NCBI GenBank assembly: GCA_017630195.1
Contig: JAGBVS010000146.1
Span: forward strand, 1-43,714
From: Bacteroidales bacterium
GTDB lineage: Bacteria > Bacteroidota > Bacteroidia > Bacteroidales > F082
Reading direction: 5' to 3'
Length of the DNA stretch: 43,714 bases
Below are positions 1-43,714 of this stretch, piece by piece. A program made the position numbers and the translations under genes. Under the pieces are notes generated by a model. It saw nothing but the letters and a program-made list of their open reading frames with translations. It made no database searches and was not told the origin of the DNA. How positions within the stretch are numbered: position 1 is the first letter of the stretch; each line of letters begins with the position of its first letter.

Positions 1-112
1 AAAAGAGTTGTTTGAAAGCATGATAAATATAGTGTAATAAAACAGTTTGCAATTTCTTATCCGTTGCCCATTATTATACAAGTTATTCTCAATAATTTGA
101 TGTTCAAATAAT
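1..112. other. Left flank of the CRISPR array, no gene seen
   Basis: This AT-rich stretch contains no reading frame I can support. I looked on both strands for an anti-repeat that would mark a tracrRNA next to the array and found none. If the array is transcribed leftwards, as its internal promoter boxes suggest, this is its downstream side and cas genes or a tracrRNA could lie beyond the window edge. Confidence 0.5.
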
Positions 113-465
113 TTAGCTTGGACTACCTCAAAGATACATAATTTAAAGCAATTCACAACCAAGAAACAATTCGATAACGAACAACTTAAGTTGTATTCAA
201 TCTTTCAAAGATACATAATTTAAAGCAATTCACAACACACATCGCCCACATTATCACATCTTGTTTGTTGTATTCAATCTTTCAAAGATACATAATTTAA
301 AGCAATTCACAACATTATTACCGCAGTTTTGCGCAAGCACTGGTTGTATTCAATCTTTCAAAGATACATAATTTAAAGCAATTCACAACTCTGTTTAATT
401 GGTCATTTCCCAAAGTCGAGTTGTATTCAATCTTTCAAAGATACATAATTTAATACTATTACAAC
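113..465 (-). CRISPR. Five-repeat CRISPR array, type II-C-like 47-nt repeats
   Basis: Repeats lie at 113-159, 190-236, 267-313, 343-389 and 420-465, separated by four unrelated spacers of 30, 30, 29 and 30 nt. The three central repeats are identical 47-mers that begin GTTGTATTCAATC and end AATTCACAAC on the plus strand. Repeat 1 is diverged over its first 16 nt and repeat 5 over its last 15 nt (46 nt long), as expected for terminal copies. Repeats of 46-48 nt with a GTTGT...ACAAC frame and 30-nt spacers are typical of Cas9 type II-C loci in Bacteroidota. No cas1, cas2 or cas9 is present in the window, so they are beyond the left edge or absent. The minus-strand orientation is inferred from a TATCTTTG promoter box kept in all five repeats. 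The repeat centre holds a 13-nt palindrome, ATCTTTCAAAGAT. Confidence 0.95.
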
Positions 466-499
466 TATAGAAAAAATCTCTCTACAATCTTAATCATCT

Positions 500-988
500 T
501 TAACACCAGGCATCGTATCTGCCGTCTTCCTGTCCCAAATCTCGTATCAAAGGACCTCCGGTAATGTCGAATATCGCCTCAAAGACGTTCTCAATGTCTT
601 CGTCTGTGTCAAATGAATATCTATCGTTATCATCGCCTTCCATGCATATAATTACAGCTCCTCTTATTTCTTGTTCTTCATCGAAAAGCATTGTTGCAAC
701 TGGATTGTATTTAAGTCTTTTCTTATCAGCTTCGCTGTCAATATACATGGTCAATGGTCTTTGCAATCCACATTCTTCTGTAATCTCATTCAATGTATTG
801 GAATAGCCTATCGAGGTAAGTCTATCTGCACCAATAAGTTCAGCTATCTCATCGAATGACATTTTATTAATATTCTCTTCAACAAAATCTGTGAATCCTG
901 AAGGGTGTATAATAAGCACCGCTGGCTCTATTTCTGTCTTTTCTTCAATAATTCTTTTTTCTGATTCTTTGTTGAGAGTATGTTTCAT
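500..988 (-). CDS. DUF3846-like protein of unknown function
   Basis: The gene encodes 162 acidic residues with no signal peptide or membrane segment. The middle contains a segment reading MSFDEIAELIGADRL, then MYIDSEADKKRLKYNPVAT and an EIRGAVIIC strand. This order (helix, cysteine-containing strand, polar loop, N-P-x-A-T motif, hydrophobic strand) resembles DUF3846, a small uncharacterised domain often found in mobile or phage-related DNA. That match is made by eye and is tentative. It lies 11 bp after the outer-membrane barrel gene on the same strand, so it is probably the last gene of the tex transcript. Its stop codon is 34 bp from the last CRISPR repeat. No catalytic motif is visible. 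Confidence 0.75.
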   Translation of the reverse strand: MKHTLNKESEKRIIEEKTEIEPAVLIIHPSGFTDFVEENINKMSFDEIAELIGADRLTSIGYSNTLNEITEECGLQRPLTMYIDSEADKKRLKYNPVATMLFDEEQEIRGAVIICMEGDDNDRYSFDTDEDIENVFEAIFDITGGPLIRDLGQEDGRYDAWC

Positions 989-999
989 GTTTTAATTTT

Positions 1000-1887
1000 T
1001 TAATCGTTTAGTGATTTTTCAGCTTTCTTCTCGGCTTTTTCTCTTTGCTTTCTTAACTTATTGAGTTTCTTGTCAATAGTCTTTTGCCTTATCTTTGGAT
1101 TATCGCCTGTAAATTCGTATTCGTCGTATAAATAATTGCCTCTTTCTTCATTAATGACATATATCAATCTTACAGAGATGCTGTTGTTCTTTTGATACGG
1201 TCTCATACTTGGACTAAGCTCTTCTACCTCTTCTGGGGTTATATTATAGTCAAGTTTCAAATTGTCCATCACATCTTTTAAGTCGTATCGTTTTCTGATG
1301 CTGAACATGGAAAGCTGCATGCGAACTCCCAACTTCCATCTCTCGTGCAATCTGACTTTACCTTCTGCCAGAAAACACCAGTCATCTAATTTATATCCGC
1401 CATTTTCATAACCAGTGTTCATTGTTATGTCGGTTTTTTCACCGCTTTCATATTCTCTTAATCCAATCATTCTGCCGTACGAAGCGCCTAAACCTAAGGA
1501 ATATATCTGTCTGTCTGAGAAATAGAAAAGGCAAGGCACCTCTAAATAATTCATGTATAAGTCGTATGAACCGTAACGATAGTTATCGAGTGTTCCGTCA
1601 CCGCTTGAGTCATAAAGATAACATACTTCTCTATCGTGCGAACCTCTTTGGTTGAATGCCACTTCCATTGAAAACTCAATATCGAAAGTTCCCTGACTAT
1701 ATACAGGAACAATTGCTCCTAATCCGCCATGAAGTCCATATCGTTTGTAGCCTGTTGTTCCGTCGGCGTCAACTTGAGAGAGGTTAATGCCGAAAAATGC
1801 TTCGCTCTTAACTATTTGCGCTTTCATATCTTTATTGAAAGATAAGATTAAAGCACACATTACAAGTATTATATAAACTTTTTTCAT
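1000..1887 (-). CDS. Outer-membrane beta-barrel protein (PorT/OMP_b-brl family)
   Basis: The 295-residue product starts with a signal peptide (MKKVYIILVMCALILSFNKDMKA) followed by alternating strands such as EAFFGINLSQVDADG, GLHGGLGAIVPVY and IYSLGLGASYGRMIGL, which are typical of the small outer-membrane barrels common in Bacteroidota. The last 50 residues are very rich in Lys and Glu and look like a charged tail outside the barrel. No specific substrate can be assigned. It follows tex by 19 bp, so the two are probably cotranscribed although their functions look unrelated. Confidence 0.8.
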   Translation of the reverse strand: MKKVYIILVMCALILSFNKDMKAQIVKSEAFFGINLSQVDADGTTGYKRYGLHGGLGAIVPVYSQGTFDIEFSMEVAFNQRGSHDREVCYLYDSSGDGTLDNYRYGSYDLYMNYLEVPCLFYFSDRQIYSLGLGASYGRMIGLREYESGEKTDITMNTGYENGGYKLDDWCFLAEGKVRLHERWKLGVRMQLSMFSIRKRYDLKDVMDNLKLDYNITPEEVEELSPSMRPYQKNNSISVRLIYVINEERGNYLYDEYEFTGDNPKIRQKTIDKKLNKLRKQREKAEKKAEKSLND

Positions 1888-1906
1888 GCTTTTATAACGA
1901 CATTAT

Positions 1907-4036
1907 TTACTTAATATTTTTCATGCTCAAACTTATTCTCTTTCTTTCTACATCAACTTCAGTTACAACGACTTTCACTTTCTGATTGAGTTTCACAATC
2001 TCGTTAGGGTCTTTTATGAACTGATTCGACATCTGACTGATGTGAACGAGGCCGTCTTGATGGACTCCGACATCAACGAAACAGCCGAAAGCTGTGATAT
2101 TTGTCACGATACCAACAAGTTGCATTCCGACTTTAAGGTCATTCATCGAGCGAATGTCTTTGTTGAACTCAAAAAATTCAAAAGTCTTGCGTGGGTCACG
2201 TCCAGGTTTCTCCAATTCACTGATAATGTCGTTTATAGTCTCGATGCCGAAGTCATTTTCGATGAAATCTTTAGGATTTATCTTTGATATAAGCTCTTTA
2301 TTTCCAATTAAATCTCTTACTTCAACATTGAGTTTCTTCGCCATTTTCTCAACGATATGATAACTTTCCGGGTGTACTGCACTTGCGTCTAATGGCTGTG
2401 CAGCATCGTGTATTCTCAAGAATCCTGCACATTGTTCGTAGGCTTTCTCGCCGAGACGAGGCACTTTTAACAACTGCTTACGACTCTTGAAGCCGCCGTT
2501 TTCGTTACGGTATTTTACGATGTTGCTCGCAATCTGAGGGCCTACGCCACTGACGTATGACAATAATTGCTCGCTTGCGGAATTCAACTCTACGCCGACA
2601 GCATTGACGCAGCTCTCTACTACATGACCGAGTTCTTCATTTAAAAGCTTTTGATTTACATCATGTTGATATTGACCTACGCCGATTGATTTAGGGTCAA
2701 TCTTGACTAATTCGGCAAGTGGGTCCATGAGGCGACGGCCAATGCTTACCGCACCTCTAACGGTAATGTCGTATTCAGGAAATTCGTCGCGTGCCACTTT
2801 GGATGCAGAATATACCGAAGCGCCGCTCTCGTTAACCATCACAGCGACTATGTCACGATCGAATTTAATTCCTCTTATGAAGTCTTCTGTCTCACGTCCT
2901 GCAGTGCCGTTGCCTATGGCAATGACTTCAATTTTATATGCATTTACGAGAGAACGTATCTTGTTAGTCGCTTGTCTTGTTTCGTTTTGCGGTGGGTGAG
3001 GGTAGATGGTCTCATTATGCAGTAATGCACCATATTCATTAAGGATAACGACTTTACATCCTGTTCTGAAACCTGGGTCTAAAGCAAGCACGCGTTTTTG
3101 TCCGATAGGTGCTGCCAAGAGCAGCTGACGAAGGTTTTCTGCAAAGACTTTTATAGCTATTTCGTCGGCTTTCTCTTTGTATAAAGCCCGAATCTCGGTT
3201 TCTAAAGATGGTTCCAACAGACGTTTCCATGCGTCGTCGATGGCATCCTGTACCAAGTCGGTAGAGGAGTTGTCGGCTTTGATGAAGATATTGTCTAAAG
3301 TTTTAAGAGCTTCTTCGTCGTTTATTTTCAGTTTCACTTTCAGCATGCCTTCAGCCTCGGCACGAAACATCGCCAACAATCGGTGCGACGGTGCCTCGGC
3401 AATAGATTCTTTCCAATCAAAATATTGCTGATATGTTTTGCCTTCTTCCTCTTTGCCTTTGACAATTGTCGATGAGATAACTCCTTCTTTATGGTATATT
3501 TTGCGGATGTTGTTACGGCCTTTGATGTTTTCGGAAATCCATTCCGCCATGATGTCGCAAGCTCCTTTGAGAGCGTCTTTTGTGTTTTCCACTCCTTTTT
3601 CCTTATCGATATATTTCTCGGCAAGACCTTCAACGTCGTCGCTGTTTTGCGACATTATGATTTTAGCTAATGGTTCCAAACCTTTCTGACGTGCTATCTC
3701 GGCTCTCGTCTTACGTTTCGGTTTATAAGGAAGATAAAGATCTTCAACATCTTGCATTGTCTTGGCATTTCTAATGCTGCTTTCAAGTTCCGGAGTGAGT
3801 TTCTCTTGTTCTGCTATGGATTTTAAAACAGCCTCTTTTCTCTTTTCGAGCTCCTCTAATTGTTCGAGGCGCTTCTGTATGGCAGCAACGACTTCTTCAT
3901 TCATCGTATTGGTCATCTCCTTACGATAACGTGCGATGAAAGGAACGGTACAACCTTCACCCAATAGTTTTATAACATTACCCGCTACTGTCAGCGATAC
4001 TGAAAATTCTGTTGATATCTGCTTGATGAAATCCAT
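1907..4036 (-). CDS. tex: Tex-family RNA-binding transcription accessory protein
   Basis: At 709 residues it is a full-length Tex protein, a cytoplasmic nucleic-acid-binding factor. The N-terminal helical region contains VPFIARYRKEMTNTMNEE, a Tex signature. The middle has the YqgF/RNase H-like domain (VLALDPGFRTGCKV). A helix-hairpin-helix pair follows (LLSYVSGVGPQIASNIVKY and LLKVPRLGEKAYEQCAGF). The C-terminal 75 residues are an S1 domain (VGIVTNITAFGCFVDVGVHQ). No Bacteroidota -7 box was found directly upstream, and the gene lies in line with aroE and the TPR gene, so it may be read from an upstream promoter. The 133 bp before its start hold a heptad array and a palindrome. Confidence 0.97.
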   Translation of the reverse strand: MDFIKQISTEFSVSLTVAGNVIKLLGEGCTVPFIARYRKEMTNTMNEEVVAAIQKRLEQLEELEKRKEAVLKSIAEQEKLTPELESSIRNAKTMQDVEDLYLPYKPKRKTRAEIARQKGLEPLAKIIMSQNSDDVEGLAEKYIDKEKGVENTKDALKGACDIMAEWISENIKGRNNIRKIYHKEGVISSTIVKGKEEEGKTYQQYFDWKESIAEAPSHRLLAMFRAEAEGMLKVKLKINDEEALKTLDNIFIKADNSSTDLVQDAIDDAWKRLLEPSLETEIRALYKEKADEIAIKVFAENLRQLLLAAPIGQKRVLALDPGFRTGCKVVILNEYGALLHNETIYPHPPQNETRQATNKIRSLVNAYKIEVIAIGNGTAGRETEDFIRGIKFDRDIVAVMVNESGASVYSASKVARDEFPEYDITVRGAVSIGRRLMDPLAELVKIDPKSIGVGQYQHDVNQKLLNEELGHVVESCVNAVGVELNSASEQLLSYVSGVGPQIASNIVKYRNENGGFKSRKQLLKVPRLGEKAYEQCAGFLRIHDAAQPLDASAVHPESYHIVEKMAKKLNVEVRDLIGNKELISKINPKDFIENDFGIETINDIISELEKPGRDPRKTFEFFEFNKDIRSMNDLKVGMQLVGIVTNITAFGCFVDVGVHQDGLVHISQMSNQFIKDPNEIVKLNQKVKVVVTEVDVERKRISLSMKNIK

Positions 4037-4050
4037 GTTTTATATTTTAA

Positions 4051-4080
4051 GTCAACGGACAACAGACAACGGTCAACTGT
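4051..4080. repeat. Heptad array, unit GTCAACG
   Basis: Four consecutive 7-bp units read GTCAACG, GACAACA, GACAACG and GTCAACT. The array lies between tex and aroE. A related unit recurs at 40786-40820 in inverted sense (GTCTGTT, GACTGTT, GTCCGTT). Confidence 0.85.
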
Positions 4081-4114
4081 CTTTGTCCAAATTATAATTG
4101 AAATCTATTTTAAT

Positions 4115-4160
4115 AGACGCTTCAATGTGTGTTTATATTTTAGAAAACATTGAAGCGTCT
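4115..4160. repeat. Palindrome of the AGACGC...GCGTCT family
   Basis: Two perfectly complementary 14-nt arms, AGACGCTTCAATGT at 4115-4128 and ACATTGAAGCGTCT at 4147-4160, enclose an 18-nt loop. The element ends in GCGTCTCTACAATT, which is shared with the palindromes at 28612-28670 and 30221-30272. It lies in the short gap between aroE and tex. It is not followed by a T-run in either direction, so a simple terminator role is not supported. Confidence 0.85.
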
Positions 4161-4169
4161 CTACAATTC

Positions 4170-4949
4170 CTAACTCCTCCAAATCTCCCACGCCGCTTCG
4201 GCTTGTTTATGTAACATCGTCATTCCGTTGAAAGTAGAAGCTCCTTTTAAACGTGCTTTATTCAAAAATAGCGTCTCCTCCGGATTGTAAATCAAATCTA
4301 TGAAGACATGTTGCGCCTCAATGGTAGAGTAGGGAAGTTCTAAACATTCGTTAACATTTGGAAACATTCCCACCGGCGTCGTGTTTATTATAATGGAATA
4401 AGGTGAAAAACCCGTACGATTAATCTCCCCATAACTCACACCTAACTCCACACTCCTAACTCCTAACTTAAAAGCCCGACTCGCTATTAGAAACGGAATA
4501 TTCTTTTTATTTAATACATATTGAACCGCCTTCGACGCTCCGCCACTACCTAAAATCAAAGCTTCTTTATCACATGTGGTCTTGTAGTCTTGTAGTCTTG
4601 TGGTCTTATCTAAAAGATTCTCAAAACCAACCACATCAGTATTAAATCCTTTCAATCTTCCGTCTTCATAAATCTTCACTGTGTTAACGGCGCCGACTTC
4701 TTTTGCAGTCATGTCAATCTCGTCAAGAAATGGAATGATTTTTTCTTTATAAGGAACAGTGACGTTAAAACCTTTTAAGTTTTTATGTTCTTTGATATAT
4801 GGAATTATGTCACTTACATTATCAATTTCAATGTTTTGATAAGAATAATTAAGGTTTAGGTCGGAAAATTTCTTTGTGAAATAATCTTTTGAAAAAGAAT
4901 GTCCAAGCTTCTTTCCAACCAAACCATATACCTTATCAAAACTTTTCAT
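4170..4949 (-). CDS. aroE: Shikimate dehydrogenase with two repeat-derived insertions
   Basis: The 259-residue cytoplasmic enzyme reduces 3-dehydroshikimate to shikimate with NADPH in aromatic amino acid synthesis. It has the substrate-binding GHSFS motif, the catalytic lysine in NVTVPYKE (K68), the paired aspartate in GFNTD (D105), the nucleotide-binding GSGGAS loop (134-139) and NTTPVGM. It appears roughly ten residues longer than Bacteroides homologues as I recall them. The extra residues fall at 115-125 (KTTRLQDYKTT), encoded by four octads at 4575-4606, and at 161-173 (KLGVRSVELGVSY), encoded by heptads at 4432-4466. Both flank the Rossmann-fold core, where loops are expected. All key residues are intact, so it is probably active. 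It lies in a minus-strand series with the DUF368 gene upstream and tex downstream. Confidence 0.96.
   Translation of the reverse strand: MKSFDKVYGLVGKKLGHSFSKDYFTKKFSDLNLNYSYQNIEIDNVSDIIPYIKEHKNLKGFNVTVPYKEKIIPFLDEIDMTAKEVGAVNTVKIYEDGRLKGFNTDVVGFENLLDKTTRLQDYKTTCDKEALILGSGGASKAVQYVLNKKNIPFLIASRAFKLGVRSVELGVSYGEINRTGFSPYSIIINTTPVGMFPNVNECLELPYSTIEAQHVFIDLIYNPEETLFLNKARLKGASTFNGMTMLHKQAEAAWEIWRS
4432..4466 (-). repeat. Heptad array inside aroE, unit TTAGGAG
   Basis: Read on the coding strand, the units are TTAGGAG, TTAGGAG, TGTGGAG, TTAGGTG and TGAGTTA. Related units follow stop codons at 35329-35359 and at the end of aroE itself (GGAGTTAGGAATTG around 4164-4177). The third unit is the only one whose TAG would be in the aroE frame, and it reads TGTG there. 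Confidence 0.85.
4575..4606 (-). repeat. Octad array inside aroE, unit TGTAGTCT
   Basis: Four consecutive 8-bp units on the plus strand read TGTGGTCT, TGTAGTCT, TGTAGTCT and TGTGGTCT. The same unit forms intergenic arrays at 27427-27458, 28571-28610 (inverted) and 40677-40708. In the coding direction (AAGACTAC...) the unit has no stop trinucleotide in any frame, which explains why it can be translated. Confidence 0.9.
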
Positions 4950-4964
4950 ATCACTACATATCCT

Positions 4965-4999
4965 TTAGACATTAGACTTTAGCCTTTAGTCATTACTCA
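4965..4999. repeat. Heptad array abutting the DUF368 stop codon, unit TTAGACT
   Basis: Five heptads read TTAGACA, TTAGACT, TTAGCCT, TTAGTCA and TTACTCA. The last one contains the complement of the TGA stop of the DUF368 gene (4997-4999). Similar units recur at 40485-40512 and, inverted, at 11624-11644 and 21573-21600. Confidence 0.85.
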
Positions 5000-5893
5000 T
5001 TCGCTTTTCTTCGCCATCTTTTCTGTCAAGACAATCAAGGCTGCGCCTATGAGCATGATTACAAATGCTATAGCGAAGTCAGTGTTTAATTCTGGCAAAT
5101 AATATTCATAACCTGTCACCTTAGCTTCACTGCCGAAATAAGTGATGACATCGTTTTTCCAAGGCCAGATGATAGGCATGCTGCCTAAGATGAAGCCAGT
5201 TAATACAGCAATTGTTATGTCTCTGTAATTCTTGAAAATCCATGATAAAAGATGTGAAAATGCGAGCAGACCGACAACACCGCCAACTGCTACTGGAAGT
5301 AATATATTAAGATTCAAGTCGTTGACAGCGTCAATCATGATAAGTTGATAATTGCCCATCAATACTAAAACGAAAGATCCTGACAAACCAGGAAGTATCA
5401 TGCTGCATGTTGCAACAGCGCCGCAGATTAGCAAATAAACAAAATTGCTGTTTTCTTTAGCTGGTGTTCCGAATGCAATGAATAATGCAAATGCTGTTCC
5501 TATTATGAATGATAAAATAACTTTCCAATTGAATCTTTCAATGGTTATTCCTACATAATATATTGATACTAAAATCATTCCGAAGAAGAACGACCATAAA
5601 TAAATTGGATATTCAGCGAATAAGAATTCAAATAATCTTGCAATTGAAAGAATAGCGACAAGTACACCGCTACCTACTGATATTAAAAACCATAAATCTA
5701 TGTGTTTGGCAAATTCTTTAAATTTCCCCGTGAAAAATAATTTAATAGCAGTCAGGTTACACGATTTCAACGCATTAATCAAACGCTCGAAGATTCCTGT
5801 TATAAGTGCGATTGTTCCTCCTGAAACTCCTGGAATAACATTGGCAGAACCAACGCCAAGTCCTTTGAAAAAATTAGCAATGTACTGATTCAT
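4997..5893 (-). CDS. DUF368 membrane protein, probable undecaprenyl-phosphate translocase
   Basis: The 298-residue protein is almost entirely hydrophobic with about eight membrane segments. It opens with the DUF368 signature FFKGLGVGSANVIPGVSGGT, and a second, similar motif occurs at ATCSMILPGLSGSFVLVLMG, so the protein seems to be an inverted or tandem repeat of two halves. DUF368 proteins (PopT) have been identified as recyclers of undecaprenyl phosphate across the cytoplasmic membrane, alongside DedA proteins; the assignment here is by family. It starts 15 bp after the TPR gene and probably shares its promoter. Its stop codon lies inside the last unit of a heptad array. Confidence 0.9.
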   Translation of the reverse strand: MNQYIANFFKGLGVGSANVIPGVSGGTIALITGIFERLINALKSCNLTAIKLFFTGKFKEFAKHIDLWFLISVGSGVLVAILSIARLFEFLFAEYPIYLWSFFFGMILVSIYYVGITIERFNWKVILSFIIGTAFALFIAFGTPAKENSNFVYLLICGAVATCSMILPGLSGSFVLVLMGNYQLIMIDAVNDLNLNILLPVAVGGVVGLLAFSHLLSWIFKNYRDITIAVLTGFILGSMPIIWPWKNDVITYFGSEAKVTGYEYYLPELNTDFAIAFVIMLIGAALIVLTEKMAKKSE

Positions 5894-5908
5894 ATTGATT
5901 TAGTTGTT

Positions 5909-7339
5909 TTAATTGTTTGATTTTTTGTTTTTATATTCATTGATTAGATTTACAATATTGTCGTTATTCAAAATATATACCGGGTCGAAATCGATAAATT
6001 CTTGGAGTCCATCAGTGTCAAGTTCCAATGCTTCTTCAAGATTCATCAGTCCTAACTGTTCTTCTTCATTTATAAAATTGATGAAAGCCAATCTGTACAA
6101 CAAAGATGCTTGTCGTCCAAGTCGTTCTAAACCTTTCTCTATGTATTTTACAGCTTTGTCAATGTCATCTTGTAAAATATAGACTTCCATAAAAGCGATG
6201 TAAAGATTCACGTCATATGGATAAAGTTCCTCTATTTCTTTAAGATATTTGACAGATGTCTTATATTTTCCTAATTTGTTGTTTTCCTCGACGAGAACAA
6301 AAAGGTAGTCGGTGTTGAAAGGTGCGAGCTCGTGGGCTTTTTTCAAAAACTTGACAGCTGATTTATGGTTTTCATCTTCGCAGAATATAAATCCTAAACC
6401 GGCATAAGCCTCAGCAATGTTTTCGTCAAGTTCCAAAGCTTTCTTGAAATTGTTTATGGCTTCCAATTTCATTCCTGTTTTTGCATGAGCTTCACCGTAA
6501 AGACAATACAGAATTGGCTTTTTAACATTATTTCTGAAAGCTTCCTCAACAATGTCTATAGTGTCTTGATATTTGTCTAACTCATTGTTGATGGTTGCAA
6601 TATTTATGTAAGCTTTTTCATAATGTTGGTCTATGGCGAGTGCGAATTCATACTGTTCGATGGCTTTTTCAAGAAGATGAAGTCTAAGATAGCAGTTGCC
6701 CAACGACATCCATGCATGGATGCTGTGTGGGTTTTTATCTATCTCGCCTTTCAGGAAATCGACGCTTTCAAAACCTCTGTCAAGATAAAAATAGCAGTTC
6801 ATAATCTGCATATACTGCTCGGAGTAATCAATGTTGTCGTTCAGACCTTTTTTGAGATAATAAAGAGCGTTTTCATAGTCTCTCAAAATCATGTATTCAG
6901 TTCCAATAGAGCCATATATGTCAACTACGCCTTCGTTATCTCCAAGAAGTTTGATTGCTTTTTTATACGCAGTTATTGATTCTTTGTGTCTGTCGAGCAA
7001 ACCGTAGCAATAGCCTAAATTAACGTGATAATCTGGATCTTCAGTGTTATTGTCTTCTTCTTTGAGATATTTCAGGGCATTGCGAGCATCTTGTACGGAG
7101 AGGTATTTCTTCGCCATGATGTTATATATTACAGGACTTTCGGAATGATATTTCATAGCCATGTCAGCGAGTATATTAATCTTTTCAATATCATCTTGCT
7201 GAATGTAATAATCAATCATTATGTTCAATTCATCTACGTCGAAATATGAAAGTCTATCGTTTTCAAGTTGATTTTCAAATCTTTCAATCAATTCCTGAAT
7301 TTCATAATCATCTAAAAAACTATCATCATCAAATCCCAT
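5909..7339 (-). CDS. Tetratricopeptide-repeat protein
   Basis: The product has 476 residues from the ATG at 7339 and consists of about a dozen TPR units, for example AWMSLGNCYLRLHLLEKAIE and AYAGLGFIFCEDENHKSAVK. It has no signal peptide, so it is cytoplasmic, and it is acidic, particularly near its start. TPR arrays bind other proteins; the partner is unknown. A TTG five codons upstream (7354) was rejected because it overlaps the -7 box. It heads the minus-strand series that continues with the DUF368 gene and aroE, and is divergent from glmM with promoters that overlap. Confidence 0.9.
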   Translation of the reverse strand: MGFDDDSFLDDYEIQELIERFENQLENDRLSYFDVDELNIMIDYYIQQDDIEKINILADMAMKYHSESPVIYNIMAKKYLSVQDARNALKYLKEEDNNTEDPDYHVNLGYCYGLLDRHKESITAYKKAIKLLGDNEGVVDIYGSIGTEYMILRDYENALYYLKKGLNDNIDYSEQYMQIMNCYFYLDRGFESVDFLKGEIDKNPHSIHAWMSLGNCYLRLHLLEKAIEQYEFALAIDQHYEKAYINIATINNELDKYQDTIDIVEEAFRNNVKKPILYCLYGEAHAKTGMKLEAINNFKKALELDENIAEAYAGLGFIFCEDENHKSAVKFLKKAHELAPFNTDYLFVLVEENNKLGKYKTSVKYLKEIEELYPYDVNLYIAFMEVYILQDDIDKAVKYIEKGLERLGRQASLLYRLAFINFINEEEQLGLMNLEEALELDTDGLQEFIDFDPVYILNNDNIVNLINEYKNKKSNN

Positions 7340-7347
7340 ATCTTTTT

Positions 7348-7384
7348 TTTGCAAATTTAAGAAAATCTGTGTTATATTTGCAAA
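7348..7384. promoter_or_regulatory. Interlocked divergent promoters of glmM and the TPR gene
   Basis: On the plus strand TTTG (7348-7351) and TATATTTG (7373-7380) are separated by 21 nt and point to glmM. On the minus strand TTTG (7384-7381) and TAAATTTG (7359-7352) are also separated by 21 nt and point to the TPR gene. The -33 box of each directly adjoins the -7 box of the other, giving TTTGCAAA at both ends of the region. The boxes match the Bacteroidota consensus; transcription itself is inferred. Confidence 0.75.
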
Positions 7385-7398
7385 AAAATAAAAACATT

Positions 7399-8778
7399 AT
7401 GCCGTTAATTAAATCTATATCGGGATTCCGTGGAACTATCGGTGGTAAGGCTGACAATGGTCTTACACCTATTGATATTGTAAAACTTACATCATCATTT
7501 ATATGTTTAATTCGTCGTTCTGGAGTTAGCCGTCCTCGTATCGTCGTTGGACGCGACGGCCGTCTTTCTGGAACAATGGTCAATCAGTTGGTTTGTGGCA
7601 ACTTACAAGCTATGGGAGCTGATGTAATTGACATCGGATTGAGCACAACACCTACCGTTGAAGTAGCTGTGACAGAAATGAAGGCTGACGGAGGCGTCAT
7701 CCTCACTGCAAGCCATAATCCAAAAGAATGGAACGCTCTCAAATTGTTGAACAACAAAGGCGAATTTATCTCTAAAGAAGATGGCGAATGGCTGCTCGAA
7801 AAAGCTGCTGCCGACGACTATGAATTTGCATATATCGATGAAATTGGAACTTATTCCGTCGAAAACGACTGGATTGAACGTCATGCCGATATGGTATGCA
7901 ATCTTCCTCTCGTAAACAAAGAAATTATAGCTAAAGCTAATCTTAAAGTTGTCGTTGATGCTGTCAATTCAACGGGCGGAATAGCAATTCCAATGTTGCT
8001 CAGAAAATTAGGTGTCGATAATATCGTTGAACTTAACTGCGAAGTTACTGGCAATTTTGCTCATAATCCAGAACCTCTCGCAGCTCATTTGGTTGAGACT
8101 TGCGCCAAGGTAAAAGAAAGCGGCGCCGACTTTGGCATTGTCGTTGACCCAGACGTTGACCGCCTCGCTTTCATTGATGAGAATGGCGAAATGTACGGAG
8201 AAGAATATACTCTCGTTACAATAGCATCTTACATCCTACAACATAAAAAAGGTAATACAGTTTCAAATCTTTCTTCAACAAGAGCTTTACGTGACGTGAC
8301 TCAACAATTTGGCGGTGAATATTTTGCAGCCGCTGTCGGTGAAGTCAATGTAGTAGAAAAAATGAAAGAAGTAAATGCTGTTATCGGCGGCGAAGGCAAT
8401 GGCGGCGTTATCTATCCTGAATTACATTATGGCCGCGACGCTCTCGTCGGTGTCGGACTTTTCCTCACTTATCTCTGCGAATCACAATGCACTTGCTCTG
8501 AATTGAAATCCAAGTTCCCATTGTATTACATGTCTAAGAACAAGATTCAGTTGGATGCTTCTACAAATGTTGACATGATTTTAGAGAAAATAGCCGATAA
8601 GTTTAAAAATGAAAAAGTCACAACTATCGATGGTGTGAAAATAGACTTTGAAGAAGGCTGGGTTCATCTTCGCAAATCAAACACAGAACCTATTATCAGA
8701 GTATATTCTGAAGGTAAGACAGAAGCTGAGGCAGAACGTCTTGCTCAAATCATGCTTGATGAAGCTAAGAATTTTTAA
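7399..8778 (+). CDS. glmM: Phosphoglucosamine mutase
   Basis: The 459-residue alpha-D-phosphohexomutase interconverts glucosamine 6-phosphate and glucosamine 1-phosphate, feeding UDP-GlcNAc synthesis for peptidoglycan and surface glycans. It shows the phosphoserine loop TASHNP (S105), the metal-binding DPDVDR motif (250-255), the sugar-binding GEGNGGV loop and the phosphate-binding RKSNTEPIIRVY near the C terminus. Bacteroidota GlmM proteins start MxLIKSISGxRGTIGG, which fits the ATG at 7399; the frame stays open further upstream but that part overlaps the promoter and the divergent gene. A phosphomannomutase/phosphoglucomutase role cannot be excluded from sequence, although SGFRGTIGG favours GlmM. 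Confidence 0.93.
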   Translation: MPLIKSISGFRGTIGGKADNGLTPIDIVKLTSSFICLIRRSGVSRPRIVVGRDGRLSGTMVNQLVCGNLQAMGADVIDIGLSTTPTVEVAVTEMKADGGVILTASHNPKEWNALKLLNNKGEFISKEDGEWLLEKAAADDYEFAYIDEIGTYSVENDWIERHADMVCNLPLVNKEIIAKANLKVVVDAVNSTGGIAIPMLLRKLGVDNIVELNCEVTGNFAHNPEPLAAHLVETCAKVKESGADFGIVVDPDVDRLAFIDENGEMYGEEYTLVTIASYILQHKKGNTVSNLSSTRALRDVTQQFGGEYFAAAVGEVNVVEKMKEVNAVIGGEGNGGVIYPELHYGRDALVGVGLFLTYLCESQCTCSELKSKFPLYYMSKNKIQLDASTNVDMILEKIADKFKNEKVTTIDGVKIDFEEGWVHLRKSNTEPIIRVYSEGKTEAEAERLAQIMLDEAKNF

Positions 8779-8802
8779 TCTGCTTATTGTTTTTTTTGTA
8801 AA

Positions 8803-9054
8803 ATGTCTAACAAGAGCAATAAAAAGAAAAGTCGCCGCAGGAATTACAAATACCATGCGGTGACTTTCAAACTGACATCAGGTCAATATAAATCGTTAAG
8901 AAATTATTGCAAGGCGAGGAAAACCACGCCAATAAAACTCATCAAGAAAAGCATTGAACGCTTCATTTCTCATTATGAATATGAAGTGCCTAAAGAATTG
9001 TACCTTACAGAAAACCAACTCGACCTCTTTGATATAGAAGAGTTTAATGGATAA
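8803..9054 (+). CDS. Small basic protein, possibly ribbon-helix-helix-like
   Basis: The 83-residue protein has a strongly basic N terminus (MSNKSNKKKSRRRNYKYH), then VTFKLTSGQYKSLRNYCKAR, a pattern of strand, helix and helix reminiscent of ribbon-helix-helix DNA-binding proteins, and an acidic C-terminal tail. I recall similar proteins in other Bacteroidales but know no function. It lies 24 bp after glmM on the same strand. A short heptad array (GACAAAA, GACTAAA at 9057-9070) follows its stop. Confidence 0.75.
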   Translation: MSNKSNKKKSRRRNYKYHAVTFKLTSGQYKSLRNYCKARKTTPIKLIKKSIERFISHYEYEVPKELYLTENQLDLFDIEEFNG

Positions 9055-9118
9055 TGACAAAAGACTAAAGGTTGCAAATTCTGAATCCCTCATGTCACTC
9101 TGCACCTATAAAACCTCA

Positions 9119-9730
9119 TCATCCTTTATTATACGGAATCCTATTTGCGATAGATCTTCCCAAGGTCACTTCGTCGGCATATTCCAAAGCATCACCAACG
9201 GAAATTCCTTTAGCTATCGTTGTTATAGTTCCCTTAAAATCTTTTAACACTCTCGACAGATAAAAATTCGTGGTGTCGCCTTCTATGGTAGCAGGCAATG
9301 CTAAAATTATTTCTGTTATATCTTCCTTGTTGACTCTTTCCAAAAGTTCGTTGATTCTTAAATCGTTGGGTGAAATTCCTTCTATCGGATTTATAATTCC
9401 TCCAAGAACGTGATACAATCCGTTGTAGGAACATGTACGTTCTATTGCAAGTACGTCTCTCATGTCTGCAACGACGCACAGAATATTTTCGTCGCGTTTA
9501 GGGCTGGAACAAATCGAGCATAAAGGTTCATCGCTTATGTTATAGCAGCGGCGACATAAAACTATGTTATTTCTCATGTCGTTCAATGACTTGCACAATT
9601 GTTCGGTCTTGGTTTTCTCTTCTCCTAACAAATGTAAAGCCAATCGTAAGGCTGTCTTTTTTCCTATGCCTGGTAATTTCGATAATTCATCAACTGCTTT
9701 TTCCAATAAAATGGAAGAATACTCTGCCAT
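9119..9730 (-). CDS. recR: Recombination mediator RecR
   Basis: The 203-residue product acts with RecF and RecO in loading RecA at gapped DNA. It has the N-terminal helix-hairpin-helix ([18 protein letters not shown]), the four-cysteine zinc finger ([16 protein letters not shown]) and the Toprim domain ([17 protein letters not shown]; Walker-like [12 protein letters not shown]). The start MAEYSS at 9730 is preferred over an upstream TTG because the -7 box TATCTTTG sits at 9756-9749, leaving only a short leader. It converges with the small basic protein gene. Confidence 0.96.
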
Positions 9731-9748
9731 AGCTAACAACTTTTTCTG

Positions 9749-9784
9749 CAAAGATACGTTATTTCTTAAAACTTTTTAACTTTG
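9749..9784. promoter_or_regulatory. Divergent -7 boxes of recR and the MORN protein gene
   Basis: TATCTTTG on the minus strand at 9756-9749 serves recR (start 9730). TAACTTTG on the plus strand at 9777-9784 serves the MORN-repeat gene (start 9800). Both match TAnnTTTG; -33 boxes are weak. Confidence 0.6.
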
Positions 9785-9799
9785 CAAAAAAATCAAATC

Positions 9800-10495
9800 A
9801 TGAAAAAAATATCAACTTTATTAATTTTAACATTATCATTATTATTTGCTTTTTCATCAAGTAATATTTACGCCCAAAACGACATTAACAAGACAGATAA
9901 TCAAGGAAGAAGACAAGGCAAATGGATTGATTTCCATGAAAATGGAAGTATAAGATATACAGGAGAATTCAAAAACAACGAACCGGTAGGAGAGTTCCTT
10001 TACTATTCTGAAGACGGAACTTTATTTGCTAAAAACAAACACATTAAAAAGACTCATCTCTGCGAATCAGAAGTATATTCACCTAACGGCAACATCATTG
10101 CAAAAGGGAAATATTTAGATAAGAAAAAAACTGAGAAATGGGAGTATTTCAGTGAAAAAAACGGCGCTCTTATATTGATTGAAAATTATGAGAATGGCAA
10201 GCTCGATGGAAAAAGCATCGCATATTCTTCTGTTAATAATATTATCGTTGAAGAAACAGAATACGTTGACGGATTGAAAAACGGCGCTTATAACAAATAT
10301 TACGACAACGGAAAAATCATGGTAAAAGCCAATTATAAAAACGATATTCTTGACGGAGAATATGTTTTTTATTATCCTAATGGCGTTGTTAAAGAAGAAG
10401 GACTGTTTTCTGATGGGCAGAAGGTTGGCGAATGGAAAACCTACGATATGGAAGAAGGACTGCTCTCCGTTGATGTATATTCAGATTTTGAATAG
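9800..10495 (+). CDS. Secreted MORN-repeat (YwqK-like) protein
   Basis: The 231-residue product has a signal peptide (MKKISTLLILTLSLLFAFSSSNIYAQ) followed by about seven MORN_2-type repeats of the pattern GxRQGKWIDFHENGSIRYTGEF, ending with QKVGEWKTYD. Such arrays fold as stacked beta hairpins and are often annotated as YwqK-family antitoxins, but here the protein is exported, alone and without a toxin partner, so that name says little. Its role is unknown. The ATG at 9800 fits the -7 box 15 bp upstream. Confidence 0.85.
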   Translation: MKKISTLLILTLSLLFAFSSSNIYAQNDINKTDNQGRRQGKWIDFHENGSIRYTGEFKNNEPVGEFLYYSEDGTLFAKNKHIKKTHLCESEVYSPNGNIIAKGKYLDKKKTEKWEYFSEKNGALILIENYENGKLDGKSIAYSSVNNIIVEETEYVDGLKNGAYNKYYDNGKIMVKANYKNDILDGEYVFYYPNGVVKEEGLFSDGQKVGEWKTYDMEEGLLSVDVYSDFE

Positions 10496-10523
10496 ATTTT
10501 TTAAGATAACAAGTCCCTATACA

Positions 10524-11177
10524 TTAGGAACTTGTGTGATGTGTGGATATTATCTGTTTTACATCAGAGAGTCTTTCTATTATTCTGAGTCCAGTGGTTT
10601 TTAATCGTTGCTTTGACACGTGACCGCCACTATAAAGAATGCAATCGAAGCCGCATTGTTCAGCAACTTCCGCATCATGCAACGTGTCGCCAATCATAAC
10701 GCATTCAGATGGATTTAGGCCTAATGTCTCCACGACTTGTTTGCCTAACGAGACTTTCTCTCTTGCGTAATTATCTTTTATACCGAATATGCCATCAAAG
10801 TAATGTGTGATATTAGCATTGCCTATCATCAATTTCAGATTGTCATCTTTCATTGCAGATAATACAATTTGCCTATAATTGTTCTCCTTGAAAAAAGAGA
10901 GGACATCAATAACGTCAGGGAATAATTTTAAATCTGAGGCTTTTGCTGCATATAACTTAACGTATTGTTTTGCAGGAACTTCAAAAGGTTCTTTGGTAAA
11001 ATCAAAGCCTGCTTTTACATAGTAATCTTTTACAGGAAAACCAAAGATGTCTTTATATCTTTCAATGCTTAATAATGGAAGAGCTCTTTCTTCCAATAAA
11101 AAATTGACTGACTCTAACGACAGTTCAAGGTCGTCGAGCATAGTTCCGTTCCAGTCCCAAATTATAGTTTTATACAT
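10524..11177 (-). CDS. HAD-superfamily hydrolase with a DWNGT motif
   Basis: The 217-residue cytoplasmic protein has the HAD fold of phosphoglycolate phosphatase relatives. Motif I is IIWDWNGTMLDD, with the nucleophilic Asp but an Asn in place of the usual second Asp acid/base. Motif II is VLSAM (Ser), motif III includes the Lys of REKVSLGK, and motif IV is MIGDTLHDAEVA. The DWNGT variant is recurrent in Bacteroidota, so it is probably a subfamily trait. The substrate is unknown. Its ATG overlaps the TGA of the upstream TPR lipoprotein by one base (TGATG), which indicates translational coupling. Confidence 0.88.
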   Translation of the reverse strand: MYKTIIWDWNGTMLDDLELSLESVNFLLEERALPLLSIERYKDIFGFPVKDYYVKAGFDFTKEPFEVPAKQYVKLYAAKASDLKLFPDVIDVLSFFKENNYRQIVLSAMKDDNLKLMIGNANITHYFDGIFGIKDNYAREKVSLGKQVVETLGLNPSECVMIGDTLHDAEVAEQCGFDCILYSGGHVSKQRLKTTGLRIIERLSDVKQIISTHHTSS

Positions 11178-11587
11178 CAGCGGCAGTGTTTTGTATAGTC
11201 TTCCATATTAGGTCTGCCTTTGGCTTCAGCTATCTTGAAATAATAACAAGCCATGTCGTAATCGCTTATGCTTCTGTAATATAAGCCAATATTGAAATAA
11301 GCTTGTAGATAGTCAGGATTTAATTCTATGACTTTGAGATAGTCTTGTAAAGCTTCTTCTTTTTGGAAGATATTATATTTCGCGCATCCACGATGGAAGT
11401 AGGCTTCATGGTTTTCGGGGTTATATTTTATGGCTTGGTCAAAATATTCTATTGACTCTTCAAATTGGGAGCGATATAGATAATCGACGCCTTTATCACA
11501 TAAATTTCTTGATTTTTCAGGATTGTTGTTGCAACTTATCATGAATAAAACTAATCCTAATGTTATAATTTTAAATGCTTTTCTCAT
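11177..11587 (-). CDS. Small TPR lipoprotein
   Basis: The 136-residue product has a lipoprotein signal peptide ending LVLFMISC and three TPR units (VDYLYRSQFEESIEYFDQAI, AYFHRGCAKYNIFQKEEALQ, AYFNIGLYYRSISDYDMACY). It is predicted to be anchored in the periplasmic or outer membrane leaflet and to act as a protein-binding adaptor; the partner is unknown. It is coupled to the HAD hydrolase gene by a TGATG overlap. A -7 box, TATCTTTG, lies on the minus strand at 11611-11604. Confidence 0.88.
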   Translation of the reverse strand: MRKAFKIITLGLVLFMISCNNNPEKSRNLCDKGVDYLYRSQFEESIEYFDQAIKYNPENHEAYFHRGCAKYNIFQKEEALQDYLKVIELNPDYLQAYFNIGLYYRSISDYDMACYYFKIAEAKGRPNMEDYTKHCR

Positions 11588-11603
11588 ATTTATTTAATTT
11601 TTG

Positions 11604-11611
11604 CAAAGATA
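11604..11611 (-). promoter_or_regulatory. -7 box upstream of the TPR lipoprotein gene
   Basis: TATCTTTG on the minus strand, 17 bp before the ATG at 11587, matches the Bacteroidota -7 consensus exactly. Confidence 0.6.
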
Positions 11612-11623
11612 AAAAAAATGGCA

Positions 11624-11644
11624 AAAGTCTAAAGTTAAAAGTCT
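11624..11644. repeat. Heptad array, unit AAAGTCT
   Basis: Three units, AAAGTCT, AAAGTTA and AAAGTCT, lie about 20 bp beyond the stop codon of the DUF2279 gene and just upstream of the TPR lipoprotein promoter. Confidence 0.75.
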
Positions 11645-11664
11645 AATGTTTTTTTATTTTGTTT

Positions 11665-12630
11665 TTAAAAATAAAGCCAATATGCGCTAAATTTTCCTTG
11701 AGAGTCAATCATGACAGCCGGCATAGGAATCTTAATGAAACTCAACACTTTTAAGGTTGTTTTCAAGAATTTGTTCTCAACAGGGATTCTTGTTAAATCA
11801 ATATCTGGAGAAAGAACAAATTGTCGGGTTCGAGTAAATTCAGGTATTGTTTGACCGTTGTAACTACTTGCGTTATAGACAGCTCCTGTCATTCCGTCAG
11901 CGCTGTATCCTAATGCCAAATTCACCCATGATGGGAATTTCGAGTTTTCATCAAGGAATGACTTAATGTTACAAGAAACCCATATAGTTTGTCCGTTATA
12001 ATCTTTTAACATTTTTTCTGGTAGAGTGCTGCCAAGCAAATTGGGGCTATATTGAGGATATTGAGTGTGGTGATATGAATATTTCATTGATATTCTTTGT
12101 TCATGCCATAGAGCCTGTTGTCCCATGAACAAGCCTGTTCCCAAGGCATTGGCGACCATATCGCCCCACGAAAAGCCCCATCCTGACGACAAGCCATCAA
12201 AAATCTCCACGGTGCTAAGGAAGACAAATCCAACTGGGCCGCCATATAAATTTGCTTTTCTTTCATCACAACCGGCAAGACGAAGTGCTTCGTAACCAAG
12301 CATTCCCACATAATAAGAGGTCATGGAATGTCCCATTTTATCCATCTGTAGCCAGTTGTTATTGTCGTTATGTAAATGTAAAGGCTCCTGTTCATAATCG
12401 GCATACCATAAATAATAAAGCCCGCTCATTGTGCCTGCATAGATGGCAGCTTCAGCTCCCAAGACAATGCCAACATTTTTCTTAACATTCCTTAACGAAT
12501 CGCTTTGGATTGATATACTTTCTTGCGAAAACGTCGTCAAAGAGAAGAAGAGCAACAATGTCAAACTAAGTCTCTTAAACTTTGACTTTTGGAGTTTATT
12601 CCTGTTATATATTTTTTGCGAATTTATCAT
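11665..12630 (-). CDS. DUF2279 (YfiM-like) membrane-associated protein
   Basis: The 321-residue product has a signal peptide ending LLLFFSLTTFSQ. Its centre matches DUF2279: DKMGHSMTSYYVGMLGYEAL, then FVFLSTVEIFDGLSSGWGFS and GDMVANALGTGLFMGQQ. Conserved His and Asp residues and Gly-rich helices suggest an envelope-membrane protein, but no activity is established for the family. The C-terminal 130 residues (from about WVSCNIKSFLDE) look like beta strands and may sit in the outer membrane. It follows mltG by 50 bp on the same strand. Confidence 0.82.
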   Translation of the reverse strand: MINSQKIYNRNKLQKSKFKRLSLTLLLFFSLTTFSQESISIQSDSLRNVKKNVGIVLGAEAAIYAGTMSGLYYLWYADYEQEPLHLHNDNNNWLQMDKMGHSMTSYYVGMLGYEALRLAGCDERKANLYGGPVGFVFLSTVEIFDGLSSGWGFSWGDMVANALGTGLFMGQQALWHEQRISMKYSYHHTQYPQYSPNLLGSTLPEKMLKDYNGQTIWVSCNIKSFLDENSKFPSWVNLALGYSADGMTGAVYNASSYNGQTIPEFTRTRQFVLSPDIDLTRIPVENKFLKTTLKVLSFIKIPMPAVMIDSQGKFSAYWLYF

Positions 12631-12679
12631 TATTTCCTATGATGATCTTATTTTGAGACGTAGCTGTAACAATTACTTT

Positions 12680-13762
12680 CTATTTCCATATCTTCATTTT
12701 ATTCAACGCCTTTCTGTATTTCTCAGCATTTCTGTTGTGTTCGCTCATGTTTCTTGCGAATACATGATAACCAGAAAGGTCGTCTTTGGCGCAGAAATAA
12801 AAATACTTATGTTGTTCTGCATTTAAAACAGCATCGATGGCTGCTATTGAAGGAATGCAAATAGGTCCTGGAGGAAGTCCTATATATTTATAGGTATTGT
12901 AAGGAGATTCTATTTCTTTGTGAACATCTAAAACTCTTTTTATTTCGAAATCACCGAGGGCGAACACTAAAGTAGGGTCGGCCTGAAGCAGCCAGTTTTT
13001 GTTCAATCTGTTGATATAAACGCCGGCAATACGAGGCATTTCAGAAACTTTTGTAGTTTCTTTATCGACAATAGAAGCCAAAACGCTTACCTCTATAGGA
13101 TTCATTTTCAATGCTTCTGCTTTCTTTAATCTTTCCTCGTTCCAGAATTTCCTGTATTCATTAGTCATCTTATCAACAAATTCATCGGCATCGATGTTCC
13201 AATATAATTCGTAAGTATTAGGAATGAATAAAGCCGCTACGCTTTCTTCATCGAATCCCATTTCCTTGAGCGTCGAGTTTTCCTTGAGCGCCTTCAAAAA
13301 AGATAATGAATCCATTTCAAGTTGTTCGTCGATTCTTTCTGCCAACTGTTCAATAGTTCTTATATTATTAAAGGTGAACTTCACTGGAGTCTGGCTTCCG
13401 GAACGCAACATATTCAATAATTTATTGTTATTCATACCGTTGACAACAACATAATGTCCCGACTTGATGTATTTAGGATAATCGAGTTTCTTGGCGAGCC
13501 ATTCAAACGACTTGTGATTTATGATGATGTTATCGGAATAAAGCTTGTTCTTTACAGTCTCGAAATCATCATCGGAATATATGTATAAAGACACCTTTTC
13601 ATCATTGGCAATCATGACGTTAGGGAAGATGATAGCCTTATACATCTTAACAAAAAACAAAACAGATATTATGACGCAAACGCTTAGAGCTAAGAAAATA
13701 TAACGTTTGATTTTCTTCATTTTCTCGACTTGTTTCTTATGATATGTCTTGATAGTTTCCAT
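12680..13762 (-). CDS. mltG: Endolytic murein transglycosylase MltG
   Basis: The 360-residue protein cleaves nascent glycan strands and is thought to set their length. A short cytoplasmic N terminus is followed by one membrane helix (residues 21-38, YIFLALSVCVIISVLFFV), a LysM-like region and the YceG catalytic domain, with the catalytic Glu in ASIVDKETTK (E235) and the conserved LLQADPTLVFALG. The start METIK at 13762 shares one base with the stop of the GNAT gene (TAATG), so the two are coupled; a longer frame upstream lies inside that gene and was rejected. Confidence 0.95.
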   Translation of the reverse strand: METIKTYHKKQVEKMKKIKRYIFLALSVCVIISVLFFVKMYKAIIFPNVMIANDEKVSLYIYSDDDFETVKNKLYSDNIIINHKSFEWLAKKLDYPKYIKSGHYVVVNGMNNNKLLNMLRSGSQTPVKFTFNNIRTIEQLAERIDEQLEMDSLSFLKALKENSTLKEMGFDEESVAALFIPNTYELYWNIDADEFVDKMTNEYRKFWNEERLKKAEALKMNPIEVSVLASIVDKETTKVSEMPRIAGVYINRLNKNWLLQADPTLVFALGDFEIKRVLDVHKEIESPYNTYKYIGLPPGPICIPSIAAIDAVLNAEQHKYFYFCAKDDLSGYHVFARNMSEHNRNAEKYRKALNKMKIWK

Positions 13763-14286
13763 TAAAATTTTTCGTTGATAAGTTGAAACTCTAACTCGTC
13801 TATGAATCCATGCGGCGTTCTTATCCATTCTTTACGATAGCCGCATTGTTCGAAGCCGATTTTTTTGAAAAGATTTTGGCTGTCGGTATTAAGTACGTCG
13901 ATGAGACAATATATTTGTTTAAGCATAAGAATATCAAAGCAATATTCTACCATCAGTTTAAGAGCTTCGCTTGCGAAACCGAGTTTTCTATATTCTTTTT
14001 GCAACAATATTCCGATGCCTGCTCTTAGATGAATTGGGTCGAAATCGTAAATATCGATACAGCCTATTTCTGTATTGTCTTCTTTTTTCTCAATGATAAA
14101 ACGCATCTGTCGATTGGCGAACAGGTCGTTGTTGCCAAGCAGAAATTGTTCGATTTGATACAAAGAATAAGGGGTGTAGGTCTCGCTCACTCTCCATATT
14201 TCCTGATTGTTTTCCCACTGATAGATAAGGGCAGCGTCTTGAGGTTCAGCAGCTCTTATTATTAAGATTTCGTTTTGTGCAAACAT
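13762..14286 (-). CDS. GNAT-family N-acetyltransferase
   Basis: The 174-residue enzyme is of the RimJ/RimL-like GNAT class. It has the acetyl-CoA loop region IGILLQKEYRKLGFASEALK, the strand-helix LKQIYCLIDVLNTDSQNLF and the closing KKIGFEQCGYRKEW. The acceptor substrate is unknown. Its stop overlaps the mltG start, and a TATCTTTG box inside the last codons of dapF (14310-14303, minus) could drive both genes. Confidence 0.9.
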   Translation of the reverse strand: MFAQNEILIIRAAEPQDAALIYQWENNQEIWRVSETYTPYSLYQIEQFLLGNNDLFANRQMRFIIEKKEDNTEIGCIDIYDFDPIHLRAGIGILLQKEYRKLGFASEALKLMVEYCFDILMLKQIYCLIDVLNTDSQNLFKKIGFEQCGYRKEWIRTPHGFIDELEFQLINEKF

Positions 14287-14297
14287 TGATTTAAATT

Positions 14298-15101
14298 TTA
14301 TGCAAAGATAAACATTCCGTCAAAAACATGTGTTGCCGGACCTGTTAAAACTACGTTTTTAAAAGTATTGTTTTCTTTGTCGAAACGTACATTGAGTTTT
14401 GCGATCTGAGTGTGAATATCGATGTCGTCACCGCCGAACCAAAGTGATGCTGCCATTGCAGATGCTGTCACTCCTGTGCCGCAAGCTAAAGTCTCGTCTT
14501 CTACGCCTCTCTCGTATGTCCTAATGTGAATGTTTCCGTTATCATTCAAGAGAAAATCTACATTTACGCCATCGGAAGAAATATTTTTGTCATAACGTAT
14601 CTCGGCGCCTGCATTTTTGACATCCAAATCTTTAAGATTATTAACTTTTGTGACATAATGCGGAGAACCGGTGTCTATTAGGAGGGAGTTATCATCAAGT
14701 TTAAAGGACAAAATGTCACGCATCGACAGTTCAACAAGATATTCTCCAATGGAAATTTCAGCAACTTTTGCCTTATGAATTCCATCGACAGCTTCATAAA
14801 CGGCTTCATTTTTTATTATACCTTGTTGGTGTGCGAAAGCTGCGATGCAACGTCCTCCATTACCACAGAAAGTACTTTCCTTGCCATCACAATTATAATA
14901 TTTCATTCTAAAATCATGATTATCAGAAGGCATCAAAATTATAAGTCCGTCAGCGCCGATTCCGACACGTCTGTCACACATTTTAAATATTAATTCTTCC
15001 GACAATACTAATTCTTTTTTTATTGCGTTTATCATGATGAAATCGTTGCCGGCACCATGAAACTTGCTAAAATTAATGTAATGATTTTCAGATATATTCA
15101 T
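14298..15101 (-). CDS. dapF: Diaminopimelate epimerase
   Basis: The 267-residue enzyme converts LL- to meso-diaminopimelate for lysine and peptidoglycan synthesis. It has both catalytic cysteines, C79 in TFCGNGGRC and C207 in ETLACGTGVTAS, and the FHGAGNDFI N-terminal motif. The meso-DAP it makes goes into the peptidoglycan whose glycan strands MltG cuts, which gives the neighbourhood a cell-wall theme. The last codons (encoding FIFA) contain a promoter-like TATCTTTG for the next genes. No clear -7 box was found upstream. Confidence 0.96.
   Translation of the reverse strand: MNISENHYINFSKFHGAGNDFIMINAIKKELVLSEELIFKMCDRRVGIGADGLIILMPSDNHDFRMKYYNCDGKESTFCGNGGRCIAAFAHQQGIIKNEAVYEAVDGIHKAKVAEISIGEYLVELSMRDILSFKLDDNSLLIDTGSPHYVTKVNNLKDLDVKNAGAEIRYDKNISSDGVNVDFLLNDNGNIHIRTYERGVEDETLACGTGVTASAMAASLWFGGDDIDIHTQIAKLNVRFDKENNTFKNVVLTGPATHVFDGMFIFA
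14303..14310 (-). promoter_or_regulatory. -7 box inside the dapF 3' end, for GNAT-mltG
   Basis: TATCTTTG on the minus strand is formed by the codons ATC TTT G of the dapF C terminus and lies 17 bp before the GNAT start at 14286. Confidence 0.5.
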
Positions 15102-15194
15102 AAAATAATTTTGTTTTAAAACTAAAAAAGTTTTGGCAGGAATTTTGAACGTAAAAATAGTAAAAAAATTAAAAGCAAACCAATATCGAAAAAA

Positions 15195-15265
15195 GAATCT
15201 TTACACTAAAAAAGATTCGGGATGGCGTCTCCCGAGGAGAGTTTTAAGAGAGTGTATGACGTCAT
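15195..15265 (+). promoter_or_regulatory. Dyad-rich leader region of htrA
   Basis: Three dyads lie in the 190-bp gap before htrA. GAATCTTT (15195-15202) pairs perfectly with AAAGATTC (15211-15218). TCTCC-CGA-GGAGA lies around 15229-15241. ATGACGTCAT at 15256-15265 is a perfect 10-bp palindrome. No TAnnTTTG box was found. A regulator site or structured leader for stress control is possible but not shown. Confidence 0.45.
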
Positions 15266-15290
15266 TTATTAACTAACTAATTTTTAAAAC

Positions 15291-16778
15291 ATGAAAAACA
15301 GAACTAAATTCTTATTTGTGACTTTTAGCTTGTTATTTGCAGCTTTAAGCGTACTGACAATCAACCTTTATTTATCACAACGCGAGATGAAAAAATCTCT
15401 GTCTGATGCAGAAATGCGACAAACATCTGGAACCCATAATTCAGCGTCTGTTGTCAAGGCATCTTTTTGGGCAAATGAAGAAGGTGTGAGTTTTGTTAAT
15501 GCTGCCGAAAAAACAGTCAATACCGTTGTTCATATTAAGACCGAAATTGTATCGAAAGGCAATAGCTATTATGATTTCTTCGGTTCATTACTTGAACAGA
15601 TTTACGGAAGCCAAATGCAAATTCCGGATAATGTATCTGTTGGCTATGGCTCAGGAGTGGTAATATCACCTGACGGTTATATAGTTACAAACAATCACGT
15701 TGTTGAAGGCGCAAGTAAAATTGAAGTGACATTTAACGACAAACACAAGAGAACCGCAACCATCATAGGCAATGACCCGAGTACAGATTTGGCTTTGATT
15801 AAAGTAGAGGCATCTGACTTAGAATATCTTACATTTGCCGATTCGGATAAAGTTAGAGTAGGAGAGTGGGTGCTTGCAGTTGGAAATCCATTCAACCTTA
15901 CATCAACAGTGACAGCAGGCATCGTTAGCGCAAAAGCTCGTAATATCAATATCTTAGGCGATGGCAGCACAATTGAGTCATTCATTCAGACTGATGCGGC
16001 CATCAATCCTGGCAACAGCGGCGGCGCACTTGTTGACATGGACGGCAAACTCATTGGAATAAACGCAGCAATAGCTTCTCGTACTGGAAGTTATGAAGGA
16101 TATTCTTTCGCTATCCCATCTAATATAGTCAAAAAAGTCATAGAAGATTTCTTGCAATATGGAGCGATACAAAGAGCCTATCTTGGAGTAAGCATCGCTG
16201 AAATAACTGAGGATTTTGCAGAAACTAAAGGCATTGAGGTAACATCAGGTGTGTATATTGTTGATGTTCACGAAAATGGCGGAGCCAAATCTGCCGGCAT
16301 TAAAAAAGATGACATTATATTAAGCATCAATAACATAAGTGTTAACTCCAACTCTCAACTTATTGGCGTTGTTGGTCAATATAGACCTGGCGACAAAGTG
16401 AATGTCAAGATTAACCGCAAAGGTGATATAATTGTAAAAGAAGTGACACTCAAGAACTTGGAAGGAACGGAAGAGATGCATAAAGATACTGACAGTTTCT
16501 ATAATGAAGTCTTGGGAATCAGAGCACAGTCTTTGCCATCGTCATTGAGAAGCGAGCTCGGAATCAATTACGGATTGAAGATAGTTGAAGTAAAAGACGG
16601 TATATTCAAGCAAAAAGGAATAACAAACGATTTTATAATATTATCGGTTAATTATCAGAAAGTAAGCTCCGAAAACGACCTCAGAAAAGCATTAAGCAAT
16701 GACAGAAATGGCAAGATTCGCATCGAAGGTATCAATTCTACAGGTACTTATAACATCACCTTCGAGTTTTATCGATAA
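15291..16778 (+). CDS. htrA: Periplasmic serine protease HtrA/DegP (Do family)
   Basis: The 495-residue protein has an N-terminal hydrophobic segment (FLFVTFSLLFAALSVLTINLYL) that targets it to the envelope, then a trypsin-like domain with the complete triad H136 (TNNHVVEG), D166 (STDLALI) and S243 (NPGNSGGAL), followed by two PDZ domains (about 290-380 and 405-495). It degrades or refolds misfolded envelope proteins. It lies upstream of rpoD with its own leader that contains several dyads. Confidence 0.96.
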   Translation: MKNRTKFLFVTFSLLFAALSVLTINLYLSQREMKKSLSDAEMRQTSGTHNSASVVKASFWANEEGVSFVNAAEKTVNTVVHIKTEIVSKGNSYYDFFGSLLEQIYGSQMQIPDNVSVGYGSGVVISPDGYIVTNNHVVEGASKIEVTFNDKHKRTATIIGNDPSTDLALIKVEASDLEYLTFADSDKVRVGEWVLAVGNPFNLTSTVTAGIVSAKARNINILGDGSTIESFIQTDAAINPGNSGGALVDMDGKLIGINAAIASRTGSYEGYSFAIPSNIVKKVIEDFLQYGAIQRAYLGVSIAEITEDFAETKGIEVTSGVYIVDVHENGGAKSAGIKKDDIILSINNISVNSNSQLIGVVGQYRPGDKVNVKINRKGDIIVKEVTLKNLEGTEEMHKDTDSFYNEVLGIRAQSLPSSLRSELGINYGLKIVEVKDGIFKQKGITNDFIILSVNYQKVSSENDLRKALSNDRNGKIRIEGINSTGTYNITFEFYR

Positions 16779-16789
16779 CAAAAAGAACT

Positions 16790-16832
16790 AAAGCTATTGA
16801 GCCAAGTCCAATGGCAAAAAAATCAATAGTTC
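16790..16832 (+). terminator. Possible nested hairpin after htrA
   Basis: CTATTGA pairs with TCAATAG, and within it GCCA pairs with TGGC around AGTCCAA. The stem is short and interrupted by an A-run, and no T-run follows. It may be a weak terminator or chance. Confidence 0.3.
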
Positions 16833-16881
16833 AATAAAACATTTCTGTAACAACATTGTTTATGTAGTAGTAATAAAAAAT

Positions 16882-17748
16882 ATGAGGCAGTTAAAAATTT
16901 CAAAATCTATTACCAATCGTGAGTTGGCATCGCTCGACAAGTATCTTGCCGACATTGCGAGAGAAGAACTGATTTCACCGGAAGAAGAAGTCGTTCTTGC
17001 GCAGAAGATAAGAGCTGGCGACGAACAAGCCCTCGAGAAATTGGTAAGAGCTAATTTAAGATTTGTTGTTTCGGTAGCGAAACAATATCAGAATCAGGGA
17101 ATCAGTTTGCCTGATTTGATTAACGAAGGTAATGTTGGACTGATTAAAGCTGCGCAGCGTTTTGATGAGACAAAAGGCTTCAAATTCATATCATACGCTG
17201 TGTGGTGGATACGTCAGTCAATCCTGCAAGCTGTGGCTGAACAGTCGCGATTGGTACGACTTCCATTAAACCAAGTAGGTTCTTTGTCGAAGATAAAAAA
17301 GACATCGTCGCGTCTCGAACAGCTTTATCATCGCCAGCCGACGATAAAGGAAATTGCGGAAGAGCTTGACCTTCCTGAACATAAAGTGATAGCAGCATTC
17401 CGCATGAACACCAAAGAGGTGTCGATGGATGCTCCAGTCGGAGAAGATGATGATTTGTCGTTGATAGACACCATCATTCCAGAAGAAGCTAAAGCAGCCG
17501 ACTATAACATAGTCCGCAAACTCGACAATGCTGAGATTCACCGTTCAATGTCAATTTTGACAGACAAGGAACGCGAGATAATAAATCTCTACTTCGGCAT
17601 TGATGCAACGCACAGCTACACTCTTGAAGAAATAGCTTACAGGCTTGACCTTACAAGAGAAAGAGTAAGACAAATTAAAGACAAAGCTCTTAAAAAATTA
17701 AAACAAAATCCGAGCAAGAATCTGCTTAAAATGTATTTGGATTGTTGA
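16882..17748 (+). CDS. rpoD: Primary RNA polymerase sigma factor (short Bacteroidota RpoD)
   Basis: At 288 residues this is the short form of the housekeeping sigma factor found in Bacteroidota, without the long region 1.1 and the non-conserved insertion of E. coli sigma-70. Region 1.2 is DKYLADIAREELISPEEEV, region 2 contains FVVSVAKQYQNQGISLPDLI and FISYAVWWIRQSI, region 3 RLPLNQVGSLSKIKK and region 4 YTLEEIAYRLDLTRERVRQI. This protein should be what reads the TAnnTTTG promoters seen across the window. An octad array and then a strong hairpin terminator follow its stop. Confidence 0.97.
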   Translation: MRQLKISKSITNRELASLDKYLADIAREELISPEEEVVLAQKIRAGDEQALEKLVRANLRFVVSVAKQYQNQGISLPDLINEGNVGLIKAAQRFDETKGFKFISYAVWWIRQSILQAVAEQSRLVRLPLNQVGSLSKIKKTSSRLEQLYHRQPTIKEIAEELDLPEHKVIAAFRMNTKEVSMDAPVGEDDDLSLIDTIIPEEAKAADYNIVRKLDNAEIHRSMSILTDKEREIINLYFGIDATHSYTLEEIAYRLDLTRERVRQIKDKALKKLKQNPSKNLLKMYLDC

Positions 17749-17751
17749 AGT

Positions 17752-17775
17752 CAACAAGACAACAAGACAACAAGT
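17752..17775. repeat. Octad array after rpoD, unit CAACAAGA
   Basis: Three units, CAACAAGA, CAACAAGA and CAACAAGT, begin three bases after the rpoD stop codon. Just before, TTGTTGA (containing the stop) pairs with TCAACAA at the array start. Confidence 0.85.
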
Positions 17776-17779
17776 AAAT

Positions 17780-17816
17780 CTCTAGAGTTCTGATTAGAAT
17801 TCTAGAGGTTTTTATT
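17780..17816 (+). terminator. Rho-independent terminator of rpoD
   Basis: CTCTAGAGTTCT (17780-17791) pairs with AGAATTCTAGAG (17796-17807) over 12 bp with one G-U pair and a GATT loop, followed by GTTTTTATT. Confidence 0.9.
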
Positions 17817-17832
17817 CAAAAAATAAAAATAA

Positions 17833-19545
<1,713 letters not shown>

Positions 19546-19581
19546 TCAATAAAACGTCAAATTTTATCATTGAAAAAACAA

Positions 19582-19623
19582 GTGCAAAGTAATGTAAATA
19601 TTTTATTTATGTTACTTTTGCAC
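19582..19623 (+). promoter_or_regulatory. yidC promoter embedded in a large inverted repeat
   Basis: GTGCAAAGTAATG...(19582-19600) is the near-perfect complement of the segment 19606-19623 ending TTACTTTTGCAC, with a 5-nt centre. The right arm contains the -7 box TACTTTTG (19613-19620), 26 bp before the yidC ATG. The dyad could be an operator or, as RNA, a terminator of pyrG. Confidence 0.6.
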
Positions 19624-19645
19624 GTTAAATAATAAGCTTAAATAT

Positions 19646-21568
19646 ATGGATAAAAATTCTCTTATTGGTATCATCTTGATATTAGGAGTGTTGATTGGTT
19701 GGTCTGTTTGGATGACACCATCAAAAGAAGAACTTGCACAACAACGTCACATTCAGGATTCTATTAACAGAGTTAAAAGAGAACGCTTCGTGAAAGACTC
19801 TATCAGCATGGCAGAAGCTATGGCTGCAATGAATCCGACTAAAGAAACAATAAACAACGACTCATACACAGAACGTTACGCACAATACGGTTCTTTCGCT
19901 AACGCATCACAAGGCGAAAACAAAACATGGGTGCTCGAAAACGAATTGCTTAAAGTTGACCTATCATCAAGAGGCGCTTACGTCAAGACAGTAGAACTCA
20001 AAGACTACAAAACATTCGATTCTCTTCCTTTGATTGGTTTCGATGAAGAAACATCACGATTCAACCTCGAATTTATCGCCGACGGTAAAGGCATCAATTC
20101 TTACGACCTTTACTTCGAACCTTATATCAACGGTTATCCTTACGAAGGTGTCGAAACAATCAATATTGGAACTAAAGATTCATTAATATTTTCTTTACGC
20201 GCATACGCCGCAGACTCAGAAGGCAACAAAAGCTTAGACAAATATTTGGAATACCGCTATACAATGTACAAAGACCAATATATGGTTGGTTTCGACATTG
20301 TTACAAACAACCTCAAAGGCATCATTCCTGCAAACACTCGTTTCATGACAGTAGATTGGGCCGTCGATGTTCTTAAACAAGAAAAGGCTAGCGACCGCTT
20401 AAACTTTGAAACAATATATTACATGTATGCCAACAACGACGTTGAAGCTCTTTCAAAAACAGAAGTTGCTAATGAAGAAAAAGAATTGAATACAGGTGTG
20501 AAATGGATTTCTTTCAAACAAAAATTCTTCAGCTACGCACTTATCTCAAAAGATAATTTCGATGACGCTTTCGTTGAATTGCATACTAAATCAAGACCTT
20601 CTAACTCACGTTACCAGAAGTCAATGAGTGCCGTTATCGACCTTCCTTTCGATGGATTAAATGAAGACAATAAAATTGAGTTGTCATATTATTTCGGTCC
20701 TAACAGCTTTAAGGTCATGAAACAATATGACTTGAATCTCGAAGACCAAATTCCTCTCGGCGGCAAATTGATTTCATGGATTAATAAATATATCGTTATC
20801 AACGTATTTAATTGGTTAGGACATTACGGTTGGAGCTACGGCGTAGTAATCTTAGTGTTGACTCTTATCATTAAAATATGTTTGATGCCTATTGCATTCA
20901 AATCATATATGTCATCAGCTAAGATGCGCGTCTTGAAACCAGAAATCGACGCTATCAACGAGAAATATCCTAAGCAAGAAGACGCTATGAAGAAACAACA
21001 GGCTGTCATGGATCTCTATAAAAAAGCTGATGCCAGCCCAATGTCGGGATGTCTCCCAATGTTATTGCAATTCCCAATCTTGATCGCGATATTCCGTTTC
21101 TTCCCATCCAGCATCGAATTGCGTCAACAATCATTCTTGTGGGCTGACGACTTGTCAACTTACGACAGTATTTTGGACTTGCCTTTCAATATTCCTTTCT
21201 ATGGCGACCACGTCAGTTTGTTCACATTATTGATGACAGCATCAACATTGCTTTATACATATATCAATAATAAGCAAATGGAACAAGCACAAGGCAACCA
21301 AGCAATGCCTGGAATGAAATTGATGATGTATCTCATGCCAATCATGTTCCTCGGTATCTTCAACAGCTATTCAGCAGGTTTGAGTTATTACTATCTTTTA
21401 GTCAACTTGTTCACATTCGTACAAATGTACATCTTCAAGATTTGTATCAATGAAGACAGACTTCGTAAGAAAATAGAATTAGCTAAGAAAAAACCTGTCA
21501 AAAAATCTAATTTCCAAAAGAGATTAGAAGAAATGCAGAAACAACAGCAACAACAAATGAGAAGATAA
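19646..21568 (+). CDS. yidC: Membrane protein insertase YidC
   Basis: The 640-residue inner-membrane protein has an N-terminal anchor (LIGIILILGVLIGWSVWM), a large periplasmic beta-supersandwich domain (about 70-370) and the five-helix Oxa1/YidC core (from about 385), including the cytoplasmic hairpin AKMRVLKPEIDAINEKYPKQ and the groove segment SGCLPMLLQFPILIAIFRFF. It inserts and folds membrane proteins with or without SecYEG. The C-terminal tail is Lys- and Gln-rich. A repeat-derived hairpin terminator follows. Confidence 0.97.
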   Translation: MDKNSLIGIILILGVLIGWSVWMTPSKEELAQQRHIQDSINRVKRERFVKDSISMAEAMAAMNPTKETINNDSYTERYAQYGSFANASQGENKTWVLENELLKVDLSSRGAYVKTVELKDYKTFDSLPLIGFDEETSRFNLEFIADGKGINSYDLYFEPYINGYPYEGVETINIGTKDSLIFSLRAYAADSEGNKSLDKYLEYRYTMYKDQYMVGFDIVTNNLKGIIPANTRFMTVDWAVDVLKQEKASDRLNFETIYYMYANNDVEALSKTEVANEEKELNTGVKWISFKQKFFSYALISKDNFDDAFVELHTKSRPSNSRYQKSMSAVIDLPFDGLNEDNKIELSYYFGPNSFKVMKQYDLNLEDQIPLGGKLISWINKYIVINVFNWLGHYGWSYGVVILVLTLIIKICLMPIAFKSYMSSAKMRVLKPEIDAINEKYPKQEDAMKKQQAVMDLYKKADASPMSGCLPMLLQFPILIAIFRFFPSSIELRQQSFLWADDLSTYDSILDLPFNIPFYGDHVSLFTLLMTASTLLYTYINNKQMEQAQGNQAMPGMKLMMYLMPIMFLGIFNSYSAGLSYYYLLVNLFTFVQMYIFKICINEDRLRKKIELAKKKPVKKSNFQKRLEEMQKQQQQQMRR

Positions 21569-21572
21569 TAAT

Positions 21573-21600
21573 GGCTAAAGTCGAATGACTAAAGTCTAAA
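21573..21600. repeat. Heptad array after yidC, unit TGACTAAAGTCTAA
   Basis: Two 14-bp units, ATGGCTAAAGTCGA and ATGACTAAAGTCTA, begin four bases after the yidC stop and run directly into the terminator hairpin at 21602-21634, which is built of the same words (GACTAAAG). Confidence 0.8.
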
Positions 21601-21601
21601 G

Positions 21602-21634
21602 AAAAGACTAAAGATTATTCTTTGGTCTTTTTTT
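21602..21634 (+). terminator. Rho-independent terminator of yidC
   Basis: AAAGACTAAAGA pairs with TCTTTGGTCTTT (one U-G pair) around a TTAT loop, followed by a run of seven T. Confidence 0.9.
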
Positions 21635-21699
21635 ATGTGTTGTGGAAAAAATACACACATTGTAGAATTTATAATTTGATATCAATTCCTAAGTAATTA

Positions 21700-21727
21700 T
21701 ATACCAGGAATGTATTTCATTGGTATA
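21700..21727 (+). promoter_or_regulatory. Inverted repeat upstream of the efflux operon, possible operator
   Basis: TATACCA (21700-21706) and TGGTATA (21721-21727) are perfect complements, and inside them AATG pairs with CATT. The dyad centre is about 50 bp before the first efflux gene. RND operons are commonly repressed by TetR- or MarR-type proteins that bind such dyads, but no regulator gene is adjacent. Confidence 0.5.
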
Positions 21728-21765
21728 ATGCTTGTAAAAACTTATTGTCAAAATTATTAAAAATT

Positions 21766-22914
21766 ATGGATAAACTAAACTTTATAGCTAAGCACAAAAA
21801 ACTAATTATTACTGCTATTTTACTTGTTGTTATTGCAGGCATAGCATTTCATTTTTTTGATAAGGAAGAGGTTGAAGAAGTATATCCTGTTGTCACTGTT
21901 GAGAAGGTGAAACAAGAGGACGTCGCTATTTACGGTGAATATGTAGGACGTATCAGAGCGCAGCAATTTGTTGAGATAAGAGCTCGCGTTGAAGGTTATT
22001 TGGAAAAAATGTTGTTTGAAGAAGGAACATATATAAATAAGAACCAGATTCTCTTTATCATCAACCAGGACAGATATAAAGCGAGAGTTGACAAAGCGAA
22101 GGCCCAGCTTAACAAAGACAAGGCTCAAGCACGTAAGGCGGAAAGAGATTTAGAAAGAATACGTCCTTTGTATGAACAGAATGCAGCGAGCCAGTTAGAT
22201 TTGGATAATGCAATTGCTGCATACGAGACAGCAAAAGCTTCAGTATCGATGAGTGAAGCCGACTTATATCAAGCCGAATTGGAGCTTAGTTATACAACGG
22301 TAAATTCTCCTATATCAGGATATATCACAGAAAGCGAAGTCGATTTGGGAACATTGGTAGGACCATCGTCGAGATCGCATCTTGCGACAATCATCAAGAT
22401 GGATACTGTCATGATTGATTTTAGCATGACTGCCTTAGATTATCTTAAATCAAAGGAAAGAAACGTCGAGATAGGTCAGAAAGACACCACTCGTTCGTGG
22501 CAGCCTCATGTGACAATCACATTAGCAGATAACAGCACATATAAATATCAAGGACTTGTGGATTTTGCTGCTCCTCAAGTTGATGAACTCACAGGAACAT
22601 TCTCCGTGAGAGCAGAAATGACAAATCCGGACAGAGCGTTGTTGCCTGGACAATTTACAAAAGTGAAACTTCTTCTTGACGTAAGAGAAGATGCCAATGT
22701 AGTACCTTTGAAATCTGTTGATATAGAAAAAGGCGGAGCCTACATTTATGTTTTACGTTCAGACGCTACGGTAGAAAGAAGATTCATTGAGATAGGACCT
22801 GAAATAAACAATAATGTTGTCGTGGAAAGAGGTCTTAGCGCAGGAGAATTTATTGTCACCGAAGGTTATCATAAATTGAGTCCTGGTGATAAAGTTGAGT
22901 TCTATGTAAATTAA
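21766..22914 (+). CDS. RND efflux periplasmic adaptor (AcrA/MexA-like)
   Basis: The 382-residue membrane-fusion protein has an N-terminal membrane anchor (LIITAILLVVIAGIAFHFF), the barrel-sandwich half motifs RAQQFVEIRARVEGYLEKM and SPISGYITESEVDLGTLVG, an alpha-helical hairpin between them (about 100-165) and a beta-barrel domain. It links the inner-membrane pump to the outer-membrane channel. The ATG at 21766 is preferred over an in-frame TTG upstream. It is the first gene of a three-gene operon. Confidence 0.94.
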   Translation: MDKLNFIAKHKKLIITAILLVVIAGIAFHFFDKEEVEEVYPVVTVEKVKQEDVAIYGEYVGRIRAQQFVEIRARVEGYLEKMLFEEGTYINKNQILFIINQDRYKARVDKAKAQLNKDKAQARKAERDLERIRPLYEQNAASQLDLDNAIAAYETAKASVSMSEADLYQAELELSYTTVNSPISGYITESEVDLGTLVGPSSRSHLATIIKMDTVMIDFSMTALDYLKSKERNVEIGQKDTTRSWQPHVTITLADNSTYKYQGLVDFAAPQVDELTGTFSVRAEMTNPDRALLPGQFTKVKLLLDVREDANVVPLKSVDIEKGGAYIYVLRSDATVERRFIEIGPEINNNVVVERGLSAGEFIVTEGYHKLSPGDKVEFYVN

Positions 22915-22916
22915 AG

Positions 22917-22923
22917 AAGGAGG
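22917..22923 (+). promoter_or_regulatory. Strong Shine-Dalgarno sequence before the RND pump gene
   Basis: AAGGAGG lies six bases before the ATG at 22930. Most genes here have no such sequence, in line with the weak use of Shine-Dalgarno pairing in Bacteroidota. Confidence 0.7.
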
Positions 22924-22929
22924 CTTATA

Positions 22930-25900
22930 ATGAAGGTATCATTTTTTATAGACAGACCAGTATTCTCCATAGTAATTTCAATATTGATAGTCATTTTGGG
23001 ATTTATTGGCTTGACGATGTTACCAATAGATCAATATCCACAAATAACGCCACCGGTAGTAAAGATCAGCGCTACATATCCAGGAGCGAGTGCACATACC
23101 GTGGCTCAGGCTGTAGCAACTCCGATAGAGCAACAACTCAATGGTACACCCGGGATGATTTATATGGAATCGTCGAGTTCTAATTCCGGAAGTTTTTCAG
23201 CAACGGTAACTTTTGATATTGGCACAGATCCAGAGTTGGCTGCTGTCGATATACAGAATCGCATCAAGTTGGCGGAGTCACGATTGCCGGCGGAAGTTGT
23301 CCAGAATGGCATCAACGTGGAACGCCAGTCACCGAGTCAGCTTATGACTGTATGTCTGACTTCATCTGACCCTAAATTTGATGAGATATATTTAAGTAAT
23401 TTTGCCACTCTCAATGTGTTAGACCTCATTAGACGTATTCCTGGAGTAGGACGTGTCTCTAATATAGGCAGCCGTTATTATGCAATGCAAATCTGGGTTC
23501 AGCCCGACAAATTAGCAAGTTACGGTCTTACCATTGCCGATCTCCAGAACAGCCTTAAAGATCAGAACAGAGAGTCGGCTGCCGGTGAATTGGGCAAGGC
23601 GCCTATGTTCGGCGTCGATGTGACAACTGCAATCACAACGCAAGGACGACTTTCAACTGTAGGACAATTTGAAGAAATAGTGTTGCGAGCCAATCCTGAC
23701 GGCTCATTGATAAGATTACGCGACGTAGCAAGAATATCATTAGAAGCTCAATCATATAATACTGAAAGTGGTATCAACGGTGAAAACGCAGCGGTAATGG
23801 GAATATATATGTTGCCCGGAGCTAATGCCGTGGAAGTGGCTAATAATGTGAAAGAATTAATGGAAGAGATAAGTCTTAACTTCCCGGAAGGAATGAGCTA
23901 TGAGATTCCATTCGACATGACGACATATATCTCTGAATCTATTTCAGAAGTTTACAAGACATTATTCGAGGCTTTACTTCTCGTAATACTCGTCGTTTTT
24001 CTCTCGTTACAAAACTGGAGAGCAACATTGATTCCATTGATAGCAGTGCCTATTTCTTTGATAGGAACATTTGGTTTTATGTTGATATTTGGTTTCTCTT
24101 TAAATATATTAACACTTTTAGGATTAGTCTTGGCAATCGGTATTGTCGTTGACGATGCTATTGTTGTTGTTGAAAATGTGGAACGTATCATGGAACAAGA
24201 GCGTCTTTCTGCTTACGATGCCACGAAAAAAGCAATGGAGACACTTGTAAGTCCACTCATAGCAACATCATTGGTACTTGCCGCAGTATTCGTCCCGGTA
24301 AGTTTTCTCGCAGGAATAACAGGAATCTTATACAGACAATTCACAATAACAATCGTGGTTTCTGTATTGATTTCCACTGTCGTTGCGCTAACATTAAGTC
24401 CGGTGATGTGTTCTTTGATATTAAAGCCTAAGACAGATGAGAATCCGAACTTCATTTTCAGAAATATAAACAAGTTCTTATTGAAAGGCGAGGATTATTA
24501 CGGAAACGCCATATTGAAATTAGTTAAGAATCCAAGGAGAATGCTGTTATGGTTCGGCTTGGTATTGATTTCAATAATTGCTCTCAACAAAGTCATCCCG
24601 ACGAGTTTCCTTCCTATTGAAGATCAAGGTTATTTCAAAGTGGAGTTGGAGTTGCCTGAAAACGCCACCTTGGAACGTTCCCGAATCGTAGCCGACAGAG
24701 CCATCGATTATCTCATGACACTCGATGAAGTCGATTATGTCCAAAGCGTTGTTGGTTCAAGCGGTCGCGTCGGAACAAGTCAGTCAGCCACTGAATTGAC
24801 AGTCATTTTGAAACCATGGAAAGAAAGAGACGACTTGACTATACAAGATATTATGGATAAAGTGAGAAAGGAATTCTCTAAATATCCAGAGGCAAAAGTT
24901 TATTTGTCGCTGCCTCCTGTCATTCCTGGTCTCGGCTCCTCAGGAGGTTTTGAGATGCAGTTGGAAGCACGTTCTGATGCTACATTCGACAATCTCGTAC
25001 AAGCCACCGATTCATTGATGTATCATGCGTCAAAACGAAAAGAGCTGTCTGGTTTGTCAACATCATTGAAATCAGATATTCCGCACATATATTTCGACGT
25101 TGATAGAGATAAAGCGAAGCTTGCCGGCGTCCCTATGGCTGAGATTTTCTCTACCATGAAGGCTTATACAGGTAGCGTTTATGTTAACGATTTTAATCTT
25201 TTCAACAGAGTGTATCGTGTTTATATTCAAGCTGAAGCCAACTACCGTCAATCGCAGAACAATATAAATCTTTTCTATGTTAGAGGAGCCAACAGAACCA
25301 TGATACCGCTAACTTCATTAGGCAGCACCTCATATACCACAGGTCCTGGAAGCATCAACAGATTCAATATGTTCAACAGCGTCGTCGTTAGAGGTCAAGC
25401 CGCACAAGGTTATAGTACTGGAGAAGCCATGAAAGTGATGGAAGAAATAGTTGCGACACATCTGCCTAAAAACATCGACGTGGAATGGAGCGGACTCTCT
25501 TATCAAGAGAAACAAGCAGGAGGCAAGATCGCCATAGTTTTAGCATTGGTGTTTGTGTTCGTATTCTTGTTCCTTGCTGCATTATATGAAAGCTGGATTG
25601 TTCCTATCGCGGTATTGTTATCGTTGCCAATAGCGGTTCTCGGCTCATATCTCGGAGTATGGATGTGCGGCTTGGAAAACGACATCTATTTCCAAATAGG
25701 CCTCGTCATGTTGATGGGACTCGCTGCCAAAAATGCAATCCTCATCGTCGAATTTGCCAAAGAAATGGTAGATAGCGGGGAAGACGTGATTAAGGCCGCC
25801 GTCATGGCGACACGACAAAGATTCCGCCCAATCATGATGACTTCATTGGCATTCATCTTAGGATTGATACCATTAGTGTTGTCGAGCGGCCCAGGTTCAG

Positions 25901-26034
25901 CAAGCCGTCAGGCTATTGGAACTGGTGTATTCTTCGGAATGATATGCGCCGTGATATTCGGTGTCATCATGGTGCCGTTCTTCTTCGTCTTAGTTTATAA
26001 AATAAAAAATAGATTCAAAAAACACCTATCATGA
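22930..26034 (+). CDS. RND multidrug efflux permease (HAE1, AcrB/MexB-like)
   Basis: The 1034-residue proton-driven pump has twelve predicted membrane helices and two large periplasmic loops. The N terminus FFIDRPVFSIVISILIVILG is typical, and TM4 carries the proton-relay pair D408-D409 in GIVVDDAIVVVENV. The docking and porter segments (PVIPGLGSSGGFEMQLEARS) are intact. The gene begins 15 bp after the adaptor gene with an unusually strong Shine-Dalgarno sequence and overlaps the outer-membrane channel gene by 4 bp (ATGA). The substrate cannot be told from sequence. Confidence 0.96.
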   Translation: MKVSFFIDRPVFSIVISILIVILGFIGLTMLPIDQYPQITPPVVKISATYPGASAHTVAQAVATPIEQQLNGTPGMIYMESSSSNSGSFSATVTFDIGTDPELAAVDIQNRIKLAESRLPAEVVQNGINVERQSPSQLMTVCLTSSDPKFDEIYLSNFATLNVLDLIRRIPGVGRVSNIGSRYYAMQIWVQPDKLASYGLTIADLQNSLKDQNRESAAGELGKAPMFGVDVTTAITTQGRLSTVGQFEEIVLRANPDGSLIRLRDVARISLEAQSYNTESGINGENAAVMGIYMLPGANAVEVANNVKELMEEISLNFPEGMSYEIPFDMTTYISESISEVYKTLFEALLLVILVVFLSLQNWRATLIPLIAVPISLIGTFGFMLIFGFSLNILTLLGLVLAIGIVVDDAIVVVENVERIMEQERLSAYDATKKAMETLVSPLIATSLVLAAVFVPVSFLAGITGILYRQFTITIVVSVLISTVVALTLSPVMCSLILKPKTDENPNFIFRNINKFLLKGEDYYGNAILKLVKNPRRMLLWFGLVLISIIALNKVIPTSFLPIEDQGYFKVELELPENATLERSRIVADRAIDYLMTLDEVDYVQSVVGSSGRVGTSQSATELTVILKPWKERDDLTIQDIMDKVRKEFSKYPEAKVYLSLPPVIPGLGSSGGFEMQLEARSDATFDNLVQATDSLMYHASKRKELSGLSTSLKSDIPHIYFDVDRDKAKLAGVPMAEIFSTMKAYTGSVYVNDFNLFNRVYRVYIQAEANYRQSQNNINLFYVRGANRTMIPLTSLGSTSYTTGPGSINRFNMFNSVVVRGQAAQGYSTGEAMKVMEEIVATHLPKNIDVEWSGLSYQEKQAGGKIAIVLALVFVFVFLFLAALYESWIVPIAVLLSLPIAVLGSYLGVWMCGLENDIYFQIGLVMLMGLAAKNAILIVEFAKEMVDSGEDVIKAAVMATRQRFRPIMMTSLAFILGLIPLVLSSGPGSASRQAIGTGVFFGMICAVIFGVIMVPFFFVLVYKIKNRFKKHLS

Positions 26035-27395
26035 AAAAAAACATCATTATAATAATATCAGTTTTGTTTCTTTCTTCATGTAAGATTGGAAAGGAATATG
26101 CCAAGATAGAAATGGATATTCCAAACAAGTTTTTGAGTTATACTCAAGACAGCACATGTTTTGCCGATATGAAATGGTGGGATGTTTATTCTGATACTAA
26201 TCTCGTAAATCTTATTCATTATACGTTGGAAAACAACAAAGACATGAAGATTGCTGCTGCAAAAGTAAAAGAAATGGTTGCAAGAAAGAAGATAAGCCAT
26301 GCTGACTTTTTTCCTCAGATTGGCGCCAGTGTTTATGGACAAGATGAGAAGCTTAACTATCAAGGTGATTTCAGCAATCCTCATGATATAGAATACGGGG
26401 CAAAAGCCAACATCAGTTGGGAACTTGATTTGTGGGGCAATTTGCGCTGGTCAAACGAGGCTGCTATTGCCGAATATCTTTCCTCCATTGAAGGACAAAA
26501 AGCCTTGATGATGAGTCTCGTCGCAGAAGTGGCAGAGAATTATTTTGAACTGATAGCATTAGACAACGAACTCCTCATCGTGAAACAGACACTTAGCGCA
26601 AGAGAGGAAAGCGTGCGACTCGCCAAAATTCGTTTTGAAGGAGGTCTTACAAGCGAGACATCATATCAGCAAGCAAAATTAGAATATGCAAAGAAAGCTA
26701 CATTAGTCCCCGATTTGGAAAAGAAAATAGCGATGAAGGAAAATGAGATTCTTGCCTTGTCGGGCACTTTTCCAAAAAGAGTAGATAGAAATGTGACGCA
26801 AAATAATCTGATATTGCCAGATACGATTCCTGTAGGACTGCCCTCGGATTTGATGGAAAGAAGACCTGACATCAGAAAGGCCGAACAAAAACTCATAGCG
26901 GCAAACGCCAAAGTAGGAGTGAGTTACACTAATATGTTTCCAAGAATAGCCCTGACTTCAAACGTCGGTTTTGAGACTGATGTGTTCGCTACGCTGTTGT
27001 CGTCGCCAATGTTTTTTATAAGTTCAAACCTTATGTCGCCGGTTTTCAACATGGGTAAAAATAAAGCTAAATATAAAGCCCAGCTTGCTGCCTACGAACA
27101 AGAATGTTATAATTACGAAAAGGTGGTTATCTCCGCTTTCTATGATGTGATGAACGCTTTGATTGAATTTGACAAGATCAAGCAGGTTTATGAAACACGT
27201 TTGCTTTTAAAAGAATCAGCTAAGGTCACTATGGAATTGGCGCAGCTGCAGTATATTAATGGTGTAATAGGCTATCTTGACGTACTCGACGCTCAGAGAA
27301 ATTATTTCGATGCCCAGATAAGCCTCAGCAATGCTTATCGCGACAAACAAATCACCATGGTGAAATTATATAAAGCCTTGGGGGGAGGGTATTGA
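26031..27395 (+). CDS. Outer-membrane efflux channel lipoprotein (OprM/NodT-like)
   Basis: The 454-residue TolC-family protein has a lipoprotein signal (VLFLSSC, Cys17) and the two-fold repeated OEP domain with long helices, for example VAENYFELIALDNELLIVKQ and the NodT signature GLPSDLMERRPDIRKAEQKL. It forms the outer-membrane exit duct of the tripartite pump. Translation is coupled to the pump gene through an ATGA overlap. An octad array begins a few bases after its stop. Confidence 0.95.
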   Translation: MKKNIIIIISVLFLSSCKIGKEYAKIEMDIPNKFLSYTQDSTCFADMKWWDVYSDTNLVNLIHYTLENNKDMKIAAAKVKEMVARKKISHADFFPQIGASVYGQDEKLNYQGDFSNPHDIEYGAKANISWELDLWGNLRWSNEAAIAEYLSSIEGQKALMMSLVAEVAENYFELIALDNELLIVKQTLSAREESVRLAKIRFEGGLTSETSYQQAKLEYAKKATLVPDLEKKIAMKENEILALSGTFPKRVDRNVTQNNLILPDTIPVGLPSDLMERRPDIRKAEQKLIAANAKVGVSYTNMFPRIALTSNVGFETDVFATLLSSPMFFISSNLMSPVFNMGKNKAKYKAQLAAYEQECYNYEKVVISAFYDVMNALIEFDKIKQVYETRLLLKESAKVTMELAQLQYINGVIGYLDVLDAQRNYFDAQISLSNAYRDKQITMVKLYKALGGGY

Positions 27396-27398
27396 GAA

Positions 27399-27460
27399 GA
27401 CTATAAGACCATAAGACTATAAGTGCTTGTAGTCTTGTAGTCTTGTGGACTTGTAGTCTT
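27399..27460 (+). repeat. Inverted pair of octad arrays forming a long hairpin
   Basis: Three units (GACTATAA, GACCATAA, GACTATAA at 27399-27422) are followed four bases later by four units (TTGTAGTC, TTGTAGTC, TTGTGGAC, TTGTAGTC at 27427-27458). The second array is roughly the reverse complement of the first, so RNA could fold as a long stem with G-U pairs around a TG loop. It lies directly after the efflux operon and may end its transcript. Confidence 0.85.
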
Positions 27461-27502
27461 AAATAAAACCAAATCCTATTTTAAACGTTTTAGCATTTGA
27501 AA

Positions 27503-28570
27503 ATGATTCTTATGTTGAGACGTTTAATTTTATTAATAATTATAATTATTTCTGCTGTTTCATTAAAGGCGGAAGGCGAGGAGTTGTCAGTTGGAGTGAC
27601 AAACAGTCCGCCTTTTATCATTATTGAAAATGATGAGATTTCAGGTATCACGATTGATTTATGGAACGTGATATCCGATTCGCTAAACGTGAATTATCAT
27701 TTCGTTCAGACAGATTATGAAAAAGTAGTGACGAATATATCCGAAGGCGAAATCAATATTTCCATTGCACCGATGGCAATAAACTCATCTCATGCCGACA
27801 GCACATTTTATACGCAGCCGTTTTATATTACGTCGATGTGCGTTGCCGTTGAAAATCATTATGAGTCAGGATTTGTGACCATAGTAAAAAATCTTTTCTC
27901 TCTTTCATTTTTAAAAACAATAGGATTACTTCTGTTAATAAATTTTAGCATTGGAACATTAATATGGCTGGCTGAGAGAAAAAACAATCCAGCTTTTGAC
28001 AATAAAGTTAATGGTATCATCGACGGATTCTGGTGGTCGTGGGTGACGATGACGACAGTAGGTTATGGCGACAAATCGCCGCAGAGCAAGAACGGCAAAA
28101 TATTAGCGACAATCTGGATGTTAGTAGCGATTTTGATTATCAGCGGCTTCACCGCGACTATTTCTTCAGAATTGACGACAAAAAGATTACAGAATAACGT
28201 AAGTAATCTTCACGATTTGCATAAGATGAAAGTCGGATGTCTTGAAGGAAGGAACACGTCTATTTATTTGGATTACAAACATATAAAATACAAGAAATAT
28301 TTATCTTTTGAAGAAGCTTTCGAAGCCTTGGAAAAAGGAGAGATAAACGCTTTGGTGGATGATGGCGCGACATTAAACTATTATTTCAATAAAAAGGAAA
28401 AGAGTTTAACGAAGAAAATAACATTGATAGAACTGCCTAACAATAAGGAATATTATTGTTTTATGTCGTCGCAGCCATATCTTGTCAACAAGATAAATCC
28501 GTATTTGCTCAGTTTCTTGGAATCGGAAGACTGGAACAAACTCTTGAAGAAGTATGGACTTGGGGAGTAA
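27503..28570 (+). CDS. GluR0-like ligand-gated potassium channel
   Basis: The 355-residue protein has the prokaryotic ionotropic glutamate receptor layout. A signal peptide (about 1-23) is followed by S1 of a periplasmic binding domain (24-125), TM1 (139-157), a pore helix with the potassium filter TTVGYGDKSP (184-193), TM2 (200-220) and S2 (about 240-350). In glutamate receptors an Arg in S1 holds the ligand's alpha-carboxylate; here the matching stretch is PMAINSSHADS, with His98 at that place, while an acidic pair in S2 (D286-D287) is kept. The ligand may thus not be a standard amino acid. There is no M4 helix, as in GluR0. It begins 107 bp after the efflux operon, and an octad array starts right after its stop. 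A truncated binding protein fused to a Kv-like pore describes it equally well. Confidence 0.88.
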   Translation: MILMLRRLILLIIIIISAVSLKAEGEELSVGVTNSPPFIIIENDEISGITIDLWNVISDSLNVNYHFVQTDYEKVVTNISEGEINISIAPMAINSSHADSTFYTQPFYITSMCVAVENHYESGFVTIVKNLFSLSFLKTIGLLLLINFSIGTLIWLAERKNNPAFDNKVNGIIDGFWWSWVTMTTVGYGDKSPQSKNGKILATIWMLVAILIISGFTATISSELTTKRLQNNVSNLHDLHKMKVGCLEGRNTSIYLDYKHIKYKKYLSFEEAFEALEKGEINALVDDGATLNYYFNKKEKSLTKKITLIELPNNKEYYCFMSSQPYLVNKINPYLLSFLESEDWNKLLKKYGLGE

Positions 28571-28610
28571 AGACTACAAGACTACGAGACTACAAGACTA
28601 CAAGACTACA
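28571..28610. repeat. Octad array after the channel gene, unit AGACTACA
   Basis: Five consecutive 8-bp units begin on the first base after the stop codon: AGACTACA, AGACTACG, AGACTACA, AGACTACA and AGACTACA. The unit is the reverse complement of the one at 27427-27458, 40677-40708 and inside aroE. Confidence 0.95.
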
Positions 28611-28611
28611 A

Positions 28612-28670
28612 GTAGAGACGTACCAATTACACCAATGAAAATAAACAATATGTAATTGATGCGTCTCTAC
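28612..28670. repeat. GTAGAGACG...CGTCTCTAC palindrome
   Basis: Two 20-nt arms (28612-28631 and 28651-28670) match in 18 positions as an inverted repeat. The outermost nine bases are GTAGAGACG and CGTCTCTAC, and the inner parts are CAATTACA and TGTAATTG. The element is separated from the octad array by one base. It looks like a short extragenic palindromic element. Confidence 0.9.
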
Positions 28671-28678
28671 AAACATTC

Positions 28679-28780
28679 CTAATTCCTCATTATTCTATTC
28701 TTCATTTCTTCAAATATCAGCAAGGCTTCTTTTTTGTTGAGTCCAGATTTTATGGCAACATTGAATAATATATTATTCAT
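28679..28780 (-). CDS. Possible 33-residue small protein
   Basis: This short frame encodes MNNILFNVAIKSGLNKKE and then ALLIFEEMKNRIMRN. It is mostly helical and amphipathic. A near-consensus -7 box (TATCTTTA, minus strand 28836-28829) lies about 50 bp upstream. It is the only sensible frame in a 446-bp gap that otherwise holds repeats and a terminator. It could be a real small protein or the end of a lost gene. Confidence 0.35.
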   Translation of the reverse strand: MNNILFNVAIKSGLNKKEALLIFEEMKNRIMRN

Positions 28781-28845
28781 AATTTGATAATTTATATGTT
28801 AACAAACAAAATGTTATTTGTTGTAAAGATACTATTTAATTGGTA

Positions 28846-28901
28846 AAATAACAAATAATAACAAAAAAATCTCGCCTGAATCCAGACGAGATTTTTTATT
28901 T
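28846..28901 (+). terminator. Upstream copy of the terminator-bearing direct repeat around the DUF1016 gene
   Basis: This 56-nt sequence is identical, apart from one A, to 30162-30218. It contains AAATCTCG...CGAGATTT with an inner CTG/CAG pair and runs of A before and T after, so it is a bidirectional terminator. It lies about 115 bp before the nuclease gene start. Confidence 0.9.
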
Positions 28902-28981
28902 ATGAGATTATTAAAGGATAATGTTAATTTTTCATTACACTTTTTAACATTTTTTAACTTTTTTATTTGATTCCGATATTC

Positions 28982-28989
28982 TAAATTTG
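28982..28989 (+). promoter_or_regulatory. -7 box of the DUF1016 nuclease gene
   Basis: TAAATTTG lies 27 bp before the ATG at 29017. A TTTG at 28966-28969 is closer than the usual 19-21 nt, so the -33 box is uncertain. Confidence 0.5.
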
Positions 28990-29016
28990 CAGTGTGAAAC
29001 CAATGTTAATTTTATA

Positions 29017-30174
29017 ATGTTTATGGAATCAAAAACTAAAATTACAGAACTTCATTGTACCCAAACAGAATTAGAAAAACAATTTGAATATGTAAATTCA
29101 CTGATAGAAAGGCATCGTGTATCGGCTGCTGTAAATGTGAATGTAGAAGTCCTACTTACGAGTTGGGAAATTGGACAATATATATCAAAACAATTAAAAT
29201 CTTCAAATTGGGGAACAAAAATAGTTACAGAATTGGCTGATTATCTTAAATTTCAAAATCCTAAAAGAAGAGGGTTTGGAAAACGTCATTTATACAATAT
29301 GGTGAAATTCTATGAGACATATTGTCAAGTGGAATTTCTTAATACGATAAAACGTTTACATCTATTTGAATTTGTGCAATTGCCAATTGCACAATTAGAA
29401 CAAAATAAAATTGTGCAGTTGCCGACTGCACAATTAACTATGTCTGAAATAAATCAAGATATGCCATTAGTGTTGACTCTAACAACTTTTACTAATCATA
29501 TCGAAATCATGAATCGTTGTAATAGTTATGAAGAACGTGTTTTTTATATGCTTTATGCTTCTCAACATAGTTTAAAAACAGATGAGATACGAAGATGTAT
29601 TGTCAATCAAACATATTCATCCTTAATGAGTAAGGATAAAATGTTATCTCCTAAAATTAAAGCAGAATATTCAAATGTGGAATTTATCTTAAAGGACAAA
29701 GCGTTTGTTGATTTCTTAAATCTGCCTTCAAAACATAACGAACGTCATTTGCATAGTGGATTGTTAGAGCATATGAAAGAATTTATTCTTGAACTTGGTA
29801 AGGATTTCCTGTTTATAGAAAGTGAATATGGTGTTCAAGTAGGTGGTTCCGTTAAACGTATTGATTTACTTTTTTATCATAGAGCATTACATTGTTTGGT
29901 CGCAATAGAATTGAAAACTACCGATTTCCAACCTGAGTTTGTTGGGAAAATGGATATGTATCTAGAAGCACTTGATCGTGACGTAAAAAGAGAAAATGAA
30001 AATCCAAGTATTGGTATTATTCTTTGTCCTTCGGCAGATCGTAGCATGGTTGAATACACATTAAGTAGATCTCTTTCTCCAACAATGATTGCAGAATATC
30101 AGCGTAAATTAATTCCATTAGATGTTATGCAAAAATCATTGGATGAATATTGTAGTTTTTTAAATAACAAATAA
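29017..30174 (+). CDS. DUF1016 PD-(D/E)XK nuclease (YhcG-like)
   Basis: The 385-residue protein has the two-part YhcG layout. The N-terminal DUF1016 helical domain contains SWEIGQYISKQLKSSNWGTK and GFGKRHLYNMVKFYETY. The C-terminal PD-(D/E)XK nuclease domain contains GGSVKRIDLLFYHRALHCLV followed by the catalytic IELKTTDFQPEFVGKMDMYL (D...ELK). Family members are mobile, often lie inside type I restriction loci, and are suspected of defence or DNA processing; no restriction genes are adjacent here. The linker (VQLPIAQLEQNKIVQLPTAQ) is encoded by two DNA palindromes at 29372-29394 and 29409-29435. The gene lies between 56-57-nt direct repeats, one of which includes its last three codons and stop. 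It appears more AT-rich than its neighbours, consistent with acquisition. I chose the ATG at 29017; one at 29023 is possible. Confidence 0.9.
   Translation: MFMESKTKITELHCTQTELEKQFEYVNSLIERHRVSAAVNVNVEVLLTSWEIGQYISKQLKSSNWGTKIVTELADYLKFQNPKRRGFGKRHLYNMVKFYETYCQVEFLNTIKRLHLFEFVQLPIAQLEQNKIVQLPTAQLTMSEINQDMPLVLTLTTFTNHIEIMNRCNSYEERVFYMLYASQHSLKTDEIRRCIVNQTYSSLMSKDKMLSPKIKAEYSNVEFILKDKAFVDFLNLPSKHNERHLHSGLLEHMKEFILELGKDFLFIESEYGVQVGGSVKRIDLLFYHRALHCLVAIELKTTDFQPEFVGKMDMYLEALDRDVKRENENPSIGIILCPSADRSMVEYTLSRSLSPTMIAEYQRKLIPLDVMQKSLDEYCSFLNNK
29372..29435 (+). repeat. Two palindromes inside the DUF1016 coding sequence
   Basis: TTGTGCAATTG and CAATTGCACAA (29372-29394) are perfect 11-bp arms around one C. 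AATTGTGCAGT and ACTGCACAATT (29409-29435) are perfect 11-bp arms around TGCCG. The two share the outer TTGTGCA...TGCACAA and are translated in the same frame as VQLPIAQL and VQLPTAQL. Confidence 0.9.
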
Positions 30175-30218
30175 TAACAAAAAAATCTCGCCTGAAATCC
30201 AGACGAGATTTTTTATTT
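30162..30218 (+). terminator. Downstream copy of the terminator-bearing direct repeat
   Basis: This 57-nt sequence repeats 28846-28901 with one inserted A in the loop. It begins inside the last codons of the DUF1016 gene (N-N-K-stop) and forms the same AAATCTCG...CGAGATTT hairpin followed by six T. Confidence 0.9.
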
Positions 30219-30220
30219 CA

Positions 30221-30272
30221 AGACGTGTCAATGTGTGTTTATTCCTAAAGTAACATTAACGTGCGTCTCTAC
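30221..30272. repeat. Degenerate palindrome of the CGTCTCTAC family
   Basis: AGACG and CAATGT on the left match ACATTA and CGTCTCTAC on the right imperfectly. The left half AATGTGTGTTTAT is shared with the palindrome at 4115-4160. Confidence 0.7.
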
Positions 30273-30273
30273 A

Positions 30274-30308
30274 ATTATGCATTATGCATTATGAATTATG
30301 AATTACTT
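30274..30308. repeat. Heptad array running into the S9 peptidase stop codon, unit ATTATGC
   Basis: Units read ATTATGC, ATTATGC, ATTATGA, ATTATGA and ATTACTT. The last unit contains the complement of the TAA stop of the S9 peptidase gene (30303-30305). Confidence 0.9.
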
Positions 30309-32378
30309 CAAATAAGTATCAAGCCAGTTGTAGAATCTTCTCTGCCACAAGATTCCGTTTTGTGCTTGTAACACCCAGTGGTTTTCATCTGGGAAGTACA
30401 AGAACTCTGCTGGTATTCCTCTGAGGACTGCTGCGTTATAAGCCTGCATGCCTTGTGTGAAGCAGATTCTATAATCCATGCCGCCGTGGATGACCATGAT
30501 AGGAGCAGTCCATTTATCGACGAATTTATGTGGTGAGTTGGCGTATGACCATTGTACTACTGGATTTTCCTTGTCCCAATATGGTCCGCCGAGGTCCCAG
30601 TTTACAAACCACATCTCTTCTGTTTCAAGATATTGTGATTCAAAGTTGAACATACCGTCGTGTGCTATCAAGGCTTTGAAACGACCTTCGTGATGACCGG
30701 CAAGCCAGAACACAGAGTAACCGCCGAAGCTTGCGCCAACAGCACCGAGTCTATTTTCATCGATGAAAGGTTCTTTTGCCAAAGCGTCTATAGCTGAGAG
30801 ATAGTCTTTCATACATTGTCCGCCGTAGTCGCCGCTGATGGCCTCATTCCATTCCTGACCGAAACCAGGGAGACCTCTTCTGTTTGGAGCAACTACGATA
30901 TAATCGTTGGCTGCCATCATCTGGAAGTTCCAGCGATATGACCAGAACTGGCTTACTGTGCTTTGAGGACCGCCTTCGCAATAAAGAAGAGCAGGGTATT
31001 TCTTGTTCTTGTCGAAATGAGGAGGGTAGATGACCCATACCAACATTCTCTTGCCGTCGGTTGTCTCAACCCATCGTTCTTCAACATTACCCATTGTAAG
31101 TTGATTGAAGATGTTGTCGTTGACTTTTGTGAGTTGTGTTGCCTCGCCGTTTTGTGGATCAACGAGATATAACTCTGTTGCGTGTGACATCGACTGGCGG
31201 CCTGCGATGAGTTTATCGCCAGCCCATGCTATTGATATGTAATTATGTTTACCTTCAGTTATCTTTCTGATAGAACCTGTTGCGAGGCTCAAAGCGTAGA
31301 TTTGGTCTGTTGCGTTGCGATCGCTGATGAAGTAGATTGTCTGTCCATCGGCAGCCCAAAGGAGATTTGTAGCGTTTTGATCGAAGCCTATTGAATAGTC
31401 TTTCTTTTCTCCTGTATTCAAATCCATGACGAAGAGACGTTGTTTGTCGGCTTCGTAGCCGTCGCGTTCCATGCTTTCCCAAGCGATTTTGTCGCCTTGT
31501 GGAGAAACAACGACGTTCATGTCATAACCCATCATGCCTTCGGTGAGGTTAACACATTCGCCTGTTGGGATGTTGTATTTGTAAATATCTGTATTTGTAG
31601 AAGTTGCATATTCTTTACCGACTTTCTTTCTGCAAGAATAAAGTATGTTTTGTCCGTCATTGGTCCATGTCACTTGTTCGAGACCGCCCCAAGGTCTGAC
31701 AGGAGCTTCCCACATTTCACCTTCCATAATATCTAAGGTGTTCTTGCCATTATCCGCTGTGATGAAGATATGTCCATAAGTGTCAACCCATTGGTCCCAG
31801 TGACGATACATCAAGTCGTTATTGATTCTTCCAGAAGAAAGCTGAAGGTCAGGGTAGATGTCGGCTACATTATCTTTAAGTTTAACTTCAGCTGTATAAA
31901 GAAGCTGCGATTCATCAGGCGAATATTCTAAACCGCCTATGCCGCCTTCAACGAAAGACACTTGTTTTCTGCCGCTGCCGTCAGGATTCATTTCCCATAC
32001 TTGCATCTCGCCGCTTGCAGCGCTCATGAAGAGTATCTTAGAACCGTCGTTATTCCATGTTGGACTGTATTCGCTCGCAAATGATTGAGTGAGACATCTG
32101 TTGTTGTTTCCGTCAATATCGATGACATAGATGTCGGTCTTGCTTTTGTTTTCTTCAATAATAAAGTAGGTGAGGTTGTAAACTACTGATTTTCCATCAG
32201 GAGAGACAGCGTATTCTCCAAGTCGGTTCATCGACCACAACACTTCTGGAGTCATGATGTCAGATTCAAGTACAACTTCTTGTGGAGGAACGTAAGTCGC
32301 TGCTTTTTCATCAGTTGGCTTTCCACATGAAGCCATAAACAAAGCAGCTAATGCAATGATAAAAAGTTTTTTTCTCAT
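30303..32378 (-). CDS. S9-family peptidase lipoprotein (acylaminoacyl/dipeptidyl peptidase type)
   Basis: The 691-residue protein has a lipoprotein signal ending ALFMASC. Residues about 45-430 form a WD40/TolB-like beta propeller (EYSPTWNNDGSKILFMSA, LLWAADGQTIYFISDRNA). The C-terminal alpha/beta hydrolase has the nucleophile S550 in GASFGGYS, the acid in GGMDYRI (about 635) and H667 in DENHW. It probably trims peptides in the periplasm or at the cell surface. A -7 box, TACCTTTG, lies on the minus strand at 32432-32425. It is divergent from the lipoprotein gene at 32561. Confidence 0.94.
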   Translation of the reverse strand: MRKKLFIIALAALFMASCGKPTDEKAATYVPPQEVVLESDIMTPEVLWSMNRLGEYAVSPDGKSVVYNLTYFIIEENKSKTDIYVIDIDGNNNRCLTQSFASEYSPTWNNDGSKILFMSAASGEMQVWEMNPDGSGRKQVSFVEGGIGGLEYSPDESQLLYTAEVKLKDNVADIYPDLQLSSGRINNDLMYRHWDQWVDTYGHIFITADNGKNTLDIMEGEMWEAPVRPWGGLEQVTWTNDGQNILYSCRKKVGKEYATSTNTDIYKYNIPTGECVNLTEGMMGYDMNVVVSPQGDKIAWESMERDGYEADKQRLFVMDLNTGEKKDYSIGFDQNATNLLWAADGQTIYFISDRNATDQIYALSLATGSIRKITEGKHNYISIAWAGDKLIAGRQSMSHATELYLVDPQNGEATQLTKVNDNIFNQLTMGNVEERWVETTDGKRMLVWVIYPPHFDKNKKYPALLYCEGGPQSTVSQFWSYRWNFQMMAANDYIVVAPNRRGLPGFGQEWNEAISGDYGGQCMKDYLSAIDALAKEPFIDENRLGAVGASFGGYSVFWLAGHHEGRFKALIAHDGMFNFESQYLETEEMWFVNWDLGGPYWDKENPVVQWSYANSPHKFVDKWTAPIMVIHGGMDYRICFTQGMQAYNAAVLRGIPAEFLYFPDENHWVLQAQNGILWQRRFYNWLDTYLK

Positions 32379-32424
32379 AATTATTTTATTTAAGACTTAT
32401 TAATTTATCTAAAAGATGGTTCCA

Positions 32425-32432
32425 CAAAGGTA
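32425..32432 (-). promoter_or_regulatory. -7 box of the S9 peptidase gene
   Basis: TACCTTTG on the minus strand lies 46 bp before the ATG and matches TAnnTTTG. Confidence 0.55.
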
Positions 32433-32503
32433 ATATTTTTTTTAATAAGCATATTGTTTAAACTTGAAAATTAAGCGATTGTAAAAAGACAAAAAAAGAC
32501 AAA

Positions 32504-32533
32504 TTGCAGTGTCATTGCTTTTACATACTTTTG
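32504..32533 (+). promoter_or_regulatory. Promoter of the 32561 lipoprotein gene
   Basis: TTG at 32504-32506 and TACTTTTG at 32526-32533 are 19 nt apart, which fits the -33/-7 spacing seen elsewhere in the window. The ATG follows 27 bp later. Confidence 0.65.
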
Positions 32534-32560
32534 CCGCAAATAATTTAAAAACACATCATT

Positions 32561-33235
32561 ATGAAAACAAAATTAGTTAAATTCCTAGGAGTAATGTTGG
32601 TGGCATTATTCATGGTCTCATGTGGAGGTGGTACAGAAGAGCCTCAAATCACATCAAAAAATTTAAAAGCTGTTGGCGTTTATGGTGACGATGCAAACTT
32701 AATTTCAATTGTGTCTGATAGTTGTACCTTAAACAAAAAAGATGGCAGATTAAGAGTTAAGGTCCAATTAAAGTTAGAAAAGAAAGCTGACAATGATGTT
32801 TCAATTTATCCTGTTCTCGTTTTAAAAGATGAAGATGGAGTTCAAGTCATTAACGGCTGGTATCAGATGGAATTAGGTGATTCTGAAAAATCCAAATTCG
32901 ATTCTTTTATAAAGGGAGAAGTTGGCTCAATGGTCGATTTTGTATTTGTTAATGAATTTTCAGCAGATTATTTCAATACAGCATTAAAAAGATCAGAAAC
33001 ATTTTCTATTGACAAATTGGCTATTGAAAAAATAGTAAAAGAAAAAGATCCAATAACATCAGAACTTGAAGCTTTGAATCAAATTGCTAAAGAAGCAGCA
33101 AAAATGGCAGAAGACTATGATGATGAGGATTATGAAAAAGCTCTTAAGTCAGCGGAAAAATCATTGAAAGCTGCAGAAAAAGTTCTTGAAATGGAAGAAG
33201 ATCTTCTCGACATGATGGATGATTTAGATTGGTAA
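32561..33235 (+). CDS. Small lipoprotein of unknown function
   Basis: The 224-residue product has a lipoprotein signal (VALFMVSCGGG), then a beta-rich domain (about 35-150, with LRVKVQLKLEKKADNDVSIY), and an acidic, Ala- and Lys-rich C-terminal helix likely to form a coiled coil (EAAKMAEDYDDEDYEKALKS and KAAEKVLEMEEDLLDMMDD). I do not recognise the family. It lies 31 bp before the DUF4190 gene, with which it probably forms a two-gene unit ended by the terminator at 33574. Confidence 0.8.
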   Translation: MKTKLVKFLGVMLVALFMVSCGGGTEEPQITSKNLKAVGVYGDDANLISIVSDSCTLNKKDGRLRVKVQLKLEKKADNDVSIYPVLVLKDEDGVQVINGWYQMELGDSEKSKFDSFIKGEVGSMVDFVFVNEFSADYFNTALKRSETFSIDKLAIEKIVKEKDPITSELEALNQIAKEAAKMAEDYDDEDYEKALKSAEKSLKAAEKVLEMEEDLLDMMDDLDW

Positions 33236-33266
33236 TAAATATTATAAACAAATAAATTTAGTAATT

Positions 33267-33551
33267 ATGGAACAATTTGCAGAAAGACAAAAAGCGAATT
33301 CCGGCTTGAGCACAACATCATTAGTATTAGGTATAATTTCAATTGTAATCTCTATAATACCAATAGTCAATTACTTAATATATTTATTAGCTCCAATAGG
33401 ACTCATTTGTGGTATTATTGCTATTATCCAGTCTCAAAGCCTGACAAAATCCATTATAGGAATTATACTTTGCTTAGTGTCAGTTGTAGCACCTATTGTG
33501 CTAGGAGGATTTATCATAGAATATCTTTTTGAGATTCTTGATTTATTATGA
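33267..33551 (+). CDS. DUF4190-like small membrane protein
   Basis: The 94-residue protein has two or three membrane segments: LVLGIISIVISIIPIVNYLI, LLAPIGLICGIIAIIQS and SIIGIILCLVSVVAPIVLGG. The pattern N-S-G-L-S-T-T-S-L-V-L-G-I followed by an A-P-I-G-L-I-x-G-I loop is that of DUF4190. These proteins have no known activity. Its cotranscription with a lipoprotein suggests an envelope role. Confidence 0.8.
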   Translation: MEQFAERQKANSGLSTTSLVLGIISIVISIIPIVNYLIYLLAPIGLICGIIAIIQSQSLTKSIIGIILCLVSVVAPIVLGGFIIEYLFEILDLL

Positions 33552-33573
33552 TTTTATAGCAATGAATTAATTC

Positions 33574-33604
33574 AAAAAGTCGTCTTTTTAGGCGACTTTT
33601 TTTT
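33574..33604 (+). terminator. Rho-independent terminator after the DUF4190 gene
   Basis: AAAAAGTCGTC pairs with GGCGACTTTTT (one U-G pair) around a TTTTTA loop and continues into a run of T. Confidence 0.9.
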
Positions 33605-33605
33605 A

Positions 33606-33636
33606 TTGTTAAACACATACAAAAACATTATCTTTG
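33606..33636 (+). promoter_or_regulatory. Promoter of the PNGase F-like gene
   Basis: TTG at 33606-33608 and TATCTTTG at 33629-33636 are 20 nt apart. The ATG follows at 33652. Confidence 0.65.
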
Positions 33637-33651
33637 CACAAATTTATAATT

Positions 33652-35343
33652 ATGAGCAGAAAATTATTTTTATCATTTATCTTTACAATTATCTTGTTGA
33701 CAGCCAGTGCACAGCAGCGTCTCACTTATCAAATCTATTCGCTCGGTTCAAACAACGGTGACACAACTTTCGTGGAATTGTGCCGCTACGGAAATCAGAC
33801 TAAATTTCAAGACGTTAATACTTATGAAGGTAAATTGATTCCAGGAATATCTGAAGACATCACTTACGTTAATTATGAAACCGACAGCGCTTATTTCCAA
33901 ATGAAATATGCCGACGGCGATTCTTTCTTCGCATCTTTCCCTTTAAAATCTAATATCGAATTCACCGAAGAAGGCAACGAAAAAATCAACGGCTACGATT
34001 GCAAAAAATATCGTACAAGCATCAATTCCAATACTATTGATATTTGGATGACAGAATCTCTCGGATATAACGCAATGCCGTCTGTAAGCAGAGGCGTGCT
34101 CAAAGGTGTCATGGTCCGCCAACTCATAAACGGCAACAGAATGTTCGAATTGAGAGATATTAAAAAAGACAGAAAAATCAAAAAAGAAATTATACCTGCT
34201 GATATGGGTCAGCGTGTCGCACCAAGAGACATCGACAAAATTTCTAAAGACAAACTCATCATCAAGACTCCTATCTTCGACAAAGAACAGATTCATTTCG
34301 CTGAGATAGAAAAATTCAAAGGCGAAATACCATACGACACTGTCATTCATTTCGCTTACGGAACTTTGATTTTAAAAAGAGTAAATCTTGACACTCTTCC
34401 AGAACATTATTCTTATTTCATTGAAGTTGAAGAACAGTCTAACGGCGATGCTTACGACCGCTCTGGCTCTATATTCGTCATCCCAACAGACAGAAAATTG
34501 AGTTTAATAGATGCTTTAATTGACAGCATACAAATACTTCATTCTTATACAGATAGAAGAGACATTACTTACAGAGCAATCAAGTTGGAAGACGACTTCC
34601 TTCCTGTAGTTGAGCTCATGCGTTTCTTCACTCCATTCGGTGTCAATCATTTCAACGACAGAGTCAAGATTGACGGTTTGGAATGGTCTGATGTGGCTTA
34701 TTACAAACAAGAGGTCACTGATGTCGCTAAACATCTCTGCGGCGATGTCTTGATCGGTGCTTTCATCAGCAATTACGATGGCGGCGGCCATAAGTTAAGC
34801 ATGGATATTCTCGCTTATCCAGGTTCTTATTCCTGGGATTTAAGTTATAACGACGACTGGACATTACCTTTATTCAACACATGTAACGTAATGGAGATGG
34901 CTGGTCAGCATTATTGTCGTATGTTCAAGACAGACAGCCTCACCGTTGAATTTGAAATTCCTGAAAATGTCAGCGACCTTCGTTTAAGATATATCAGCAC
35001 AGGCCACGGCGGCTGGGGTGGAGGCGATGAGTTCAACCCAAAGGAAAACACCATCATCATCGACGGAGAAAAAGTGTTCACTCATACACCATGGCGCTGC
35101 GACTGCGCTACTTACAGAGAAATGAATCCTGTTTCTGGTAACTTCTGGAACGGACAGTCGTCATCAGATTTGTCACGCTCAGGATGGTGTCCTGGAACAG
35201 CGACACAGCCAGTTTACTTCGACTTGTCATTCTTGAAGCCAGGAAAACATACAATCACAATAGCAATACCACAAGGCGACGATGAAGGAAGCAGCTTCAA
35301 CCACTGGATGGTGTCGGGAATCCTTATTGGAGTTAGTAATTAG
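33652..35343 (+). CDS. PNGase F-like protein with an N-terminal GLPGLI-like domain
   Basis: The 563-residue product has a signal peptide (LFLSFIFTIILLTASA). Residues about 22-175 resemble the GLPGLI/DUF4412 family (INGYDCKKYR, IDIWMTESLGY). Residues about 230-563 match the two-domain fold of peptide-N4-(N-acetyl-beta-glucosaminyl)asparagine amidase F, which removes N-glycans from glycoproteins. The match is strongest near the C terminus (STGHGGWGGGDEF, WRCDCATYREMNP, SSSDLSRSGWCPG). By eye, D269 in AYDRSGS fits catalytic D60 and E460 in GGDEF fits E206 of the Elizabethkingia enzyme. The residue at the E118 position is unclear (near F371). It is exported and could release N-glycans from host or dietary glycoproteins. 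Its last codons (VSN-stop) lie within a heptad array. Confidence 0.88.
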   Translation: MSRKLFLSFIFTIILLTASAQQRLTYQIYSLGSNNGDTTFVELCRYGNQTKFQDVNTYEGKLIPGISEDITYVNYETDSAYFQMKYADGDSFFASFPLKSNIEFTEEGNEKINGYDCKKYRTSINSNTIDIWMTESLGYNAMPSVSRGVLKGVMVRQLINGNRMFELRDIKKDRKIKKEIIPADMGQRVAPRDIDKISKDKLIIKTPIFDKEQIHFAEIEKFKGEIPYDTVIHFAYGTLILKRVNLDTLPEHYSYFIEVEEQSNGDAYDRSGSIFVIPTDRKLSLIDALIDSIQILHSYTDRRDITYRAIKLEDDFLPVVELMRFFTPFGVNHFNDRVKIDGLEWSDVAYYKQEVTDVAKHLCGDVLIGAFISNYDGGGHKLSMDILAYPGSYSWDLSYNDDWTLPLFNTCNVMEMAGQHYCRMFKTDSLTVEFEIPENVSDLRLRYISTGHGGWGGGDEFNPKENTIIIDGEKVFTHTPWRCDCATYREMNPVSGNFWNGQSSSDLSRSGWCPGTATQPVYFDLSFLKPGKHTITIAIPQGDDEGSSFNHWMVSGILIGVSN

Positions 35344-35359
35344 GAGTTAGGAATTGAGG
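35329..35359. repeat. Heptad array over the PNGase F-like stop codon, unit GGAGTTA
   Basis: Units read GGAGTTA, GTAATTA, GGAGTTA, GGAATTG and AGG. The first two encode the last residues and the TAG stop (35341-35343). Confidence 0.9.
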
Positions 35360-35375
35360 AACTAAGTGCATGAGG

Positions 35376-35407
35376 GATTTTGAGTTTCTGAAATTTTGAA
35401 ATTTTAC
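35376..35407. repeat. Octad array, unit AATTTTGA
   Basis: Four units read GATTTTGA, GTTTCTGA, AATTTTGA and AATTTTAC. Related words (TGAGATTT) recur at 35502-35535. Confidence 0.75.
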
Positions 35408-35410
35408 ATG

Positions 35411-35440
35411 GTCTCTCGTAGAGGCACACGGACGTGTGAC
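35411..35440. repeat. Palindrome CACACG-GA-CGTGTG
   Basis: CACACG (35425-35430) and CGTGTG (35433-35438) are complements, preceded by GTCTCTCGTAGAGG. The whole looks like a worn relative of the GTAGAGACG palindromes. Confidence 0.5.
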
Positions 35441-35443
35441 TTT

Positions 35444-35495
35444 ATAATTAGGAATGGAATGTCCTAAAAATAATTAGGAATGGAATGTCCTAAAA
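35444..35495. repeat. Exact 26-bp tandem duplication
   Basis: The 26-mer at 35444-35469 is repeated without change at 35470-35495. Each copy contains the dyad TTAGGA...TCCTAA around ATGGAATG. The duplication is identical, so it is probably recent. Confidence 0.95.
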
Positions 35496-35544
35496 ATAAT
35501 TATGAGATTTTGATTTTTGAATCTCTGAGATTTTAATAAATTAT

Positions 35545-35552
35545 TATTTTTG
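35545..35552 (+). promoter_or_regulatory. -7 box of the GT4 gene
   Basis: TATTTTTG lies 19 bp before the TTG start at 35572 and matches TAnnTTTG; no well-spaced -33 box is seen. Confidence 0.5.
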
Positions 35553-35571
35553 TGAAAATAAAATTTGAGTT

Positions 35572-36693
35572 TTGAAAATAGCTGTAAATACACGATTATT
35601 ACTCAAAGACAAGCTTGAAGGCATCGGCTGGGTGGCTTACGAATGTCTGCGTCGTATGGTGAAATCTCATCCTGAGGTGGAGTTTCATTTCATCTTCGAC
35701 CGCGAACCCGACCCAAAATTTATCTTCGCCGATAATGTGAAGCCGGTAGTTCTCATCCCTCCGGCACGTCATCCTTTCTTGTACATAGCGTTCTTCGAAT
35801 TCGCTGTCGCAAGATACCTTCGTAAGATAAAAGCAGATTTATATTTGTCTCCTGACGGATATTTGAGTCTGAGAAGCAAGACTAAGCAAATAGCTGTTTT
35901 CCACGACTTAAACTTCGAGCATTTCCCGCAGGATTTCCCCAAAATTCATCTTTGGCATTACAAGAAATTCTTCCCGAGATACGCAAAGAAAGCAGATAAG
36001 ATTATAACTGTTTCTGAATTTTCAAAAAAAGACATCTGCGAATGTTATGGAATCAATCCAGAGAAGATAAACGTGGCTTATAATGGAGCCAATGAAATTT
36101 TTTCTCCTGTAAATGAAGAAATTAAAAATGAAATAAGAAATAAATATTCGGAAGGAAAACCTTATTTCATGTTCGTAGGCTCTCTGCATCCACGCAAGAA
36201 TCTCGCCCGTCTTTTCACTTCTTTTGATTTATTTAAGAAAAGAAATAACAACGACATAAAACTCGTCATTGTCGGCAGCAAGAGATGGTGGACGGAGCCT
36301 ATAAAAAATGCATACGAATCAATGACATATAAAAACGATGTGATTTTCACCGGACGATTGTCGGCAGAAGATTTACATCTCGTCACAGCGTCAGCGTTGG
36401 CTTCTGTCTATGTCTCTTATTTTGAAGGATTTGGCATTCCTATCGTCGAGGCTTTCAAGTGCGATACTCCTGTCATAACGTCTAACGTAACGTCAATGCC
36501 TGAAGTGGCAGCAGACGCAGCTCTGCTCGTAGACCCATTCAAAGAAGAATCTATAGCAGAAGCAATGGAAAAGATTTTAGATGAAGAAGTGCGCAACGAT
36601 TTAATAGAAAAAGGAAGAATCAGACGACAAGACTTCTCTTGGGACAAGGCAGCGGAGACATGGTGGAAGGTTTGCAGTGATGTAGTGATGTAG
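35572..36693 (+). CDS. GT4-family glycosyltransferase
   Basis: The 373-residue protein starts with TTG, as no ATG lies at the natural N terminus KIAVNTRLLLKDKLEGIGWV. It has the GT-B fold: an N-terminal acceptor domain and a C-terminal donor domain with YFMFVGSLHPRKNLARLF and the E-x7-E motif in SYFEGFGIPIVEAFKC. It probably adds a sugar, perhaps mannose, to a surface glycan or lipid-linked precursor. No polysaccharide cluster surrounds it. The last five residues (SDVVM) and the stop are encoded by the first units of an octad array, so the C-terminal tail is repeat-derived. Confidence 0.92.
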   Translation: MKIAVNTRLLLKDKLEGIGWVAYECLRRMVKSHPEVEFHFIFDREPDPKFIFADNVKPVVLIPPARHPFLYIAFFEFAVARYLRKIKADLYLSPDGYLSLRSKTKQIAVFHDLNFEHFPQDFPKIHLWHYKKFFPRYAKKADKIITVSEFSKKDICECYGINPEKINVAYNGANEIFSPVNEEIKNEIRNKYSEGKPYFMFVGSLHPRKNLARLFTSFDLFKKRNNNDIKLVIVGSKRWWTEPIKNAYESMTYKNDVIFTGRLSAEDLHLVTASALASVYVSYFEGFGIPIVEAFKCDTPVITSNVTSMPEVAADAALLVDPFKEESIAEAMEKILDEEVRNDLIEKGRIRRQDFSWDKAAETWWKVCSDVVM

Positions 36694-36730
36694 TAATGTA
36701 GTAATGTAGTGATGTAGTGATGTGGTGATT
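36676..36730. repeat. Octad array over the GT4 stop codon, unit AGTGATGT
   Basis: Six or more units read AGTGATGT, AGTGATGT, AGTAATGT, AGTAATGT, AGTGATGT and AGTGATGT, then a worn copy. The stop codon of the GT4 gene is at 36691-36693 inside the second unit. Confidence 0.95.
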
Positions 36731-36738
36731 GTTTGTAA

Positions 36739-36764
36739 ACTTCATTACTTCAAAACTTCATTAC
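36739..36764. repeat. Octad array, unit ACTTCATT, partner of the preceding array
   Basis: Units read ACTTCATT, ACTTCAAA, ACTTCATT and AC. The sequence is partly complementary to 36676-36730 (GTAATGTAG against CTTCATTAC), so a hairpin is possible. Confidence 0.8.
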
Positions 36765-36799
36765 AAAAAAAGATAATTAAAAAAACTAAATAAAAAAAT

Positions 36800-38080
36800 A
36801 TGAATATCTTAGTATTAGGTTCAGGTGGTCGTGAGTATGCTTTCGCATGGAAGCTCGCTCAAAGTGACTTGGTTAACAAACTTTATATCGCTCCAGGTAA
36901 TGCTGGAACAAACGCAATAGGCGAGAATCTCGCTATCAACATCGCTGATTTCAATATCGTAAAAGAAAACGTATTGAAACTCAACATCGAAATGGTCGTT
37001 GTCGGTCCGGAGCAGCCTCTCGTGGACGGCATCGTCGATTTCTTCAAAAATGATGAAGAGTTAAAAAACATTAAGATTATTGGTCCTGATCAAAAAGGCG
37101 CTCAACTCGAAGGCAGCAAGGCATTTGCAAAGGCTTTCATGGAAAAATATAATGTACCAACAGCTTCATGTTTCACAGTGACATCTGCTAATCTCGAAGA
37201 TGGATTGCAATATCTCACAACACAAAAAGCTCCTTATGTTCTTAAAGCCGACGGCCTCGCAGCAGGTAAAGGCGTTCTCATCATCGACTCATTGGAAGAA
37301 GCTCAAAATGAATTGAAAGACATGCTTTCTGGCAAGTTTGGCTCTGCTTCTGCAAAAGTCGTTATCGAAACATTCTTGAAAGGTATCGAAGTCTCTATGT
37401 TCGTCTTGACTGACGGAGAACATTATATCGTTCTTCCTGAAGCAAAAGACTACAAACGCATCGGCGACGGCGACACAGGCTTGAACACAGGCGGCATGGG
37501 CGCAGTTTCTCCAGTTCCTTTCGTGACACCGGAATTCGTTGAAAAGGTAGAGAACAGAATCATAAAACCAACAATAAAAGGTCTCAAAGAAGAAAACATC
37601 GACTATAAAGGTTTTATCTTCATCGGTTTGATGAACGTTGACGGCGACCCTTACGTCATCGAATATAACGTAAGAATGGGCGACCCTGAAACCGAAGGCG
37701 TCATGACACGCATCGACTCCGACTTAGTAGCATTGCTCGACGCTTGCGCCCAAGGCAAGTTGAATGAAGTTGAATATCAAACATCAAAGAACACTTCTGT
37801 GACGGTAATGCTCGTCTCTGGCGGCTATCCTGAAGATTACAAAAAAGGAATGGTAATGACAGGATTCGAAGAATTATCAGACTGCATCATCGCTCATGCC
37901 GGCACAAAATTCAACGACAAAGGTGAAATAGTGACATCAGGCGGCCGTGTCATAGCAGTGACTGCTCACGGAAAAAATATTGAAGAAGCAAGAGCTAAGG
38001 CTTATCAAAATGTAGAAAAAATCAAGTTTGAAGGCGTCAACTATCGTCACGACATCGGTCTTGACTTGATGAATCTCTAA
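36800..38080 (+). CDS. purD: Phosphoribosylamine-glycine ligase
   Basis: The 426-residue ATP-grasp enzyme makes glycinamide ribonucleotide in purine synthesis. It has the N-terminal NILVLGSGGREYAFAWKL, the ATP-grasp segment YVLKADGLAAGKGVLI, the metal-binding region EYNVRMGDPETEGVM and the C-terminal SGGRVIAVTAHG. It is the first gene of a tight plus-strand unit with the DUF6427-like gene (4 bp away) and rnhB. No clear promoter box was found in the repeat-filled gap upstream. Confidence 0.97.
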   Translation: MNILVLGSGGREYAFAWKLAQSDLVNKLYIAPGNAGTNAIGENLAINIADFNIVKENVLKLNIEMVVVGPEQPLVDGIVDFFKNDEELKNIKIIGPDQKGAQLEGSKAFAKAFMEKYNVPTASCFTVTSANLEDGLQYLTTQKAPYVLKADGLAAGKGVLIIDSLEEAQNELKDMLSGKFGSASAKVVIETFLKGIEVSMFVLTDGEHYIVLPEAKDYKRIGDGDTGLNTGGMGAVSPVPFVTPEFVEKVENRIIKPTIKGLKEENIDYKGFIFIGLMNVDGDPYVIEYNVRMGDPETEGVMTRIDSDLVALLDACAQGKLNEVEYQTSKNTSVTVMLVSGGYPEDYKKGMVMTGFEELSDCIIAHAGTKFNDKGEIVTSGGRVIAVTAHGKNIEEARAKAYQNVEKIKFEGVNYRHDIGLDLMNL

Positions 38081-38084
38081 TATA

Positions 38085-39074
38085 ATGCTGAACTTTTTCA
38101 AACATAGTTATATATCGCAACAAATCGTTGTTGTTGCAATAGCGCTTGTGTTATGGCTGCCGGCTTTCATCTCAAAGTCGGCATTCATACCGAGCGAATA
38201 CAATACACCTTTATATAATATAATAGTCAAAGCATTCGATTTCTCTCCAATTGTACTTAACTTATTGGCGTTCACGGTCTATTTGCTTTCTGTTTTTCTT
38301 TTCAACTCAGTGCTCTCTGCCAATCGACTTGTCTCAAAATACAGCACAGTAGGAGCGTTTACTTTCGTAATGATGATGTGTAGTTCGCCAGAGTTGCATT
38401 CATGTTATCCTTTCGTTTTCGCATGCCCGTTCATATTGATGGCGATGCACACATTATTCCTTATATATCAGACAGATGCTCCAGAAAATTATATGATGAA
38501 CATTGGTTATTTCATAGGAATAGCTTCTTTGTTTTATTATCCTTCCATCTTCTTGATATTATGGGTTTTGTCATCATTCTTGATATTTAGGTTTAATGAA
38601 TTAAGATACCTTTTAATACCAATAGTAGGATTTCTGATAGTCAGTGCTTTAGTGCTTGGAATAAGTTTCTTGTTTGGCAATTACGAAATGCTTATAGACT
38701 CATATTCTTATTTTTTCAGGAATATAAGATTTTCATTTGAATTAAGCACTTCGAATAAAATATTATTGCTTACCGGCGGAATATTATTTATTGTTTCATT
38801 ATTGAGATTTTATGGCAGCAGCAATTCTGACAAGGGAACAAACGTAAGAAAAAGGGTAGGAGCGTCGATTGTCTTGACAATACTCGCAATCATCATATTA
38901 TTCATACAAAAGCCTCTCATGAACAATGCGTTGATTTTTATGATGTTCGCCATGTTTTATGCAATAATATTGTCTGACATTAAGAAATCGAGAATCGCTA
39001 ATGTCATTATGATAATATTTTCAACATTAGTTTTGATAAATCAATATTTGCCATTATTTGGTGTAATGATATGA
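38085..39074 (+). CDS. DUF6427-like multi-pass membrane protein
   Basis: The 329-residue protein has about nine or ten membrane helices, for example [37 protein letters not shown] and [16 protein letters not shown]. It starts [17 protein letters not shown], as in a conserved Bacteroidota family (I believe DUF6427) of unknown function often next to purine or RNase H genes. The gene overlaps rnhB by 4 bp (ATGA), so the two are translationally coupled. Confidence 0.82.
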
Positions 39075-39667
39075 ATCTCATAGCGCATTATACAGAAAGT
39101 TTGATTGAAGCCGGCTGTGACGAGGCCGGTCGCGGATGTATAGCAGGCCCTGTGGTGGCAGCAGCTGTCATCTTAGATAGAAACAAAAATTATCCGATGC
39201 TCGACGACTCCAAGAAACTGACGGAGAAACAGCGTAATAAACTAAGAAGCGTAATTATAGAAGAAGCTTTAGCTTACGGAATAGGCATTGTCGATAACAA
39301 TGAAATAGATGAGATAAACATCCTTAACGCTTCGTTTCTCGCTATGCATCGAGCTATTGATCAACTGAATATAAAACCAGAATTCCTGCTTATCGACGGC
39401 AATCGCTTCAATCCTTATAAAGACATAAAACATCAGTGTATCGTGGGCGGAGACGCTAAGTATCAAGCCATTGCAGCGGCATCCATTTTAGCCAAGACAA
39501 CCCGTGATGCCATGATGGAAGAATACGACCTGCAATATCCGATGTATAACTGGAAGAAGAACAAAGGCTACCCAACATTGGAACACAAAAACGCCGTCGC
39601 AGAACACGGAACCACGCCATTGCATAGAATGACATTCAACATGACGATACAGTTGAAATTATTTTAA
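39071..39667 (+). CDS. rnhB: Ribonuclease HII
   Basis: The 198-residue enzyme removes RNA from RNA-DNA hybrids, including single ribonucleotides. Catalytic residues are D17 and E18 in [13 protein letters not shown] and the Asp of LLIDGN, with a fourth Asp in [23 protein letters not shown] and [17 protein letters not shown] are family motifs. The start overlaps the upstream membrane protein gene. A repeat hairpin separates it from the convergent gene at 39738. Confidence 0.96.
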
Positions 39668-39673
39668 AGCAAC

Positions 39674-39740
39674 GAGCTGTGGGCTTTGAGTTGTAAGCAT
39701 TTAACGGCTCATTGCTCATAGCCCATTGCTCATAGCATTA
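39674..39740. repeat. Inverted heptad arrays between convergent genes, unit TGCTCAT
   Basis: GAGCTGT, GGGCTTT and GAGTTGT (39674-39694) are followed by GGCTCAT, TGCTCAT, AGCCCAT, TGCTCAT and AGCATTA (39706-39740). Segment 39674-39690 is complementary to 39715-39731 in 14 of 17 positions. The array reaches the stop codon of the minus-strand gene at 39738, so it could act as a bidirectional terminator. Confidence 0.85.
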
Positions 39741-40274
39741 ATTAAGCCCCAGCATCTTATATCCCATTGCGTTAAGTTGCATAGCCATTCCCATGAGATA
39801 CATTTGGTGCAGACATTCGATATAAGCCTCGACTGCTGCCTTTGTTCCTGGTTCGATATTTTGATTGCGCAAGAAAGTATTTGTGATACAAGCGCATTCA
39901 GCTACTATATCGGTGGTTTTCTTACAGCCTTCTTCATCTAATTGAAGCACTTCTTCGAGGATATATTCATCCATCTCATCGAAGCCGCGTTTGTTACGTA
40001 GTCCTTCATACAAAGACAAAGTCTTCAAAGCTCCGTATGTTTCCCAATCGACATCCCAGAATTTAGCCATCGCCATTCCGACGAACATAATCCAGCCGAG
40101 AGACACCATAGGATATTCGTTATATTCTCTCACGCCGTCAGGCATATAAGCCTCTAACATTTCCTGCCATTTATCCTCTACGTCAGGGCAGATAGGGAAG
40201 CGTTCGCCCACCACGCCTTCCTGACGGAGATATTGCAGTAACAACACTTTTAGTTTATCGCTGAAGTTTTCCAT
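39738..40274 (-). CDS. Conserved cytoplasmic protein of unknown function
   Basis: The 178-residue protein is acidic and mostly helical, without signal peptide or membrane anchor. It contains ERFPICPDVEDKWQEMLEAY, GWIMFVGMAMAKFWDVDWET and a Cys-containing helix TTDIVAECACITNTFLRNQN. The high Met content near the C terminus (MYLMGMAMQLNAMGYKM) is notable. I do not recognise the family. A minus-strand -7 box, TACTTTTG, lies at 40372-40365. Confidence 0.75.
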   Translation of the reverse strand: MENFSDKLKVLLLQYLRQEGVVGERFPICPDVEDKWQEMLEAYMPDGVREYNEYPMVSLGWIMFVGMAMAKFWDVDWETYGALKTLSLYEGLRNKRGFDEMDEYILEEVLQLDEEGCKKTTDIVAECACITNTFLRNQNIEPGTKAAVEAYIECLHQMYLMGMAMQLNAMGYKMLGLN

Positions 40275-40364
40275 GATATATGTTTTATTTTGTTAATTCA
40301 TTATATAAAAGCCTCCATAATATCTTGGAATTAAGGTTCATTAGTCTAAACAAATTACGTCCTA

Positions 40365-40372
40365 CAAAAGTA
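40365..40372 (-). promoter_or_regulatory. -7 box of the 39738 gene
   Basis: TACTTTTG on the minus strand matches TAnnTTTG; the leader would be about 85 nt. Confidence 0.5.
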
Positions 40373-40484
40373 CGAAATAATATAAAAATATGAGAGTGCT
40401 TGGTAAATAAAAATTTTCCTGCTCTTAAAGAAACTATGAATGCCTGTTGACTTAAACAGACTGTACATTTTCAACTAAAAAATC

Positions 40485-40512
40485 TTTAGTCATTAGACTT
40501 TTGTCTTTAGTC
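40485..40512. repeat. Heptad array, unit TTTAGTC
   Basis: Units read TTTAGTC, ATTAGAC, TTTTGTC and TTTAGTC, followed by a T-run. They match the family at 4965-4999. Confidence 0.85.
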
Positions 40513-40518
40513 TTTTTT

Positions 40519-40607
40519 GGGCGTTCGGCTACGCCGTCGGGCTTTCCGCTATATCTTTTTCCGCTCCGCTCCAAAAGGATGCCGCTCCAATCCCTAACGC
40601 GAAGGGG
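40519..40607. repeat. GC-rich element GGGCGTT...CCCTAACGC
   Basis: This stretch is far richer in G and C than its surroundings. It opens with GGGCGTTCGGCTACGCC, in which GGCGT (40520-40524) pairs with ACGCC (40531-40535), continues with GTCGGGCTTTCCGCTATATC and closes with TCCCTAACGC. I recall very similar elements in intergenic DNA of many Bacteroidota, but not a name or function. GCGTT near the start is complementary to AACGC near the end. Confidence 0.7.
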
Positions 40608-40616
40608 CGATTGAAA

Positions 40617-40667
40617 ACTAAAAACTGAAAATTGAAAATTAACTTTCAGTTTTCAACTTTCAATTCC
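40617..40667. repeat. Inverted heptad arrays, units AAATTGA and TTTTCAA
   Basis: AAACTGA, AAATTGA and AAATTAA are followed by CTTTCAG, TTTTCAA and CTTTCAA. AACTGAAA and TTTCAGTT are exact complements, so a hairpin is possible. Confidence 0.8.
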
Positions 40668-40676
40668 TAATTAAAA

Positions 40677-40708
40677 CTTGTAGTCTTGTGGTCTTGTAGT
40701 CTTGTTGA
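40677..40708. repeat. Octad array, unit CTTGTAGT
   Basis: Units read CTTGTAGT, CTTGTGGT, CTTGTAGT and CTTGTTGA. This is the same family as the octads in aroE. Confidence 0.9.
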
Positions 40709-40724
40709 CTTAAAAAAAACCTCT

Positions 40725-40750
40725 CGCAAAGACGCAAAGAAACACAGAGG
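40725..40750. repeat. Octad array, unit CGCAAAGA
   Basis: Units read CGCAAAGA, CGCAAAGA and AACACAGA, then GG. Confidence 0.85.
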
Positions 40751-40785
40751 AATTGCCTTCGACAGGCTCTGGAATCGTGGGCAAA

Positions 40786-40820
40786 GTCTGTTGTCTGTTG
40801 ACTGTTGTCCGTTGTCTTCT
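40786..40820. repeat. Heptad array, unit GTCTGTT
   Basis: Units read GTCTGTT, GTCTGTT, GACTGTT, GTCCGTT and GTCTTCT. They are related in inverted sense to the array at 4051-4080. Confidence 0.9.
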
Positions 40821-40927
40821 TAAAAATCCTTAACATCATTTCTTAATATTTCACAGATTTTATGTTAAAAATTGTTAAAAGCAAAATATTTCCTTTACAA
40901 ATACTTGACAAAAGGATAAGATGGCTG

Positions 40928-41002
40928 TAGCTTTGCATAAAAATAAAAATTCCACAAAAATCCACTTTAATAGTGGAATTTTATCAAAAAATATTATCTT
41001 TG
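40928..41002 (+). promoter_or_regulatory. higBA promoter with nested operator dyads
   Basis: The -7 box TATCTTTG lies at 40995-41002, 23 bp before the higB ATG. Just upstream, AAAATTCCAC (40946-40955) and GTGGAATTTT (40973-40982) are perfect 10-bp complements, and TCCAC (40961-40965) pairs with the same GTGGA (40973-40977). The dyads cover the expected -33 region, as for autorepression by HigA or HigBA. A second -7-like box, TAGCTTTG, is at 40928-40935. Confidence 0.75.
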
Positions 41003-41025
41003 CAAACAGAACAAATAACCAAAAT

Positions 41026-41343
41026 ATGGAAATAAACTTTGAAAAAGAATATCTTAGAGAATTATATGAAGTAGGTAAGACATCGGATAAAAAACATCGA
41101 TTCCAACCACAAATTGTAGCAAAATACCAACTTCGTATAAAGATGCTCGAAAAAGCAAGTTGTATTGAAGAGCTTTTTCCAATCAATTCGCTTAATTATG
41201 AAGTTTTGAAAGGAGATAAGGCTGGTTTATCTTCAATCAGAGTGAATGACCAATATCGAATAGAATTCATTGTTGAACAAATTTCTTATGAAACCATTAT
41301 TACTATTTGCAATATTTTGGAATTGTCAAACCATTATAAATAA
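41026..41343 (+). CDS. higB: HigB-type toxin (RelE superfamily)
   Basis: The 105-residue product is a RelE-fold mRNA interferase that cleaves mRNA on the ribosome. Typical features are the helical N terminus, the SLNYEVLKGDKAGLSSIRVN stretch and DQYRIEFIV. The toxin-first gene order is that of higBA. An in-frame ATG at 40921 was rejected because the promoter and operator lie between it and 41026. The antitoxin gene begins 7 bp after its stop. Confidence 0.92.
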   Translation: MEINFEKEYLRELYEVGKTSDKKHRFQPQIVAKYQLRIKMLEKASCIEELFPINSLNYEVLKGDKAGLSSIRVNDQYRIEFIVEQISYETIITICNILELSNHYK

Positions 41344-41349
41344 AATGAA

Positions 41350-41658
41350 ATGAGTAATCATATATGTCAACGTCCCATTCATCCAGGAGAAATGCTAAAA
41401 GAAGAAGTGGAGTATCGTAATATTAAGCAAACAAAACTTGCTGAACAAATGGGTATTTCATACAAAATCCTTAATGATATTTTGAATTGTCGCAGGCCGC
41501 TTACAACACAAACAGCTATGTTGTTTGAAGCTGCTTTAGGTATTAGCGCAGGATTGCTTATGAAAATTCAGCTTGAATACAATATGTTTACAGCTAAACA
41601 AGACTCATCATTTGTACAACGCCTTGAAAACATAAGGAAATATGCTGCAATACTTTAA
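41350..41658 (+). CDS. higA: HigA-type antitoxin (XRE family)
   Basis: The 102-residue helix-turn-helix protein neutralises HigB and represses the operon. It opens with the HigA signature RPIHPGEMLKEEVEYRN, followed by the HTH (TKLAEQMGISYKILNDILNC), RRPLTTQTAMLFEAALGISA and a C-terminal tail. It likely binds the CCAC/GTGG dyads at 40946-40982. Confidence 0.94.
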   Translation: MSNHICQRPIHPGEMLKEEVEYRNIKQTKLAEQMGISYKILNDILNCRRPLTTQTAMLFEAALGISAGLLMKIQLEYNMFTAKQDSSFVQRLENIRKYAAIL

Positions 41659-41685
41659 CTCAAACTCAATCCTTAAACAAAAAAA

Positions 41686-41717
41686 GGAGAGGAGAAACTA
41701 AAACTCTTCTCCTCTCC
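41686..41717 (-). terminator. Terminator of the galM-transporter transcript
   Basis: GGAGAGGAGAA (41686-41696) and TTCTCCTCTCC (41707-41717) are perfect 11-bp complements. In the minus direction the stem is followed by TTTTTTTGTTT, the form of a Rho-independent terminator; in the plus direction no T-run follows. Confidence 0.85.
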
Positions 41718-41736
41718 AATTATAACTTATTCTAAA

Positions 41737-41764
41737 AGCCAATGGCCAACAGCCAAAAGCCTTG
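41737..41764. repeat. Heptad array after the MFS stop codon, unit AGCCAAT
   Basis: Units read AGCCAAT, GGCCAAC, AGCCAAA and AGCCTTG. They end five bases from the MFS transporter stop at 41770. Confidence 0.85.
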
Positions 41765-41769
41765 GTTTA

Positions 41770-43056
41770 TCATTCCACAGGAATGTCTTTGTTGACGTTC
41801 TTTGATCCTACTAATGCGTAGAATAACAAGAATGCGAGACCTGCTGCAACAACCCAGTAGCTTACTAAGTAGTTGCCGCTCAAGTCAACGACGAGGTTTT
41901 GTACGAATGGCAAGATACCGCCGCCGCATACCAATGCCATGAAGATACCAGAAGCTCTTTCTGTGTATTTGCCGAGACCTTCAACAGCTAAGTTGAAAAT
42001 GCCGCCCCACATGACTGATGTGCAGAGACCGCATAATACTAACAACGCTGCGTTGACTGGAACTTGTGCGATGCCGAAGCCTTCTGTGCCTTTGAATACT
42101 GGAAGACCAACAACTGTTGATGGGTTTAAGAAGATTGCCAAAACAACGAAAATCAAACCTGCTAATGATACTGTTGATAACATTGCTTTTGCTGAAACCT
42201 TAGCTCCAACAGCTGCACCTAATAAACGACCAACGAGCATTAAGAACCAGTATGTTGCTGTTACTGTACCAGCGATAGCTTCAGCACCTGTAGCAACATT
42301 CAAACCTCCGTTTTGTAACCATTTTTGCAATACGTTTGGAATACCTACTTCAACACCAACATAGATGAAGATAGCGATAGCGCCAAATACGAAGTGACGG
42401 AATGACATTGGTCCATATTGTGATTTTGCACCTTTAGCAACTGTTTGAACAGGGTTTTCTGGAATCTTAGTCAATGAGATGACGACGAATGCTAAAGCAA
42501 AAATACCTAAAGCTATGAACATCAATGGGAACACTTGGCTGATTTTAGCGTCAACGATGCTAGGAACGAAAACACCTGTCAAGAAGATACATGCTGTACC
42601 CATCAATGAGTTGAATGAACCGCCGACTTGTACGAGTTGGTTACCTCTATTGCCACCACCGCCGAGTTTGTTAAGCATTGGGTTGACAACGATGTTCAAC
42701 ATACACATTGAGAAACCTGCGATGAAAGCACCGAGGAGGTAGATTCCGAAAGCTGTGCTGCTGTCTATGAGGCCAGAGATTGTCTGAATGCCAACGCCGA
42801 TGAAACCGACTGCTACAGCAGCTAAAGCTGTTTTCTTGTAACCGAGTTTTTGTAACATATTACCTGCAGGGATACCCATCACTGCGTAAGCAATAAAGTT
42901 AGCCAAAACACCTAATGTACCCATCCAGTTAGCAACGCTGAACTGATTTTTCAAAATGTCACCCATTGGTGATGCTAAGTTTGTTACGAATGAAATCATA
43001 CCGAACAAAAGAATCATCACGAGGATTACTAAAAAGTTACCTTGTTTCTTTTCCAT
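41770..43056 (-). CDS. Sugar MFS transporter (FucP/GluP type)
   Basis: The 428-residue protein has twelve predicted membrane helices. FLVILVMILLFGMISFVTNL at the start and GAFIAGFSMCMLNIVVNPML in the middle are typical of the FucP family of sugar/proton symporters, and the Asn of VVNPML is conserved. It lies 12 bp after galM on the same strand, so the substrate is probably galactose and/or glucose. I expect a galactokinase gene further upstream, beyond the window. Confidence 0.9.
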   Translation of the reverse strand: MEKKQGNFLVILVMILLFGMISFVTNLASPMGDILKNQFSVANWMGTLGVLANFIAYAVMGIPAGNMLQKLGYKKTALAAVAVGFIGVGIQTISGLIDSSTAFGIYLLGAFIAGFSMCMLNIVVNPMLNKLGGGGNRGNQLVQVGGSFNSLMGTACIFLTGVFVPSIVDAKISQVFPLMFIALGIFALAFVVISLTKIPENPVQTVAKGAKSQYGPMSFRHFVFGAIAIFIYVGVEVGIPNVLQKWLQNGGLNVATGAEAIAGTVTATYWFLMLVGRLLGAAVGAKVSAKAMLSTVSLAGLIFVVLAIFLNPSTVVGLPVFKGTEGFGIAQVPVNAALLVLCGLCTSVMWGGIFNLAVEGLGKYTERASGIFMALVCGGGILPFVQNLVVDLSGNYLVSYWVVAAGLAFLLFYALVGSKNVNKDIPVE

Positions 43057-43068
43057 TTCTTTAATTTT

Positions 43069-43714
43069 TTATAATGTTGAAAACTTAAATTTAATTACTT
43101 CTTTATATTCTTCACCTGGACGTAATACTGCGTTAGGGAAGTTGGCTTTGTTAGGAGCATCTGGGAATGCTTGGCATTCTAAGGCAACGCCTTCGTAGTC
43201 TTCGTATGACTTACCGCATTTTCCTACAGGGCAGCCGCTCAACCAGTTGCCGGTATAAATCTGAACGCCTGGCTGTGTTGTCATGATATCGACTTTGATG
43301 CCTGAAGCCTCGCTGCTTAATGTAGCGGCAGGATTCATCACACCTTTATTATAATTGTCGATAGCCCAGCAGCTGTCGTAACCCTTGCCATTAACCAAAG
43401 CAGGGAAGTCGGCTTTGATGTCACGTCCGATGAGTTTGCCTTCGGTGAAATCCATAGGAGTGTCTTTCACTGTAGCGATTTCGCCGGTTGTAATCAATTC
43501 TTCTGTTGCAGGGAGATAGTTGCTTGCGTAAAGTTTCAGATTATGGTCTAAGATATTGCCGTTGCCTTCGCCTTTCAAGTTGAAATAAACGTGGTTGGTG
43601 AGGTTGACAACTGTTGGCTCGCTGCTTTCTGCTTTCAAAGTAAGAGTGAGTTCGTTGTCGTCGCTCCAGTGATATTCAGCTTTTGCTAGAAGCTCGCCAG
43701 GATAACCACATTCG
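43069..43714 (-). CDS. galM: Aldose 1-epimerase, partial (5' end outside the window)
   Basis: The 214 residues visible are the C-terminal part of galactose mutarotase, which interconverts alpha and beta anomers. The frame is open to the window edge and reads ECGYPGELLAKAEYHW at that point. VVNLTNHVYFNLKGEG contains a catalytic His, DSCWAIDNY the substrate-binding Asp, and GVALECQAFPDAPN the catalytic Glu. GKLIGRDIKADFP is also typical. It precedes the sugar transporter in one operon. Confidence 0.93.
   Translation of the reverse strand, partial: ECGYPGELLAKAEYHWSDDNELTLTLKAESSEPTVVNLTNHVYFNLKGEGNGNILDHNLKLYASNYLPATEELITTGEIATVKDTPMDFTEGKLIGRDIKADFPALVNGKGYDSCWAIDNYNKGVMNPAATLSSEASGIKVDIMTTQPGVQIYTGNWLSGCPVGKCGKSYEDYEGVALECQAFPDAPNKANFPNAVLRPGEEYKEVIKFKFSTL

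What the first reader, a model, noticed from the sequence alone, without database searches (positions are those of the whole stretch)
4432..4606. Two intergenic repeat families are inserted in frame in aroE, and the in-frame stop has been removed
Seen: aroE contains four octads (4575-4606) and five heptads (4432-4466) of the same families found between genes. The heptad TTAGGAG contains TAG. With a 7-bp period that TAG falls in the aroE frame only in the third unit (4446-4452), and only that unit reads TGTG instead of TTAG. The octad orientation is the one without a stop in any frame. Known: AroE positions next to the GSGGAS nucleotide loop tolerate length change, and homologues as I recall them lack these residues. 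Inference: the arrays entered or grew inside a working gene, and selection removed the stop.
Basis: partly seen in the sequence, partly recalled or inferred. Interest (0 to 1): 0.88.

Follow-up and report, generated by a model that had tools for sequence, protein, structure and literature searches.

The report
Repeat elements living inside working genes
In a group of uncultured gut bacteria, short repeat elements that normally sit between genes are also lodged in frame inside conserved enzymes such as AroE, where they keep their place while their repeat sequence is swapped from species to species.

Summary
The octads in AroE are one copy of a discrete ~36-bp element (four 8-bp units RAGWCNNC plus RAG-T; 36 bp = 12 codons). 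Such arrays occur about 10 times per 100 kb in sampled stretches of four related gut MAGs, between genes and, in frame, inside conserved enzymes (AroE, QueA, AroA, heptose epimerase, an ABC lipoprotein, an acyltransferase, a DUF819 protein). One identical 36-mer lies in three genes of one genome, read in different frames or strands, so it is copied as DNA. At six orthologous in-gene sites the element keeps its place, mostly its length too, but its units change: 90% identical within an array, 74% between species; unit base 7 never differs within these arrays, but in 68% of comparisons between species. In the stretches sampled, base 7 is A in the window's genome (177/194 units), C in a sister genome (130/147). 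AroE's heptad array is four units, not five, shared by close relatives, absent from an outgroup; its stop-critical unit is stop-free in three species. 'Selection removed the stop' is not proven. Closest known kinds: Rickettsia palindromic elements, STRR heptads, REPs. The engine is unknown.

The parts
4170..4949 (-). aroE, shikimate dehydrogenase, 259 aa, open frame; Lys68 and Asp105 (catalytic pair; E. coli Lys65/Asp102 recalled) invariant in alignments of 10 and 36 sequences
4572..4607 (-). site A: octad element AAGACCAC AAGACTAC AAGACTAC AAGACCAC ATGT, 36 bp, residues 115-126 (KTTRLQDYKTTC)
4439..4466 (-). site B: four heptads TTAGGAG TTAGGAG TGTGGAG TTAGGTG, in residues 162-171
4446..4452 (-). 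phase-critical third heptad TGTGGAG, where TTAGGAG would give an in-frame TAG
4111..4164 (.). palindrome GTAGAGACGCTTCAATGT...ATTGAAGCGTCTATTA just 3' of aroE; a palindrome of the same GTAGAGACG type sits inside aroE site B of relative L031
4053..4082 (.). intergenic heptads GTCAACG GACAACA GACAACG GTCAACT GTC
4965..4995 (.). heptads of the TTAGACA family in the spacer 5' of aroE
17748..17775 (+). octads AAGTCAAC AAGACAAC AAGACAAC AAGT; the first A is the last base of the stop codon of the gene 16882-17748
27396..27461 (.). two facing octad arrays (AAGACTAT then CTTGTAGT) directly after the ORF ending at 27395: hairpin pair
28569..28616 (+). octads AAGACTAC at the end of the ORF 27497-28570
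40673..40712 (-). intergenic octads AAGTCAAC AAGACTAC AAGACCAC AAGACTAC AAGT
36676..36764 (.). octads AGTGATGT followed by an inverted octad array; the same spacer in G009 holds an inverted pair of heptads instead
35329..35360 (+). heptads GGAGTTA/GGAATTA overlapping the ORF end at 35343

Best explanation
Both segments are resident copies of dispersed short repeat elements that this clade of gut Bacteroidales carries by the hundred (extrapolated from sampled stretches). The octad one is a discrete element of about 36 bp, four 8-bp units RAGWCNNC closed by RAG(T). Because 36 bp is 12 codons and one strand of the commonest unit has no stop in any frame, a copy landing that way round in a surface loop, linker or N-terminal segment keeps the gene open. 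Copies are made at DNA level (shown: one identical 36-mer in three genes of one genome, read in different frames or strands). Once resident, the element stays at its site through species divergence, mostly keeping its length, while its units are replaced or homogenised as DNA, regardless of codon phase (shown as a pattern at six sites). That this happens by ectopic conversion or template switching between dispersed copies is inferred; the enzyme, if any, is unknown. The heptad array of site B is a member of a sister heptad family, kept where the in-frame unit carries no stop. AroE is inferred to work (conserved catalytic residues, open frame in the relatives searched).
For: Density: 9.1-10.8 octad arrays (three or more anchors) per 100 kb in the sampled stretches of G000, G009, G060, G061; 1 in 80 kb of G027; 0 in 233 kb of seven other genomes of the same genus; 1 in one round of trinucleotide-Markov resampling of the four genomes' stretches. 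Fixed size: four anchors is the mode inside ORFs (31 of 53), between genes (46 of 79) and at gene edges (25 of 53); TRF copy number has its mode at 4.5 for periods 7 (81 of 438) and 8 (68 of 429) but not 6, 9 or 10. Copying: AAGACACC(GAGACACC)x3AAGT in G060 lies in aroE as KTPRHRDTETPS, in the heptose-epimerase gene as ERHRDTETPRHQ and, on the other strand, in aroA as DLVSRCLGVSVS; flanks are unlike except for TTGAT(A) left of two of them. Sites held, units changed: six orthologous in-gene sites, 19 arrays: within-array unit identity 0.905 (114 pairs), same unit between species 0.737 (88 pairs); base 7 differs 0.00 within and 0.68 between. Base 7 over all sampled arrays: A 177 of 194 in G000, C 130 of 147 in G060 (the scan's anchor fixes bases 1-5 only). 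Array-free sites in outgroups. Orientation in ORFs 39 to 14 in favour of the RAGWC strand.
Against: Lengths are not all 36 bp (DUF819 has 9.5, 7.5 and 4.5 units). The right junction at aroE site A differs in G000 (it keeps a flank GATAAAGAAGCT that G009, G060 and G061 lack), so one shared insertion is not proved there. In-gene units do not simply match the commonest unit of their genome: G009 has 81 AAGACTAC dimers but its aroE carries AAGTCACC (8 dimers); in G061 the one AAGACTAC dimer found is the aroE one. G009 and G061 are mixed at base 7 (163 A, 63 C of 242; 71 A, 102 C of 188). Identical mixed-unit copies exceed the null clearly in G009 (4 pairs against 0.10, max 2) and G060 (4 against 0.19, max 3), not decisively in G000 (8 against 1.16, max 11), and are 0 in G061; the null ignores local homogenisation. 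No candidate enzyme: Y1 transposase in 2 of 4 array-rich genomes and 6 of 8 others, reverse transcriptase in 3 of 4 and 5 of 8.
Confidence: 0.7

Rival explanations
1. Ordinary slippage: the arrays grew in place from chance seeds by 7- or 8-bp strand slippage, and the reading frame filtered the survivors; unit uniformity is slippage homogenisation.
For: Within-array uniformity; unit numbers that vary at DUF819 (9.5, 7.5, 4.5) and at the lipoprotein site 2 (4.5, 1.5); that 7-bp repeats may favour slippage is an idea quoted in PMC4679880 (passage).
Against: Seeds would give random units, yet AAGACTAC dimers match 107 times in G000 with 0 for the reversed pattern; the modal unit number is the same (four) inside and outside genes; an identical mixed 36-mer sits in three unrelated genes; stepwise 8-bp slips pass through frameshifts.
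Confidence: 0.15
2. The arrays are binding or structural sites (for a protein, or RNA hairpins) maintained by selection on DNA or RNA, inside genes too; the base-7 switch follows a change in the reader's specificity.
For: Bases 2, 3, 5 and 8 of the unit hardly vary within or between species while 1, 4, 6 and 7 do, at sites read in three codon phases; of 18 adjacent opposite-strand pairs 17 face each other as hairpin arms, 13 of 13 once five hits that overlap on one stretch are dropped; 5 of 21 listed intergenic arrays lie 5-9 bp from CAAAGATA.
Against: Arrays at syntenic spacers can belong to different families and periods in different species, and 3 of 10 spacers with an array have it in one genome only; copying from a pool that shares a core gives the same conservation.
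Confidence: 0.1
3. Contingency loci: 8- and 7-bp arrays switch aroE and other genes on and off by frameshift.
For: Periods not divisible by three inside genes; such repeats cause phase variation elsewhere (general knowledge).
Against: The main aroE, queA, acyltransferase and DUF819 hits have no stop inside; four units is short for frequent slippage; targets are largely housekeeping enzymes.
Confidence: 0.03
4. Old protein sequence that happens to look like the repeats.
For: The fifth heptad overlaps conserved Ser-Tyr codons; loop length varies naturally in AroE (L003, L050).
Against: Absent in outgroups; the same nucleotide unit is read in all three frames and on both strands; same units between genes.
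Confidence: 0.02

Closest known systems
[quoted passage not shown] details of the original work recalled)
   Same: A dispersed intergenic repeat also found in frame inside genes for likely functional proteins.
   Different: RPEs are palindromes; the aroE element is a one-armed tandem array of four octads, and its units are replaced between species while the site is kept. Different phylum.
STRR heptanucleotide repeats of cyanobacteria (passage in PMC2670836; Vioque 1997 on STRR inside the RNase P RNA gene seen only as a title in a reference list)
   Same: Short tandem 7-bp units, dispersed, able to form hairpins, reported inside a functional RNA gene.
   Different: Here octads make the element described, in Bacteroidales, inside protein genes, with a four-unit mode.
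TAACTGA heptads of Beggiatoaceae, Cyanobacteria and five Bacteroidetes (PMC4679880, abstract and passages)
   Same: Tandem 7-bp repeats near genes; the paper discusses stop codons as a limit to coding copies.
   Different: One fixed unit there, mostly just upstream of start codons; here many units, a modal array size and in-gene copies with unit turnover.
REP / GTAG- and CGTC-tagged palindromes and REPINs with RAYT (PMC3733652 passages; PMC3116915 and PMC8049555 seen only in the search listing with opening abstract lines)
   Same: Small dispersed element populations, some inside genes, inverted pairs.
   Different: No palindromic core in the single octad element; Y1 transposase found in 2 of 4 array-rich genomes only.

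Membership tests
Shikimate dehydrogenase (AroE) | Family profile match and catalytic residues | tested here: met
   Pfam PF08501 81.5 bits (cut-off 27); TIGR00507 193.5 bits (cut-off 200.2, just under); Lys68, Asp105 invariant; catalytic role of the pair recalled
Rickettsia palindromic elements | In-frame insertion in ORFs of likely functional proteins | tested here: met
Rickettsia palindromic elements | The element is a palindrome | tested here: not met
   aroE site A is a direct array without an inverted arm; inverted pairs occur elsewhere
STRR | Tandem heptanucleotide unit | tested here: inconclusive
   met by site B and many intergenic heptads, not by the octads
REP/REPIN with RAYT | Short palindromic core | tested here: not met
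   the single octad element is a direct array
REP/REPIN with RAYT | Y1 (RAYT-type) transposase in the genome | tested here: inconclusive
   PF01797 in G000 and G009, none found in G060 and G061 (drafts), present in 6 of 8 array-poor genomes
Phase-variable simple sequence repeat | Unit number varies between cells or strains, switching the frame | not testable with these tools

The most novel reading that the evidence does not exclude
These bacteria run an active DNA-level copy-and-replace process that keeps rewriting hundreds of four-unit arrays across the genome, including those locked inside core enzymes, so that most of a genome's arrays come to share a unit base (A in one species, C in its sister) while staying in place; peptide loops and signal sequences are thereby rewritten from a non-coding template pool.
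Probability: 0.3. Interest if true: 0.9.

Novelty: new variant of a known kind. Interest (0 to 1): 0.75.

Why it matters
Protein sequence is normally thought to change by mutation and selection on the gene itself. Here twelve-residue segments of core enzymes come from, and are apparently refreshed by, a pool of non-coding repeats, with the same DNA read in different frames in different genes. It gives a natural test bed for how new protein segments arise and for concerted evolution of dispersed short repeats in bacteria. It is also a caution for annotation and phylogeny: among 27 window genes matched in G009:C80, AroE (75.8%) is the second least conserved, values running from 71.6 to 97.3%, in part perhaps because of the inserts; and one relative's AroA has 539 residues against 424 in the window's genome, the difference lying largely in repeat insertions.

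Tried and rejected
Old protein sequence: rejected for the array cores, kept for the fifth heptad. Pure slippage: kept as a rival, weakened by the modal unit number and the shared 36-mer. Idea that each genome's in-gene arrays simply match its commonest unit: not upheld in G009 and G061. Reverse transcriptase (telomerase-like templated addition) and RAYT transposase as the engine: no association with array-rich genomes. Idea that DUF819 arrays differ only by three-unit steps: first read as 10, 7, 4 from the anchor scan, corrected to 9.5, 7.5, 4.5 by direct reading. Visual impression that the promoter spacer at 11587-11665 carries arrays in four species: only G000 and G009 pass the 0.78 self-match threshold, so not claimed. 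Paper searches for exact units or peptides gave 0 papers; octamer or heptamer repeats with Bacteroidales or Lentimicrobiaceae gave nothing on the subject among the 15 listed of 28; others, listings only except for the passages named. The library holds open-licence papers only, so this is no proof of absence.

Limits and rows dropped: the six-site comparison left out G060 at lipoprotein site 2 (1.5 units), G027 there (heptads), G061 at the acyltransferase (heptads) and at QueA (mixed 8- and 6-bp units), and used the first four units of DUF819. In one search, 35 of 80. The TRF survey has no shuffle control and includes weak arrays. One search drew 295 genomes of the order, four of them of the window's genus, its own included; G009 and G061, known carriers, were not in the draw. 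ORFs are mechanical, not gene calls. Contigs for stretches were chosen from those already hit by octad or aroE searches, so densities may be somewhat high.

Full report
WHAT WAS CHECKED. aroE occupies 4170-4949 on the minus strand. Read codon by codon, the octad stretch is AAGACCAC AAGACTAC AAGACTAC AAGACCAC ATGT (4572-4607, residues 115-126) and the heptad stretch TTAGGAG TTAGGAG TGTGGAG TTAGGTG (4439-4466). Both families exceed chance in the window (18 matches against 0.24 expected; 11 against 2.75) and recur between genes.

RELATIVES. A search of 60 relatives found AroE in 54, and a named collection gave 80 loci. G009 (77% identical), G060 = RGIG7428 from water buffalo colon (75%) and G061 = Lentimicrobiaceae SIG106 (69%) carry repeats at both sites; G027 = SIG105 (62%) carries neither in aroE. 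At site A: G000 AAGACTAC-type, G009 AAGACACC(AAGTCACC)x3AAGT, G060 AAGACACC(GAGACACC)x3AAGT, G061 GAGTCAAC(AAGACTAC)x2AAGACAACGAGT, each 36 bp. The more distant G020 has heptads (CTCATTC) in the same loop, a separate colonisation by inference. At site B, G000 and G009 have four heptads each, G061 a decayed set, and G060 a GTAGAGACG...CGTCTATC palindrome beside a heptad remnant. The stop-critical third unit is TGTG, TGAG and CGAG in G000, G009 and G061. By syntenic genes the order of kinship is G009, G060, G061, G027 (97.3, 94.2, 90.6 and 86.7% for the gene at 17935).

NOT ONLY AROE. A TRF survey of 334 kb of G000 found period-7/14 arrays 11 inside ORFs, 14 at edges, 27 between ORFs, and period-8/16 arrays 9, 13 and 38, with 91% of the sequence in ORFs; no shuffle control was run for this survey and it includes weak arrays. 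Four further genes with in-gene octads were searched in 10 genomes: QueA found in 10 (in G025 only a distant paralogue), an ABC-type peptide-binding lipoprotein in 9, an acyltransferase in 6, a DUF819 protein in 5 (families). The lipoprotein has two octad sites and a signal peptide built from heptads. Array-free states are seen in G027 (QueA, acyltransferase, DUF819), G061 (lipoprotein site 3, DUF819) and the more distant genomes that have the gene. The pattern is the same each time: same place, different unit. At lipoprotein site 3 all four carriers have four units plus AAGT (36 bp), with main units AAGACTAC, AAGACGCC, AAGACACC and AAGTCAAC. At site 2, G060 has three units fewer than G000 and G009 (24 bp).

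A DISCRETE ELEMENT. An anchor scan (RAGWC every 8 bp, at least three anchors) of the stretches held finds four anchors as the commonest size inside ORFs (31 of 53), between genes (46 of 79) and at edges (25 of 53); one round of Markov resampling gave 1 array in four genomes. A count of five can be a four-unit array whose closing AAG is followed by [AT]C. Because the mode is the same outside genes, the reading frame did not set it; 36 bp happens to be twelve codons. TRF copy numbers have their mode at 4.5 for periods 7 and 8 but not 6, 9 or 10. Of 18 adjacent opposite-strand pairs, 17 face each other; five of the 18 are overlapping hits on one stretch, and the remaining 13 all face, so many copies are hairpin pairs. 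The AAGACTAC dimer matches 107 times in G000, 81 in G009, once in G061, and in 1 of 295 genomes drawn across the order, the window's own: the family looks lineage-specific.

COPIED AS DNA. In G060 the identical 36-mer lies in aroE, in an ADP-glyceromanno-heptose 6-epimerase gene (TIGR02197, 356.8 bits, cut-off 274.6) and, on the other strand, in aroA (TIGR01356, 229.8 bits against a cut-off of 287.25; the G000 AroA scores 260), read as KTPRHRDTETPS, ERHRDTETPRHQ and DLVSRCLGVSVS. This is the strongest single point: the peptide differs, the DNA is the same, the flanks are unlike but for TTGAT(A) left of two of them.

UNITS ARE REPLACED IN PLACE. Over six sites and 19 arrays, two units of one array agree at 90.5% of bases (114 pairs), the same unit in two species at 73.7% (88 pairs). 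Base 7 never differs within an array and differs in 68% of comparisons between species; bases 2, 3, 5 and 8 hardly vary in either. As successive units are read in different codon phases, protein-level selection cannot make them alike. Over all sampled arrays, base 7 is A in 177 of 194 units of G000 and C in 130 of 147 of G060, mixed in G009 (163 A, 63 C of 242) and G061 (71 A, 102 C of 188). G+C content hardly differs (38.1 and 40.0%), so bulk composition is not the reason.

BETWEEN GENES. Of 10 syntenic spacers that hold a period-7 or -8 array in at least one genome, 7 hold one in two or more and 3 in one only; not every genome could be compared at each (7 of 500 shuffled 120-bp spacers pass the threshold, and longer spacers would pass more often). 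In the spacer at 36693-36800, G000 has facing octads and G009 facing heptads. So whole arrays, not just units, are exchanged.

MECHANISM. Shown: dispersed element, modal size, DNA-level identity across frames, sites kept while units change. Inferred: ectopic conversion or template switching between copies; tolerance in loops because one strand is stop-free and 36 bp keeps frame; AroE still works. The AlphaFold2 model puts site B in a floppy loop (pLDDT 58, mean 93) and site A in a linker helix at 75-83; the best PDB match by sequence, 1nvt, has a five-residue gap at site A. Unknown: the engine. Neither a Y1 transposase nor a reverse transcriptase tracks the array-rich genomes, with the caveat that these are drafts.

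AGAINST. The right edge at aroE site A differs in G000; the in-gene unit is not always the genome's commonest; length is not always 36 bp; the excess of identical mixed copies is clear in two genomes of four. The finding's 'selection removed the stop' cannot be told from 'the unit was stop-free when it came': stop-free TGAGGAR units are 8 of 27 in G009 and 11 of 98 in G060 arrays, but 0 of 16 in G000.

KNOWN KIND. In-frame dispersed repeats are known from Rickettsia (stated in PMC3733652, passages), heptad STRRs from cyanobacteria (PMC2670836, passage) and TAACTGA heptads in five Bacteroidetes among others (PMC4679880, abstract and passages). What I did not find in the searches made is a four-octad element in protein genes with unit replacement in place. 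I file it as a new variant of a known kind.

Noticed in passing
L161:1274-2893 (relative G060): AroA of this relative has 539 residues against 424 in G000; by pairwise alignment it carries at least four insertions that look repeat-derived: a hairpin repeat (PELVEG...LRQAQQL) with octads (DLVSRCLGVSVS), octads (YLGVSVTRCLGV), a third repeat type (CDSRDPWMSN...WRSNPCDTWR) and heptads (LKVQSSELKVQSSELKVQSS).
   Followed up: partly
L264 (G000:C158:6557), L266, L267, L268/L273: The hydrophobic core of a lipoprotein signal peptide is built from heptad repeats of different units in four species (for example GCTCATT in G060, TTGTTAATTCTACA in G027 and G061), while G009 has an ordinary one.
   Followed up: partly
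window 190-389: A 77-bp tandem repeat, 2.6 copies, at the left end of the window.
   Followed up: no
window 35444-35502: A perfect 26-bp tandem repeat, 2.3 copies, in a spacer.
   Followed up: no
L255 (G061 QueA): The QueA loop of G061 holds a long mixed array of 8-bp (CCCCGTGT) and then 6-bp (GTGTCA-type) units, still in frame.
   Followed up: no
L169:10097, L171:12556, L191:14739, L193:10787, L207:109: 5 of 21 listed intergenic octad arrays lie 5-9 bp from CAAAGATA, the complement of the Bacteroidota -7 promoter box TATCTTTG (box recalled), as if arrays occupy the -33 region.
   Followed up: partly
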